DNA from: an uncultured Collinsella sp.
GTDB lineage: Bacteria; Actinomycetota; Coriobacteriia; Coriobacteriales; Coriobacteriaceae
NCBI GenBank assembly: GCA_949287065.1
Contig: CASEEV010000070.1
Location: 1 to 53,348, forward strand
Length of the DNA: 53,348 nt
Reading direction: 5' to 3'
Part shown: positions 1 to 53,348 of the stretch, one piece after another
Numbering within the stretch: position 1 is the stretch's first letter
How the letters are laid out: each line of letters begins with the position of its first letter
Notes under the pieces: generated by a model
The model's database searches: none
Seen by the model: the letters and a program-made list of their open reading frames with translations, nothing else
What the model was told of the DNA's origin: nothing
Made by a program: the position numbers and the translations under genes

Positions 1-455
1 ATCTCGGGGGGGCTGTCAGGCGCGTTTTCCTTCTCATCCGAAAGTTCATGAACTTTCGTCGACGAAAGTCAGGAAACCGCAGGATCGGGACTGAGGAGGG
101 TGCGAAAGTTCGTGAACTTTCGTGAACGAAAGTCAGTCCTTCTCTCTTCGAGGGGCTCTAACGGGGGGGTCTTCTGCGAACCGACTTCGGGTTGCACCTG
201 AAAAGCGAATCCGGTTTGCAGAACTACCTGGGGAAACGCCGAACCCGGCTCCGTTTTTCAACGACAACCCGAATCCGGTTTTTCCAGTAGGTAGCCCGCC
301 ATTTGTCCTACGCCACGGTTCCGACAAAATGAGGGCTAAAAGTGTCGGAGACGTGGCGTCGGTGGTTGCCGATTGTCGGTACCGTGGCGTCGGCGAGTGT
401 CAATTGTCGGAACCGTGGAGCACGTGACGTGCGGCAGCTGGTTTGCGGCGATTGG
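1..455. repeat. Gene-free repeat and palindrome cluster
   Basis: No credible gene is seen here. A perfect 20-bp palindrome (CGAAAGTTCA and its complement) lies at 40-59 and a near copy at 111-130. Degenerate CGAAYCCGG units start near 206, 240 and 270. TGTCGG...CGTGG units start at 343, 374 and 405, a 31-bp period. An inverted partner (CCACGGTTCCGACAA) at about 313-327 matches TTGTCGGAACCGTGG at about 404-418. Short ORFs across it have no ribosome site. It lies downstream of the LysR gene, so part of it may act as a transcription end. The function is unknown. Confidence 0.7.
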
Positions 456-1370
456 CTAGAGTTGCTGGGCAACGTGGTCGGCGGTCTCGATGAGGTAGTC
501 TTCGAGATGCGTCAGGCAGCGCGGGCTCCCCGTGGCGGGGAAGACAAAGTGCACGGGGATGCTGAACATGCTTCCCGATGCGAGCGGCTTCTCGACCGCC
601 TCGGGCACGATGCGCTTTACGCGCGCGTTTTTCATGATAAACAGCGCGCCGCCTGCGTTGAGGAACCGCCGGTACGCTTCGGGCGAGGGGTCAACGGTGA
701 CAAACTGCGGCGCGGCTCCCGTATTCTGCGCTCTGAGCTCGGTGACGAGCTCGTGAAAGAACCGATCCATGTCGGCGGGGTAGGCGAGCGGCACCTGGGC
801 GAGATCGGCGAGCGACACCGCCTGCTTGTAGGCGAGGGGCGAGGTCGGCGCACAGAGCACGCTCGGGGTAAACGAGAAGAGCTTTATGCTCTGCAGCCGG
901 GAGCTGCGTGGCTTGCCGCTGACGATGGCGGCATGAGCAACGCCGCTCGTGAGCGCCGAAAGGCAGAACGCGTTGGAGTCCCAGATCGTTTTGAGCTTGA
1001 TGTGGGGGAACCGCTTGGCAAACTCGACGAAGTCCTCGGGGCGGTAGAGGCTGCCGCGATAGTACTGGGTCGCGATGGCGACGGTCAGAAAACCCGACTG
1101 CGAGGGTTCCGTGCTGTGCGACGAGGCGTACGCGCGCAGATCAGCCAAGTCGTCGAGCACGAGCTGGGCGCGCGAGGCAATCTCGTAGCCGAGGGCCGTT
1201 GGGCGCACGCCCTTGCCGTCCTTCTCGAACAGGGCGACGTTGAGCTCGCCTTCAAGCGCGAGAACCGCTTTTGAGACTGCCTGCGGCGTGATGTGAAGCT
1301 GCCGCCCCGCCTCCGCATAGCTTTTGCAGCGTACGGCGGAGATGAAGTACTCGAGCTGCGTGATGTTCAA
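456..1370 (-). CDS. LysR family transcriptional regulator
   Basis: This is a DNA-binding regulator of about 304 residues. The first 60 residues form the LysR winged helix-turn-helix (TQLEYFISAV, then TPQAVSKAVLALEGEL, then LFEKDGKGVRPT). The rest fits the LysR effector-binding domain. I chose the TTG at 1370 because AGGAGGG lies just upstream and because the protein then starts like the second LysR of the window (MNxTQLEYF). A TTG at 1385 is an alternative. It is transcribed away from the zinc-ribbon gene at 1624, a common LysR arrangement, so that gene is a possible target. The effector is not predictable. Confidence 0.85.
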   Translation of the reverse strand: MNITQLEYFISAVRCKSYAEAGRQLHITPQAVSKAVLALEGELNVALFEKDGKGVRPTALGYEIASRAQLVLDDLADLRAYASSHSTEPSQSGFLTVAIATQYYRGSLYRPEDFVEFAKRFPHIKLKTIWDSNAFCLSALTSGVAHAAIVSGKPRSSRLQSIKLFSFTPSVLCAPTSPLAYKQAVSLADLAQVPLAYPADMDRFFHELVTELRAQNTGAAPQFVTVDPSPEAYRRFLNAGGALFIMKNARVKRIVPEAVEKPLASGSMFSIPVHFVFPATGSPRCLTHLEDYLIETADHVAQQL

Positions 1371-1623
1371 CGTCCCTCCTCTCAAAGGAGCGCGTATTTC
1401 TGGCCTGTGGAATAAATTGTGACTAAGTTTTATCTTTTTACTTATGTTCAGTTATAGGCTCCTTGCCAGCAAAGGTGGGCCAGAATGCCAGAAAAAGAGG
1501 TTTGCATCAACAACTATCTTTTTCCGATCGGTTCACCCTCTTTTGTGCGCACGGTCTAGGATGGAGCTAAGCCAACGGGTTGTGGCTGAGCATGCTCTGC
1601 GCTGCTGGCCAGAGGGGGTTGCC

Positions 1624-3621
1624 ATGGGTGAGAAGAAACAAGACGACAAGCACATGCAGAGCTTCAAGGAGCGGAGCGCCAAGGAGTTCGCAGGGCAGAC
1701 CAAGGGTCTCGAACCGATTTTCAACACCTTGCAGACGGCCCGGTACCGCTACGTGCTGCTGGTGGTTATCGTTGCGTCCCTCGCAGGGTTGCTGTGGTTC
1801 GGCTTCAAAGATGCCGGGTCCTACTACGGCTATACTGCCGGGTCTCTGTTCAGACCCGACCGTTACGCCGAGACCGCGGCGACCGAGTACTTTGGCGAAT
1901 GGCAGGGGCTGACGGCAGACGAGGTGAACCGCCAGGTTTCAAGCATGCGGCTGGCCAACCTGCCCGGCGCGCTGGGGTGCGGCGCGGTGCTCGCGGCCGC
2001 GGGCGTGTTCTCCTGGTGGGCGGGGCTGGGGTTCGCACTCGCTCGGACGGTGGTCAAAAGCGTGTTTGACCTGTCGGCCGATACCCGGTCGTTCTTCGTC
2101 CGGCGCTACCGCGCCGACCACCCCGCGGCGCCCGGGAACCCCAAGTTCAGCAACGTGATGCTCTACACCTTGCGCTACGTGTTCGATCCTGCCTGCGACA
2201 ACGGCGTCGCCGACACTCTGCTCGACGCCGAGATGGTGGGCTACATGCGCAAGGCGCTGGGCGACGTCAAGGTGTCGGGCGGTTACCTGCTTGCGAACGG
2301 GCTGTGGCTGAGCGGCAGCCCGGCGCGGCTGCGCCCTGCGCTGTCGTTTATCGGCCTGGATCCGATAACCGTTGCCCACGCTTCCCGGCACGCAGAGGAC
2401 GCCGGCGCGCCGCCCGCTGCCCAGGAGTCGGCAACCGCGCCTGCCGAGGACGCAGATTCCGCTCCGGCCGGTCCTCAGCCTGATGCCCCCGAGAAGGACG
2501 CTTCCGGTTCTGCTTCGGCTTCCGTACCTGCCAAGGGGGCGCCTGCGTTGTCGGCGGCTTCGGAGCCCGCTGCGCCGGCGGCTGCCGCTTCGCAGTCCGT
2601 TGCGCCAGCGGAGACGGCATCGGAGCCCGCTGCGCCGGTGGCGGCTGTGAGGCGGTTCTGCGCTCAATGCGGCGCAAAGCTCCCCGACGGCGCGCGGTTC
2701 TGCCCTCGGTGCGGCACGCCGCGCGATACGGGAAGCGCGCCGCGCTCGGCGGGCGGGCAGATTTCTGCGCCCGCAAAAGACGCAGGCGCCGCTCCGGTCA
2801 GCACGCCGAAGGACGGCTCTCTCAGCGCAGCGCCTCAGCCTCAGAACAACCCAGCCAGCGGTGCGGCGAGAAGCGCGGCGGCGCAGCCGGTCGCCGCAAG
2901 CACCGCTCCTGCCTCCCCGCGTCCGTCGCGCTCGCGCGCGCCCATTGTCGCGGCCGTCTGCGTGTGCGCCGCCGCCCTCGCGCTGGTGTTCGTGATCGTG
3001 GTGCTGCCGGCGCTCGGGCCCACGCAGACGCCAGATACCGCAGGCACCGTTGCCGCTGACGGCACAGATGTTTCTACCGAGGCACTTCCTAGAGGCGCCG
3101 CCGAGGATGGCGATGGTGCGGATGACGCCCCAGCGCAAGACGAGGGGCAAGCGGAAGAGGGCAGCGCTCGTCGGCAAGCGGAAGAGCCCGCGGATACCGA
3201 CGCCGCCGCAGAGCCCGCGGATGCCGGGTCCTCTGACCTGCTCGCCTTGAGCGACCCCGCTCAGATCGCCGCGAGCTTGGGGCCGGCGAGCGACGGCGCA
3301 ACCGGCACGTACGAGAACATTCCCGACACGCCAGCGACGCAGCTGTGGAAGACGTGCATGCCGCAGGGCCCCGTAGCGGGTCTTGAGTACGAGATCGCTC
3401 TTGACGGCAGCTACATGCGCATAGCGGCGCAGCGCAGCCAGAGCGGCGCAGACGACGTTATGAGGTACGTCCTGTCCGAACTCGGTGCGACGACCGACAT
3501 GTTCTTCCAAGACGGAGGCGGCTCGTGGCACATGGCCGACTGGCAGGGTTTCCGCATCTGCTCGCGGGCCGCGACCAGCGCCAGCGATTATTTCGAGCTC
3601 ATCATCATCCCCCTTGCGTAA
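1624..3621 (+). CDS. Zinc-ribbon multi-spanning membrane protein of unknown function
   Basis: The predicted protein has 665 residues. Two hydrophobic segments lie near residues 40-65 and 110-140, followed by a mixed helical domain and a long Ala/Pro/Ser linker. A zinc ribbon with two CxxC pairs (FCAQCGAKLP and FCPRCGTP) lies near residues 344-368, and another transmembrane helix near 438-467. An acidic Ala/Asp/Glu tract and a folded C-terminal part of about 110 residues complete it. The start is the ATG at 1624, preceded by AGAGGGGG; an upstream in-frame start at 1444 has no such site. It sits 51 bp before another zinc-ribbon gene. Zinc-ribbon plus TM plus outer-domain proteins are common in Coriobacteriia, but I do not recognise a specific function. 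Confidence 0.75.
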   Translation: MGEKKQDDKHMQSFKERSAKEFAGQTKGLEPIFNTLQTARYRYVLLVVIVASLAGLLWFGFKDAGSYYGYTAGSLFRPDRYAETAATEYFGEWQGLTADEVNRQVSSMRLANLPGALGCGAVLAAAGVFSWWAGLGFALARTVVKSVFDLSADTRSFFVRRYRADHPAAPGNPKFSNVMLYTLRYVFDPACDNGVADTLLDAEMVGYMRKALGDVKVSGGYLLANGLWLSGSPARLRPALSFIGLDPITVAHASRHAEDAGAPPAAQESATAPAEDADSAPAGPQPDAPEKDASGSASASVPAKGAPALSAASEPAAPAAAASQSVAPAETASEPAAPVAAVRRFCAQCGAKLPDGARFCPRCGTPRDTGSAPRSAGGQISAPAKDAGAAPVSTPKDGSLSAAPQPQNNPASGAARSAAAQPVAASTAPASPRPSRSRAPIVAAVCVCAAALALVFVIVVLPALGPTQTPDTAGTVAADGTDVSTEALPRGAAEDGDGADDAPAQDEGQAEEGSARRQAEEPADTDAAAEPADAGSSDLLALSDPAQIAASLGPASDGATGTYENIPDTPATQLWKTCMPQGPVAGLEYEIALDGSYMRIAAQRSQSGADDVMRYVLSELGATTDMFFQDGGGSWHMADWQGFRICSRAATSASDYFELIIIPLA

Positions 3622-3672
3622 GGGCACGCCCGGCGTAGCTCGCGTGCACTGAAGAAAAGAGGCGAGAAGCTT

Positions 3673-4566
3673 ATGTTCTGCCCGAACTGCGGTTCCAAGG
3701 CGCCCGACGGCGCAAAGTTCTGCGGCGTCTGCGGGACTCCGCTGCCTCATGCCCGCGTTGAGAGCGGTGCGCCCGTACCGCGCCCGACGGCGCAGGCGTC
3801 GGTTCCGCCCGCGTCCCAGTCCACGCCTCAGCCCGCGCCCGTCGCTGCCCCGGCCGCCGCTTCTTCGGGCGGCTCTGCGGCCCTGCGCGCAGTGGGCATC
3901 GTTGCCGTGGTGGCGCTTCTCGCCGTTGCAGGGGCGCTTTTCTTGGCTGCGACCGGCACGAACGTGCCTGTGGTGTCGTCGCTTCTCGGCGGCGGGGAGT
4001 TCCAAGGGACCCTTACCGTCTCGTCCGATGGCGTGTCGGGCATCAGCGGCTTTACGACCACGATCGACGGCGACCGCATCCTGGTAAGCAGCAACGGCTC
4101 GGACGAGGTCGAAGGCACGGTTGCCGACAAGTACCAGCGCGGCACCTCGACGGTCTACGAGATCGACGAGACCGACGGCGCGTCGATCTCGGGCACCGAC
4201 GGCTTTACCGAGGCCACGGCCAAGGTCATGGTGCCGCAGGGCATCGGCAAGGGCGAGCCGCGCGGCATGCTCGGGTACGTGGTCCGCGGCGGGGGCAACG
4301 GCGGCACCGGCATCGGCGACATCTACATGCTTGTCGGCGTGTACTTTGACTTCCATGCAGGCGGAACGGTCGATATCGGCGTGGCGGGCGCCATGGAGCG
4401 GTCAAGCTCTGCGCTCGACAAGGCCGACCCCACGCTCGACGCTTTTGACCCGTCGGATTCCGCGCGCACGCAGGCGGCGACGGGCACGTGGACCAAGCCC
4501 TACGATGGCCGCATCGAGATCGAGCTCGAAGGCGCCAGCGGCACGCTGTACCTAGACTACGAGTAG
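3673..4566 (+). CDS. Zinc-ribbon single-pass membrane protein of unknown function
   Basis: The protein has 297 residues. It starts directly with a zinc ribbon (MFCPNCGSKAPDGAKFCGVCGTPLP), followed by an Ala/Pro linker of about 40 residues and one transmembrane helix near residues 73-98. The roughly 200-residue C-terminal part is rich in Gly, Thr and Asp and should be beta-rich and outside the membrane. It is probably co-transcribed with the larger zinc-ribbon gene 51 bp upstream. The paired CxxC motifs are seen directly; the topology (ribbon inside, beta domain outside) is inferred. No enzyme motif is visible. Confidence 0.75.
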   Translation: MFCPNCGSKAPDGAKFCGVCGTPLPHARVESGAPVPRPTAQASVPPASQSTPQPAPVAAPAAASSGGSAALRAVGIVAVVALLAVAGALFLAATGTNVPVVSSLLGGGEFQGTLTVSSDGVSGISGFTTTIDGDRILVSSNGSDEVEGTVADKYQRGTSTVYEIDETDGASISGTDGFTEATAKVMVPQGIGKGEPRGMLGYVVRGGGNGGTGIGDIYMLVGVYFDFHAGGTVDIGVAGAMERSSSALDKADPTLDAFDPSDSARTQAATGTWTKPYDGRIEIELEGASGTLYLDYE

Positions 4567-4930
4567 GGAGCATGTCAGGTTCCGCCACAGCCTCCGCACG
4601 GTTGCGTGCGGATGCCGACTTGCAAAAAGGCCGCGTATCCACGGCGCGCGGCGGGGGTTCTTCTCGTATAATCTAATGTGCAATGCCGCTGTAGAGTTGC
4701 GCTCGGTCCTCGGATCGTTCGCGCGGGGTAAAACGTTTCCGCTTGAGACACGCAGTCGTTGTCGGGGCGGGTGCTCGTTTTCCGCTTCCGACGCGCGTCC
4801 GCGGGTCTTAAGCCAATGCTCGCTGCGGCAGCGTCTGCACTGTGGCGGGGCGTCGTTGCCCTGCCGTTACGTCGAGAAGAGGAGCGCCTGCGCTTCCCTT
4901 TTCGCATGGATGCCGAAAGAGAGGAGAGGC
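4567..4930 (+). promoter_or_regulatory. Intergenic region with candidate promoter and long leader
   Basis: A TATAAT hexamer at 4667-4672 is the best -10 candidate for the downstream iron-sulfur gene. No convincing -35 is seen. If it is used, the leader is about 250 nt. Reading frames through it have no ribosome site and are not counted as coding. I found no match to a riboswitch class I could name. Confidence 0.4.
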
Positions 4931-5665
4931 ATGCAGTACACAGCAGAAGTGGAGCACATGTGCCCCGTCGCCAAGGGCGCATACCACGGCCCCGCGCCCA
5001 TCCCGGAGGAGGGCAAGTGGGTTCAGGCCAAGGAGATCTCTGACATCTCCGGCCTCACGCACGGTGTGGGTTGGTGCGCGCCGCAGCAGGGCGCTTGCAA
5101 GCTCACGCTCAATGTCAAGGACGGCATCATCGAGGAGTGCCTCGTCGAGACCCTCGGTTGCTCCGGAATGACGCACTCCGCGGCCATGGCTTCCGAGATC
5201 CTTCCCGGCAAGACCATCCTCGAGGCCCTCAACACCGACCTCGTCTGCGACGCCATCAACGTTGCCATGCGCGAGATCTTCCTGCAGATCGTTTACGGTC
5301 GCAGCCAGACCGCGTTCTCCGAGGGCGGCCTGCCCGTCGGCTCCTCGCTCGACGACCTCGGCAAGGGCCTCCGCTCCCAGGTGGGCACCATGTTCGGCAC
5401 CAAGCTCAAGGGCGCTCGTTACCTCGAGCTCGCCCAGGGCTACGTGACCCGCATGGCTCTCAACGAGCAGAACGAGATCGTTGCCTTCGAGTACCTGAAC
5501 CTCGGCAAGCTGACCGACGCCCTCAAGGAGGGCAAGGACCCCAAGGAGGCCATCGACGGCGCCATGGGTCACTACGGCCAGTGGGAGGGTGCTGCGAAGT
5601 ACATCGATCCGCGCACCGACAAGGAGACCCACTCCGTCGCCAGCACGTTCCCGGTCAACGAGTAA
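4931..5665 (+). CDS. NifU-like iron-sulfur cluster assembly scaffold protein
   Basis: The protein has 244 residues. It resembles the NifU/IscU-like scaffold annotated beside GGGtGRT proteins in many anaerobes. Conserved-looking cysteines occur in GVGWCAPQQGACKL and in ETLGCSGMTHSAAMA, the latter typical of the IscU fold, which holds a nascent Fe-S cluster. The start is the ATG at 4931 behind GAGAGGAGAGG; longer in-frame extensions lack a ribosome site. The next gene starts 19 bp after the stop, so the two form a tight pair. Codon use is strongly biased, suggesting high expression. Its client is unknown; the constant partner is the GGGtGRT protein. Confidence 0.8.
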   Translation: MQYTAEVEHMCPVAKGAYHGPAPIPEEGKWVQAKEISDISGLTHGVGWCAPQQGACKLTLNVKDGIIEECLVETLGCSGMTHSAAMASEILPGKTILEALNTDLVCDAINVAMREIFLQIVYGRSQTAFSEGGLPVGSSLDDLGKGLRSQVGTMFGTKLKGARYLELAQGYVTRMALNEQNEIVAFEYLNLGKLTDALKEGKDPKEAIDGAMGHYGQWEGAAKYIDPRTDKETHSVASTFPVNE

Positions 5666-5683
5666 GAAAGGGAGGGACGAATA

Positions 5684-6688
5684 ATGGCTGTTAGCTTCGA
5701 AGGTTACGAGCGCCGCATCGAGAAGATCAACGCGTGCCTCGCCGAGAACGGCATCTCCTCCCTCGAGGAGGCCGAGCAGATCTGCCTGGACAAGGGCGTG
5801 AACCCTCGCGCGATCGTCGAGGACGTCCAGTCCATCGCTTTTGAGAACGCCAAGTGGGCCTACACCCTCGGCTGCGCTCTCGCTATCAAGAAGGGCGCCG
5901 CGAGCGCCTCTGAGGCCGCTTCCATCATCGGCGAGGGCCTGCAGGCCTTCTGCGTCCCCGGCTCCGTTGCCGAGGACCGCAAGGTCGGTCTTGGCCACGG
6001 CAACCTGGGCGCCATGCTCCTCGGCGACGACACCGAGTGCTTCGCGTTCCTGGCCGGCCACGAGTCCTTCGCTGCCGCTGAGGGCGCCATCGGCATCGCT
6101 ATGAACGCCAACAAGGCCCGCAAGAAGCCGCTGCGCGTTATCCTCAACGGTCTCGGCAAGGACGCCGCTCAGATCATCGCCCGCATCAACGGCTTCACCT
6201 ACGTGAAGACCCAGTTCGACTACTTCACGAGCGAGCTCAAGATCGTCGAGAAGATCCCGTACTCCAACGGCCCGCGCGCCGAGGTCAACTGCTATGGCGC
6301 AGACGACGTCCGCGAGGGCGTGGCCATCATGTGGCACGAGAACGTCGACATCTCGATCACCGGCAACTCCACCAACCCCACGCGCTTCCAGCACCCGGTT
6401 GCGGGCACCTACTTCAAGGAGCGCGTCCTGGCTGGCAAGAAGTACTTCTCCGTCGCTTCCGGCGGCGGCACCGGCCGCACCCTGCACCCCGACAACATGG
6501 CTGCCGGCCCCGCCTCCTACGGCATGACCGACACCATGGGCCGTATGCACTCCAGCGCCCAGTTCGCCGGCTCCTCCTCGGTGCCCGCGCACGTCGACAT
6601 GATGGGCCTCATCGGCATGGGCAACAACCCCATGGTCGGCTGCACCGTCGCCTGCGCCGTTGCCGTTAACGCTGCTCTCAACGAGTAG
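5684..6688 (+). CDS. GGGtGRT family protein
   Basis: The protein has 334 residues and carries the motif that names this family (SGGGTGRTLHPDN, near residues 258-270). The family is widespread in anaerobic bacteria and its function is not known to me. The N-terminus is helical (YERRIEKINACL), followed by an alanine-rich region with glycine loops (GHGNLGAMLLGDDTECFAFL) that could bind a phosphate or cofactor. It follows the NifU-like gene with a good ribosome site (AAAGGGAGGG), and a strong terminator ends the operon. A shared Fe-S or redox role is inferred from the gene pair only. Confidence 0.85.
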   Translation: MAVSFEGYERRIEKINACLAENGISSLEEAEQICLDKGVNPRAIVEDVQSIAFENAKWAYTLGCALAIKKGAASASEAASIIGEGLQAFCVPGSVAEDRKVGLGHGNLGAMLLGDDTECFAFLAGHESFAAAEGAIGIAMNANKARKKPLRVILNGLGKDAAQIIARINGFTYVKTQFDYFTSELKIVEKIPYSNGPRAEVNCYGADDVREGVAIMWHENVDISITGNSTNPTRFQHPVAGTYFKERVLAGKKYFSVASGGGTGRTLHPDNMAAGPASYGMTDTMGRMHSSAQFAGSSSVPAHVDMMGLIGMGNNPMVGCTVACAVAVNAALNE

Positions 6689-6728
6689 GCGCTTTTCGGC
6701 CGCGCTGCGGCTTTGCCTCACGGCTTCG

Positions 6729-6763
6729 AGCGCCGGATCCCCTCGGGGGTCCGGCGCTTTTTG
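6729..6763 (+). terminator. Rho-independent terminator after the GGGtGRT gene
   Basis: The arms AGCGCCGG and CCGGCGCT (6729-6736 and 6751-6758) extend inward through a CCCC/GGGG core. A short T-run follows. Confidence 0.9.
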
Positions 6764-6809
6764 CTGTCTAGGGGGGGTCCGGCACCGTGGACCTGCGCTC
6801 GGGCCAAGT

Positions 6810-6945
6810 AAAAGTCCGATGATTGCGTTTTAGCCCGAGCTTTGCAGGAAGAGACGGTCGCGGGTCAGAAAAAGCGCAGGGCAGATTGTCGTCTGGATGC
6901 TGGTTAGTCAAGACGGTGTCGAAGAAACGCAATCATCTGACTTTT
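6810..6945. repeat. 21-bp inverted repeat pair, MITE- or REP-like
   Basis: AAAAGTC-GATGATTGCGTTT at 6810-6830 is repeated in inverted orientation at 6925-6945 with one mismatch in 21 bases, about 94 bp apart. The left copy is flanked by a second dyad (GCTCGGGC at 6797-6804 and GCCCGAGC at 6833-6840). No ORF with a ribosome site lies between. The 6764-7054 interval is otherwise empty. A small non-autonomous element or a REP-type structure is possible. Confidence 0.6.
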
Positions 6946-7054
6946 GGTGCCGCCGCGAGCAATAGGAGGGCCTTCGCACGGGCGGTTAGACCCAGTTTGG
7001 GCTTGTGTGCGGGACCTGAATCAGGGGAGGCCTGCCCGTGGGCGGCACCGGACC

Positions 7055-8032
7055 CTACGGGCGAGCGGTGGGGTAGCGGTCCTGGTAGTCGAGCAGGTAA
7101 CGGTTCACCGTGCCTACGTTGTCGCGCGCGATGGGGGCGGTGATCTCGTCTTGGTGCGCCGAGGGGTTGGCATAGCTCACGTCGATCTCCCACGACTGCA
7201 CGATCACGTCGATGCGGTTGTAGAGGTCCTCGTAGAGCGTGCAGATGTCGGAGTAGTTGGTGTAGTAGGGCGAGTCGGAATCAACGCGCAGGGCCTCGAC
7301 CTCGCCCATGAGCGTCGAGATGTTCGAGCGCAGCGTGCGGCAGTCGTCGAGATGTGCCTGGCGCGTGGAGAGGCTCGAGCTCAGATAGGCGTTGTTGAAG
7401 TTCGTCGCGGCGGTTTTGATCTGGCTGTCGAGTCCGGAGAGCTGGTCGTAGTAATAGCGCAGGTCGTCGCGGTCCTGTTCTTGCTGTTCCTGTTCGGCGC
7501 GCTCCTTTTCCTCCTCGCGCTCCTTCTCTTCCTCGTCGTCCTCGTTGGTCTTGGCGGTGTCGTCTGCGTCGTCGCGCTTCTGGGTGCGCTCGATCGTGGT
7601 CGTGGCACCCTGCTCTTTGTTGCTGTCCGATCCGGACGAGAAGTACATGGCGAGCATGATGATAATGGCCACCACCGCCACAGCGATGACGACCATGGCG
7701 GCGATCATACCGCCCGACACGCCCTGGCGCGCAGGGACCTGCTGCGGTTCGACCATGGGCGGAACGCGCAGGGAGGGGGCTGTGTTGCCAGGGTCGGTGC
7801 CGACGCCTGCTGCGGGGGCAGGGCCCGCAGCAGGCGCGCCTTCGCTGCCACCGCTTGGCATCTTGGGGCGCGATTTCATATGAATGGTGCCGTCGGCGTC
7901 GATGCGCATGCCGCCGGACTCACTCGCGCTGCTCTGAGCATCGTCTGAGGGCACCGGCTCTCCGCATGAGGGGCAGAACTTGTCGTCGTCGGTAAGTCGC
8001 TTGCCACATTTGCTGCAAAACCGTGCGCTCAT
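7055..8032 (-). CDS. Zinc-ribbon membrane protein with coiled-coil outer domain
   Basis: The protein has 325 residues. The zinc ribbon is at residues 1-27 (FCSKCGKRL and FCPSCGEPV), followed by a linker containing RIDADGTIHM and RPKMP. A transmembrane helix lies near residues 103-130. Next is a very charged tract (DDEEEKEREEEKERAEQEQQEQ) of probable coiled coil, then a helical C-terminal domain of about 150 residues. It is divergent from the lipoprotein gene at 8127. The linker motif is shared almost exactly with the zinc-ribbon protein at 9248, so the two probably have a common ancestor or partner. The function is unknown. Confidence 0.8.
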   Translation of the reverse strand: MSARFCSKCGKRLTDDDKFCPSCGEPVPSDDAQSSASESGGMRIDADGTIHMKSRPKMPSGGSEGAPAAGPAPAAGVGTDPGNTAPSLRVPPMVEPQQVPARQGVSGGMIAAMVVIAVAVVAIIIMLAMYFSSGSDSNKEQGATTTIERTQKRDDADDTAKTNEDDEEEKEREEEKERAEQEQQEQDRDDLRYYYDQLSGLDSQIKTAATNFNNAYLSSSLSTRQAHLDDCRTLRSNISTLMGEVEALRVDSDSPYYTNYSDICTLYEDLYNRIDVIVQSWEIDVSYANPSAHQDEITAPIARDNVGTVNRYLLDYQDRYPTARP

Positions 8033-8126
8033 GGTTTACCCCTTCGCTCTATGATGCCAACAGCAGTATAAATGAGAGCAGGCCGCGCGCATTGGGCGGC
8101 GGCAGGGAAGATGCAGGGGAAGCAGT

Positions 8127-9233
8127 ATGGCAACAAAACGGATCGACCAAGACGTCGAGAAGCGCGCGCTCATGGCTGGCGCGGGCCCGTCTTCGCATGT
8201 GGCGCAGGCGGGCCGCTTGGCCGTTGCGGCTGCGGCCTGCGTCCTGCTTGCCGGCTGCACGCCGTTTGCGGCCTCAGGGAGCGACCCTGCTCAGGGCTCG
8301 GAGCGTGCCGCGGGTTCTGCGGCGCCGAGCGTGCCCACGGTGTTTGACTCCCCGGGCTCGGGGCAGGCGCACCGCAAGAACTCCGCGCAGGCGGACGAGA
8401 AGGGCGTCTCGGAGCACGGGGCAGCGTGGCTTACCGGGGCAAAACAAGCCGCGGGGCGCGAACTCGCAGCGTACGACGACGAGGTTTCGGTCACCTGCGT
8501 CGCGCTTACGGGCGGCAGCGACCCGTCCGCCGCGCACAAGGAGGCGGGCTCGTTCAGCATCGACGGATCGACGCGCCGCGTTTCCGCGAGCATGATCAAG
8601 CTCGCGGTGCTCGCGTGCGCGCTCGACGACGTGTCGGCCGGAGACCTCTCGCTCGACGAGCAGCTCGCGGTAACGGACAGCGACCTCGTGGGCGGCAGCG
8701 GCGTCGTGCAGTCGCTCGGCGCCGGCTCGTATACGGTGCGCGACCTCATCGGCTACATGATCTCGGACAGCGACAACGTTGCCACGAACGTGCTTATCGA
8801 CCGGCTCGGCATGGAGCGCGTCAATGCGAGCATCGAGCGCCGCGGGCTTGAGGGCACGGTGCTCGCGCGCAAGATGATGGACGACGCGGCGGCAGCAGAG
8901 GGGCGCGAGAACTACATGTCCTCAGACGACGCCGCGGCGCTGCTTGCCGAGGTGGCGTGCGCCGAGCAGGGGAGCGCCGAGCTTTCGGCCCTGGCGCGCG
9001 ATTGCCTGCTCGACCAGCACGACGCGCCGGGCATCGCGGACGGTGTTCCCGAAGATGTTGCCGTAGCGCACAAGACGGGCACGCTCGCCGGTGCCGAGCA
9101 CGACGGCGGCATCGTGTACGCCGAGCATCCGTACGTGCTCGTCGTCATGACGGAGGGGTTGCCGGAGCAGGAGGCGCTCGAGTGCATGGCGCGCGTTTCG
9201 GCGGCAGTGTATGATGCTTCTGAGAACGCATGA
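8127..9233 (+). CDS. Lipoprotein serine hydrolase with beta-lactamase fold
   Basis: The protein has 368 residues. The N-terminus has basic residues, a hydrophobic stretch and a lipobox (LLAGC), so a surface lipoprotein is expected. A disordered Ser/Ala-rich part precedes a class A beta-lactamase-like domain. The motifs are SMIK (S155, K158), SDN (S215-N217) and KTG (K316-G318), the full nucleophile/SDN/KTG set. No clear Glu166 counterpart was identified, so drug hydrolysis should not be assumed; a cell-wall peptidase role is also possible. The start at 8127 has AGGGGAAG upstream. The stop lies 14 bp before the chosen start of the next zinc-ribbon gene, suggesting co-transcription. Confidence 0.8.
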   Translation: MATKRIDQDVEKRALMAGAGPSSHVAQAGRLAVAAAACVLLAGCTPFAASGSDPAQGSERAAGSAAPSVPTVFDSPGSGQAHRKNSAQADEKGVSEHGAAWLTGAKQAAGRELAAYDDEVSVTCVALTGGSDPSAAHKEAGSFSIDGSTRRVSASMIKLAVLACALDDVSAGDLSLDEQLAVTDSDLVGGSGVVQSLGAGSYTVRDLIGYMISDSDNVATNVLIDRLGMERVNASIERRGLEGTVLARKMMDDAAAAEGRENYMSSDDAAALLAEVACAEQGSAELSALARDCLLDQHDAPGIADGVPEDVAVAHKTGTLAGAEHDGGIVYAEHPYVLVVMTEGLPEQEALECMARVSAAVYDASENA

Positions 9234-9247
9234 GAGAGCGAGGCCCT

Positions 9248-10522
9248 ATGATCTGCTCCGCCTGCGGACAAGAGATGTCCGACGACTCCAAGTTCTGCCC
9301 GTACTGCGGCGCTGCCGCCGAGGGCGCGTCCGATGCCGCCGCAAAGGACGGCGAGGCCGAGGCGCCTGGTACGAACGAGAATCTGAGGATCGACGCCGAC
9401 GGCACGATCCATATGGGGGCCCGCCCGCAGATGCCCACAGGGCCTGCGGCGCGCGTGTCCGATCAGTCCGCTCCTGCCCCGCAGCCGGCGCCTCAGCCCC
9501 AACGCACCGGCGTAGCCCCGCAGCTCGTGGTGGCGCTCGTGGTCGCCGCGGTGGTGATCGGCGGCGTCGGTATGGCGGCGGCGCTCACGGGCGGCTTTGG
9601 GATGGTGCAAAGCGATCCTGAGCCGACTGTGGTGCGGGTCGAGGAGGGCACCAAAGACGCAACGGTTGCCGACGAGGGCGCCGAGGGCGGCGGCGGGCAG
9701 GCGGCCGACGCGCAGGGCGCCGACGCCGGCACGGCGGGCGGAAGCGTCTCTGCCGGCGGGCAAAGCACCGCGACCGGCGGGGAGAAGGGCTCTTCTCAGA
9801 AGTCGGCCCCGGCGGCATCGAGCACGGCGAAGAGCCCCATTCGTGTTGACCTTGCCAACGCGACCGACCGCGAGGATCTCAACATCGCGATCACCAATTT
9901 CACCGAGCTCGAGTTTGACAAAGAGGCTCAGTCGGGCAGCATCGCCTTCGACCGCAGCTGCACCGATTACCCCCGCATCATCAACTTCTACCGCAACCAC
10001 GTTGCCTACAACGGCTTCGAGTACTACGGCTTCGAGAACGTCAAGCAGAGCGACCCGCTCTACGACAAGAACTACTTTGTGCGCACGCCGGTCAAGCAGG
10101 CGCGCGCCAACATCGCCAACCGCCTGGGCATCACGTTGAGCGACGCGCAGATGACGTTTGGCAAGGACGTCGCGCGCAAAGACACGGTCAGCGCCTACCA
10201 TGCCACCGTTTCGGGCGACTGGCTCTACATCGGCATCTACGACGGCTCGGCGGAGCCTTCGCTCGGCGTGGCGAGCGCCACAAGCCTTACCGATCTCGGC
10301 AACAATCGCTACCAGGTAACCTACGACGTGTACGTGCCCGGCGGCTACCAGCTGCCGAAGGACATCGACTCGAGCACCTACGGCCTCACGGGCGACCAGA
10401 TGGCCGCGCGCGTGGGCGCTGCGGGCGTGGACCGCCGCGGTTCGGCCATCTTCGAGGTGCGCATGGACGGCAACCTGCGCCGCTTCATTTTGGAGGAGAT
10501 GGACGTCTCGACGCCGGCGTAG
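9248..10522 (+). CDS. Zinc-ribbon membrane protein with secreted beta domain
   Basis: The protein has 424 residues. The zinc ribbon is at residues 1-21 (MICSACGQEM, FCPYCGAAA). A RIDADGTIHM...RPQMP linker matches the protein at 7055-8032. A Pro/Gln tract precedes a transmembrane helix near residues 90-116, a Gly/Ala/Glu-rich low-complexity stretch and a folded C-terminal domain of about 220 residues. I chose the ATG at 9248 because AGCGAGG precedes it and the ribbon begins at once; the ATG at 9230 would overlap the previous stop but has no clear ribosome site. It probably shares a transcript with the lipoprotein upstream. The function is unknown. Confidence 0.8.
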   Translation: MICSACGQEMSDDSKFCPYCGAAAEGASDAAAKDGEAEAPGTNENLRIDADGTIHMGARPQMPTGPAARVSDQSAPAPQPAPQPQRTGVAPQLVVALVVAAVVIGGVGMAAALTGGFGMVQSDPEPTVVRVEEGTKDATVADEGAEGGGGQAADAQGADAGTAGGSVSAGGQSTATGGEKGSSQKSAPAASSTAKSPIRVDLANATDREDLNIAITNFTELEFDKEAQSGSIAFDRSCTDYPRIINFYRNHVAYNGFEYYGFENVKQSDPLYDKNYFVRTPVKQARANIANRLGITLSDAQMTFGKDVARKDTVSAYHATVSGDWLYIGIYDGSAEPSLGVASATSLTDLGNNRYQVTYDVYVPGGYQLPKDIDSSTYGLTGDQMAARVGAAGVDRRGSAIFEVRMDGNLRRFILEEMDVSTPA

Positions 10523-10580
10523 GGGCCACGCAAACTGCGGCGCCTGGGCGCCGCATGCGATGCTTCTGTTAACAACCGGG

Positions 10581-10615
10581 AACCCGCGGGCGTCCGTCCG
10601 CGGGTTTCTTTTTTG
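10581..10615 (+). terminator. Rho-independent terminator after zinc-ribbon gene
   Basis: The arms AACCCGCGG (10581-10589) and CCGCGGGTT (10599-10607) are perfect and are followed by a T-rich tail. Confidence 0.9.
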
Positions 10616-10726
10616 TGCGCTATCATGTTGAACTTGTCCGCCGCCTGCACCGTTTATGCAGGGGCGGCGTCTGTAGGTAAGCCACCCGAACCGACACGGG
10701 GCGGCACGGACGAAAGCGAGGTTTTT

Positions 10727-12535
10727 GTGGCTGAGACCACCGCGGCAGCTTGCTGCCAGAACCCCATGGACATTCATTCTATGCACACCCGCACCTGCGG
10801 AGAGCTGCGTCGCGAGAACATCGGCGAGGAGGTCACGCTCACGGGTTGGGTGTGGCGCCGCCGCGACCACGGCGGGCTCATCTTCTGCGACCTGCGCGAC
10901 CGCGACGGCATCACGCAGTGCACCTTTGACCCCGAGCACGCTGCGGGCACGGCCTTCCATACTGCCGAGACCATGCGCTCCGAGTGGGCGATTCTCGTGC
11001 ACGGCACGGTCATTGCGCGCGACGAGGAGACCGTGAACGCCAAGCTCGCCACCGGCGAGATCGAGGTGCTGGCCGACCGCGTCGAGGTGCTCGGCCGCTC
11101 CAAGACCCCGCCGTTCCAGATCGAGGACGGCATCGAGACGAGCGAGGACACCCGTCTGCGCTACCGCTACCTCGACCTGCGCCGCCCCGAGATGATGGCG
11201 GCCATGCGCCTGCGCTCCGACTTTACCTTCGCCATCCGCGAGGCGTTCCACAAGCGCGCCTTCATGGAGGTCGAGACGCCCGCGCTCTTTAAGTCCACGC
11301 CCGAGGGCGCGCGCGATTTCATCGTGCCCTCCCGTATGAACGAGGGCGAGTTCTACGCCCTGCCGCAGTCGCCCCAGCTCCTGAAGCAGCTCCTCATGGT
11401 GGGCGGCGTCGAGCGCTACTACCAGGTTGCCAAGTGCTTCCGCGACGAGGACCTGCGCGCCGACCGCCAGCCCGAGTTCACCCAGGTCGACGTCGAGATG
11501 AGTTTCGTTGACCAGGACGACGTCATGGGCATGATGGAAGACGTCATGAAGGACGCCTTTGCCGCCGTGGGCGTCGAGCTGCCCACGCCCCTGCGCCGCA
11601 TCAGCTACTGGGACGCCATGGACACCTATGGCACCGACAAGCCCGACACGCGCTACGGCATGGAGCTCCACGACGTGACCGAGATCTTCGCGAACTCCAA
11701 GTTCAAGCTGTTCGCGGGAGCCGCCGCCAAGGACGGCCAGTACGTCAAGGCGCTCAACGCCAAGGGCGCGGGCACGTGGCCGCGCGCTCAGATCGACAAG
11801 CTCGCCGACGTGGCCGCCGGCTTCGGCGCCAAGGGCCTCGCCTGGATCGCCTTCCGCGAGGACGGCTCGGTCAACAGCCCGATCGTCAAGTTCTTCTCCG
11901 ACGACGAGATGGCCGCGCTGCGCGCCGAGATGGACATTGAGCCCGGCGACCTCGTGATGTTTGCCGTGGCCGACCGCAAGAGCGCCGACGAGATCCTGGG
12001 CGGCATGCGCTGCCACATGGCCGACGCCCTCGGCGTCGAGCGCCCGGGCCATGACTTCCTCTGGGTCGTCGACTTCCCGCTGTTCCACTGGGACGAGGAC
12101 GGCAAGCGCTACGCCGCCGAGCACCAGCCCTTCACCCAGCCGGTCGCCGAGGACCTCGAGAAGCTCGAGAGCGACCCGCTTGCCGTGGGCTCCTACACCT
12201 ACGACTTCGTTATGGACGGCTTCGAGGCGGGCGGCGGCGGCATCCGCATCCACGACCCCGAGGTTCAGATGCGCGTCCTCAAGCTCCTTGGCTTCACCGA
12301 GGAGCGTGCGCGCGAGCAGTTCGGCTTCCTCATGGAGGCGCTCGAGTTCGGCGCTCCGCCCATGGGCGGCTGCGCGCTCGGCCTCGACCGCGTCTGCATG
12401 CTGCTCGCCGGAAAGGACTCCATCCGCGACGTCATGGCGTTCCCCAAGACGAGCTCCGGCGCCGACCTCATGAGCGGCGCGCCGAGCGCCGTCTCGGGCC
12501 GCCAGCTCAAGGAGGCGGGCATCCGCCTGCTCTAA
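10727..12535 (+). CDS. aspS: Aspartyl-tRNA synthetase (AspRS)
   Basis: This is a class II aminoacyl-tRNA synthetase that charges tRNA-Asp. An OB-fold anticodon-binding domain comes first (EEVTLTGWVWRRRDHGGLIFCDLRDRDG). It is followed by the catalytic core with motif 2-like FRDEDLRADRQPEFTQVD, the bacterial GAD insertion in the middle, and motif 3 near the end (GGCALGLDRVCMLL). The length (602 residues from the GTG) suits bacterial AspRS. The GTG at 10727 has GCGAGG six bases upstream; an ATG at 10766 would give 589 residues and cannot be excluded. Terminators lie on both sides, so the gene is probably monocistronic. Confidence 0.95.
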   Translation: MAETTAAACCQNPMDIHSMHTRTCGELRRENIGEEVTLTGWVWRRRDHGGLIFCDLRDRDGITQCTFDPEHAAGTAFHTAETMRSEWAILVHGTVIARDEETVNAKLATGEIEVLADRVEVLGRSKTPPFQIEDGIETSEDTRLRYRYLDLRRPEMMAAMRLRSDFTFAIREAFHKRAFMEVETPALFKSTPEGARDFIVPSRMNEGEFYALPQSPQLLKQLLMVGGVERYYQVAKCFRDEDLRADRQPEFTQVDVEMSFVDQDDVMGMMEDVMKDAFAAVGVELPTPLRRISYWDAMDTYGTDKPDTRYGMELHDVTEIFANSKFKLFAGAAAKDGQYVKALNAKGAGTWPRAQIDKLADVAAGFGAKGLAWIAFREDGSVNSPIVKFFSDDEMAALRAEMDIEPGDLVMFAVADRKSADEILGGMRCHMADALGVERPGHDFLWVVDFPLFHWDEDGKRYAAEHQPFTQPVAEDLEKLESDPLAVGSYTYDFVMDGFEAGGGGIRIHDPEVQMRVLKLLGFTEERAREQFGFLMEALEFGAPPMGGCALGLDRVCMLLAGKDSIRDVMAFPKTSSGADLMSGAPSAVSGRQLKEAGIRLL

Positions 12536-12566
12536 AGAGCGCACCGGCAACCATTGCCGTACTGCT

Positions 12567-12599
12567 GCGCGCCCGTGCTTGCCTCGGGCGCGCTTTTTT
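12567..12599 (+). terminator. Rho-independent terminator after aspS
   Basis: The arms GCGCGCCCG (12567-12575) and CGGGCGCGC (12584-12592) are followed by six T. Confidence 0.9.
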
Positions 12600-12609
12600 G
12601 TCGAGAAAC

Positions 12610-12648
12610 GCAAAAGAGGCGAGGCCCGCTCGCGGGGCCTCGCCTCTT
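12610..12648 (-). terminator. Terminator of the minus-strand LarA-like gene
   Basis: A long hairpin has arms AAGAGGCGAGGCCC (12614-12627) and a complementary arm ending at 12648. Read on the minus strand it is followed by a T-run. It lies just past the stop at 12687. Confidence 0.85.
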
Positions 12649-12686
12649 GTCGTCTGCTGTACCTGCGCGCTTTTACCTGCCGCGCC

Positions 12687-14006
12687 CTATCGCAGCTCTT
12701 GGCGCACAGGGGTCACGACGTTGTCGTCGGCGTCGAACGCGAGCGGCGCAGGCTCGTCGAGCGCCTCGAGGCCTGCGTACTTGCCGGCCTTGACGTCGTC
12801 GTAGTAGGCCTCCGAAAGCATGATCTGGTCGATGTGCAGGCTGTTGGCGATGTAGACCATGCGCACGGGCTTGCCCTCGATGCCGTTGCACGTGCGGATG
12901 CACAGCTGGATGGCCTCCTTGTCGGTGGCTACCACGCAGGGGATGCAGGCGCTTTTGAGCACGGTCGACGTGAGGCAGTTGGGATACATCTGCTCGATGT
13001 CCATCTCGTCGAAGATCTTGGCGGTGATGGCGCTCGCAAGGCCGCAGCCGAGCGCGTTGCCGTGGCTGATCTCGGAGAGGTTGAGGAAGGCGGTGCGCTG
13101 GACCTGGATGCCGCCGTGCGCGTACTCCGTGGAGAACGTTCCGGTGATGTTGGGGTCCACGCCCGTGCCCGAGTAGTTCTTGCCTACCTCGTGCACGACG
13201 AGCACGTCGCCCTCGCCCACGATCAGGGAGGGCATGTTGGCCTTGGCGACCTCCAAGAGCTCCGCCTCGCGCTCGAGGATGTTCTCGGGCAGGATGGCCT
13301 CGATCTTGTAGGTCTCGTCGTAGGCGTTCTCGATGCAGGGGATGGCAAAGAGGATCGGCGCCTTCTCGAGCACTACCTCCGCCATGGTGGGGATGTTCTT
13401 GGCGATGTTGCCCATGCCGTCGGAGTGCACGGTCTGGGCGCCCACCTGCTTGCCGAGGCCTACGGTCATCATCTTGCAGGGGCCCGACTCGTGCGTGCCG
13501 CGGAACGCGTTGTGCGGCTTCAGGCGGCAGGAGACGATGATGCCGTTGGACTCATAGGCGTTCTTGTCGAGAACCACGCGCTTGCCGCGACTCGACTGCC
13601 CGAGCTCAACGACCTCCATGGAGCTCTTGATGGGGCAGCCCATGGCCTCCTCGGTGATGCCGAAGCCGGCGAGCATGTTCTTCTGGCCCTCGGCGGTGGC
13701 ACCGCCGTGGCTGCCCATGGCCGGCACGATGAAGGGGTTGGCGCCGCGCGCCTTGACGGCGCCGACCACGGCCTTGGTGATGATGTCGACGTTGCGGATG
13801 CCGCGGCTGCCGGCGGTGATGGCGATGCTCATGCCCGGCTTGATCTTCTCGGAGATGTGCGGCTGGGCGATCTCGCGCTCCACGACGGCGGGGATGTCCT
13901 CGGGCGCGATGGCCTCGCGCGGGAACGTCTGCCGCGCGTGGAACATGGCCGGGATCTCCACGTCTTTGAGGAGCTTGGATACGGTGCCGCCCTTGGTGAC
14001 CTTCAT
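12687..14006 (-). CDS. LarA-like (lactate racemase domain) protein
   Basis: The protein has 439 residues. It resembles the LarA/DUF2088 superfamily, whose founding member racemises lactate with a nickel-pincer cofactor. Supporting motifs are AGSRGIRNVD near residue 60 and VPAMGSHGGATAEGQ near residue 87, matching the LarA N-terminal domain. The start is the ATG at 14006 with a strong AAAGGAGG site; an in-frame start at 14030 lies upstream of that site. No cofactor-making lar genes are in this window, so the protein may act on another 2-hydroxyacid or use factors encoded elsewhere. Assignment to the superfamily is fairly safe; the substrate is not. Confidence 0.75.
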   Translation of the reverse strand: MKVTKGGTVSKLLKDVEIPAMFHARQTFPREAIAPEDIPAVVEREIAQPHISEKIKPGMSIAITAGSRGIRNVDIITKAVVGAVKARGANPFIVPAMGSHGGATAEGQKNMLAGFGITEEAMGCPIKSSMEVVELGQSSRGKRVVLDKNAYESNGIIVSCRLKPHNAFRGTHESGPCKMMTVGLGKQVGAQTVHSDGMGNIAKNIPTMAEVVLEKAPILFAIPCIENAYDETYKIEAILPENILEREAELLEVAKANMPSLIVGEGDVLVVHEVGKNYSGTGVDPNITGTFSTEYAHGGIQVQRTAFLNLSEISHGNALGCGLASAITAKIFDEMDIEQMYPNCLTSTVLKSACIPCVVATDKEAIQLCIRTCNGIEGKPVRMVYIANSLHIDQIMLSEAYYDDVKAGKYAGLEALDEPAPLAFDADDNVVTPVRQELR

Positions 14007-14073
14007 GGTGCCTCCTTTGAACAGATACACGTTGCATCCATCTTATTTCCGGGAGGTTACGCCGCCGGTGGTA

Positions 14074-14119
14074 CCGAGACCAGGCTTTGGTCGAGAAGCG
14101 CTCCGCTTCCTGGTCTCGG
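14074..14119. other. Long imperfect hairpin between two minus-strand genes
   Basis: The arms CCGAGACCAGG (14074-14084) and CCTGGTCTCGG (14109-14119) are perfect, with an inner GAAGCG/CGCTTC stem. No T-run follows on either strand, so it is probably not a simple terminator. It lies between the acetyltransferase gene and the LarA-like gene and could be an RNA processing or stabilising structure. Confidence 0.5.
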
Positions 14120-14159
14120 GAATGATTGCTCCTCGCTTTGCGCGTTCGGCGCGCCAAGC

Positions 14160-14678
14160 TTACGCGACCGGGCGCTCCATGATGTAGTCGTCCATCACGA
14201 AACCGCGGCCGATGTCTTTGACCACGGCGTCGATGGTCTTAAAGCCGTTGGCGCGGTAGGCGCGCACGCCGAGCTCGTTGTGCTTGTTGACCGTGAGGTA
14301 CATGGCGCCGAGCCCGCGGTCGCGGCAGACGCCGTCAAAGAAGCGCGCAACGGCGCTCGAGAAGTGCTTGCCGCGCTCCTCGGCCTTGAGGTAGATCTTG
14401 CTGATGAAGTAGCGGTTGGTCTCGGGTTCCGCATGTCCGCCGGTATAACCCACCGCGCGGTTGTCGTCGGCGGCGCGCACGAACCAGTACTCGTAGCCGT
14501 TCTCGGCCATGTCGCGGCGGATGGCATCGAGCGACTGGAACTGCTCGACCATGTAGGTGGTCTGCTCCACCCCAAGGCGGCTGTCCCAGTACTCGTGCCA
14601 GATGGCGCCCGCGAGCCGTGCGAGCTCCTCTTGCTCCTCGGGGGTCTCCACGGGTTGGAAGACGGCGATGTCGGCCAT
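14160..14678 (-). CDS. GNAT family N-acetyltransferase
   Basis: The protein has 172 residues and a GNAT pattern: a beta/alpha core with WFVRAADDNRAVGYTGGH, an acetyl-CoA loop-like segment KAEERGKHFSSAVARFF near residues 98-114, and the C-terminal VNKHNELGVRAYRANGFK typical of the last strand-helix unit. It should transfer an acyl group from acyl-CoA to an amine; the substrate is unknown. The start is the ATG at 14678 with AAGGAG upstream; a longer upstream frame has no site. It lies upstream of the LarA-like gene on the same strand but is separated from it by a hairpin. Confidence 0.85.
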   Translation of the reverse strand: MADIAVFQPVETPEEQEELARLAGAIWHEYWDSRLGVEQTTYMVEQFQSLDAIRRDMAENGYEYWFVRAADDNRAVGYTGGHAEPETNRYFISKIYLKAEERGKHFSSAVARFFDGVCRDRGLGAMYLTVNKHNELGVRAYRANGFKTIDAVVKDIGRGFVMDDYIMERPVA

Positions 14679-15028
14679 GTGCTTCTCCTTGCGTTTGGGG
14701 CGAGCCGGCATGCTGTGGGCATGCGGCTGCGTGCGTTTGCCGTGGTCAATCGTACGCCTCGGCGGTGTGATGCGGCAAGGGAGCGGGAGGGTGGCCCCTG
14801 TGCTCGGGGCTCCGCCGCGCGCTTGCCCCGTCTGCCGGATAGCCCGGCCGCCGTTGGGCATACCGCCCGCGAGCCGTCGTATAATGCAAAGCTACGGGAG
14901 AGGAACCGGGCGCGCACGCGCTCGGAGGTGGACGCGCTCGGCTTTGGGCCCGGGCGCGAGGGAGAGCATGGCGCGGCGGCGCGCACGCCGGCGCCGAAGG
15001 GGCCCGGTGGGCCCGGAGGAGGAGCACT

Positions 15029-15922
15029 ATGAGCGATCGGATCATTGGCGCAATCGAGGCGGGCGGCACCAAGATGGTGTGCGCCATCGGGCACGAGAAC
15101 GGCGAGGTTCTCGACCGTGCGAGCTTTCCTACGCTTGCGCCCGCAGAGACCGTTCCGGCGATGATCGACTACTTTGCCGACAAGAACATCGAGGCCCTGG
15201 GTCTCGCGGCGTTTGGCCCGGTTGCCGTGAACCCGGCCGACCCGCGCTACGGCCGCATTCTCAACACGCCTAAGATCGCCTGGCAGAACTACGACTTCAT
15301 GGGCGACCTGGTCCGCGGCTGCGGCGTTCCCGTGGGTATCGACACCGACGTCAACGGCGCGTGCCTGGGCGAGCTCACCTTCGGCGCCGCCAAGGGCCTC
15401 ACCGACGTCATCTACATCACCGTCGGCACCGGCATCGGCGTGGGCGTGTGCATCGGCGGTCAGATGCTCCACGGCATGCTGCACCCCGAGGCGGGACATG
15501 TGCTTATCGAGCGCGCCCCCGGCGACGACGTCCCGAGCACCTGCCACTGCCATACGCGCTGCCTCGAGGGCATCGCGGCGGGCCCAGCGGTCCAGCTGCG
15601 CCTGGGCGAGAACAACAACGTGCTTTCGGCCGATCCCAAGGTGCTCGAGCAGGAGGCCGGCTACCTGGCGCAGGGCCTCATGACCTACATCCTCACGTAC
15701 TCGCCGCAGCGCATCATCCTCGGCGGCGGCGTGCCGGACCATACCCCCGAGCTCATGCCCCTCGTGCGCGCCAAGACGCTCGAGCTGCTCAACGGCTATC
15801 TCTCGACGCCCGAGCTCGAGGACATCGACTCCTACATCGTGGCGCCTTCGCTCGACGGCAACCAGGGCGTCATGGGCGCCCTCGAGCTCGGCCGTCGCGC
15901 GCTCGAGGCTCAGCAGAAGTAG
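15029..15922 (+). CDS. ROK family sugar kinase, probably fructokinase
   Basis: The protein has 297 residues. ROK kinases phosphorylate hexoses with ATP. The N-terminal phosphate loop is GAIEAGGTKM, the catalytic Asp lies in GIDTDVNGACLGE, the second glycine loop is YITVGTGIGVG, and the zinc site is CHCHTRCLEGIAAGP. The EAGGTK loop and overall length resemble the fructokinase (ScrK/GmuE) branch rather than glucokinase, but this is inferred. The ribosome site GGAGGAGG is strong. A TATAAT at 14880-14885 is a possible -10. A terminator follows, so it seems to be a single-gene unit. Confidence 0.85.
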   Translation: MSDRIIGAIEAGGTKMVCAIGHENGEVLDRASFPTLAPAETVPAMIDYFADKNIEALGLAAFGPVAVNPADPRYGRILNTPKIAWQNYDFMGDLVRGCGVPVGIDTDVNGACLGELTFGAAKGLTDVIYITVGTGIGVGVCIGGQMLHGMLHPEAGHVLIERAPGDDVPSTCHCHTRCLEGIAAGPAVQLRLGENNNVLSADPKVLEQEAGYLAQGLMTYILTYSPQRIILGGGVPDHTPELMPLVRAKTLELLNGYLSTPELEDIDSYIVAPSLDGNQGVMGALELGRRALEAQQK

Positions 15923-15959
15923 CGTTTGCGTCCAAACGAGCCGTTCCTGACGAGACCAA

Positions 15960-15999
15960 CCCGCGGCTCCCGGCTCTGCTCGGGGCCGCGGGTCTTTTC
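15960..15999 (+). terminator. Rho-independent terminator after ROK kinase
   Basis: The arms CCCGCGGC (15960-15967) and GCCGCGGG (15985-15992) are followed by a T-rich tail. Confidence 0.85.
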
Positions 16000-16127
16000 T
16001 TGTTCGCTGCATGCTCAGTCGGCGCCGTGGGTCTTGCGCGGGGTCGATGCGGGTATAGAGAACCCATATGTGCTGCTCGTTTGAGGCGCGGCTGTTGCCG
16101 AGAAGTTCTTCAGGGGAGGTGGGCGCC

Positions 16128-18911
16128 GTGTTCGAGGACATCAGATCAGAGGCGGCCATGCGGCTGCCGATTCTGGCCAAGACGCACGTGTTCGACGCGG
16201 TGCCCGGCCAGCCCGACGATATATCGTTCGGCGTGATCTGGGATGCGTGCCGCCAGCCGGAGGGCGGCGGCCTCGGCTACGTGTTCGCGTTCACCGGCCG
16301 CCGCACGGGCCGCATCCTTGCGTGGCTCGACCGCCGCGGGCGCGCCTACGCCTGCAGCGCCCCGCTGACCGAGCCTCCCGAAGGCGATCCCGACGTGCTG
16401 CTCGCGCGCTGGGCTGACGACGAGAACGCCGGCGAGGTCGAGGCGCGCATAGCCGTGAACGACGATGAGCTGACCCATGTCCTCGGCGCTTCCCGGGGCG
16501 AGGAGGAGCTCTGGCAGCACCTGCAAGACGTTCTTTCCGCCTACGGCGTTGAGAGCGAGCCGCAGGTCTCCGTTGCGCTCGGCGAGGCGCCCTCCGAAGA
16601 GGAGCTTGCCGCGGAAGGCGGCGCGTTTGCCGAGGGCTTCGCGCCGGAGGATGCCGGCCAAAACGACGACGAGCTCTACGATGCCCCCGCCTTTGCGCAT
16701 GACGAGGAGGAGGCGGGCATTGCCGAGGAGGACCGCCTGCTCACGCGCGTGGCAACGTATGCGCGCACGCCCCAGGGCCGCTTTTGCATCGACCGCACGG
16801 GGGTTGCCGCGCCGGTTGCCGAGGACGAGCCCCAAGACCTGCGCCTGTTTCTCGCACGTTGCTTTTTGAGCTACGTGTACCTGCCCGAGCGCATGCAGCA
16901 ACAGGCCTTTTTGCCAACGACCGCAGCACGCTCGGCCGAGGTCGTGCTCCGCGACCTTCTCGAAGGCGCGTTTCCCGACACGCTCGAGGCGCTGCTCTAC
17001 TGCGTGCAGAGCGACCGCGCCTCGACTCCGTTTGAGCGCTACGCGGCGGCCGCCCTTGCCAAGGCCGGGGCGCGCCGTATCCGCGGTATTGCCGCGCGCC
17101 ATGATCTGCTGCTGCGCCGGCTCGGCACCACGGGCATGTTCTGGGCCGTGTTCAACGAGGCCGAGCTCGTCGGGTCCGACCGCGCCTGCGTGCTCGCCGT
17201 GGAGTGCGCGCTCAACCGCCTCGCCCTCGTGGCGCGCGCCCTGCGCCACTCGACGCCCATGCTGCCCGACGTGGTCGAGAAGCGCTGGCTCGCCATGGCC
17301 GACGTGCGCGCCGTTGCGGCCGTGGGCCGCGGGGCGGCAGAGCTTGCGACGCGCTACGAGCAAGAGAACCCGCTTGCCGAGGTCTTCGGCGCCCCTGCGC
17401 TGCGCGGCGGCGGCTGGGACGTGCGCACGCGCTTTGCCGCCGCGTGCGAGGAGCTCGCCCTGCCGTTCAGACTCGCATACCGTTTTGACGTGAGCGCCGA
17501 GGCCGACGCGCTGGCCGTTGAGTTTGAGCTGCCGACGGCGGCGGCCCTGCCGTGCGCGGAGGTCCGCTCCGCCGCCGGCCCCGAGCTCGCGGGCGCTCTG
17601 GCGTCCGAGCTCGCGGATGACTCTTCGGCGCTCGACGTGCGCGCGCGGCTCGCCTTTGGCGCGCGCGTTGCCGTGAGCCTGATCTGCGCCGCCTTCGGCG
17701 CCGGCGTGGGCGTGACCAAGGTCAGCGTCACGGGCCGCTCGTCGCTCGAGGCGGGGGCGCCCGCGCTCATGGCGCTGAGCTGCGATCGCGTGCCCTTTAC
17801 CGCCGAGGTGCTTCCCCTGTTGCGCGACCATGCCTTCGAGAAGCTCGGCCTTGCGCCGGATCCGGCCGTGTGCGCGGCGCTTCTCGGGCCGGTGTCGTGC
17901 GAGGTGCGCCTGGGCGCAAACGGCGGCAAGCTCGAGCCGGTGAGCGCTCCGCCGGCGGCGCGGCCCGAGCGGCACGCGCGTCTCTGGGAGGACGAGCGCC
18001 CGCTTCCGCACAACCTGCGCGACCCGCTCTGCGCCGACACCGTGGCGGACCTCGACATCTTCCGCACCGACGACGACGTGCTGCTCCAGCGCACGCGCGA
18101 GGCAGCCGTAACGGCGCACATCGATCCCGACGCGGCGGCGGGGCATCTCGAGGACATCGTCGACGCCTACGAGATCGCCGCGGTCCCACTTGGCGACACG
18201 CCGCGTCTGTACTGCTCCGACGCCGTGGGCCGCGCCCTCGTGGGCCTTGCCGTGCCGGCGGGAACGCGCTTTGCCAAGCTTCCCGACTCGTCGTTTGCCG
18301 CGCGCTCCATGCTCGACAGGCTGCTGCGCGAGCGTGGCGAGACCGAGCAGGCGCTCGCGTGGGCCCGCTCGTGCATCGAGCTCGCTCCCACCACGGCAAC
18401 CGGCTATGCCGACGCGGCCACCATCCTCATCGACGAGCGGCGCTTTGACGACGCCGTCGAACTTCTCAACGAGGGCCTGCGCTACCAGGTCATGCCGCAC
18501 TGGATCGCCTATCTGCGCTACCGGCTTGCGTTTGCGTACTGGGCGCGGGGCGAGAAGGACGCCGCGCTCGCGTGCTACGTGCTCGCCCAGGACGACCCGT
18601 TCGTGGGCACGCAGGCGCGCGGCGAGAAGGCGCAGCTTCTGCGCGACATGCGCACCGATGAGGAGCCCGGTCCCGAGGAGGCGCGCGCCTGCCTTGCGCG
18701 CGCGGGGTCCACGCCCGCGCCGACCGAGGACGCGCTGGCCCATATCGCCCGCGCCGCGATCGAGCTCGTTGACGCCGGCCTGTTGGAACCGGCGGTGCCG
18801 CTCGTCAACGTGCTCGTGATCTATCGGTCGAGCGACGTGCTCGTGGCACTCGGCGACTCGCTGCGCTTCGGACTGGCACCGCGCGCGCCGCAGGGCGCAG
18901 AGGAGGAGTAA
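16128..18911 (+). CDS. Large TPR-containing protein of unknown function
   Basis: The protein has about 927 residues. No signal peptide or clear transmembrane segment is seen, so it is probably cytoplasmic. The N-terminal 100 residues include WDACRQPEGGGLGYVFAFTGRRTGRILAWLDRRG, a compact alpha/beta-looking segment. The middle is Ala/Glu-rich and helical. The C-terminal third (about residues 730-850) has TPR-like helix pairs (RGETEQALAWARSCIELAPTT, then RFDDAVELLNEGLRY). I chose the GTG at 16128 because GGGGAGG precedes it; the ATG at 16068 lacks a site. It stands alone between the ROK kinase and the iron operon. I do not recognise a named family. Confidence 0.75.
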   Translation: MFEDIRSEAAMRLPILAKTHVFDAVPGQPDDISFGVIWDACRQPEGGGLGYVFAFTGRRTGRILAWLDRRGRAYACSAPLTEPPEGDPDVLLARWADDENAGEVEARIAVNDDELTHVLGASRGEEELWQHLQDVLSAYGVESEPQVSVALGEAPSEEELAAEGGAFAEGFAPEDAGQNDDELYDAPAFAHDEEEAGIAEEDRLLTRVATYARTPQGRFCIDRTGVAAPVAEDEPQDLRLFLARCFLSYVYLPERMQQQAFLPTTAARSAEVVLRDLLEGAFPDTLEALLYCVQSDRASTPFERYAAAALAKAGARRIRGIAARHDLLLRRLGTTGMFWAVFNEAELVGSDRACVLAVECALNRLALVARALRHSTPMLPDVVEKRWLAMADVRAVAAVGRGAAELATRYEQENPLAEVFGAPALRGGGWDVRTRFAAACEELALPFRLAYRFDVSAEADALAVEFELPTAAALPCAEVRSAAGPELAGALASELADDSSALDVRARLAFGARVAVSLICAAFGAGVGVTKVSVTGRSSLEAGAPALMALSCDRVPFTAEVLPLLRDHAFEKLGLAPDPAVCAALLGPVSCEVRLGANGGKLEPVSAPPAARPERHARLWEDERPLPHNLRDPLCADTVADLDIFRTDDDVLLQRTREAAVTAHIDPDAAAGHLEDIVDAYEIAAVPLGDTPRLYCSDAVGRALVGLAVPAGTRFAKLPDSSFAARSMLDRLLRERGETEQALAWARSCIELAPTTATGYADAATILIDERRFDDAVELLNEGLRYQVMPHWIAYLRYRLAFAYWARGEKDAALACYVLAQDDPFVGTQARGEKAQLLRDMRTDEEPGPEEARACLARAGSTPAPTEDALAHIARAAIELVDAGLLEPAVPLVNVLVIYRSSDVLVALGDSLRFGLAPRAPQGAEEE

Positions 18912-19043
18912 CGCACAGCAGGGAAGCGCCCATGCCGTGCGCGCTTCTCGGCTGCGTGCCTGAATCCGCTGCCCGCGCGCATATGTTTCAAAAAGTTATC
19001 CAACGACAACAAAAATAGTTAGATCCCCTTCACTTTCTTAAGT

Positions 19044-19059
19044 GTTAGTGCTATCTTAC
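19044..19059 (+). promoter_or_regulatory. DtxR-like iron operator upstream of feoA
   Basis: GTTAG-TGCTAT-CTTAC matches the dyad core found before feoB and before the Cys-rich peptide gene. It lies about 50 bp before the first feoA start. An iron-responsive DtxR/IdeR-type repressor is the likely binder. The assignment rests on agreement of three sites and gene context. Confidence 0.6.
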
Positions 19060-19107
19060 TTAGCCGGATGTAACTTTCATCCTGTAGCCCTGAGGAGGAG
19101 ATCGCAG

Positions 19108-19344
19108 ATGACGGAACACGCCGGGTTCTCGATGCCCCTATCGATGTGCAAGGCAGGCGAGACCGTGCATGTGGTGCGCGTTAAGGGCGCCGAGAACATG
19201 AAGCGCCATCTGGGCAATCTCGGATTCGTGGAGGGCGCGGAGGTCCGCGTGGTGAACCAGACCGCCGGGGACATCATCCTCACGGTCAAAGGTGCGCGGC
19301 TCGGCCTCGATGCAAAGTCGGCTATGAAGGTCATGGTTGCCTGA
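19108..19344 (+). CDS. feoA: FeoA domain protein (first copy)
   Basis: This is a 78-residue SH3-like FeoA protein, an accessory factor of the ferrous iron transporter FeoB at the inner face of the membrane. The typical core is KRHLGNLGFVEGAEVRVVNQTAGDIILTVKGARLGLD. The start is the ATG at 19108 behind GAGGAGGAG; an upstream in-frame start at 19042 overlaps the operator and has no site. It is the first gene of the feoA-feoA-feoB group and lies 71 bp before the second copy. Confidence 0.9.
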   Translation: MTEHAGFSMPLSMCKAGETVHVVRVKGAENMKRHLGNLGFVEGAEVRVVNQTAGDIILTVKGARLGLDAKSAMKVMVA

Positions 19345-19415
19345 GCGCGCACGCCCGCGCGGCGCGCGATTGCGCTCGCAGGCCGGACCCGAGGTAAGAA
19401 CGGGGAGGGGGAAGT

Positions 19416-19637
19416 ATGAAAACGCTGAAGGATGTGCCGGTGGGCGGCAGTGCTACGGTCGCGAAGCTCCACGGCGAGGGCGCGCTGCGCCGTCATCTTA
19501 TGGACATGGGTCTTATCAAGGGAACGCCGGTCTCGGTGCGCAAGGTCGCGCCGCTGGGCGACCCCATCGAGCTCACGGTACGCGGCTACGAGCTTTCGAT
19601 TCGCAAGGAAGAGGCAGCCAACGTCGAGGTGCTGTAG
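19416..19637 (+). CDS. feoA: FeoA domain protein (second copy)
   Basis: This is a 73-residue FeoA protein with the core LRRHLMDMGLIKGTPVSVRKVAPLGDPIELTVRGYELSIR. It is clearly a different sequence from the first copy, so an old duplication or distinct role is likely. The GGGGAGGGGG site before the ATG at 19416 is very strong. FeoB begins 131 bp downstream behind its own candidate operator. Confidence 0.92.
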   Translation: MKTLKDVPVGGSATVAKLHGEGALRRHLMDMGLIKGTPVSVRKVAPLGDPIELTVRGYELSIRKEEAANVEVL

Positions 19638-19659
19638 CGCGCTTGTTCATGTTCAAAAT

Positions 19660-19675
19660 ATTAGCTATGACTAAC
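19660..19675 (+). promoter_or_regulatory. DtxR-like iron operator upstream of feoB
   Basis: ATTAG-CTATGA-CTAAC lies in the feoA-feoB gap, about 95 bp before the feoB start. It shares the TTAG-N6-CTWAC core with the sites at 19044 and 25664. It suggests feoB has its own iron-controlled promoter. Confidence 0.6.
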
Positions 19676-19768
19676 ATATACTGCACGTGTGCGGTTTCGG
19701 GACGGTGCAAAGCGGCTCTTCCAGCGTTGCACCGGGTGCCCCCGGCCGCATTCCAGAAAGAAGGAAGA

Positions 19769-22006
19769 ATGGCATCACGTATCAACGTCGCGCTTGCGGG
19801 CAACCCCAACTGCGGCAAGACGACCCTGTTCAACAGGATCACAGGACAGAACGGCTATGTGGGCAACTGGCCGGGCGTTACCGTCGAGAAGAAGGAGGCG
19901 CCGCTCAGCGCCGACAAAGACGTTCGCATCACCGACCTGCCCGGCATCTACTCGCTCTCGCCCTACAGTCCCGAGGAGCGCGTCAGCCGCGACTACCTCA
20001 TGAGCGGCGAGCCCGACGTGGTCGTCGACATCGTCGACGCCACCAACCTCGAGCGCAACCTGTACCTTACCCTCCAGGTCATCGAGACCGGCGTTCCCGT
20101 GGTGGTTGCCCTCAACATGGCCGACCTCGTAGAGAAGAGCGGCGACAAGATCGACACGGACAAGCTCTCGCGCGAGCTCGGCGCCCCCGTGGTCATGATC
20201 TCTGCCCTCAAGGGCACGGGCGTTGACGAGCTCTTCCGCGTTGTGCGCGCCGAGGCGGCAAAGGCCGAGGCTGCCCCTCAGCATCGCTTCGACGCTGCGA
20301 TCGAGAGCGTGCTTGCCGATCTCGAGGCGCTGCTGCCCTCCTCCGTGCCCCGGGCAAAGCGCCGCTACTTTGCGGTCAAGCTCTTCGAGCGCGACGAGAT
20401 CGCGCGCGGCTCGATGCACCTTACCGCCAAGAACGCCGAGGCAGCCGAGAAGCTTATCGCCGCCTGCGAGGCTGATTGCGACGACGACGCCGAGTCCATC
20501 ATCACCGGCGAGCGTTACGCGCTTATCGCCCACATTATGGATGCCTGCGTGAAGAAGGCTCCGGCGCGCATGAGCACGTCGGAGAAGATCGACCGCATCG
20601 TCACCAACCGCGTTCTCGGCCTGCCGATCTTCCTCGTCATCATGTTCGGCGTGTACTTCCTCGCCACCTCTTCGGGCGCCTTCGGCACGGCGGGTACCGA
20701 CTGGGTTAACGACAACCTCTTCGGCGAGGGCTTCGAGCTCTTCGGCATGGCGTTCCCCTCCGTTCCCGACGCGGTGAGCGGCTGGCTTACGGCCGCCGGC
20801 GCCTCCCCGCTCGTCTCGAGCCTCGTGGTCGACGGCATCGTCGCCGGCGTGGGCGCGGTGCTCGGCTTCATCCCCCAGATGGTCGTGCTCTTCGTGCTGC
20901 TCTCCTTCCTCGAGGACTGCGGCTACATGGCGCGCGTGGCCTTCGTCATGGACCGCGTGTTCCGTCGCTTCGGCCTCTCGGGCAAGAGCTTCATCCCCAT
21001 GCTCGTCTCCACGGGCTGCGGCGTCCCCGGCGTGCTCGCCACCAAGACCATCGAGAACGAGAAGGACCGTCGCATGACGGTCATGACCACTACGTTCATC
21101 CCCTGCGGCGCCAAGCTCCCCATCATCGCCCTGCTCATGGGCGCGCTCGCGGGCAGCGCCGACGCTCCGTGGATCTCGCCGCTGTTCTACTTCCTCGGCG
21201 TCGTGGCGGTTATCGTCTCGGGCATCATGCTCAAGAAGACCAAGCTGTTCGCGGGCAGGCCGACGCCGTTTGTCATGGAGCTGCCCAACTACCACTTCCC
21301 GGCGATCCGCTCGTGGGCGCTGCATGTGTGGGAGCGCGTGAGCGCCTACATCAAGAAGGCCTTCACGATCATCTTCGCCTCCACCGTGGTCGTGTGGTTC
21401 CTCTCGAACTTCGGCACGGCTTCCTGGGAGGGCGGCAACGGCGCCTTCGGCTTCCTGCCCGCCATGCCGGGCGTGCCCGAGGAGTTTACCGACCACTCCG
21501 TGCTCGCCATGCTCGGCGGCGCCATCGCGTGGGTCTTCGCGCCGCTCGGCTTCGACACCTGGCAGGCAACGGCTATGTCGATCACCGGACTCGTGGCCAA
21601 GGAGAACGTCGTTGCCACGGCGAGCTCGCTTCTGCACATCGCCGACGGCACCGAGGCCGACCCCGAGCTCTGGCACGCCTTTGCCGCCATGTTCCCGACG
21701 GTGGGCGCAACGGCTGCGTTCGGCGCGTTCAACCTGCTGTGCGCCCCGTGCTTTGCCGCCATGGGCACCATTCGCGCCCAGATGAACTCGGGCAAGTGGA
21801 CCGCCATCGCTATCGGCTACGAGTGCGCCTTCGCCTGGGTCGTGGGCCTCATGATCAACCAGTTCTACCTGCTCTCCCAGGGCGTGGTGGGCGTTTGGAC
21901 CGTCGTGGCGGTCGCGTTTGCCGCGCTGATCCTCTTCCAGCTGTTCCGCCCCATGCCCAAGGGCGCCTTTGAGGACGAGCCCGCGGTTGCCGCGGCCGCC
22001 GCGTAA
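19769..22006 (+). CDS. feoB: Ferrous iron transport protein B
   Basis: The protein has 745 residues and imports Fe2+ across the cytoplasmic membrane. The N-terminal G domain has G1 GNPNCGKTT (near residues 11-19), the G2 region NWPGVTVEKK, G3 DLPGIYSLSPYSPEE and G4 NMAD. Helical membrane regions follow from about residue 285, with the conserved gate-type segments STGCGVPG and FIPCGAKLP. The start is the ATG at 19769 with AGAAGGAAGA upstream. It follows two feoA genes; a Cys-rich feoB partner peptide lies 3.7 kb away at 25701. It ends at a strong terminator. Confidence 0.95.
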   Translation: MASRINVALAGNPNCGKTTLFNRITGQNGYVGNWPGVTVEKKEAPLSADKDVRITDLPGIYSLSPYSPEERVSRDYLMSGEPDVVVDIVDATNLERNLYLTLQVIETGVPVVVALNMADLVEKSGDKIDTDKLSRELGAPVVMISALKGTGVDELFRVVRAEAAKAEAAPQHRFDAAIESVLADLEALLPSSVPRAKRRYFAVKLFERDEIARGSMHLTAKNAEAAEKLIAACEADCDDDAESIITGERYALIAHIMDACVKKAPARMSTSEKIDRIVTNRVLGLPIFLVIMFGVYFLATSSGAFGTAGTDWVNDNLFGEGFELFGMAFPSVPDAVSGWLTAAGASPLVSSLVVDGIVAGVGAVLGFIPQMVVLFVLLSFLEDCGYMARVAFVMDRVFRRFGLSGKSFIPMLVSTGCGVPGVLATKTIENEKDRRMTVMTTTFIPCGAKLPIIALLMGALAGSADAPWISPLFYFLGVVAVIVSGIMLKKTKLFAGRPTPFVMELPNYHFPAIRSWALHVWERVSAYIKKAFTIIFASTVVVWFLSNFGTASWEGGNGAFGFLPAMPGVPEEFTDHSVLAMLGGAIAWVFAPLGFDTWQATAMSITGLVAKENVVATASSLLHIADGTEADPELWHAFAAMFPTVGATAAFGAFNLLCAPCFAAMGTIRAQMNSGKWTAIAIGYECAFAWVVGLMINQFYLLSQGVVGVWTVVAVAFAALILFQLFRPMPKGAFEDEPAVAAAAA

Positions 22007-22036
22007 GCTCCCTGCCCCATAGCCTCCCCTCTGTTT

Positions 22037-22074
22037 GCCGCCCTGCGCCCATCCCCTGGCGCAGGGCGGCTTTG
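22037..22074 (+). terminator. Rho-independent terminator after feoB
   Basis: The arms GCCGCCCTGCGCC (22037-22049) and GGCGCAGGGCGGC (22058-22070) are followed by TTT. Confidence 0.88.
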
Positions 22075-22280
22075 CTGTGCGTAACGTGCGGGGAACAGGC
22101 TCCTGAACGGCAGAAAAGAATCGGTGAATGGCAAAACCGTTCATAGAACATCAAAAAAAATCATCTTTACGCACTGTCTGATTAACAGCTCATAATAGAG
22201 AAAATGCCTGCTAAACGCCCTAATCATGATCCTTTACCTCTGGTCCAGCATGAAAATAGGTGAAAAAATATAAAAAATAG

Positions 22281-22310
22281 TTGAGCAAATCCGAAAAGAT
22301 CTGATATATC
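22281..22310 (+). promoter_or_regulatory. Candidate sigma-A promoter of the isomerase/PTS operon
   Basis: TTGAGC at 22281-22286 and TATATC at 22305-22310 are 18 bp apart, and TG at 22302-22303 gives an extended -10. The surrounding 22140-22310 is AT-rich, unlike its neighbours, as expected for a promoter region. The 22075-22280 stretch shows no gene; it holds a TGAACGG/CCGTTCA dyad around 22103-22142. Confidence 0.45.
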
Positions 22311-22422
22311 ATGATGCCAACGAGAGAGGTGCAAGGGGTTGCGGCCCCTTCCAAGGTGAACGCGCGCACTTTGGCTGACTTCAATCGCGGCTGTTTCGGT
22401 CTTACGAAAGGTTGGCATCATG
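22310..22422 (+). promoter_or_regulatory. Structured leader with start-codon-sequestering stem
   Basis: A perfect 12-bp inverted repeat (CATGATGCCAAC at 22310-22321, GTTGGCATCATG at 22411-22422) encloses three further possible hairpins: AAGGGG/CCCCTT (22333-22338 with 22345-22350), CCAAGGTG/CACTTTGG (22351-22358 with 22367-22374, one G-U) and TTTCG/CGAAA (22394-22398 with 22405-22409). The closing stem covers the ATG of the isomerase gene and the last hairpin covers its GAAAGG ribosome site. This is the layout of a translational riboswitch or attenuator. If transcription starts near 22316 the closing stem would shrink to about 6 bp. A protein operator is an alternative reading of the 12-bp repeat. 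Confidence 0.5.
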
Positions 22423-23358
22423 AAAGTTGCGACTCGAATCAACTCTTACTTCCGGGAGGGGGATAAGAGCCTTGACCGGGTGTTTGCTCAGTTTGAGCAC
22501 GTTGGTCTCACACATGTTGATCTCAACTATCCGGAGCATGTTGCGGGCGTGTCCCCTGAAGCCATGCGCGCGATGCTCGACGCCCATCATCTCAAGCTCA
22601 ACGGAACCGCCTTGCGCTTCCGTTCCGACTTTATCAACGGCGAGCTCGGAAACGCCGATCCCGCCATCGCCGGCAAAGCGCTGCAGCTTTGTCGCGAGGC
22701 GTGCGACTACTGCCGCGCCGTAGGCGGTACGAACGTGACGATCTGGCTTGGCTTCGACGGCTTTGACTACAGCTTCCAGATCGCGTATGACCGCGTGTTC
22801 AAGCAGCTTGTCAAGCAGTTCCAGGCAGTGTGCGACTACGCTCCCGACCTTCTGATCTCGATCGAGTACAAGCCCTTTGAGGAGCGTTCGTACGCGTTTA
22901 TCGACTCCATGGGGCTTACGGGCATGATCCTCGCTGCGGTTGACCGCAAGAATCTCGGCGTGACGCTGGATTACTGTCACATGCTCATGAAGCACGAGAA
23001 CCCTGCGTTTGCCGCAGACATCTTCGGCGCTGCCGGCAAGCTTTTCGGCATTCACCTCAACGATGGTTACGGCGCGCAAGACGACGGTCTCATGATCGGA
23101 ATGGCTACGCCCGTCAAGACGCTCGAGTTCTTGTATTACGTCAAAAAGCACGGCTATGATCATGCGATCTACTTCGATACGTTCCCTGTTATCGAGGGGG
23201 CCGAAGAGGAGTGCGCTCAGAACATTGCGATGCTCAAGATGCTCGACGGAGCCATAGAGCATGTCGGCATGGACAAGATCCAGTCGGTGATCGATTCGAA
23301 CGACGCAGTGCAGGCGGCGACGCTCGTTCGCGAGCTGTTCTGCTCGATGGGGAGGTAG
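22420..23358 (+). CDS. Sugar phosphate isomerase/epimerase family protein
   Basis: The protein has 312 residues of the xylose isomerase-like TIM-barrel superfamily. Candidate metal ligands are spread as expected: LISIEYKPFEER (Glu), VTLDYCHMLMKHEN (Asp and His) and IHLNDGYGAQDD (His and Asp). Members interconvert ketoses and aldoses, epimerise ketoses or cleave sugar acids. The ribosome site is GAAAGG just before the ATG at 22420. It lies 1 bp before a PTS EIIBC gene and upstream of a DeoR regulator, so it probably acts on the sugar phosphate that transporter delivers. The sugar is not predictable here. Confidence 0.8.
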   Translation: MKVATRINSYFREGDKSLDRVFAQFEHVGLTHVDLNYPEHVAGVSPEAMRAMLDAHHLKLNGTALRFRSDFINGELGNADPAIAGKALQLCREACDYCRAVGGTNVTIWLGFDGFDYSFQIAYDRVFKQLVKQFQAVCDYAPDLLISIEYKPFEERSYAFIDSMGLTGMILAAVDRKNLGVTLDYCHMLMKHENPAFAADIFGAAGKLFGIHLNDGYGAQDDGLMIGMATPVKTLEFLYYVKKHGYDHAIYFDTFPVIEGAEEECAQNIAMLKMLDGAIEHVGMDKIQSVIDSNDAVQAATLVRELFCSMGR

Positions 23359-23359
23359 C

Positions 23360-24733
23360 ATGAAGCGGGATTGGGATGCAATTGCCAACGGTATTCTCGA
23401 GGCTGTTGGCGGAGTCGACAACATCGCCGGCATGACTCACTGCGCCACGCGCCTGCGCCTTAACCTGCGCGACGACGCCAAGTGCGACGACGAAGCGGTT
23501 AAGAAGGTCGATGGCGTTATCAACACGGCCAATGCAGCGGGCCAGTACCAGGTGCTTATCGGCACCGAGGTTCCGAAGCTGTACGAGAAGTTCGAGGCTC
23601 TGGTGAAGGGCCAAGGCGGCGAGATCGAAAGCGCGTCTTCGTCTGACCAGGGCATCGTCAACAAGGTGTTCGGCGCCATTTCGGGTATCTTCGCGCCGCT
23701 GCTCCCTGCGATGGCGGGATCCGGTATTCTCCGCGGCCTGCTCATCCTCGCGGTGAATCTCGGGCTTATCGTCGAAGGGTCCAGCGAGTACACGATCATC
23801 TACTCTCTGGCGAGCAGCGTGTTTTACTTCCTGCCGGTTCTTCTGGGCTTCTCTGCGGGCAGGCGTTTCGGCGCGAGCCCCTTCCTTTCGGCGCTTATCT
23901 GCGCGAGCCTGCTGTACCCTGACTTCCGCGCACTCATGGGAGACACCGGCAACGGTGCCATGACGTCGCTCTTCGGCATTCCCGTGGTGCTCATGGACTA
24001 CAACTCCACGGTCGTTCCGGCAATCCTTTCGATCTGGGCGTACTCGTTCCTCTACAAGTTCCTGGACGACCATGTTCCCGAGACGCTCAAACTCGTCGTT
24101 CTCCCTGCTATCTCGCTCATCGTGATGGTCCCGCTTACGATGATCGTCATCGGTCCGCCCGGCGTGTATGCGGGCGAGGGCATCGCCTTCGTCGTCAACT
24201 GGCTCATCGACAAGAGCTCGGTGCTCGCGGGCATTCTCGTGGGCGGCGGTTGGTCCGTGCTCGTGTCCATGGGTATCCACTGGGCCGTCAATCCGATCAT
24301 GATCAACAACATTGCCCAGAACGGCTTCGACTACATCTGCCCCTTCACCTTTGCGTGCAACTTCGCCGTTATCGGCGTGGCGCTCGGCGTGTTCCTGAAG
24401 GCTCGCAACCAGCAGCTCAAGAGCTTTGCGATGACCGGCGTGGTTACGGTCTGCCTTTCGGCGATCATCGAGCCGACGCTGTTCGGCATGCTCGTGAAGA
24501 ACAAGAAGCTGTTCGCCGCGCAGATCATCGCCGGTGCGATCGGCGGAGCCGTGCTCGGCATCTTCCAGGTCGTTACCACTGCGTTCGTGTTCGGTTCCGT
24601 TACCACGTTCCCTGCCTTCGCAAGCGACAACCCCATGAACTTCGCGTTTGCCATGGTGGGCCTCGGGGTCTCTGCGGTGGTCGGCGTGATCCTCGGCTAC
24701 CTGTTTACCGACAAGGACGATCAGCTTGCCTAA
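23360..24733 (+). CDS. PTS transporter subunit EIIBC (glucose/beta-glucoside superfamily)
   Basis: The protein has 457 residues. The N-terminal EIIB domain (about residues 1-85) has the phospho-Cys site MTHCATRLRL with C28. An EIIC membrane domain of about ten hydrophobic segments follows from residue 105 (GIFAPLLPAMAGSGILRGLL, then the GIHWAVNPIMINNI region and IIEPTLFGMLVK). No EIIA domain is attached; the protein ends soon after EIIC, so phosphate must come from another EIIA. The start is the ATG at 23360 with GGGGAGG, 1 bp after the isomerase stop. Closest in type to the beta-glucoside/sucrose/trehalose group; the sugar is unknown. Confidence 0.88.
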   Translation: MKRDWDAIANGILEAVGGVDNIAGMTHCATRLRLNLRDDAKCDDEAVKKVDGVINTANAAGQYQVLIGTEVPKLYEKFEALVKGQGGEIESASSSDQGIVNKVFGAISGIFAPLLPAMAGSGILRGLLILAVNLGLIVEGSSEYTIIYSLASSVFYFLPVLLGFSAGRRFGASPFLSALICASLLYPDFRALMGDTGNGAMTSLFGIPVVLMDYNSTVVPAILSIWAYSFLYKFLDDHVPETLKLVVLPAISLIVMVPLTMIVIGPPGVYAGEGIAFVVNWLIDKSSVLAGILVGGGWSVLVSMGIHWAVNPIMINNIAQNGFDYICPFTFACNFAVIGVALGVFLKARNQQLKSFAMTGVVTVCLSAIIEPTLFGMLVKNKKLFAAQIIAGAIGGAVLGIFQVVTTAFVFGSVTTFPAFASDNPMNFAFAMVGLGVSAVVGVILGYLFTDKDDQLA

Positions 24734-24763
24734 GGCCGGCTAGATCCCGCATCGAGTTGAATC

Positions 24764-24795
24764 GGGCGCTGCCTCAATGGGCGGCGCCCTTTTTT
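24764..24795 (+). terminator. Rho-independent terminator after EIIBC
   Basis: The arms GGGCGC (24764-24769) and GCGCCC (24784-24789) extend inward, followed by six T. It separates the transporter from the DeoR gene, which may have its own weak promoter (TACAAT near 24808). Confidence 0.85.
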
Positions 24796-24846
24796 CACAG
24801 GACGGGTTACAATTCTTGATTGGAGAACGAAGTGGAGGCACCGGAG

Positions 24847-25590
24847 ATGATTCCCTACGAACGCCAAAAGCTGATCATGAAGCGTCTCGGCGAGGTCGAG
24901 CTGCTTAAAATCGACGACTTGCAGGACGTTTTGCCCGACGTGTCGGTTTCGACGCTTCGTCGCGACCTAAAGGAGCTCGAGAAGAACGGCCGCGTCCAGC
25001 TTCTGGCGGGCGGGGCAGTGAAGCTCAGTTCCGTATCGCATGAGCTCGGTGTGTCGGTGACGAGCGCCCTTCACGCCTCGGAGAAGGAGGCCATCGCTCG
25101 CGTTGCGTGCGAGCAGGTCTCCGATGGGGAAGCGGTGTACGTTGACTCCGGGTCAAGCGGCACGGCGCTCTTGCGCTACCTGGTAGATCGCGATGTCACG
25201 ATTTACACGGGCAACTGCACGGCTTGCTATATTACGGGCGATATCAAGGCGAAGATCATTCTCCTCGGAGGGCAGTACGACCCGAGGACCTCTTCTCTGT
25301 CCGGTCCCATTACCGAGGACCTGCTGGGGCAGCTGTACTTCGACAAGGCGTTTCTCGGCGTGAACGCGGTGAGCGTCGAGCGCGGCGTGACTAACCCGAC
25401 GCATGACGAGGCTGCAAAAAAGCGCATCGTGCGCGAGAACTCCGAGGCCACGTACCTTCTGTGCGACAGCAGCAAATTCAATCGCATCTCGAACGTGAGG
25501 GTGTTCGGACTTGAAGGCCTCGTCATCATTTCCGACAAGACGGACGATCACCTTGCGGAGCACGTGCAGATCCTCACACCGAACGAATAG
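24847..25590 (+). CDS. DeoR/GlpR family transcriptional regulator
   Basis: The protein has 247 residues. The N-terminal DeoR helix-turn-helix is typical (MIPYERQKLIMKRLGE, then VSVSTLRRDLKELEKNGRV). The C-terminal sugar-phosphate sensor follows with DSGSSGTALLRYL, GGQYDPRTSSLSGP and the end-of-domain CDSSKFNR. I chose the ATG at 24847 with GGAGG upstream because this is where DeoR proteins normally start; a TTG at 24820 would add nine residues. It most likely represses the isomerase/PTS genes upstream, sensing their phosphorylated sugar. Confidence 0.9.
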   Translation: MIPYERQKLIMKRLGEVELLKIDDLQDVLPDVSVSTLRRDLKELEKNGRVQLLAGGAVKLSSVSHELGVSVTSALHASEKEAIARVACEQVSDGEAVYVDSGSSGTALLRYLVDRDVTIYTGNCTACYITGDIKAKIILLGGQYDPRTSSLSGPITEDLLGQLYFDKAFLGVNAVSVERGVTNPTHDEAAKKRIVRENSEATYLLCDSSKFNRISNVRVFGLEGLVIISDKTDDHLAEHVQILTPNE

Positions 25591-25663
25591 TCCTGTCTAT
25601 TGACGCTGCATGCGCCCCTTGGCTTCTCGTTGGGAAAACGTGCACGGTGCGTAACGTCCATAA

Positions 25664-25679
25664 GTTAGGTTATACTAAC
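25664..25679 (+). promoter_or_regulatory. DtxR-like iron operator upstream of Cys-rich peptide gene
   Basis: GTTAG-GTTATA-CTAAC is a dyad whose arms extend to AAGTTAG/CTAACTT (25662-25681). It is the most symmetric of the three sites sharing this core and lies 21 bp before the start codon. Confidence 0.65.
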
Positions 25680-25700
25680 TTACGGACGAAAGGAGATCGC

Positions 25701-25904
25701 ATGGGTCCCGTCGACATCGTGATTCTCGCGCTGGTGCTTGCCGGCGTTGCGGCCGTGGTGGTGCGCGTTCGCCGCAAGGGGGTGTGCGCCGACTGCGCCG
25801 AGGGCGCAACGTGCTCCGGGCACTGCGGCCACAACAAGACCTGTCCGGCGGCCAAAGGCAGCGACAAGGTCTACGAGGAGCTGGCCAAGCGCTTTGACGC
25901 TTAA
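25701..25904 (+). CDS. FeoB-associated Cys-rich membrane protein
   Basis: This is a 67-residue peptide with one N-terminal transmembrane helix (VDIVILALVLAGVAAVVVRV), a basic turn, then a cysteine cluster CADCAEGATCSGHCGHNKTC. This is the pattern of the small Cys-rich partner normally encoded right after feoB (FeoC-like or attachment peptide), here relocated 3.7 kb downstream. The ATG at 25701 has AAAGGAG upstream. Its own DtxR-like operator keeps it in the presumed iron regulon. Confidence 0.88.
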   Translation: MGPVDIVILALVLAGVAAVVVRVRRKGVCADCAEGATCSGHCGHNKTCPAAKGSDKVYEELAKRFDA

Positions 25905-25955
25905 ACGGGCGCCCCGCAGCGCCCAGCTCGTGGAGCATGTGAACAAACATCGAGC

Positions 25956-25984
25956 GTAACCCAACAGAAACAATACTCTGTCAC
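25956..25984 (+). promoter_or_regulatory. GlnR-type operator upstream of glnA
   Basis: GTAAC-N6-GAAAC at 25956-25971 matches the published actinobacterial GlnR half-site pair (gTnAC-n6-GaAAC). A GTCAC follows at 25980-25984 with spacing off by two, a weaker second site. It lies about 160 bp before glnA. The leader between has a GC-rich hairpin near 26013-26043. Confidence 0.55.
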
Positions 25985-26133
25985 ACTGGGGGCGTTCAAA
26001 ACAGATTCGCCTGATGCGCGCCGCGCGGGATGCGCGGCGCATCTGTTTGCGAGGCGCCGAGCGCCTTGCCGGGCGGCCGCCTCCACGTGTCAGTCTTTGT
26101 CTCGTCGAGCCGTTCGCGGCGAAAGGGGATGCC

Positions 26134-27474
26134 ATGGACCAGCAGCAGTACGTCGACTTCGTGCTCCGTACCATCGAGGAGCGCAACATCCGGTTCATTC
26201 GCCTCTGGTTCACCGACGTGCTCGGTCGGCTCAAGAGCTTTGCCATCAGCCCCGAGGACCTCGAGACGGCCTTTGAGGAGGGCATCGGCTTCGACGGCTC
26301 CTCCATCGAGGGCTTCACCACGCGCGAAGAGACCGACATGCTCGTGTTCCCCGACCCCACGAGCTTCCAGATCATGCCGTGGCGGTCCAAGGAGCAGGGA
26401 ACGGCCCGCATCTTCTGCAACGTGCGCATGCCCAACGGCGAGCCCTTCCCGGGCGACCCGCGCGCCTGCCTGGAGCGCGTGTTCCGCCAGGCCGAGAAAA
26501 TGGGCTACCTCATGAACGTCGGCGGCAAGACCGAGTTCTACTACTTCTCCAGCGACCACCAGGCCGAGCTCATGGACTCCGCGGGCTACTTCGACCTTAC
26601 GCCCGACGATCCGGCGTTCGACATCCGCCGCTCCACGGTGCTGTCGCTCGAGAAGATGAGCGTGCCGGTGGAGTACTCCTACCATGCCGACGGCCCGGGC
26701 CAGCAGTGCCTGTCGCTGCGCCATGCCGAGGCGCTGACCTTTGCCGACGCGCTCACCACGGCCAAGTACGTCATCAGGTTCGAGGCGTACGAGAAGGGCA
26801 TTCACGCGTCGTTCATGCCCAAGCCGCTGGCCAAGTACAACTCGAGCGGCATGTTCCTCTACCAGTCGCTTCTCGACCACGAGGGCAACAACGTCTTCTG
26901 GGGCGAGAGCGACGAGCATTACCATCTCTCCGACGTCGCCAAGCACTACATGGCGGGCATCCTCGCGTACGCGCCGCAGTTCATGGCGATCACCAACCCC
27001 ACGGTCAACTCCTACAAGCGCATCACCAACGGCAACGGCGGCGTGCCCACCCATGCTACGTGGGGCCTGCGCAACCGCTCGGCCATGATCCGCATTCCCA
27101 CGTACAAGCCGGGCAAGCAGCTCTCCACGCGCATCGAGCTGCGCACTCCCGACCCCATGTCCAACCCGTACCTCGTATGCGCCGTTACGCTCGCGGCCGG
27201 CCTGCGCGGCATCCGCGAGGGCCTGGAGCTGCCGCCCGAGGCCACGATCGACACGCTGCGCCTGTCGGACCGCCAGCTCTCTCAGGCGGGCTACACCTCG
27301 CTTCCGCGCACGCTCGGCGAGGCCCTCGACGCCTTCGAGAGCTCCCAGCTCATGTACGAGGCGCTCGGCGACCATATTCACTCGTTCTTCCTGCGTAAGA
27401 AGCGCGACGAATGGGCAAAATACAGCGCGGCGGTAACAGATTGGGAAATTAGGCACTATTTGGGTAATTCCTGA
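26134..27474 (+). CDS. glnA: Glutamine synthetase, type I
   Basis: The protein has 446 residues and makes glutamine from glutamate, ammonia and ATP as a dodecamer. The motifs in order are FDGSSIEGF near residue 50, the metal-site segment NVGGKTEFYYF, the ATP/metal segment AYEKGIHASFMPKPL, and the substrate region NGNGGVPTHATWGLRNRSAMIRIP. The usual adenylylation segment (NLYDLPPEE in enterobacteria) reads GLELPPEATID without the Tyr, so adenylylation control is unlikely. The length fits the shorter GSI-alpha type. The start is the ATG at 26134 with AAAGGGG upstream. The GlnR-type box before it and the GlnR-like gene after it point to nitrogen control. Confidence 0.95.
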   Translation: MDQQQYVDFVLRTIEERNIRFIRLWFTDVLGRLKSFAISPEDLETAFEEGIGFDGSSIEGFTTREETDMLVFPDPTSFQIMPWRSKEQGTARIFCNVRMPNGEPFPGDPRACLERVFRQAEKMGYLMNVGGKTEFYYFSSDHQAELMDSAGYFDLTPDDPAFDIRRSTVLSLEKMSVPVEYSYHADGPGQQCLSLRHAEALTFADALTTAKYVIRFEAYEKGIHASFMPKPLAKYNSSGMFLYQSLLDHEGNNVFWGESDEHYHLSDVAKHYMAGILAYAPQFMAITNPTVNSYKRITNGNGGVPTHATWGLRNRSAMIRIPTYKPGKQLSTRIELRTPDPMSNPYLVCAVTLAAGLRGIREGLELPPEATIDTLRLSDRQLSQAGYTSLPRTLGEALDAFESSQLMYEALGDHIHSFFLRKKRDEWAKYSAAVTDWEIRHYLGNS

Positions 27475-27624
27475 TGTTGTTATCCGACCAAAGTACCGCT
27501 TTGGTATATTCTCAAAAGATCGTTTGAATGACGGACCCAACGCTTTGCCGTTCTGCGGAGGGCGTTCCTGTTACCGTAGGCGGGCGCGGGTAGTTTCGCG
27601 GGTCGTCAGAGGAGGTGTCCAGCC

Positions 27625-28287
27625 GTGTCCGAGAAGAACGTGCTCTTTATGGCGCGCACCACTCGCTACCACGATTTTGTGCGCATGCTGAGTTCGAGCA
27701 TGGGAGTCGAGGTGTACCTTGCGACCCCTGACTCTCCGTCCGTTGCCCACGACTTTGACCTCATGGTGCTCGACGCCGACGGCATTCGCAGCGAGCGCAT
27801 CGAGCAGCTTGCTCAGTGGCTCGACAAGCGCGGCAGCATCCCGATGCTGCTCATCGTAAGCGACGAGGATCTTCCGAACCTGCACCTTCCGTCGTACTCC
27901 CGCTCCGACTTCATCTGCCCCACCGCCGGCCAGAACGAGCTCGTGGCCCGCGCGCAGCGGCTCCTGGGCGACGAGGAACCCTACGCGGTCGACGACGTTC
28001 TGCGCATCGACAACCTCGTCATCAACCTCGCTACCTACCAGGTTTACCTCGACGACCAGCCCATCGACCTCACGCTCATGGAGTACTCGCTGCTGGCGTT
28101 TCTCGCCACGCATCCCAACCGTGCCTACTCGCGCGAGGTGCTCCTGCATCGCGTGTGGGGCTTCGAGTACTGCGGCGGCACGCGCACCGTCGACGTGCAC
28201 ATCCGCCGCATCCGCTCCAAGGTGGGCCCGCTTATCGCGGCGCATATCACTACGGTGCGCGGCGTGGGCTATCTGTTCAAAGAGTAG
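27625..28287 (+). CDS. GlnR-like orphan OmpR-family response regulator
   Basis: The protein has 220 residues. A receiver-like domain (1-115) is followed by an OmpR winged helix (about 130-220: LTLMEYSLLAFLATHPNRAYSREVLLHRVWG, RTVDVHIRRIRSKVG). Asp50 is kept in VLDADG, as in GlnR, but the acidic pair at the N-terminus (NVLFMARTTRY) and the usual conserved Lys (FICPTAGQ) are missing, so normal phosphorylation is unlikely. GlnR of actinobacteria behaves this way. The start is GTG at 27625 behind AGGAGGTG. No histidine kinase is nearby; it lies 150 bp after glnA. Identity as GlnR is inferred from context plus residues. Confidence 0.8.
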   Translation: MSEKNVLFMARTTRYHDFVRMLSSSMGVEVYLATPDSPSVAHDFDLMVLDADGIRSERIEQLAQWLDKRGSIPMLLIVSDEDLPNLHLPSYSRSDFICPTAGQNELVARAQRLLGDEEPYAVDDVLRIDNLVINLATYQVYLDDQPIDLTLMEYSLLAFLATHPNRAYSREVLLHRVWGFEYCGGTRTVDVHIRRIRSKVGPLIAAHITTVRGVGYLFKE

Positions 28288-28292
28288 GGAAG

Positions 28293-28316
28293 GGCGGACT
28301 TCGGTCCGCCTTTTTT
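28293..28316 (+). terminator. Rho-independent terminator after GlnR-like gene
   Basis: GGCGGA (28293-28298) and TCCGCC (28305-28310) form the stem, with six T after it. Confidence 0.9.
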
Positions 28317-28470
28317 GACGGTGTCGTCACAAACCTGAAAAAAGCGCCTCAGAAGTATCGCAGGTCTATTAATTCGAGCTTAAGCCTGTGTCTGGCCACG
28401 TTGCGGGGGTACAACCAAAGCAGGCTACCCGGGGCGGCGCCGACGCCGCCCTTATATTAAAGGAGCGAAC

Positions 28471-30081
28471 ATGTCCGACGAGAAATTTCCTCAGAACCCC
28501 AATGACGCAAAGGAGCTGCGCAGCGCGCTGCCGCGCATCGAGGTCGAGCCTACCCCCACTTCACCTGAGTCCGAGCAGGAGCATGCAGCCGCGGGCGCTC
28601 GTACCGCCAGCACCCCGCGCCTCGAGCCGGTCGAGGGCATCCCGGTCACCGGGCGCCCGGTAACCGACGAGGCAGTGCGCGAGGCCTACACGGCCGAACG
28701 CCAGCCCGCGCCGTACGCGTACGCGCAGCCTGAGGATGCCAACGAGGGCAGCCAGACCTTCGCGCATGCCGCGCATGACGCGCAGTCGGGCGGCCCGGTT
28801 CCCCCGGCCGGCGCCCATGCGGCTCCCGCATCGCAGGCCCAGGCGCCCGTGGTGACCGAGAAGCACACCGTCGTGAAGACGCGCGCCAAGAAGATGCCCG
28901 TGTTTCTCGCGTCGCTTCTCGGCCTTGTGGCGGGCGCGGCGCTCGTGATCGCCCTGGTCATGTCGGGCGCGTTCCGCGTCGACTCCGAAGGCGCCGCCCC
29001 GGCGGCAACTCAGAGCGCGGGCAGTACCACCAAGATCGACATCGATCCCGAGGACACCACGCTTGCCGAGGCCGTGGCGAGCAAGGCGCTCCCGTCCGTG
29101 ATCTCGATCACCGTCGAGACGCGCGACGGCGGCGGCATCGGCTCGGGCGTCATTCTCGACACCGAGGGCCACGCGCTCACCAACTACCACGTGGTCCAAG
29201 GCGCCCAGGGCATCTCGGTCAAGCTCAACAACGGCGAGAACTACGAGGCCGAGGTCGTGGGCACCGACGAGTCGAGCGACCTTGCGGTCATCAAGATCGA
29301 CGCGTCGGCCGATGTGCTCACGCCCATCGAGGTCGCCGACTCCGACGAGCTCAACGTGGGCGAGTGGGTCATGGCCATTGGCAGCCCGTTCGGCAACGAG
29401 CAGTCCGTCTCCACGGGCATCGTGAGCGCGCTCTACCGCTCTACGGCGCTTCCGAGCAGCACCGGCACCTCCATCTACGCCAACATGATCCAGACCGATG
29501 CCGCCATCAACCCCGGTAACTCCGGCGGCGCGCTCGTAAACGACGAGGGCAAGCTCATCGGCATCAACTCGATCATCGAGTCGGAGTCCGGCTCGAGCGC
29601 GGGCGTGGGCTTTGCCATTCCGTCCAACTACGCCATCGACATCGCCAACCAGATCATCGACGGCAAGACCCCCGTGCACGCTTACCTCGGCGCCACGCTC
29701 ACCACGGTCAATGCCTACAACGCCCGTATGAACAACCTCGCGGTCTCCACCGGCGCCTACGTGGTCGAGGTCGCCGCCGACGGCCCGGCCGACAAGGCGG
29801 GCCTCAAGCAGGGCGACATCATCACCGCCGTCGACGGCGACCCGGTCGACTCCGCCGACAGCCTCATCATCCTCATCCGCGAGCACGAGGTCGACGACAA
29901 GGTCACGCTCTCGGTGAACCGCGACGGCAAGGACGAGAAGCTCGAGGTGACGCTCGGTTCCGACGAGGCGCTGCAGGCCGAGCAGCAGGACAGCGCCGAG
30001 GGCGACAACCCCGGCGACTCGATGAGCGAGGAAGACTTCTACAACTACCTTGAGCAGTTCCTCAACAGCCAGGGCTACTAG
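28471..30081 (+). CDS. HtrA/DegP-type membrane-anchored serine protease
   Basis: The protein has 536 residues. A disordered cytoplasmic N-terminus of about 140 residues precedes one transmembrane helix (about 141-168). The trypsin-like domain comes next with the catalytic triad H240 (TNYHVVQG), D270 (SSDLAVIKI) and S351 (GNSGGALVN). A PDZ domain (about 410-500) ends the enzyme with the GLKQGDIITAVDG motif, and an acidic C-terminal tail follows. It degrades or processes misfolded proteins outside the membrane. The start is the ATG at 28471 with AAAGGAG. It is a single-gene unit between two terminators. Confidence 0.93.
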   Translation: MSDEKFPQNPNDAKELRSALPRIEVEPTPTSPESEQEHAAAGARTASTPRLEPVEGIPVTGRPVTDEAVREAYTAERQPAPYAYAQPEDANEGSQTFAHAAHDAQSGGPVPPAGAHAAPASQAQAPVVTEKHTVVKTRAKKMPVFLASLLGLVAGAALVIALVMSGAFRVDSEGAAPAATQSAGSTTKIDIDPEDTTLAEAVASKALPSVISITVETRDGGGIGSGVILDTEGHALTNYHVVQGAQGISVKLNNGENYEAEVVGTDESSDLAVIKIDASADVLTPIEVADSDELNVGEWVMAIGSPFGNEQSVSTGIVSALYRSTALPSSTGTSIYANMIQTDAAINPGNSGGALVNDEGKLIGINSIIESESGSSAGVGFAIPSNYAIDIANQIIDGKTPVHAYLGATLTTVNAYNARMNNLAVSTGAYVVEVAADGPADKAGLKQGDIITAVDGDPVDSADSLIILIREHEVDDKVTLSVNRDGKDEKLEVTLGSDEALQAEQQDSAEGDNPGDSMSEEDFYNYLEQFLNSQGY

Positions 30082-30137
30082 GCGGCTTCTACCCGCCTCT
30101 GCCGGAGCTCTGACGCAACGCAGACCTCCTTCCCTCC

Positions 30138-30173
30138 GCCCCCTTCCGCTACGCGCGGGAGGGGGTTTTCTTG
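30138..30173 (+). terminator. Rho-independent terminator after protease gene
   Basis: A ten-pair stem (CCCCCTTCCG with CGGGAGGGGG, one wobble) is followed by TTTTCTT. The gap to rnfC (30174-30403) holds the rnf promoter region; no clear motif was fixed. Confidence 0.85.
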
Positions 30174-30403
30174 TCGCTTTATTCTCAAGTCTGAATAAAT
30201 ACTCCTCGAATAGATGTCAAATGGGAGCCGTTGCTCGAATTTGTGCCGCCCTGACTCGTCACACTACCTGAAAAACAAGTAGAATTTTGGTTTGATGTTT
30301 TTGTGATTCGCCCTCTGCACGGAATACTTGCCGCGGGAGGAACAGGCGCCGTGCGGCGGGCGGATATATCGCGCATCATCGGTACGTATAGGTAAGGGGA
30401 GTT

Positions 30404-31744
30404 ATGTTCTCGCTGCACAAGACAAAGGGCGGAGTGCATCCGCCGCAGCACAAGGACACGCGCGATTGCCCCGTTCAGTACATCGATCCGCCCAAGAAGG
30501 TACGGATCCCGCTGAACATGCACATCGGCAAGCCGTGCGAGCCTTGTGTTTCCGTGGGCGACCACGTGTACGTGGGCACGCTCATCGGCGATGGGGAGGG
30601 GCTGTACGCTCCGGTACACGCCAGCATCTCGGGCACGGTCACCTCGGTCGCCGTCGAGGACCTGCCGACCGGGCAGCGCGCTCCGGTCGTCGAGATCGAG
30701 GGCGACGGCAAGATGGACAAGGACCCGTCCATCAAAAAGCCGACGTATAGCACCAAGGAGGAGTTCATCGACTGCGTGCGCGCCTCGGGCGTGGTTGGCC
30801 TGGGCGGCGCTTCGTTCCCCACGTGGTTCAAGATGAAGGCCCCTGCGGGCAAGAAGTTCGAGTACCTGCTGGTCAACGGCATGGAGTGCGAGCCGTTCAT
30901 CACCTCCGACTTCCGCCAGATGATGGAGCATCCCGGCCGCGTGATCGACGGCTGCAAGCGCATCATCGACGCGCTCGAGATCCCCGCGTGCTGCATCGGC
31001 ATCGAGGACAACAAGCCCGAGGCCATCGAGCTTCTCACCAAGACGGTCGAGGAGAAGGGCGTAGGCGACAAGATCGAGGTCATGGCCGTTCCCACCAAGT
31101 ACCCCGCCGGCGGCGAGAAGGTCCTCATCATGGAGCTCACGGGCCGCGCGGTTCCGGCCGGCGGCCTGCCGGTCGACGCCGGGTGCCTGGTCATGAACGT
31201 GACCTCGGTGTCGCGCGTCGAGGAGTACTTCCGCTACGGCGAGCCGCTGGTGCGCAAGACCATCACGGTCGACGGCGACTGCGTGAAGAACCCCGGCAAC
31301 TACCGCGTGCCGGTGGGCATGAACGTGCGCGACGTCATCGAGGTCGCAGGCGGCCTGGTGAAGGAGCCGCGCAAGGTGCTCATGGGCGGCCCCATGATGG
31401 GACGCGCCATCTCGAGCCTCGACTGCCCGGTGCTCAAGGCCAACAACGCCATCCTGTGCTGGGACGACCTCGCGGTGCTGCCCGAGCAGACCCCCTGCAT
31501 CAAGTGCGGCCGTTGCGTGCGCGCGTGCCCCTTGGGCCTCGATCCGGCGCGCCTGGCTGTTGCCTCCAACAACCACGATCTGCTCGCGCTCGACGAGCTG
31601 GGCGTCATGAACTGCATGGACTGCGGCTCGTGCACCTACACCTGCCCGGCGCACCGCCATATCAACGACGCTATCCGCAACGGCAAGGCGTTCTACCGCG
31701 CCGAGATCCAGCGTCTTGCCGAGCTCGAGAAGGGAGGGGAGTAG
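30404..31744 (+). CDS. rnfC: Rnf electron transport complex subunit C
   Basis: The protein has 446 residues. RnfC is the NADH-binding, Fe-S-carrying peripheral subunit of the ferredoxin:NAD+ oxidoreductase that couples electron flow to ion pumping. The N-terminal sandwich (PPKKVRIPLNMHIGKPCEP) leads to the flavin/NADH segment GLGGASFPTWFKM and the VNGMECEP signature. Two 4Fe-4S motifs end the protein, CIKCGRCVRACP (about 365-376) and CMDCGSCTYTCP (about 404-415). The start is the ATG at 30404 with AAGGGGAG. It is the first gene of the C-D-G-E-A operon. Confidence 0.94.
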   Translation: MFSLHKTKGGVHPPQHKDTRDCPVQYIDPPKKVRIPLNMHIGKPCEPCVSVGDHVYVGTLIGDGEGLYAPVHASISGTVTSVAVEDLPTGQRAPVVEIEGDGKMDKDPSIKKPTYSTKEEFIDCVRASGVVGLGGASFPTWFKMKAPAGKKFEYLLVNGMECEPFITSDFRQMMEHPGRVIDGCKRIIDALEIPACCIGIEDNKPEAIELLTKTVEEKGVGDKIEVMAVPTKYPAGGEKVLIMELTGRAVPAGGLPVDAGCLVMNVTSVSRVEEYFRYGEPLVRKTITVDGDCVKNPGNYRVPVGMNVRDVIEVAGGLVKEPRKVLMGGPMMGRAISSLDCPVLKANNAILCWDDLAVLPEQTPCIKCGRCVRACPLGLDPARLAVASNNHDLLALDELGVMNCMDCGSCTYTCPAHRHINDAIRNGKAFYRAEIQRLAELEKGGE

Positions 31745-31745
31745 C

Positions 31746-32675
31746 GTGAAACTCATCGTTGAGGGCTCTCCGCATTTTGCCGGCCCCGACTCAACGCGCA
31801 AGATCATGGGGCTTGTGTGTCTCGCGCTCTTGCCGACCGTCATCGCCGCGACCGTGCTCTACGGCCTCGCCGCCCCGCTCCTCGTGCTCGTGTGCATCGC
31901 CACCGCGCTCGTCTGCGAGCACCTGTGCTGCATCGCCATGCATCGCGAGTCCACTGCCGACGACTTCTCGGCCGTGGTCACCGCCATGCTGCTCTCGATG
32001 ACGCTGCCGGCCGACTGCCCGTTCTGGGTGGGCGCGCTCGGCACCGCCTTCGCCATCGTCGTGGTCAAGATGCTCTTCGGCGGCATCGGCTGCAACATCG
32101 CCAACCCCGCCGTTGCCGGCCGCGTGTTCCTCATGGTGGCCCTGCCCGCCGCGCTCGGCTCGTACCCGGCGCCCGAGGGCACGCCGCTCGATGCCATCAC
32201 CGGTGCCACCCCGCTTGCCGAGATGGCGGGCGGCGCGCACTTTGACTACCTGCAGCTCTTCCTCGGCAACCACGCGGGCGCCCTGGGCGAGACCTGCATC
32301 CTCACCCTGCTCATCGGCTACGTGTTCCTCCTCGTCATGAAGGTCGTCGACGCGTGGGCAACGCTGCCGTTCATCGGCGTAGTGGCGGTCATGAGCCTCA
32401 TCACCGGCAACGACGTCGTGGCGCAGCTGCTCTCGGGCGGCCTCGCGCTCGGCGCGTTCTTCATGGCCACCGACTACACCACCACGCCGACCACGCAGAA
32501 GGGCAAGATCATCTTCGGCTTGGGCTGCGGCCTCATCACCTCGCTCATCCGCTTCTTCGCGAGCGCTCCCGAGGGCGTGGCCTTCTCCATCCTGTTCATG
32601 AACATGCTCGTTCCGCTGATCGACAAGTACACGGCTCCCAAGCCCGAGGGAGGTGTTAAGCGTGCCCTCGTCTAA
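31746..32675 (+). CDS. rnfD: Rnf complex subunit D
   Basis: This is a 309-residue multi-pass membrane subunit. It carries the flavin attachment motif DAITGATPL near residue 158, where FMN binds covalently to Thr in the family, and the conserved IGCNIANPAVAGRVF segment. The GTG start at 31746 lies one base after the rnfC stop, behind GGGAGGGG. The end overlaps rnfG by 14 bases, so translation is probably coupled. Confidence 0.93.
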   Translation: MKLIVEGSPHFAGPDSTRKIMGLVCLALLPTVIAATVLYGLAAPLLVLVCIATALVCEHLCCIAMHRESTADDFSAVVTAMLLSMTLPADCPFWVGALGTAFAIVVVKMLFGGIGCNIANPAVAGRVFLMVALPAALGSYPAPEGTPLDAITGATPLAEMAGGAHFDYLQLFLGNHAGALGETCILTLLIGYVFLLVMKVVDAWATLPFIGVVAVMSLITGNDVVAQLLSGGLALGAFFMATDYTTTPTTQKGKIIFGLGCGLITSLIRFFASAPEGVAFSILFMNMLVPLIDKYTAPKPEGGVKRALV

Positions 32676-33234
32676 GCTTCGCCGCGACCGCCTCGGCTTC
32701 TCGTTCCTCGCCGTCTTCGCGGCCGTTATCGTCTGCACGCTCGTGGTCTCCGGCGTCCGCTTCGCCGCGACCGACGCCTTGGCCGACGCCGACGTGCGTC
32801 TCGAGCAGGCTCAGGGCGGCGAGCAGCGCGCGCTGCTCTTCCCCGACGCCGGTTCGTTCGAGAAGGTCTCCGCCCCCGACATCGAGGGGCTCCAGTCGGT
32901 GTACCAGGCCGACACGGGCGGCTATGTCTTTGAGGTTGCCTCCGACGGCTACGCCGGTCCCGTGACCCTCATGGTCGGCATCGACTCCACCGGCGTGGTG
33001 GGCGTGCAGATCGTGAGCCACACCGAGACCGACGGCATCGGCACCAACGCGCTCACCGAGGACTACCTCGGGAGCTTCGTCGGCACCGCTACCGACATGG
33101 GCGTGACCATCGAGGACGCCACGTCCGACGCTGCGCACATCGACGGCGTTTCGGGCGCCACGTTCACGTCCACCGCGGTCATCGAGGACGTCAATATCGC
33201 CATCGAGGCCTATCAGAGCTTGGGAGGCAACTAA
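32662..33234 (+). CDS. rnfG: Rnf complex subunit G
   Basis: This is a 190-residue subunit with one N-terminal transmembrane helix (GFSFLAVFAAVIVCTLVVSGV) and an outer FMN-binding domain. The flavin site is DGVSGATFTSTAV near residue 160, with the modified Thr in SGAT. I chose the GTG at 32662, eight bases after GGGAGG; a GTG at 32653 overlaps that site. It overlaps the end of rnfD. Confidence 0.92.
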   Translation: MPSSKLRRDRLGFSFLAVFAAVIVCTLVVSGVRFAATDALADADVRLEQAQGGEQRALLFPDAGSFEKVSAPDIEGLQSVYQADTGGYVFEVASDGYAGPVTLMVGIDSTGVVGVQIVSHTETDGIGTNALTEDYLGSFVGTATDMGVTIEDATSDAAHIDGVSGATFTSTAVIEDVNIAIEAYQSLGGN

Positions 33235-33235
33235 C

Positions 33236-33886
33236 ATGGCGCTTAACAGCTATATTGCCGCCGAGCGGCAGAAGCGCCTCGAGGCGCTTCTCGGCACGCC
33301 GACCTTCCTGGTCGTGGCCGGCGCGCTGCCGGGCCTGGCGGTTGCCAACAACCTCGAGCAGGGCTTTGCCATCGGCGCCGTCACCGCGGTCGCCATCATC
33401 GCCATGGCGCTGCTCGTGCCGGTTATCAACGGCTTCACCAACTGGATCACGCGCATTCCGGTCGCGCTTGTCGTGAGCGCCGCCGTGGTGGGCGTGTGCC
33501 AGGTGGCGGTGTACGTGGCCGACCCGGCCGTCTCCGAGGCACTCGGCATGTACCTGCCGCTCGTCGCCACCAACGCGCTCGTCATGACGTTCGTGGCCAA
33601 GAGCACCTTTGCCGTGGCGCCTGCCAAGAGCACGGTCGCCACGGCCGTGTTCGCGGCGGTGTGCGCGCTCGCCGCGCTCACGTTCGTGGGTCTCGCCAAC
33701 GGCATTCTGTCGGCGGGCGAGATCTTCGGCCTCACCGCCTACGAGATCGCCGAGACCCCCATCGCCGTCTTCGGCAAGCCCGCGGGCTCGCTTCTGCTGC
33801 TCGCGCTCGTGGCCGTGTTCACCCAGAGCCTCGAGGGCGGTCTGTTCAAGGCCCCTGAGGCCGCTTCCGACGGAGGTGAGGAGTAA
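33236..33886 (+). CDS. rnfE: Rnf complex subunit E
   Basis: This is a 216-residue integral membrane subunit with about six helices. RnfE and RnfA are homologous and form the membrane core with an inter-subunit Fe-S site. Its order between rnfG and rnfA is the usual one. The ATG follows the rnfG stop by one base, and the stop TAA shares a base with the rnfA start. Confidence 0.9.
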   Translation: MALNSYIAAERQKRLEALLGTPTFLVVAGALPGLAVANNLEQGFAIGAVTAVAIIAMALLVPVINGFTNWITRIPVALVVSAAVVGVCQVAVYVADPAVSEALGMYLPLVATNALVMTFVAKSTFAVAPAKSTVATAVFAAVCALAALTFVGLANGILSAGEIFGLTAYEIAETPIAVFGKPAGSLLLLALVAVFTQSLEGGLFKAPEAASDGGEE

Positions 33887-34476
33887 TGGAGTTCCTGAAC
33901 GCCCTCTTCACTGCCGCGTTCGACAACAACATCGTCTTCGTGCAGATGGTCGGCATGGTCTCGGTGATCGTGCTCGCGCTGCGCCCGCAGGACTCCGTGC
34001 GCTTCGGTCTCGCGCTCTGGGCTGCTTCGGCCGTGTCGGGCATCGTCGGCTGGCCGATCTACTACCTGCTGCTGCAGCCGTGGGGCCTCGATTACCTGGC
34101 GCCCATGGCCTACCTGCTGGTCTCGGCTACCTGCGTCTTTTTCGTGGGCGCCGTTGCCACGGCCCACAAGCCGGTCGAGGAGCGCCGCGGCGCCATGGCC
34201 ATGTGCACCATCGTGGCCCTCAACGCCTGCACGCTCGCCGTGCCGCTCTCCAACGCCGCTGCAGGCTGCGAGTTCCCGGTCGGCGTGGGCACCGCCGTCG
34301 GCGCGGGTCTCGGCGCGTTTATCGCCGTCGTGCTCTTTGCCGGCGTGCGCAACCGGATCAACGAGTCCCAGGTTCCCGCGGTCCTGCGCGGCCTGCCCAT
34401 CTCGCTTGTGACTGCTTCGATCATGTGCCTGGCGTTCTTCGGCGTGTCCGGAGCGCTCTCCGGGCTCTTCGTGTAA
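33886..34476 (+). CDS. rnfA: Rnf complex subunit A
   Basis: This is a 196-residue membrane subunit with about six helices, homologous to RnfE. The N-terminal NALFTAAFDNNIVFVQMVG resembles the NN-containing RnfA start. The ribosome site GGAGGTGAGG lies in the end of rnfE, so the two are coupled. In most operons rnfB follows next; here only a 69-residue peptide follows. Confidence 0.92.
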   Translation: MEFLNALFTAAFDNNIVFVQMVGMVSVIVLALRPQDSVRFGLALWAASAVSGIVGWPIYYLLLQPWGLDYLAPMAYLLVSATCVFFVGAVATAHKPVEERRGAMAMCTIVALNACTLAVPLSNAAAGCEFPVGVGTAVGAGLGAFIAVVLFAGVRNRINESQVPAVLRGLPISLVTASIMCLAFFGVSGALSGLFV

Positions 34477-34488
34477 GGAGGGGCGAGG

Positions 34489-34698
34489 ATGTTCTACGTT
34501 GTTGCGCCCGCTCTTGTGATGGCGCTTATCGCGCTGGTCTGCGCCCTGGTTGTCGTGGCCGCTGTGGCTATCGTCAATTTGTGGGGCACCCATCCGCTCG
34601 AGGCGTGGGCCGAGCGTCTGCGCGTCTCTGAGGCCGAGCGCGAGGCCGAGCGCGCCGTGCTCGACGCTCGCATCGAGGCCGAGGAGAACGGCAAGTAA
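34489..34698 (+). CDS. Small single-pass membrane protein in the rnfB position
   Basis: The protein has 69 residues. One long hydrophobic helix (about residues 3-33) is followed by WGTHPLEAWAERL and a charged helix rich in Glu, Arg and Ala. There is one Cys, in the membrane helix, and no Fe-S motif, so it cannot act as the RnfB ferredoxin-like subunit by itself. A strong site (AAGGAGGGGCGAGG) lies 12 bp after the rnfA stop, and the operon terminator follows it, so it belongs to the Rnf transcript. It could be a remnant of the RnfB anchor or a new accessory subunit. Confidence 0.75.
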   Translation: MFYVVAPALVMALIALVCALVVVAAVAIVNLWGTHPLEAWAERLRVSEAEREAERAVLDARIEAEENGK

Positions 34699-34722
34699 GT
34701 CTGACCTCGTCGTGCCTGCTCC

Positions 34723-34758
34723 GGGGCCGTTCCGCATCCGCGGAGCGGCCCCTTTTTT
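34723..34758 (+). terminator. Rho-independent terminator of the rnf operon
   Basis: A 13-bp stem (34723-34735 with 34740-34752, one G-U) is followed by six T. Confidence 0.93.
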
Positions 34759-34842
34759 GTGCGTTGCTTCTGCATGTGCGGCCGGGCCATCGCTCCTGGG
34801 GCCATGGCAAACCGCCCGCGGGAGGAGCCCTGGCGCCAAAAC

Positions 34843-35231
34843 CGGCGCGATACGGGTCAGCTGCGCAAAATCACAGGCGGTGCTGTGGGCCTGCGCAATA
34901 GCGAGCGCGATACCGGTGTCGTGCGCAAATAGCCCTTCGATACGGGCGTCCTGCGCAAAAATGCCTTCGACACGGGCGACAAGCGCAAAAAACTCTTCGG
35001 TACGGGTGTCGTGCGCAAATTCTGAAGCGATACGCCGTCCTGTCGATGAACTTCTCCCGTATTGACCACCTTTTTGCTCAACCCACCCGTATCACGTTCG
35101 TTATTGCGCAGCCGTCCCCATATCGAGTTGATTTTTGCCCGGCAGTCCCGTATTGAGCCTGGTTTTGCACAGCGCCCCTGTATCGAGCGTGCTTTTGCGC
35201 AGAGCCCCCGTACCGAGATCGAATGAGCGCA
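34843..35231. repeat. Head-to-head array of degenerate 30-bp repeats
   Basis: TGCGCAAA-type motifs begin at 34862, 34892, 34922, 34952, 34982 and 35012, exactly 30 bp apart. CGATACGGG-type motifs recur with the same period from 34848. From about 35050 the same unit continues in the opposite orientation: TTTGCGCA-type motifs begin at 35073, 35103, 35134, 35164, 35194 and a weaker one near 35224, with CCGTAT-type motifs between. Copies diverge at the bases between the two motifs. The whole can fold as a large imperfect hairpin. It fills the 34759-35378 gap between the rnf terminator and ligA. Reading frames through it show a 10-residue period but have no ribosome site. Confidence 0.85.
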
Positions 35232-35324
35232 GGAAGCCTTCTTCGCCGACGGCAGTGCTTTCCACTCGTGCGGCGAGCTCGGTTTGGTGCGGTTCATGCG
35301 GCGCTTGCGTGGTACCCTTCTTGA

Positions 35325-37694
<2,370 letters not shown>

Positions 37695-37731
37695 CGCAAC
37701 CGCGTCATCAATGCGAGCAAACAAGAAGCGG

Positions 37732-37766
37732 AGCAGCGGCAATCAAAACCGCTGCTTTGCTTTTTT
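37732..37766 (+). terminator. Rho-independent terminator after ligA
   Basis: The arms AGCAGCGG (37732-37739) and CCGCTGCT (37749-37756) are followed by TTGCTTTTTT. Confidence 0.88.
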
Positions 37767-37818
37767 CATGCCTGGGCCAAGCTTCCGAGTAACTGCAGTC
37801 CTATGCGCCCGCCACGGT

Positions 37819-38235
37819 TCAGGTCCCGAGATTATCAACCTTGGCTTTGAGCGTCCTGGCCAAAAGGCCGGTGCCTATGTGGGCAATGGTTGCCAGCGCG
37901 GCGACGGCCATTGCGAGAAAGCTTGCGCCTGCAGCTCCTGAGCATTCGAGAACAACATACGCAACGATGCAGACCGGCGCCGCTGTGGCGAGAGCATAAT
38001 GCAGGTATGTGCAGGCGCAGCAGACATGTTCCAGTGACGATGCTCCCGCACATGGTTTGCCCAGCGGAGCGATTCCGGCGAGCCAAAGACCTGCAAGAAG
38101 AGCTGCGCGCGTGACGATGCGCACGAGATCCGATGTGTTGCCAGCCAGGCCAGAAGCGACAGCCACTACCAGCAGCACAAGAGCGACCCAGCGCATAGGC
38201 CTCTGAATCTTGGTAACAAACGTCGTGCCGTCCAT
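37819..38235 (-). CDS. Small integral membrane protein, possible partner of the Tat-exported protein
   Basis: The protein has 138 residues with four hydrophobic helices (MRWVALVLLVVAVASGLAG, then an ALLAGLWLAGIAPLG region, an ALATAAPVCIVAYVVLEC region and FLAMAVAALATIAHIGTGLL). A CCACTYLHYA segment lies between helices two and three. The start is the ATG at 38235 with a strong AAGGAGG. It lies 82 bp downstream of the exported-protein gene on the same strand. A small multi-pass protein after a secreted protein gene fits an immunity or export helper, but no family was recognised. Confidence 0.7.
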   Translation of the reverse strand: MDGTTFVTKIQRPMRWVALVLLVVAVASGLAGNTSDLVRIVTRAALLAGLWLAGIAPLGKPCAGASSLEHVCCACTYLHYALATAAPVCIVAYVVLECSGAAGASFLAMAVAALATIAHIGTGLLARTLKAKVDNLGT

Positions 38236-38317
38236 GCATGCCTCCTTACTAACGAGGGTGAGGCTTGGACGTCTTCCACATACTGGAAACTCGCTCTTTT
38301 CTTCGTTAGATGTTCCT

Positions 38318-38953
38318 TTAGAACGGCCCTGTCGTGGTTTCGTACTGGTAGTTGCCGTAGGCATCATAGAAGCGATAGACATTGAAGAACTTGTTGGTGT
38401 TGTAGTTCACGTACTGATCAAGCTCCATGTACCCATCGGGCATCAGCGAGGCGCCGCCGCCCATCAAGCTGACGAGAAATTGGACAACTGCTGGAGCATT
38501 CCCCATGCCAAGGCTCGCAAAGAAAAGGATTGCGTTAACGATGGACATACCAGTGAAATCATAGCGCGTGGAGCTGAGGAGAGTGAAGCCAGCGGGCACG
38601 GTTGCGCGCGCAACAACTGACGCGTCGACAGCTTCAGCAGGAGTACCGTTGATGGTGACCGAGCCAAGGTTATCTCGCTCTACGATCGAGGTCGTACCGT
38701 CGGAATAGCTGATCGTTGCGGTTTCGCCATGGTTGCTGAAGGTGATCTTACCGGTCTCTCCAGTGACCGTATTGGTGACTTTGATGGTGTTACCGCTCCT
38801 GTTGACAGAGACAATGCTCTCTGAGTTGCTGCTCGCAGTGTTGGTGGTGGCGAAGGCTGCCCTAGGCGCAACACAGGCAATGCAGGCAAGGGCAGTTGCC
38901 GAGAAAAAAGCCCGGCGCGAAATTTTAGCGGAGTTGCTATGAGTCCTGCTCAT
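38318..38953 (-). CDS. Tat-signal secreted protein, bacteriocin-like layout
   Basis: The protein has 211 residues. The N-terminus has a twin-arginine signal (ISRRAFFSATALACIACV) with a likely cut after AFA near residue 35. A beta-rich Ser/Thr/Asn section follows (about 40-115). Then comes a hydrophobic Gly-rich part (IVNAILFFASLGMG, VVQFLVSLMGGG) and an aromatic tail rich in Tyr, Phe and Asn ending in TTTGPF. This layout resembles large unmodified bacteriocin precursors and their relatives, but no family can be claimed. Lower GC than its flanks suggests transfer. A paired 12/13-bp direct repeat lies in the promoter region. Confidence 0.65.
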   Translation of the reverse strand: MSRTHSNSAKISRRAFFSATALACIACVAPRAAFATTNTASSNSESIVSVNRSGNTIKVTNTVTGETGKITFSNHGETATISYSDGTTSIVERDNLGSVTINGTPAEAVDASVVARATVPAGFTLLSSTRYDFTGMSIVNAILFFASLGMGNAPAVVQFLVSLMGGGASLMPDGYMELDQYVNYNTNKFFNVYRFYDAYGNYQYETTTGPF

Positions 38954-39041
38954 CTTCGGCCCTTTCGTCGTTGGCCTACGGCAGCAAATCCGGAATTGCT
39001 TAGTTCAAGTTTATAGTTTGCGCTTTCGGAACATTGCACAG

Positions 39042-39074
39042 TGATGCTTTACAAGCGAACGATGATGTTTACAA
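39042..39074 (-). promoter_or_regulatory. Tandem operator-like repeats upstream of the Tat-exported gene
   Basis: TTGTAAACATCA (39063-39074 complement) and TTGTAAAGCATCA (39042-39054 complement) are direct repeats about 21 bp apart, two helical turns. A TATAAA-type -10 lies a short way downstream on the minus strand. This spacing is typical of sites for dimeric activators. Confidence 0.5.
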
Positions 39075-39142
39075 ATGATTGGGCAGCGTCACCTGTCGTT
39101 GGTGGCGAGGTTTCAACTGCTTGCAGAGGATGGGGCTCTCGC

Positions 39143-40030
39143 TCACTGAGAGATCGTAGGCGGTAGCCAATCTTTTAAGTGTTCGTCCAATTCGCTTTCA
39201 AGAACTTTAGAGGTTGTCCAGCAGAGGTAGAAGTTAAGAAGCTGACTGTTTGAAGTGTTTAGCTGCAGTTTGATGATGTCCGGCCATGCTTCTACAGAAG
39301 AAATTCCGTAACCGAAAGCGTAGCCACCGTTGCGCAGATAATTGTGAAGGGAGTCTTTATCATTATCAATGAGATCAAAGGTGGGGTGCACGTTGTGTGC
39401 CACGAGAAGATTGCGGACGTAGCTGAAACACGTGTGGGTGTCAGTTGGTACGGCAACATGTGCACCGTTTAGCATCTCGAGAGTAAAGCTCTTAGGGGCA
39501 ACGCGCGATGAAGTGAATAAGCAGAGTGGAGAAGCTGCAAGAAACTTGCTGAATATCGATTGTTCGTGCTGAAAGAGGCCTTGAATAACGGCGGCATCAA
39601 GCAGCCCTTCCCTTAATGCATCTTTGCACGGTTCATTCGATAAAAAACGGACCTGTATCCCGAGTTGCAGTTTTTGCGCACGGACTCGCACGAAGTCTTT
39701 ATCATAGAGACATCCGCGCAGTGGTGCCTCTGTTATTCCGAGGCGTATTGTTTGCCGTCCGGGCTGCTCAGATGCCGCTTTTCGAGCTTTTGACTCGAAG
39801 GAGGAAAACTCGTTTATGAGCCTTTCTGCATCTGGAAATAGCCTCAATGCGTCTTGAGTCGGAACGACTGCCCTTCCCTTTTTGTTCATAAGCTGTAGCC
39901 CCAGTTCGTGCTCAAGATTCTTGATTGACTGCGAGATGGCTTGAGGGGAAACGTAGAGCCGTGCAGCGGCTGTGCGGTAGTTTCCCGTTCGCACCGCTTC
40001 AACAAAGTATTCCAGCTGAGTGTTGTTCAT
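39143..40030 (-). CDS. LysR family transcriptional regulator
   Basis: The protein has 295 residues. The N-terminal helix-turn-helix (TQLEYFVEAVRTGNYRTAAARL, SPQAISQSIKNLEHELGLQL) and the effector domain are typical of LysR proteins. It is divergent from the radical SAM gene at 40178, and both exported-protein genes lie downstream on its own strand. A TCAATGAT/ATCATTGA dyad at 40043-40080 in the divergent gap is a candidate binding site. Codon use is less GC-rich than in the core genes. Likely target: the radical SAM cassette, by divergent position. Confidence 0.85.
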   Translation of the reverse strand: MNNTQLEYFVEAVRTGNYRTAAARLYVSPQAISQSIKNLEHELGLQLMNKKGRAVVPTQDALRLFPDAERLINEFSSFESKARKAASEQPGRQTIRLGITEAPLRGCLYDKDFVRVRAQKLQLGIQVRFLSNEPCKDALREGLLDAAVIQGLFQHEQSIFSKFLAASPLCLFTSSRVAPKSFTLEMLNGAHVAVPTDTHTCFSYVRNLLVAHNVHPTFDLIDNDKDSLHNYLRNGGYAFGYGISSVEAWPDIIKLQLNTSNSQLLNFYLCWTTSKVLESELDEHLKDWLPPTISQ

Positions 40031-40042
40031 CCAGGCCTCAAA

Positions 40043-40080
40043 TCAATGATATACGATGATAAACAACTGATAATCATTGA
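40043..40080. promoter_or_regulatory. Dyad in the LysR/radical SAM divergent promoter region
   Basis: TCAATGAT (40043-40050) and ATCATTGA (40073-40080) are perfect inverted arms 22 bp apart in an AT-rich gap. They are a candidate LysR operator. Confidence 0.45.
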
Positions 40081-40177
40081 CTATACGCTAAACTCCCTAA
40101 GTACGGTAGTCGATGGATGAGACAGAGAATAGAAAGTAATAACGGAAAATGAATTGAAGAGAGGGGACTAGCGGTTT

Positions 40178-41404
40178 ATGGACGGCTTTGCTCGCAGCGT
40201 GCGCCTTTTTAGCGTCGGGATGATAGGCCTGATTGGTAATTGCGATAATGGCTGTGTTATCGGCTTGACGACGGAAGGCGTACGCGATTGCACGGATTTT
40301 GGAAATAGCATCATCGATATTGGCGAACTTGAACGGCGTCAGCCGGAGCTCGTTTACGCTTTTCGCCGTTACGGCTTTTTGGATGAAGGCTGTTTCTATG
40401 GCAAGGGGTCCCTGCGAAGTGCTTACCTTCATGTAACAGATCGATGCAATATGGACTGCGTGGGTTGTTATTCTCGGTCGGATGGACGCAACAAGACCCC
40501 GGATCTCCCTTTTGCTGATTTGTGTGCCATCATAGATAAGCTCGCTAGCCTGGGCATTCAAAGGTTACATCTCTCAGGCGGCGAGCCTGCTCTGCGTTGC
40601 GATTTGTGCGCTATTGCCGAGCACGCAAAAAAAGCTGGTATAACGTGGGTTGATCTAGCAACTAATGGGTTGCTTGCGTTCTCGGACTTTGATTTAGACC
40701 GCCTTTCTGCCTGTATCGATGATGTTTTTGTTTCGGTCGATGGTTTGCCTGATGGGGCAAATAGGCGGATTCGGATTGAGAGCAGCAAACAGTCGCAGCT
40801 ACGCGCTATATGTATTTTGAGGTCGAATGGTCTGAACGTCACGATGCTGCCCACCATTCACGCGAAGAATATCGATGATATTCCTACGTACCTCAACTTA
40901 GCTGACAAGTTGAAGGTGCGGATCAGCTTCAGCATGCTTTCTTGTTCGGCGTGCAATAGGAACCTTGAGGATCTTGGCTTTACAAAAAAGGATCTGCTCC
41001 GTATAGCGCACTTTCTTGATATTGAAAGCGCTCGGGGAGGCAAGAAACCGGTTTTGTCTGCTCGCCTTTCTTGTGGAGCGGGCAAGACCATGGTGAGTGT
41101 ATCCGCGGATGGTGGCGTTTACCCCTGCCATATGTTGCAGGCTCCAGAGTTCTGTATCGGCAATATGCTTCACGACCCGCTGGTTAAAATTGTTGAATCG
41201 CATGTCCGTCAGGAGTTTCTTGATCTGACTGTAGAGAGCGTAGAGGAGTGTTCTTCTTGCACATATGCGTATCTTTGTGGAGGGGGCTGCCGGGCGCGTG
41301 CGTTCGCAGAAGAGGGGCTGTTGAAAAAGGATCCGTATTGCCGGATGCTTCAGGAGCATTATGCTAACGTGGTAAGACGTATTGAAGAAACCTTTGGAGG
41401 TTAA
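40178..41404 (+). CDS. Radical SAM/SPASM domain protein, putative peptide maturase
   Basis: The protein has 408 residues. About 85 residues precede the radical SAM site CNMDCVGC (CxxxCxxC, near residues 92-99); that region may hold a PqqD-like peptide-binding fold, which I cannot confirm. The SAM-binding LHLSGGEPALR follows. The C-terminal SPASM domain has the full set of cysteines: CGAGKTMVSVSADGGVYPC, CSSCTYAYLCGGGC and a last Cys in DPYCRML. Such enzymes usually modify ribosomal peptides. An in-frame TAG just before the ATG at 40178 fixes the earliest start. The gene is lower in GC than its flanks. A 28-codon ORF starts 8 bp after its stop. Confidence 0.88.
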   Translation: MDGFARSVRLFSVGMIGLIGNCDNGCVIGLTTEGVRDCTDFGNSIIDIGELERRQPELVYAFRRYGFLDEGCFYGKGSLRSAYLHVTDRCNMDCVGCYSRSDGRNKTPDLPFADLCAIIDKLASLGIQRLHLSGGEPALRCDLCAIAEHAKKAGITWVDLATNGLLAFSDFDLDRLSACIDDVFVSVDGLPDGANRRIRIESSKQSQLRAICILRSNGLNVTMLPTIHAKNIDDIPTYLNLADKLKVRISFSMLSCSACNRNLEDLGFTKKDLLRIAHFLDIESARGGKKPVLSARLSCGAGKTMVSVSADGGVYPCHMLQAPEFCIGNMLHDPLVKIVESHVRQEFLDLTVESVEECSSCTYAYLCGGGCRARAFAEEGLLKKDPYCRMLQEHYANVVRRIEETFGG

Positions 41405-41411
41405 GAGAGTC

Positions 41412-41498
41412 ATGCTGTTCTTTTTTGAGCCCCAAGCGAATGATCAGTGCATGTTTATTGGATTTGGAGATGGGGCGTGTCTGCAGATTGGGTTTTAG
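41412..41498 (+). CDS. 28-residue small ORF, candidate precursor peptide
   Basis: An ATG 8 bp after the radical SAM stop opens a frame of 28 codons ending in TAG. The peptide begins MLFFFEPQAND, has Cys at positions 13 and 23, and ends GFGDGACLQIGF. GGAGG lies 11 bases and GAGAG two bases before the ATG. Being directly downstream of a SPASM maturase, rich in Gly and Phe and holding two cysteines ten residues apart, it is a plausible substrate. It lacks a long leader, which argues against a classic RiPP precursor. It may also be chance; protein evidence is needed. Confidence 0.4.
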   Translation: MLFFFEPQANDQCMFIGFGDGACLQIGF

Positions 41499-41520
41499 TT
41501 GCCGGTAAGGCGATGAGCTT

Positions 41521-42081
41521 ATGCGGATAAATCATCATGCTAGCGAAGTAACTTCGGAAGCAATAGAAGCGTACAACACCAAGTTTATTGCTGCGTGCAA
41601 GGTACTTTCTGCCCCACTGTTTGCCTTTGCATGCTGCAGTACTATCTTGCCCATAATCGTTGTGGTGTTTTATATCGCGAGCTTTGCGGTGCCATCAATA
41701 GCGATTTTTGTGACAGGCAGCTTGTGTGGGCTGCTTCCTGCGGTGGTCGGGTATTGTCTCGTACTTTCTCTCGTCTGGACATTATGGGTCTTTGCTCGTA
41801 GTGTGACGCAATATGGGACGCTGTTTTCCGCTGCATCCAGGCGCGGGCTGTTGCTGCTGTCCTTGCTCTACTTTGTGTCTGCCGTTTTGGAATTTATCCC
41901 CAAGAATTCTGTCTCGCTTCTTGTCGAGATTGCGGATATGTCTATTGGTTTTGTAACTCGGAGTTCCGATGGCGGCTCAATCAGCGTCGGATCTTTTGGG
42001 GCGGCACTTATGTTTGCAATGCTGGCGTCAGTTTTCAAATATGGGTCTTTGCTCCAACGCGTCTCAGACGATACGGTCTAG
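41521..42081 (+). CDS. DUF2975-like four-helix membrane protein
   Basis: The protein has 186 residues with about four transmembrane helices (APLFAFACCSTILPIIVVVFYIASF, a VTGSLCGLLPAVVGYCLVLSLVWTLWVF region, GLLLLSLLYFVSAVLEFI, and FGAALMFAMLASVFKYG). Size, helix pattern and the YozG-type regulator directly after it match the DUF2975/HTH gene pairs known in Firmicutes and Actinobacteria. The function of that family is not known. It lies 22 bp after the small ORF and 8 bp before the regulator gene. Confidence 0.72.
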   Translation: MRINHHASEVTSEAIEAYNTKFIAACKVLSAPLFAFACCSTILPIIVVVFYIASFAVPSIAIFVTGSLCGLLPAVVGYCLVLSLVWTLWVFARSVTQYGTLFSAASRRGLLLLSLLYFVSAVLEFIPKNSVSLLVEIADMSIGFVTRSSDGGSISVGSFGAALMFAMLASVFKYGSLLQRVSDDTV

Positions 42082-42089
42082 GAGGTGCG

Positions 42090-42299
42090 ATGATAGTCGT
42101 AAACCTTGACCGCGTTTTGGTGGACCGTAAGGTCAAGTCAAAAGATCTGGCCAAAAGGATTGGGCTTTCGGAGAACAATCTCTCTCGTATTAAGACAAAT
42201 AACATTCGTGCGATTCGTTTTTCTACGCTCGACGGACTTTGCCGAGAACTCGGATGCAGGCCTGGGGATCTGCTGGATTATGTGCCGGACGAGGAATAG
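42090..42299 (+). CDS. Small XRE/YozG-like helix-turn-helix regulator
   Basis: The protein has 69 residues, almost all a Cro/C1-type helix-turn-helix: VKSKDLAKRIGLSENNLSRIKTNN, then IRFSTLDGLCRELGCRPGDLLDYVPDEE, the typical YozG-like end. The start is the ATG at 42090 with AGGAGGTG. It forms a two-gene unit with the DUF2975-like protein and probably controls it. Confidence 0.9.
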   Translation: MIVVNLDRVLVDRKVKSKDLAKRIGLSENNLSRIKTNNIRAIRFSTLDGLCRELGCRPGDLLDYVPDEE

Positions 42300-42368
42300 C
42301 GCACGACTACGTTGCTCTTTTTGCGTTCGAGTAGCGTGACATATTCATCCGCGTGTACCTGACTTGAG

Positions 42369-42869
42369 CTATGGTTTAGCCTCGAGAAGGGCGAGTAGAT
42401 CTTTGGGTCGCAAAGCGGCTACGGTGGCATGACGAATTAAGGCATCGTCACTCGTAACGAGATAGTCTGCTTGTGCGCGTTCAGCGGCGGCCAGAACAAG
42501 GTCGTCTTCGAGATCGGGATGGATGCGTCGTAGTTTGTGTGCGAGCCAAAGGTCGGATGCATCCATTCCTACGACGGTTGCAACTTCCTCCATACTCCGG
42601 GTGCAAGCATGGGCGTACTCCTCGATTGCTCGAGTATCGTTATCGTTTAGGACGCCCTGTTCGTTAGCTTGTCGCGCCGCGTGTTTTTGACTCGCGTTTA
42701 AGACATAGTAGACGTCTTTGACTGAAACTGCCGCATACAAAAGCTCGACATTGGATGTCACGCACGCTGAGATCAGTTGGTTGGCTACAGCACAGCGGTC
42801 TTTGCGGTTTCCGTCGAAGGCATCGATCCAAACATTGGTGTCGAGAAGGACCTTGGCGGGCGTTTTCAT
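42369..42869 (-). CDS. PIN domain toxin ribonuclease
   Basis: The protein has 166 residues. It has the PIN-domain start VLLDTNVWIDAF with the first acidic residue, and later acidic sites in DLEDDLVLAAAERAQADYLVTSDDALI. PIN toxins cut RNA. The start is the ATG at 42869, overlapping the antitoxin stop as ATGA, with GGAGGA upstream; a frame start at 42890 lies inside the antitoxin gene. The overlap shows a toxin-antitoxin operon with the antitoxin first. Confidence 0.88.
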   Translation of the reverse strand: MKTPAKVLLDTNVWIDAFDGNRKDRCAVANQLISACVTSNVELLYAAVSVKDVYYVLNASQKHAARQANEQGVLNDNDTRAIEEYAHACTRSMEEVATVVGMDASDLWLAHKLRRIHPDLEDDLVLAAAERAQADYLVTSDDALIRHATVAALRPKDLLALLEAKP

Positions 42870-43276
42870 GCGGGCTCCTCCATCTTGCACAGTAGCTCTT
42901 CATAATGCTCATCGAGAAGCTCACGATAGGAGGGCGGTTCCCAATCAGGGCTAAGATTGGCGAAGCCGAGTTGGTCGGCAAGCGAATGGTAGCGCTCGTG
43001 AACACGCTGCATGGCTGCGAGTTTGCGTTCAGCTTCTTCGGAAGCCAGGGGCGTTGATTGAGGTTCGATGAGCCTGCGGATTGCCTCTTCATCGTGGCGA
43101 TGCTCCACCAGATACCTCCAGAGAGCCCTTACAGCAACGGATGGCGTGTAGCCGAGTTCTTTAAGCACGGCGTCGCCTGCCGTTTTGAGCCTCTGATCGA
43201 GGCGGGTATTCATCTGCGCGGTTTCGATGCGATGTGAAGCATCTGGGGCTTGCATGACGGTTGCTGATGTTGACAC
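42866..43276 (-). CDS. RelB/RHH-type antitoxin
   Basis: The protein has 136 residues. A ribbon-helix-helix-like DNA-binding segment (QMNTRLDQRLKTAGDAVLKELGYTPSVAVRALWRYLVE) resembles RelB/DinJ proteins. A charged C-terminal half of about 70 residues should neutralise the toxin. The GTG start at 43276 has GGAGGAGG upstream; an ATG two bases away is out of frame. It shares a 4-base overlap with the PIN gene. It likely represses its own promoter. Confidence 0.82.
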   Translation of the reverse strand: MSTSATVMQAPDASHRIETAQMNTRLDQRLKTAGDAVLKELGYTPSVAVRALWRYLVEHRHDEEAIRRLIEPQSTPLASEEAERKLAAMQRVHERYHSLADQLGFANLSPDWEPPSYRELLDEHYEELLCKMEEPA

Positions 43277-43306
43277 ATTGCCTCCTCCAAACTCAAGTAT
43301 TGATAT

Positions 43307-43321
43307 GTATAGCAGTATAGC
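43307..43321 (-). promoter_or_regulatory. Tandem repeat in the toxin-antitoxin promoter
   Basis: GTATAGC at 43307-43313 is repeated as GTATAGC at 43315-43321. It lies 31 bp upstream of the antitoxin start and overlaps a TATACT-type -10 on the minus strand, as expected for an autorepressor site. The rest of 43322-43563 shows no gene I can support. Confidence 0.45.
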
Positions 43322-43563
43322 AAATTATCATGTATGACTTTGCATTACTCCGGGGCGTCCAGATGTATCGCCTTCTGATGCTCCTGCGAGGCTTTATCAA
43401 AGGTGGCACAACCAGCATGATTTGCCGAGCGCTTACAATAAGCAAAGCATTACGCCATTATCATATAATGATTATCAAGTCATTGTCTGTGCATGCCTAC
43501 GCGTATCGTGCGAATCTATTGGTGGCAAATGCGGCTGGGAAACCTACCACGGAGAGGGCCGTT

Positions 43564-44088
43564 ATGGCTATTTCAGGAGATAAGGTCCGAGCTGGCTTGT
43601 GCGTGGTCCTTCGGATTGCGTCGACCTTGCTCGTTGGTGCGACGCTGGTTATGCGCGCGGCTGAGCAGTTCTACGTTGTGCCGTTCCATCTGCCGGCAGG
43701 CAACTCCGTGACGGGCCTCAAGCTCGATACCCAGATGGAATGGATGATGGTCGTCGGGTCAGCCGCGCTCTTCCTTGCCGGAACGTGGGCGATACGGCGG
43801 CGCGGCTACGCGCTTCTCGCCCAAGCTGGCTCGATGCTGGGCTTTGTGCTTTACGACGTCAAGACCATGTGGTACTGGCTGTCGTACTGGGGGCCAGAAA
43901 AAGCGGAGCTGTGGATTTCAGACTTCCCTGCTTGGGCAGAGCAGTATACGTTGCCGGCTTTTGGCACCATGGTTGTTGTCGAAGCCGCAGCTTGCGTTCT
44001 CTGCGTCATGCAGTTTGCCCTGTCCAGGCAACGGCATCAGACAAGCCAACAGACATTAACAAAGACGCACTTTTGGCCAGAAAAATGA
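43564..44088 (+). CDS. Four-helix membrane protein of unknown function
   Basis: The protein has 174 residues with four hydrophobic helices, after the first of which comes a polar stretch with AEQFYVVPFHLPAGNSVTG. The fourth helix contains CVLCVMQFAL. I chose the ATG at 43564 with GAGAGG upstream; the longer frame from 43330 has no site and an AT-rich, gene-unlike composition. It lies 99 bp before the marR gene. No family was recognised. Confidence 0.65.
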   Translation: MAISGDKVRAGLCVVLRIASTLLVGATLVMRAAEQFYVVPFHLPAGNSVTGLKLDTQMEWMMVVGSAALFLAGTWAIRRRGYALLAQAGSMLGFVLYDVKTMWYWLSYWGPEKAELWISDFPAWAEQYTLPAFGTMVVVEAAACVLCVMQFALSRQRHQTSQQTLTKTHFWPEK

Positions 44089-44111
44089 GGTTTTGCTCAT
44101 GTCTGTTGCGG

Positions 44112-44140
44112 CTTGACAGGGTCTTTACAACGGGCTATTA
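44112..44140 (+). promoter_or_regulatory. Sigma-A promoter of marR-ABC operon
   Basis: TTGACA at 44112-44117 and TATTAC at 44135-44140 are separated by 17 bp. It is the clearest promoter in the window. Confidence 0.8.
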
Positions 44141-44170
44141 CTTGATACGTCAACTATTGATGTATCAAGT
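44138..44170 (+). promoter_or_regulatory. MarR-type operator overlapping the transcription start
   Basis: Arms of 14 bp (44138-44151 and 44157-44170) match with one mismatch around a 5-bp centre; the core is CTTGATAC...GTATCAAG. It overlaps the -10 end and the expected +1, so binding would block transcription. Confidence 0.78.
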
Positions 44171-44187
44171 AACAAGGCAGGTCCGCT

Positions 44188-44748
44188 ATGACGGAGAAGA
44201 ACCCCGAGGCGGCAGAGGGCCAAGCAGCCGCTGCCACAGGCGAGAAGGACGGCGCCCAAGAGCGCCCGGGCCGCTCGTTCCATGACTTTCACATGCTGCT
44301 CTTCCGTGCGTTCCATGCGCAGCGCAACCTCTTGAGCCCCTACGTCAAGCGGCTCGGGCTCGGCAACGGGCAACCCAAGATCCTCTCGTACCTCGCTGTA
44401 AAGGGGCCGAGCACCCAGCGCGACCTTGCCGAGTTTTACGAGATCGACGCCGCGGCCGTCTCGCGCATGCTCGACGCGCTCGAGCGCAGCGGGTTCATCA
44501 CGGCCACGGCAAGCGCCACCGACCGTCGCTCCAAGACCATCGCCCTCACCGAACAGGGTATCGCGGCCGTAAACGCGTGGGACGCCGCCTGCGTCGAGGA
44601 GGAGAACGCCATGCTCGAGGGTTTCTCGGCTGGGGAGCGCGCGGCGCTCGCCGACTACCTTGACCGTGTGCACCGCAACCTCCGAGCCTACGGCAGCAAA
44701 CTCGCTGCCGAGCGCAGCGAGTCGGCCAAGCGGGGCGATGCCCGATGA
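44188..44748 (+). CDS. MarR family transcriptional regulator
   Basis: The protein has 186 residues. The winged helix is clear: STQRDLAEFYEIDAAAVSRMLDALERSGFI, then the wing ATASATDRRSKTIALTEQG. MarR proteins repress and release DNA when a ligand binds, often a drug. A dyad at its own promoter indicates autorepression. It overlaps the first ABC gene (ATGA), so it controls the exporter with itself. Confidence 0.92.
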   Translation: MTEKNPEAAEGQAAAATGEKDGAQERPGRSFHDFHMLLFRAFHAQRNLLSPYVKRLGLGNGQPKILSYLAVKGPSTQRDLAEFYEIDAAAVSRMLDALERSGFITATASATDRRSKTIALTEQGIAAVNAWDAACVEEENAMLEGFSAGERAALADYLDRVHRNLRAYGSKLAAERSESAKRGDAR

Positions 44749-46484
44749 CCGAGCTCAAGCGTATTCTGAGCTATCTCGGCCGGTACCGCCGCGACGCTCT
44801 CATGGGCGTGCTGCTCGTGGTGGTGGAGAGCGGCTTTGAGATGATCATCCCCATTCTCATGGCCGACATCATCGACGTGGGCGTGGCCGAGCGCGACCTT
44901 GCCTACATCGCGCGCCAGGGCGTCTACATGGGCCTCTGCGCTGTAGCCGCCCTCGTCACGGGGCTTCTCTACGCGCGCTACGCGGCACGCGCCTCCTACG
45001 GCCTCGGCGCCAACCTGCGCGCGGCGGAGTACGAGCGCGTGCAGGAGTACTCGTTTGCCAACCTCGATCATTTTGAGACCTCGTCGCTCGTCACGCGCAT
45101 GACCACCGATGTCACCGTCATCCAAAACGCCGTGAACGCGGGCTTCAGGCCCATGGTCCGCGGCCCGGTGGTGCTCGTCATGGGCCTTGCGCTCTCTGTG
45201 TACCTGAACCCGGCGCTCGCGCTCGTCTTCGTGGCGCTCATGCCCCTGCTTGCGCTCGTGCTCGCGTTTATCCTGCGCAAGGTCGGCCCGCTCTACGGCA
45301 AGCTCCAGGCCATGGTCGACAAGCTCAACGACGTGGTGCAGGAGATGCTCACCGCCGTGCGCGCCGTCAAGGCCTACGTGCGCGGCGACTACGAGTGCGC
45401 CCAGTTTGCCGAGGTCAACGGCGCGCTGGCCAAAACGAGCCGCACGACCTTCCGCTACGCGGTGCTCAACATCCCCACGCTCTACGTTGCCATGTACACG
45501 GCCACGACCCTCATCATGTGGTTCGGCGGGCAGATGGTGCTCGGCGGCGCGCTCGCGGTGGGCGAGCTCACGGGCTTTCTGTCCTATGTGTTTCAGGTGC
45601 TCAACTCGCTCATGATGATCTCGAACGTCTTCTTGCTGCTGTCGCGCTCGCTTGCGAGCATTCACCGCATTTGCGAGGTGCTCGACGAGAAGGTTGATCT
45701 CGTGAGCCCCGAGGGCGCCCTCGAGGAGGTGGCCGACGGCTCGGTCGCGTTTGAGGACGTGTCGTTCAAGTACCGTGCGGATGCCCGCGAGTACGTGCTC
45801 GAGCACGTCTCGCTCGAAATACCGGCGGGCTCCACCGTAGGCGTGCTCGGCGGCACGGGTGCGGGCAAAACGACGCTTGTGCAGCTCATCCCGCGCCTCT
45901 ACGACGTCACCGAGGGCGCGGTGCTCGTGGGCGGGGTCGACGTGCGCCGCTACGACCTGGCGCGCCTGCGCGACGCCGTGGCGATCGTTCTGCAGAAAAA
46001 CGTGCTCTTCTCGGGCACGGTGCGCGAGAACCTCATGTGGGGCAACGACCGCGCGACCGACGAGGAGCTGCTCTGCGCGTGCCGGGCGGCGCGCGTAGAC
46101 GAGTTCTTGGACCGTCTGCCGGGCGGGCTCGACTACGACCTCGGGCAGGGCGGCGTCAACGTGTCGGGCGGCCAGAAGCAGCGTCTCTGCATTGCCCGCG
46201 CGCTTCTCAAGCATCCCAAGATCATCATCTTCGACGACTCCACCTCGGCGGTCGACACCGCCACCGAGGCCGACCTCCGAGCGGCGCTGGCCGACCTCAC
46301 GGGCGTCACCAAGATCATCATCGCGCAGCGCGTGAGCTCGGTCATGGCGGCAGACCAGATCGTCGTGCTCGACGACGGGCGCGTGCACGGCGTGGGCACG
46401 CACGAGGAGCTTCTCGCACACAACGCCATTTACCAGGAGATCTACGCGTCGCAAGTGCGCGACGCCGCAGAAGGGGGCGCGTAG
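44745..46484 (+). CDS. ABC exporter half-transporter, degenerate-site subunit
   Basis: The protein has 579 residues: six transmembrane helices (about 1-310) then a nucleotide-binding domain. The Walker A loop is GGTGAGKTT near residue 370, the signature is VSGGQKQ and Walker B is IIIFDDSTSAVD. The usual catalytic Glu after Walker B is Asp498, so this half holds the non-hydrolysing site of a heterodimer. It is partnered with the next gene, which keeps the Glu. A multidrug or lipid exporter is likely. It overlaps marR by four bases. Confidence 0.92.
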   Translation: MTELKRILSYLGRYRRDALMGVLLVVVESGFEMIIPILMADIIDVGVAERDLAYIARQGVYMGLCAVAALVTGLLYARYAARASYGLGANLRAAEYERVQEYSFANLDHFETSSLVTRMTTDVTVIQNAVNAGFRPMVRGPVVLVMGLALSVYLNPALALVFVALMPLLALVLAFILRKVGPLYGKLQAMVDKLNDVVQEMLTAVRAVKAYVRGDYECAQFAEVNGALAKTSRTTFRYAVLNIPTLYVAMYTATTLIMWFGGQMVLGGALAVGELTGFLSYVFQVLNSLMMISNVFLLLSRSLASIHRICEVLDEKVDLVSPEGALEEVADGSVAFEDVSFKYRADAREYVLEHVSLEIPAGSTVGVLGGTGAGKTTLVQLIPRLYDVTEGAVLVGGVDVRRYDLARLRDAVAIVLQKNVLFSGTVRENLMWGNDRATDEELLCACRAARVDEFLDRLPGGLDYDLGQGGVNVSGGQKQRLCIARALLKHPKIIIFDDSTSAVDTATEADLRAALADLTGVTKIIIAQRVSSVMAADQIVVLDDGRVHGVGTHEELLAHNAIYQEIYASQVRDAAEGGA

Positions 46485-46485
46485 C

Positions 46486-48447
46486 ATGGCCGCACCCGGA
46501 AACAAGCCTCAGAACCTGGGCGCCACCGCCCGCGAGCTCATGAGCTACATGGGCCGCCACAAGGCGCTCTTCTTTGCCGTGGCGGTGCTCGTCGCGGTAT
46601 CGGCGCTGGCCAACCTGCTCGGCACCTACATGATCCGCCCCGTGGTCGACAGCCTCGCCAGCGGCAACGTGGACGCGCTCGTGCGGGGCGTAGCGCTCAC
46701 CGCTGCCATCTACCTTGTCGGCATCATCGCCGCCTATGGCTACTCGCAGGTCATGGTGTACGCGGCGCAGAAGGTGCTCTACGACATCCGCCGCGACCTC
46801 TTTGCGCACATCCAGACCCTGCCGCTCAAGTACTTCGACACGCGCAACCGCGGCGACATCATGAGCCTCTTCACCAACGACGTCGACACCGTGGCCGAGG
46901 CCATGAACAACAGCTTTGCCATGGTCATCCAGAGCTTCATCCAGATCGTGGGCACGCTCGTGCTGATCTTCGTGCTCAACTGGCAGCTCAGCCTGCTCGT
47001 GGTGGTGGGCTACGTGGCCATGTTCGCCTACATCCGCTACTCCACCAAGCGCTCGCGCGGCTACTTTCAGCGGCAGCAGCAGGTGCTCGGCGAGCTCGAC
47101 GGCTACATCGAGGAGATGGTCACCGGCCAGAAGGTCGTGAAGGTCTTTAACCACGAGCGCGCCAACGTGTCGGAGTTCCGCAACAAAAACGAGCGTCTGC
47201 GCGTGGCGGGCACCGGCGCCCAGGGCTACGCGGCGTCGATGATCCCGGCCGTGGTTTCGATCAGCTTCGCCAACTACGCCCTGGTGTCGGCCCTTGGCGG
47301 CTGGATGGCGCTCGCCGGCCTCACCGACGTGGGCGCGCTCGCGAGCTACCTGGTCTTCGTGCGCCAGACCGCCGCGCCCATCAACCAGTTCACCCAGCAG
47401 TCCAACTTCCTGCTTTCGGCGCTCGCCGGCGCGGAGCGCGTCTTTGCCGCCATGCACGAGAAGCCCGAGGTCGACGAAGGCCCGGTGCGCCTTGAGCGCA
47501 CGGGCGAGAAGAGCTGGGCGTGGGCTGTGCCCGAGGGCATGGGCGTCGGCGCCTGGGGCAAGCTCGTGCCCGTGGCTGCGGGCGCCCCGCAGAAGGCCTT
47601 CGCGGCAGGCAAGAACGCTGCGGCCGAGAAGGACGAGGTGGCGCCCGGCGCCTTGATCGAGACGAGCGCGACAGGCGCCGACGGCACCGTGGTTGCCACG
47701 GGGCGCATTTCGCTCAGGGGAGACGTGCGCTTCCATGAGGTCGACTTTGGCTACGCGCCCGAGAAGCTCGTGCTCAAGGGGCTCAACCTCTTTGCCAAGC
47801 CCGGTCAGAAGATCGCCTTCGTGGGCTCCACCGGCGCGGGCAAGACCACGATCACCAACCTCATCAACCGCTTCTACGACGTCAACGCCGGCGAGATCAC
47901 CTTCGACGGCATCGACGTGAAGAACATCGCCAAAGACGATCTGCGCCGCTCGCTCGGCATCGTGCTGCAGGACACCCACCTCTTTACCGGTACCATTGCC
48001 GAGAACATCCGGTTCGGCAACTTGGGCGCCACCGACGACGACGTGCGCCGCGCCGCGCAGATCGCCAACGCCGACAGCTTCATCCGCCGCTTGCCCCAGG
48101 GCTACGACACCATGGTGACCTCCGACGGCGCGAACCTCTCGCAGGGCCAGCGCCAGCTCTTGGCGATCGCACGAGCCGCCGTGGCGGACCCGCCCGTGCT
48201 TATCCTGGACGAGGCCACGAGCTCCATCGACACGCGCACCGAGATGCTCATCAGCCGTGGCATGGACCAGCTCATGCAGGGGAGAACCACCTTCGTGATC
48301 GCGCACCGGCTCTCGACCGTGCGCGACGCCGACGCCATCATCGTGCTCGAGCAGGGCAGGATCGTCGAGCGCGGCAGCCACGACGAGCTTCTCGCCCAGA
48401 GGGGCCGCTACTGGCAGCTCTATACCGGCATGCTCGAACTGAGCTAG
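46486..48447 (+). CDS. ABC exporter half-transporter, catalytic subunit
   Basis: The protein has 653 residues: a six-helix membrane part, then a nucleotide-binding domain with Walker A GSTGAGKTT, signature LSQGQRQ and Walker B VLILDEATSSID including catalytic Glu576. Between the two (about residues 336-407) lies an extra Ala/Gly/Lys-rich linker of roughly 70 residues not usual for this family. It pairs with the preceding gene, which starts the same transcript, and is separated from it by one base. The substrate is unknown. Confidence 0.92.
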   Translation: MAAPGNKPQNLGATARELMSYMGRHKALFFAVAVLVAVSALANLLGTYMIRPVVDSLASGNVDALVRGVALTAAIYLVGIIAAYGYSQVMVYAAQKVLYDIRRDLFAHIQTLPLKYFDTRNRGDIMSLFTNDVDTVAEAMNNSFAMVIQSFIQIVGTLVLIFVLNWQLSLLVVVGYVAMFAYIRYSTKRSRGYFQRQQQVLGELDGYIEEMVTGQKVVKVFNHERANVSEFRNKNERLRVAGTGAQGYAASMIPAVVSISFANYALVSALGGWMALAGLTDVGALASYLVFVRQTAAPINQFTQQSNFLLSALAGAERVFAAMHEKPEVDEGPVRLERTGEKSWAWAVPEGMGVGAWGKLVPVAAGAPQKAFAAGKNAAAEKDEVAPGALIETSATGADGTVVATGRISLRGDVRFHEVDFGYAPEKLVLKGLNLFAKPGQKIAFVGSTGAGKTTITNLINRFYDVNAGEITFDGIDVKNIAKDDLRRSLGIVLQDTHLFTGTIAENIRFGNLGATDDDVRRAAQIANADSFIRRLPQGYDTMVTSDGANLSQGQRQLLAIARAAVADPPVLILDEATSSIDTRTEMLISRGMDQLMQGRTTFVIAHRLSTVRDADAIIVLEQGRIVERGSHDELLAQRGRYWQLYTGMLELS

Positions 48448-48668
48448 GGTCGAGCTGCGCGGAGCGCGGCCTGCGCGGCTGGAGCGGTCGGCGCGGGCGG
48501 AGCGGCAAACGCGAGCAGGCGATTGTTGAGATCTGCTGTCGTTGCGCTCCCTTTGCGCAGGCGTGACATTGTTCGCACATGTCGCGCGTATCATAGTGCG
48601 GATTTTGGAAACGAGCTTACGGACGCCGGCCGCGCTGGCGCCGCGAGCATATCGAAGCGGGGGCACCT

Positions 48669-49541
48669 ATGCCGAACTACGATCTGATCGCCTTCGATCT
48701 CGACGGAACCATCTTCGACGGGCCCAACAAGTTCATGCGCCCGCGCGTCGAGCAGATCATGGTCGCCGCGCACAACGCCGGCGTCAAGACCGCCGTGGCG
48801 AGCGGACGCCCGGTTCAGATGCTCGGCGAAGACATCGCGAGCAAACCGTGGATCGACGCCTACATCACCGTCAACGGCGCGTGCACCGTCCGGGCGGCAG
48901 ACGAGAAGGTGCTCGACCAGCATCTTATGACCGGCTGGCAGGCGCTCGTGATCGTGGAGTGTGTCGAGCGCGCCGCGAGCGGCGAGGTGGGCTGGAGCGT
49001 GTTTGCCCCCGGCCACGCGAGTTTCAACCGCGAGCAGCGCGAGATGCTCGCCCGTAAGAACGCCGCCAACGGCCGCCCTGGTACGAGCTTTATCGAGAAC
49101 TCGAGCTCCGAGAGCGGCGACATTGCCCTCATGGAGTCCATTCAGGCCGAGGTCGTCAAGTTCGTGCGCGGCGTGCACAAGCTCGGCTGCATGTTCAGCA
49201 CCGTTGAGGAGCGCGAGAAAGTCGCCCAGAGCCTCAAGGACTCCGGTCTGGCGGACATGCTCGAGCTCGCGCTCGTAGGCCCCACCGAGTACGAGATCAC
49301 CCTCAAGGGCGTGAGCAAGGGGGCGGCGCTCAAGGTGCTCTGCCGCCGCCTCGGCGTCAGCGAAAGCCGCGCCGTGGCCTTCGGCGACTCGGGCAACGAC
49401 GCGACCTTTGCCGAGAGCGCCTGCACCTTCGTGGCCATGGGCAACGCCACGCCCGAGATCAAGGCCGCGGCCGACGATGTTTGCCCCTCGGTTTCCGAGG
49501 ACGGCGTGGGCGTGTGGCTCGAGGAGCACCTGGGGCTCTAG
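48669..49541 (+). CDS. Cof-type HAD family hydrolase
   Basis: The protein has 290 residues. The HAD motifs are FDLDGTIFDG (nucleophile Asp, near residue 9), AVASGRPVQ, a Lys in the GVSKGAALKVL segment and FGDSGNDATF at about 240. The cap domain lies in the middle, as in Cof-type sugar or cofactor phosphatases. The start is the ATG at 48669 behind GCGGGGGC. It faces the PTS gene; a 12-bp hairpin lies between them. Substrate unknown. Confidence 0.92.
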   Translation: MPNYDLIAFDLDGTIFDGPNKFMRPRVEQIMVAAHNAGVKTAVASGRPVQMLGEDIASKPWIDAYITVNGACTVRAADEKVLDQHLMTGWQALVIVECVERAASGEVGWSVFAPGHASFNREQREMLARKNAANGRPGTSFIENSSSESGDIALMESIQAEVVKFVRGVHKLGCMFSTVEEREKVAQSLKDSGLADMLELALVGPTEYEITLKGVSKGAALKVLCRRLGVSESRAVAFGDSGNDATFAESACTFVAMGNATPEIKAAADDVCPSVSEDGVGVWLEEHLGL

Positions 49542-49634
49542 GGGCCGCCCTTCTCGTCCTTTCTGCGGCGCGCCTGCGCCTATCTGAGCTTGGCTTAAGC
49601 GCGCAGACGGCCGTCATAGCGCGCACAACAAATG

Positions 49635-49675
49635 AGGCGCCGCGCCTGGCTGTGATGCCGGGCGCGGCGCCTTTT
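49635..49675. terminator. Terminator between convergent HAD and PTS genes
   Basis: The arms AGGCGCCGCGCC (49635-49646) and GGCGCGGCGCCT (49661-49672) are perfect, with TTTTA after the right arm. The T-run favours the plus strand; a weaker minus-strand role is possible. Confidence 0.82.
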
Positions 49676-49714
49676 ACGTGCTCTGAGTCTCTCAGGCCGT
49701 TGCCGTATCGGAGG

Positions 49715-51574
49715 TTAGGTGAGCACCGAGAGGACCCAGTCGACGTCGGTCGTGCTTTTGAGCTTCTCGACCACGGCGTCGTCTTCGAGGATCTTGCAGA
49801 TGTTCGCGAGAACCTCGAGGTGCTCCTCGCCCTTGCCGGCGATGCCGAAGACGAGGTAGGCCTTCTCGCCGTCAAAGTCGACGCCCTGCGGGTACTGCTG
49901 GAACACCACGCCGGTCTCCTTGACGGAGTCCTTGGCGTCGCCGGTGCCGTGCGGGATCGCGACGCCCATGCCGAGATAGACGCTCGTGAGCTTGTCACGC
50001 TCGACCATGGCGTCCACGTAGGGCTCGTCCACGCAGCCGAGCTTCACGAGCAGCTCGCCGGAGGCGCGGATGCAGTCCTCGCGCGGCAGGCGCTCGCAGC
50101 CGAGCTGGATGCCCTCGCGCTTAAGGGCGATCGCGGGCTTGTCGGCGCGGACGGGCTCGGGAGCAGGCGCGGGCGCTGCGGCCTCTTTGAGCTCGGAAGC
50201 CTTGGAGATCTGGGTGAGCTGGGCGTAGAGGTTGTCGAGCGCGGGGTCGTCGAGGAAGTTGTCGATCGTGACGAGCTGGGCGTTCGGGGCGCTCTTGCGG
50301 GCACGGTCGGCGAGTACGCGCTGGCAGACCACGATGTTGGCCTCGGCGGGAACGGTGTCGACGCTCGAGTGCTTGACGGTCAGGTCGGGGCGGTCGGCCT
50401 TGATGCGGTTGCGGAAGCGGGTGGCGCCCATGGCCGAGGAGCCCATGCCGGCGTCGCAGGCAAAGATCACGAGGCCGTTGGTGGTGTCGGAGATCACGGC
50501 GGCCTCGGCGGTGCCCTTCATCTCGCGCATCTGCTGGCTGGCCTCGTCGAGGTTGGCAACGTCCATGGAGCGGACGAGTGGGGTCGCGATGGCGAACGAG
50601 ACCACGGCGGCAATGGCCACGCCGATGATGTTGACGACCATGCAGTCAGAGGGTGTCATCGAGAGGAACGCGATGATGGAGCCCGGGGAGGCGGCGGAGG
50701 TGAGGCCGGCGCCGGTGAAGCTGAACCACGCGATGGCGCACATGTTGCCCACGATGGGGGCGATGATGACCTTGGGGTTCATGAGGACGTAGGGGAAGTA
50801 GATCTCGTGGATGCCGCCGAAGAAGTGGATGATGACGGCGCCGGGAGCAGACTGGCGGGTCTTGGCGTCCTTGCAGAAGAAGCAGTAGGCGAGAAGCACG
50901 CCCACGCCGGGGCCGGGGTTGGCCTCGAGCATGTACATGATGGAGCGCCCGGTCTCCTCGGCCTGCGCGATGCCGATGGGCGTGAAGATGCCGTGGTTGA
51001 TGGCGTTGTTGAGGAACAGCACCTTAGCCGGCTCGATGAAGATGGCCAGCAGCGGCATGAGGCTGTACTGCATGAGGATCGTCACGCCGCCCATGAGCAC
51101 GGCGAGGATCGTGGTCATGATGGGGCCGATGGCGATGAAGCCGATCATGGCCAGGAACATGCCCATGAGGCCCACGGAGAAGTTGTCGATGAGCATCTCG
51201 AAGCCCGCGGGCGTGCGGGTCTCCATGAACTTGTCGAACTGCTTGATGATCCAGCCCGACAGCGGGCCGATGACCATGGCGCCCATGAGCATGGTGGTGT
51301 CGGGCGCGCCGGCGATGCAGCCCATGACGGCGATGGCGCCTACGATGCGCCCGCGGTCGCCGCCGGTGAGGTAACCGCCCTGGGCGGCGATGAGAACGGG
51401 GATGAGGTAGGTGAGCATGGGCGAGGCGATGCTGGCGAAGCCCTCGTTGGGAATCCAGCCCGTCTCGATGAACAATGCCGTGAGGAAGCCCCACGCGATG
51501 AAAGCGCCGATATTGGGCATGACCATGCCGCTCAAGAACTTGCCGAACTTAGACACGGAGTCTTTGATTGACAT
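49715..51574 (-). CDS. mtlA: Mannitol-type PTS transporter EIICBA
   Basis: The protein has 619 residues in the order EIIC, EIIB, EIIA, as in E. coli MtlA. EIIC (about 1-345) has the family signature FGGIHEIYFPYVLMNP. The EIIB site is CDAGMGSSAMG with phospho-Cys373. EIIA has VAIPHGTGDAK with phospho-His542. It imports and phosphorylates a hexitol, most likely mannitol by sequence type. The neighbours (1-phosphofructokinase and a SorE-like dehydrogenase) are not the usual MtlD, so another hexitol or ketose is possible. The start is the ATG at 51574 with AAGGGAGGG. It is divergent from pfkB. Confidence 0.9.
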   Translation of the reverse strand: MSIKDSVSKFGKFLSGMVMPNIGAFIAWGFLTALFIETGWIPNEGFASIASPMLTYLIPVLIAAQGGYLTGGDRGRIVGAIAVMGCIAGAPDTTMLMGAMVIGPLSGWIIKQFDKFMETRTPAGFEMLIDNFSVGLMGMFLAMIGFIAIGPIMTTILAVLMGGVTILMQYSLMPLLAIFIEPAKVLFLNNAINHGIFTPIGIAQAEETGRSIMYMLEANPGPGVGVLLAYCFFCKDAKTRQSAPGAVIIHFFGGIHEIYFPYVLMNPKVIIAPIVGNMCAIAWFSFTGAGLTSAASPGSIIAFLSMTPSDCMVVNIIGVAIAAVVSFAIATPLVRSMDVANLDEASQQMREMKGTAEAAVISDTTNGLVIFACDAGMGSSAMGATRFRNRIKADRPDLTVKHSSVDTVPAEANIVVCQRVLADRARKSAPNAQLVTIDNFLDDPALDNLYAQLTQISKASELKEAAAPAPAPEPVRADKPAIALKREGIQLGCERLPREDCIRASGELLVKLGCVDEPYVDAMVERDKLTSVYLGMGVAIPHGTGDAKDSVKETGVVFQQYPQGVDFDGEKAYLVFGIAGKGEEHLEVLANICKILEDDAVVEKLKSTTDVDWVLSVLT

Positions 51575-51629
51575 AGCTACCCTCCCTTCAAACGGAACCT
51601 GTGCGGTTCCAACGGTGTGTGCGTAAGGG

Positions 51630-51642
51630 TTTCGTTTCGACA
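51630..51642. promoter_or_regulatory. 13-bp operator copy on the mtlA side
   Basis: TTTCGTTTCGACA at 51630-51642 recurs exactly at 51802-51814. On the minus strand it lies directly downstream of a TACTATA-type -10 of mtlA. A candidate repressor site. Confidence 0.55.
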
Positions 51643-51764
51643 GTGCCTATAGTAAAGCTGTTGTTTCAAAACACCATGTGCAATTGAATATCGTCTGTAA
51701 ACGGTACGAATACGCCGGTGAACGGTCCAATTGAGCCGTAATATCAAAAACTTCTGTTGTTGTA

Positions 51765-51792
51765 TTGACAGTTGTGATGCTGTTGCTATGAT
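51765..51792 (+). promoter_or_regulatory. Sigma-A promoter of pfkB
   Basis: TTGACA at 51765-51770 and TATGAT at 51787-51792 with a 16-bp spacer, 64 bp before the start codon. Confidence 0.7.
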
Positions 51793-51801
51793 AGCCACAG
51801 T

Positions 51802-51814
51802 TTTCGTTTCGACA
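51802..51814. promoter_or_regulatory. 13-bp operator copy on the pfkB side
   Basis: This is identical to the 51630-51642 copy. It sits at the expected transcription start of pfkB. A TTTCGAAA palindrome follows at about 51828-51835. Confidence 0.55.
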
Positions 51815-51855
51815 AATCAGGCAAGAGTTTCGAAAGAGGGAACAGGAGGATCCGG

Positions 51856-52785
51856 ATGATTTACACCGTGACGCTGAATCCCGCGCTCGACAAAACGGCC
51901 CGCGTGGATTCCTTCACCCTCGACGCGGTGAACCGCGTCGTCTCGTATCGACAGGATCCGGGCGGCAAGGGCATCAACGTGTCCAAGGTCATCGCCAAGC
52001 TCGGCGGCACCAGCAAGGCGCTCGCCCTTCTCGGCGGCGCAACGGGCAAGGCCATCTCGCAGATGCTGAGCGAGCAGGGGCTCGACTGCTGGTCCATCAA
52101 CGCTTCGGGCGAGACGCGCACGAACCTCAAGATCGTCGACCCGGTGGCAGACACCCACACCGACATCAACGAGCCTGGCCCCGAGGTGGCCGAGAAGGAC
52201 CTCGAAACGGTTCTCAGGTACCTGACCCGCGACATCGAGAAGAACGACATCGTCGTGCTCTCGGGCAGCCTGCCCCGCGGCGCCAAGGCCGGCATCTACG
52301 GCGAGTGGGCCCGCGCCTGCGCCGAGGCGGGCGCGCGCGTCTTTCTCGACGCCGACGGCGACGCGCTCCGCGAGGGCCTTAAAGGCGCGCCCTACCTCGT
52401 CAAGCCCAACGAGATCGAGCTCGGCCGCCTTATGGGCCGCAAGCTCGAGAGCGTCGCGGCCATTCAGAAGGCGGCGCGCGAGCTTCTCGCCCAGGGCGTC
52501 GAGAAGGTCGTGGTCTCGATGGGCGGTGCCGGCGCGCTGTTCGTCGATGCCGAGCATACCGTGCTCGCCCGTTCGCCCAAGGTGCCCGTGGGCTCCACGG
52601 TCGGCGCCGGCGACTCGGTGGTCGCGGCGCTTGCCTACGCCTTTGACGAGGGCCTTTCCGAGGAGGACACCATCCGCCTCAGCATGGCCACGGGCGCTGC
52701 CAACGTCATGAGCGAGGGCACACAGGCCGCCGAGCGCTCCACGGTCGACAGCCTTATCGACAAGGTCACGTTCGAGGAGATCTAA
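51856..52785 (+). CDS. pfkB: 1-phosphofructokinase family protein
   Basis: The protein has 309 residues of the PfkB (ribokinase-like) family, most like 1-phosphofructokinase and tagatose-6-phosphate kinase. It starts with MIYTVTLNPALDKTARVD, has the substrate motif DPGGKGINVSKVIAKLGG and the catalytic GAGDSVVAALAYAF with Asp near residue 255. It makes a bisphosphate sugar for aldolase. The start is the ATG at 51856 with ACAGGAGG. It is divergent from the PTS gene and 92 bp before the dehydrogenase, probably one operon. Confidence 0.9.
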   Translation: MIYTVTLNPALDKTARVDSFTLDAVNRVVSYRQDPGGKGINVSKVIAKLGGTSKALALLGGATGKAISQMLSEQGLDCWSINASGETRTNLKIVDPVADTHTDINEPGPEVAEKDLETVLRYLTRDIEKNDIVVLSGSLPRGAKAGIYGEWARACAEAGARVFLDADGDALREGLKGAPYLVKPNEIELGRLMGRKLESVAAIQKAARELLAQGVEKVVVSMGGAGALFVDAEHTVLARSPKVPVGSTVGAGDSVVAALAYAFDEGLSEEDTIRLSMATGAANVMSEGTQAAERSTVDSLIDKVTFEEI

Positions 52786-52877
52786 CCCATCCATCCGTGC
52801 CGCCCAGCGGTCCCGCACGCCGGGCGGCACGGGATCCGAGCTTTGCCAAACCGATCACGTACGAGAAGGGAACTACC

Positions 52878-53348
52878 ATGAAAGCTAAGGCCGTGCGCCT
52901 TCACGCTGCCAACGATCTGCGTCTCGACGAGTTTGAGCTTCCGGCCATCAAGGACGACGAGGTTCTCGTCAAGGTCGTGTCCGACAGCATCTGCATGTCC
53001 ACCTACAAGTGCGCCACGCTGGGCGTCGATCACAAGCGCGTTCACGAGGACGTGGCCGAGCATCCGGCCATCATGGGCCACGAGTTTGCCGGCGACATCG
53101 TCGAGGTGGGTGCCAAGTGGGCAGATCGCTTCAAGCCCGGCATGAAGTTCACGATCCAGCCCGCCCTCAACTACAAGGGCACCATGTGGAGCCCCGGCTA
53201 CTCCTATGAGTTCTGCGGCGGCGACGCCACCTACTGCATCCTGCCCGCCGAGGTCATGGAGTGCGACTGCCTGCTCGAGTACACGGGCGAGGCCTACTAC
53301 CAGGCGTCTCTCGCCGAGCCGATGAGCTGCTCGATCGGCGCCTTCCAC
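52878..53348 (+). CDS. SorE-like zinc-dependent dehydrogenase (partial, runs off window)
   Basis: 157 codons are visible without a stop, so the gene is cut by the window end. The N-terminal GroES-like part of a medium-chain dehydrogenase shows IPxxxGHEF-like IMGHEFAGDIVEVG and the catalytic-metal Cys in SDSICMSTYKC. The segments DHKRVHEDVAEHP, QPALNYKG and PGYSYEF recall the L-sorbose-1-phosphate reductase (SorE) group. It should interconvert a ketose phosphate and a hexitol phosphate using NAD(P). The start is the ATG at 52878 with GAGAAGGGA. It probably works with the PTS and kinase next to it. Confidence 0.8.
   Translation, partial: MKAKAVRLHAANDLRLDEFELPAIKDDEVLVKVVSDSICMSTYKCATLGVDHKRVHEDVAEHPAIMGHEFAGDIVEVGAKWADRFKPGMKFTIQPALNYKGTMWSPGYSYEFCGGDATYCILPAEVMECDCLLEYTGEAYYQASLAEPMSCSIGAFH

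What the first reader, a model, noticed from the sequence alone, without database searches (positions are those of the whole stretch)
34843..35231. Head-to-head array of 30-bp degenerate repeats between rnf and ligA
Six copies of a TGCGCAAA-containing unit occur at exactly 30-bp steps, then five to six copies follow in the opposite orientation, also at 30 (once 31) bp. The array can form one long imperfect hairpin. It is not a CRISPR (no unique spacers, orientation flips, copies drift) and not obviously coding. Exact spacing with drifting sequence suggests constraint on period, for example three DNA turns per unit or a phased protein array. It could be a nucleoid-protein platform, a recombination element, or a structured RNA source.
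Basis: seen in the sequence. Interest (0 to 1): 0.75.

Follow-up and report, generated by a model that had tools for sequence, protein, structure and literature searches.

The report
Nuclease-linked dispersed inverted repeat arrays
The odd repeat array beside ligA is one of about fourteen look-alike DNA arrays scattered through this actinobacterium, and the same arrays bracket a gene for a nuclease-like protein in every related species examined, so the array is probably one binding or landing site of a previously undescribed mobile or self-spreading DNA system.

Summary
In detail: six 30-bp units, then five inverted ones, in the rnf-ligA gap. It is not a local oddity. The genome holds 14 such arrays (about 100 units), all intergenic and nearly all head-to-head. 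The family occurs only in this genus (4 of 67 family genomes searched).

In all four species two arrays flank one gene, here called arrN. It encodes about 355 aa with a Vsr/EDxHD-like PD-(D/E)XK domain whose catalytic residues are invariant. Array boxes and arrN vary together. The window's species has type A throughout. Its sister (LigA 98% identical) carries an arrN only 54% identical, flanked by type-B arrays, and B arrays replace A arrays at three further shared sites with 90-95% identical flanks. Other sites are empty in one sister. A second paralog in another species has its own array type.

Boxes are conserved while spacers are near random. The arms do not pair better than chance outside the boxes. 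Centre lengths step by about 10.5 bp. This points to duplex DNA bound by protein, not an RNA hairpin.

Best reading: a dispersed non-autonomous element serving a cognate nuclease-fold protein, organised like REP/RAYT but with an unrelated enzyme. Cleavage and mobilisation by ArrN are inferred, not shown.

The parts
34831..34839 (+). outer half unit of left arm (TGGCGCCAA, TGCGCAAA-type box)
   Evidence: nearly every array starts outside with this box
34840..35019 (+). left arm: six 30-bp units, boxes CGATACGGG and TGCGCAAA
   Evidence: PWM scores 15-33 bits, steps 30,30,30,30,30
35020..35035 (+). inner half unit of left arm (box CGATACGC at 35028)
35036..35057 (.). short centre, 22 bp between innermost boxes (most arrays of this genome have 116-117 bp, often with a TCTACA-N13-TGTAGA core; this one lacks it)
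35058..35072 (-). inner half unit of right arm (box CCGTATTG at 35058)
35073..35223 (-). right arm: five units in inverted orientation (one weak, one 31-bp step)
35224..35232 (-). outer half unit of right arm (TGAGCGCAG)
33886..34698 (+). left neighbour: last genes of the rnf operon (RnfA-like 33886-34476, small ORF 34489-34698)
   Evidence: position relative to array conserved in G001
35379..37694 (+). right neighbour: ligA (NAD-dependent DNA ligase)

Best explanation
The array is one solo copy of a dispersed, non-autonomous DNA element: two inverted arms of 30-bp binding units around a centre whose length keeps both arms on the same face of the helix. Its trans-acting partner is ArrN, a protein with an N-terminal domain of unknown fold and a C-terminal Vsr/EDxHD-like nuclease domain, whose single-copy gene is bracketed by two such arrays (array-arrN-array). 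I propose that ArrN binds the boxes as double-stranded DNA, assembles across both arms and nicks or cuts DNA in or near the array. Repair or transposition then places arrays at new intergenic sites and replaces old arrays by new alleles, so that arrays and ArrN specificity change together. Shown: family, intergenic location, gene flanked by arrays in 4/4 species, matched change of boxes and gene, same-site swaps, empty sites, helical spacing, conserved catalytic residues. Inferred: that ArrN is the binder, that it cuts, and that cutting drives spread and replacement.
For: 14 intergenic arrays in G000, units at 30 bp. Two arrays flank one arrN in G000 (L019), G001 (L134), G002 (L135) and G003 (L073). 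Box types track the gene: A in G000; B (GGCGAGAA..CGATCCTA) 58 hits in G001, 0 in G000; C (YATACGA..TGGGCGA) 153 and 82 hits in G002 and G003, against controls of 7-8. ArrN A vs B is 54% identical where LigA is 98%; C vs C is 73% where LigA is 91%. The cassette was swapped as a block between 94.8% identical flanks, and A arrays are B at sites L012/L153, L014/L155, L013/L156. Empty sites: L009/L170, L016/L171, L172/L152, L173/L154, one a clean 535-bp insertion at about a 3-bp point. Box positions are conserved, spacers near random. Centres of 11, 21-22, 31-33, 85, 97, 107 and 116-117 bp fit steps of about 10.5 bp (Monte Carlo p = 0.0004, post hoc). D259, H277 and R289 are invariant and E270 nearly so in 22 family members; the best PDB profile hit is the mobile-intron endonuclease entry 3r3p, E = 0.004. 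A second paralog in G002 is flanked by its own array type D, with a fixed 91-bp centre in three arrays and solo copies at two other sites.
Against: No near-identical ectopic copies inside one genome (best 60-bp window 83%), so recent copying is not seen; swaps could be allelic replacement by horizontal transfer. No target-site duplication found. Pfam matches to DUF559 and MTES_1575 are below the curated cut-off for ArrN. ArrN binding and cleavage are untested, and its structure was not predicted (tool rule). A HUH/RAYT or IS enzyme elsewhere in the genome was not searched for.
Confidence: 0.55

Rival explanations
1. Host-useful binding platform: ArrN is a domesticated, perhaps catalytically idle, DNA-binding protein, and the arrays are chromosomal sites that organise the nucleoid or insulate transcription units; boxes follow the protein by selection on binding.
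For: Boxes held while spacers are near random, and helically phased centres, imply lasting function of solo arrays. Intermediate boxes such as CGATCCGG occur in the sister species. Arrays sit between transcription units.
Against: Presence/absence differs between sister species at several sites and the whole cassette is swapped, unlike an essential host site; catalytic residues are invariant.
Confidence: 0.22
2. The arrays are moved by another enzyme (for example a HUH/RAYT or an IS transposase) and arrN is a passenger or target of the arrays.
For: Dispersed intergenic inverted repeats are the classic product of RAYT systems (PMC3116915); no cleavage data for ArrN; genome not searched for HUH genes.
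Against: The same gene is bracketed by arrays in 4/4 species, at two different genomic locations, and a second paralog repeats the pattern with its own array type; box type changes with arrN type.
Confidence: 0.1
3. Structured RNA source or transcription-termination hairpin.
For: The region folds better than shuffles (z = -5.5 and -3.9).
Against: No arm-to-arm complementarity beyond the shared boxes (p = 0.64); no Rfam match; centre lengths follow the helical repeat of duplex DNA; centres vary from 11 to 117 bp.
Confidence: 0.05
4. Neutral tandem slippage (minisatellite) plus an inversion, without function.
For: Local unit duplications exist, e.g. three identical units in L155 and a 60-bp higher-order period in L134.
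Against: Same architecture at about 14 sites per genome with two conserved boxes amid near-random spacers; inverted arms nearly everywhere; linked gene.
Confidence: 0.04
5. Degenerate repeat-protein gene: open frames run through the array because 30 is a multiple of 3.
For: A 164-aa minus-strand ORF (34857-35351) and others cross the array.
Against: The two arms read different peptides in one frame; conservation covers all codon positions of the boxes and not the spacers; no gene-like GC3 pattern.
Confidence: 0.02

Closest known systems
REP/REPIN elements with RAYT (TnpA-REP), 'REPtrons' (PMC3116915, PMC8266576)
   Same: Short extragenic inverted repeats dispersed in the genome; a distinctive single-copy gene adjacent to cognate repeats; different repeat classes each tied to their own gene; co-evolution of repeat and enzyme.
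   Different: Enzyme is a Vsr/DUF559-like PD-(D/E)XK protein, not a HUH tyrosine transposase; element is two arrays of 30-bp duplex boxes with helically phased centres, not a 20-40 nt single-strand hairpin; arms are not complementary outside the boxes.
EDxHD (Vsr-like) homing endonucleases such as I-Bth0305I (PDB 3r3p)
   Same: Best solved-structure profile match of the C-terminal domain (E 0.004); site-linked nuclease gene with allelic replacement around it.
   Different: Not inside an intron or intein; putative recognition sites are multi-unit arrays in many intergenic places; homing not shown.
MITEs and Tn7-type ends (arrays of transposase sites; TnsA is also PD-(D/E)XK) - from general knowledge
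   Same: Inverted arms holding several protein-binding sites, non-autonomous copies.
   Different: No DDE transposase seen next to the arrays, no target-site duplication found, outer units fade rather than ending at defined transposon ends.
DUF559 / REase_MTES_1575 proteins
   Same: 11 of 22 family members match weakly; D..E..H..R signature.
   Different: No published link of these proteins to dispersed arrays was found in the open library.

Membership tests
REP/RAYT (REPtron) | dispersed extragenic repeats with a single-copy gene flanked by the same repeats | tested here: met
   4/4 species; 14 arrays intergenic
REP/RAYT (REPtron) | gene encodes a HUH tyrosine transposase of IS200/IS605 type | tested here: not met
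   ArrN matches only DUF559/MTES_1575-type nuclease profiles weakly and PDB 3r3p; no HUH match
REP/RAYT (REPtron) | repeat is a short imperfect hairpin recognised as single strand | tested here: not met
   arms not complementary beyond the boxes; duplex helical phasing
Vsr/EDxHD-like PD-(D/E)XK nucleases | conserved D, E, H, R active-site residues | tested here: met
   D259, H277, R289 invariant, E270 nearly so in 22 members; all four invariant in ArrN
Vsr/EDxHD-like PD-(D/E)XK nucleases | profile match above curated threshold | tested here: not met
   PF18741 12.3 bits vs 38.2 cut-off
Vsr/EDxHD-like PD-(D/E)XK nucleases | DNA cleavage activity | not testable with these tools
   needs purified protein
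CRISPR array | near-identical repeats with unique spacers in one orientation | tested here: not met
   units degenerate, orientation inverts
MITE / DDE transposon derivative | defined terminal inverted repeats and target-site duplication | tested here: inconclusive
   clean empty site L172 vs L152 shows no clear duplication; outer units fade; only one clean site could be read
Rfam structured RNA | match to a described family | tested here: not met

The most novel reading that the evidence does not exclude
A self-spreading (homing or gene-drive-like) chromosomal system in which a Vsr-like nuclease recognises phased, inverted 30-bp box arrays and, when its specificity changes, converts arrays across the genome to the new type; several such nuclease-array pairs coexist in this bacterial family, each with its own box code.
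Probability: 0.3. Interest if true: 0.9.

Novelty: new variant of a known kind. Interest (0 to 1): 0.75.

Why it matters
REP/RAYT is the main known case of bacterial extragenic repeats tied to a cognate enzyme. A second solution with an unrelated nuclease fold, a readable box code and natural type swaps between sister species would show that such repeat-enzyme pairs arose more than once. It would also make the question of what repeat and enzyme do for each other directly testable, and give a role to a large family of uncharacterised DUF559-like proteins (typically 3-8 per genome in this taxonomic family).

Tried and rejected
Rfam search: nothing. RNA hairpin: fold significant, but no arm complementarity at variable positions (an earlier version had a register error and is discarded). 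A first unit-model run drifted because the loci were not yet loaded and is discarded. Phage origin: the two IMG/VR hits are single chance sites. GTDB-species scan for the exact type-A unit: only the sister MAG (L036) carries an array, the other 19 hits are single sites. ArrN relatives in viral contigs: none. PADLOC and NCBIfam: no consistent match. Coding: rejected (see rivals). Periodic DNA near paralogs L110, L111, L114, L128, L132 and L151: judged by eye to be coding or simple repeats, not inverted arrays. First core-motif search used a wrong spacing, corrected. Papers on such arrays or on DUF559 with repeats: none found in the open library.

Full report
What is there. The window array consists of six forward 30-bp units (34840-35019) and five inverted units (35073-35223), with half units at the outer ends (TGCGCAAA type) and at the inner ends (CGATACGG type) and a 22-bp centre. 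The unit has two boxes, CGATACGGG and TGCGCAAAA, separated by variable stretches. Unit matches above 20 bits: 9 in the window, none in 20 Markov simulations.

It is a genome-wide family. The pattern CGATACGGGNGTNNTGCGCAAA with up to 3 mismatches hits the window's own genome (G000, 2.08 Mb in 97 contigs) 50 times, control 0. The hits fall into 14 arrays, 13 of them with forward units followed by inverted units, almost always at exact 30-bp steps. The arrays lie between genes; the few overlaps are with weak ORF calls. In 67 genomes of the taxonomic family, tandem GATAC boxes at 30-bp period are abundant only in the four genomes of the window's genus (scattered hits elsewhere are about as common as control hits). 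An exact-unit scan of GTDB species genomes found an array only in the sister MAG, labelled uncultured Coriobacteriaceae bacterium.

Constraint. Across units the box positions are strongly conserved while the spacers are not: variable positions agree at 0.33 between units of different loci and 0.39 between adjacent units of one arm. In-register units of the two arms are no more alike at variable positions than units from different loci (0.328 against 0.338 for permuted pairings, p = 0.64). So the long hairpin that folds on paper is a by-product of the shared boxes, and selection appears to act on each unit as duplex DNA. The centre between the innermost boxes takes the lengths 11, 21-22, 31-33, 85, 97, 107 and 116-117 bp over type-A and type-B arrays. 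These fit steps of about 10.5 bp (distinct classes: R = 0.905 at 10.5 bp, Monte Carlo p = 0.0004). I collapsed the classes after seeing them, so this p is optimistic. Most long centres carry TCTACA-N13-TGTAGAGNAA in either orientation; 7 of the 9 distinct genome sites with at most 2 mismatches are array centres. The motif persists in one array whose arms are type B (L153). Its role is unexplained, and the window array lacks it.

The linked gene. In G000 contig 60 two arrays bracket one gene (L019: arrays 1825-2140 and 3640-4045, gene 2183-3247 minus). The same array-gene-array cassette exists in G001 (L134), G002 (L135) and G003 (L073). The cassette lies between rpsI/rplM-like and nagB-like genes in G000 and G001, and in another neighbourhood shared by G002 and G003. 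I call the gene arrN. The protein (about 355 aa) belongs to a large family with typically 3-8 copies per genome in this taxonomic family. D259, H277 and R289 are invariant and E270 nearly invariant in 22 members; in the four ArrN proteins all four are invariant. The profile's best PDB match is 3r3p, a mobile-intron endonuclease (E = 0.0042). Half of the members match DUF559 or REase_MTES_1575 weakly. So the C-terminal half is probably a Vsr/EDxHD-like PD-(D/E)XK domain. Activity is untested.

Gene and arrays change together. G000 (arrN-A) has type-A arrays and no type-B. G001 (arrN-B, 54% identical although LigA is 98% identical) has 58 type-B matches (GGCGARAA-N5-TCGATCCTA), including both arrays around its arrN, and still some type-A arrays. 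G002 and G003 (arrN-C, 73% identical to each other) use YATACGA..TGGGCGAAAA. Between G000 and G001 the flanks of the cassette are 94.8% identical on both sides, but array-gene-array in between is not alignable. Three solo sites (L012/L153, L014/L155, L013/L156) are type A in one and type B in the other, with 90-95% identical flanks. Orthologous arrays of the same type are either nearly identical (L017/L068, L021/L070, one arm of L018/L067) or unrelated, as at the window's own site, where G001 has different type-A units; L011/L066 is intermediate. This mostly bimodal picture argues for whole-array replacement rather than slow drift, although intermediate boxes such as CGATCCGG exist.

Gain and loss. 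Presence/absence pairs between the two sister species: L009 vs L170 and L016 vs L171 (absent in G001); L152 vs L172 and L154 vs L173 (absent in G000). L152 is a 535-bp insertion at a point where the empty site has about 3 extra bases; the other three empty sites carry 64-88 bp of unrelated sequence in place of the array. No target-site duplication was evident. The rnf-ligA array is absent from G002 and G003. The L152 site carries a type-C array in G002 (L163) and none in G003.

An independent repeat of the pattern. Another arrN-like paralog in G002 (L169: 6754-8055) is flanked on both sides by a different array family (box TTYCTCTCGGCAGRTGCA, steps of 30 and 52 bp), with further copies at two other sites (L167, L168). 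In three of these arrays the innermost units are separated by the same 91 bp.

Interpretation. The most economical reading is a dispersed non-autonomous element with a cognate trans-acting nuclease-fold protein, laid out like REP sequences around RAYT genes (PMC3116915; PMC8266576) but built on an unrelated enzyme and on duplex box arrays. Whether ArrN cuts, and whether cutting drives spread and replacement (homing-like) or the arrays serve the host (platform), cannot be settled from sequence. Against recent mobility: no near-identical ectopic copies within a genome. The G000-G001 swaps could also be allelic replacement from a third lineage. All four genomes are draft assemblies in many contigs, but the key comparisons lie inside single contigs with matching flanks on both sides (the L014/L155 comparison has a matching flank on one side only, because the G000 contig ends there).

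Noticed in passing
L169:5937-8525, L167:3339-3635, L168:2904-3285 (genome G002): Second array family (type D) with 30- and 52-bp steps and a fixed 91-bp centre, flanking a different arrN paralog on both sides; suggests several independent nuclease-array pairs.
   Followed up: partly
L014, L011, L015, L020, L009, L016, L018 centres; L153, L066, L067: Core motif TCTACA-N13-TGTAGAGNAA in the centre of long-centre arrays, in either orientation, found with both type-A and type-B arms; function unknown.
   Followed up: partly
L159-L166, L073, L135: Type-C arrays contain a palindromic unit GGGCGAGAA-N6-TCGTACGA-N6-TTCTCGCCC at one end of the centre; a CTTCTCG element also recurs inside many type-A centres.
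   Followed up: no
L018 vs L067: One arm is conserved between sister species while centre and other arm are unrelated, with the switch inside the centre, as if exchange happens at the core.
   Followed up: partly
L155:3642-3813, L134:2791-3022: Recent local unit duplications: three identical tandem units, and a 60-bp higher-order period.
   Followed up: no
L019:2183-3463: arrN-A has low third-position GC (0.60) compared with its neighbours, as for recently acquired genes.
   Followed up: partly
window 2555-2636 and 343-418: Two other short tandem repeats with periods of 30 and 31 bp, unrelated in sequence to the array; not examined further.
   Followed up: no
L170 (G001:C33): Duplicated tRNA-like gene copies next to the empty site corresponding to the L009 array.
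   Followed up: no
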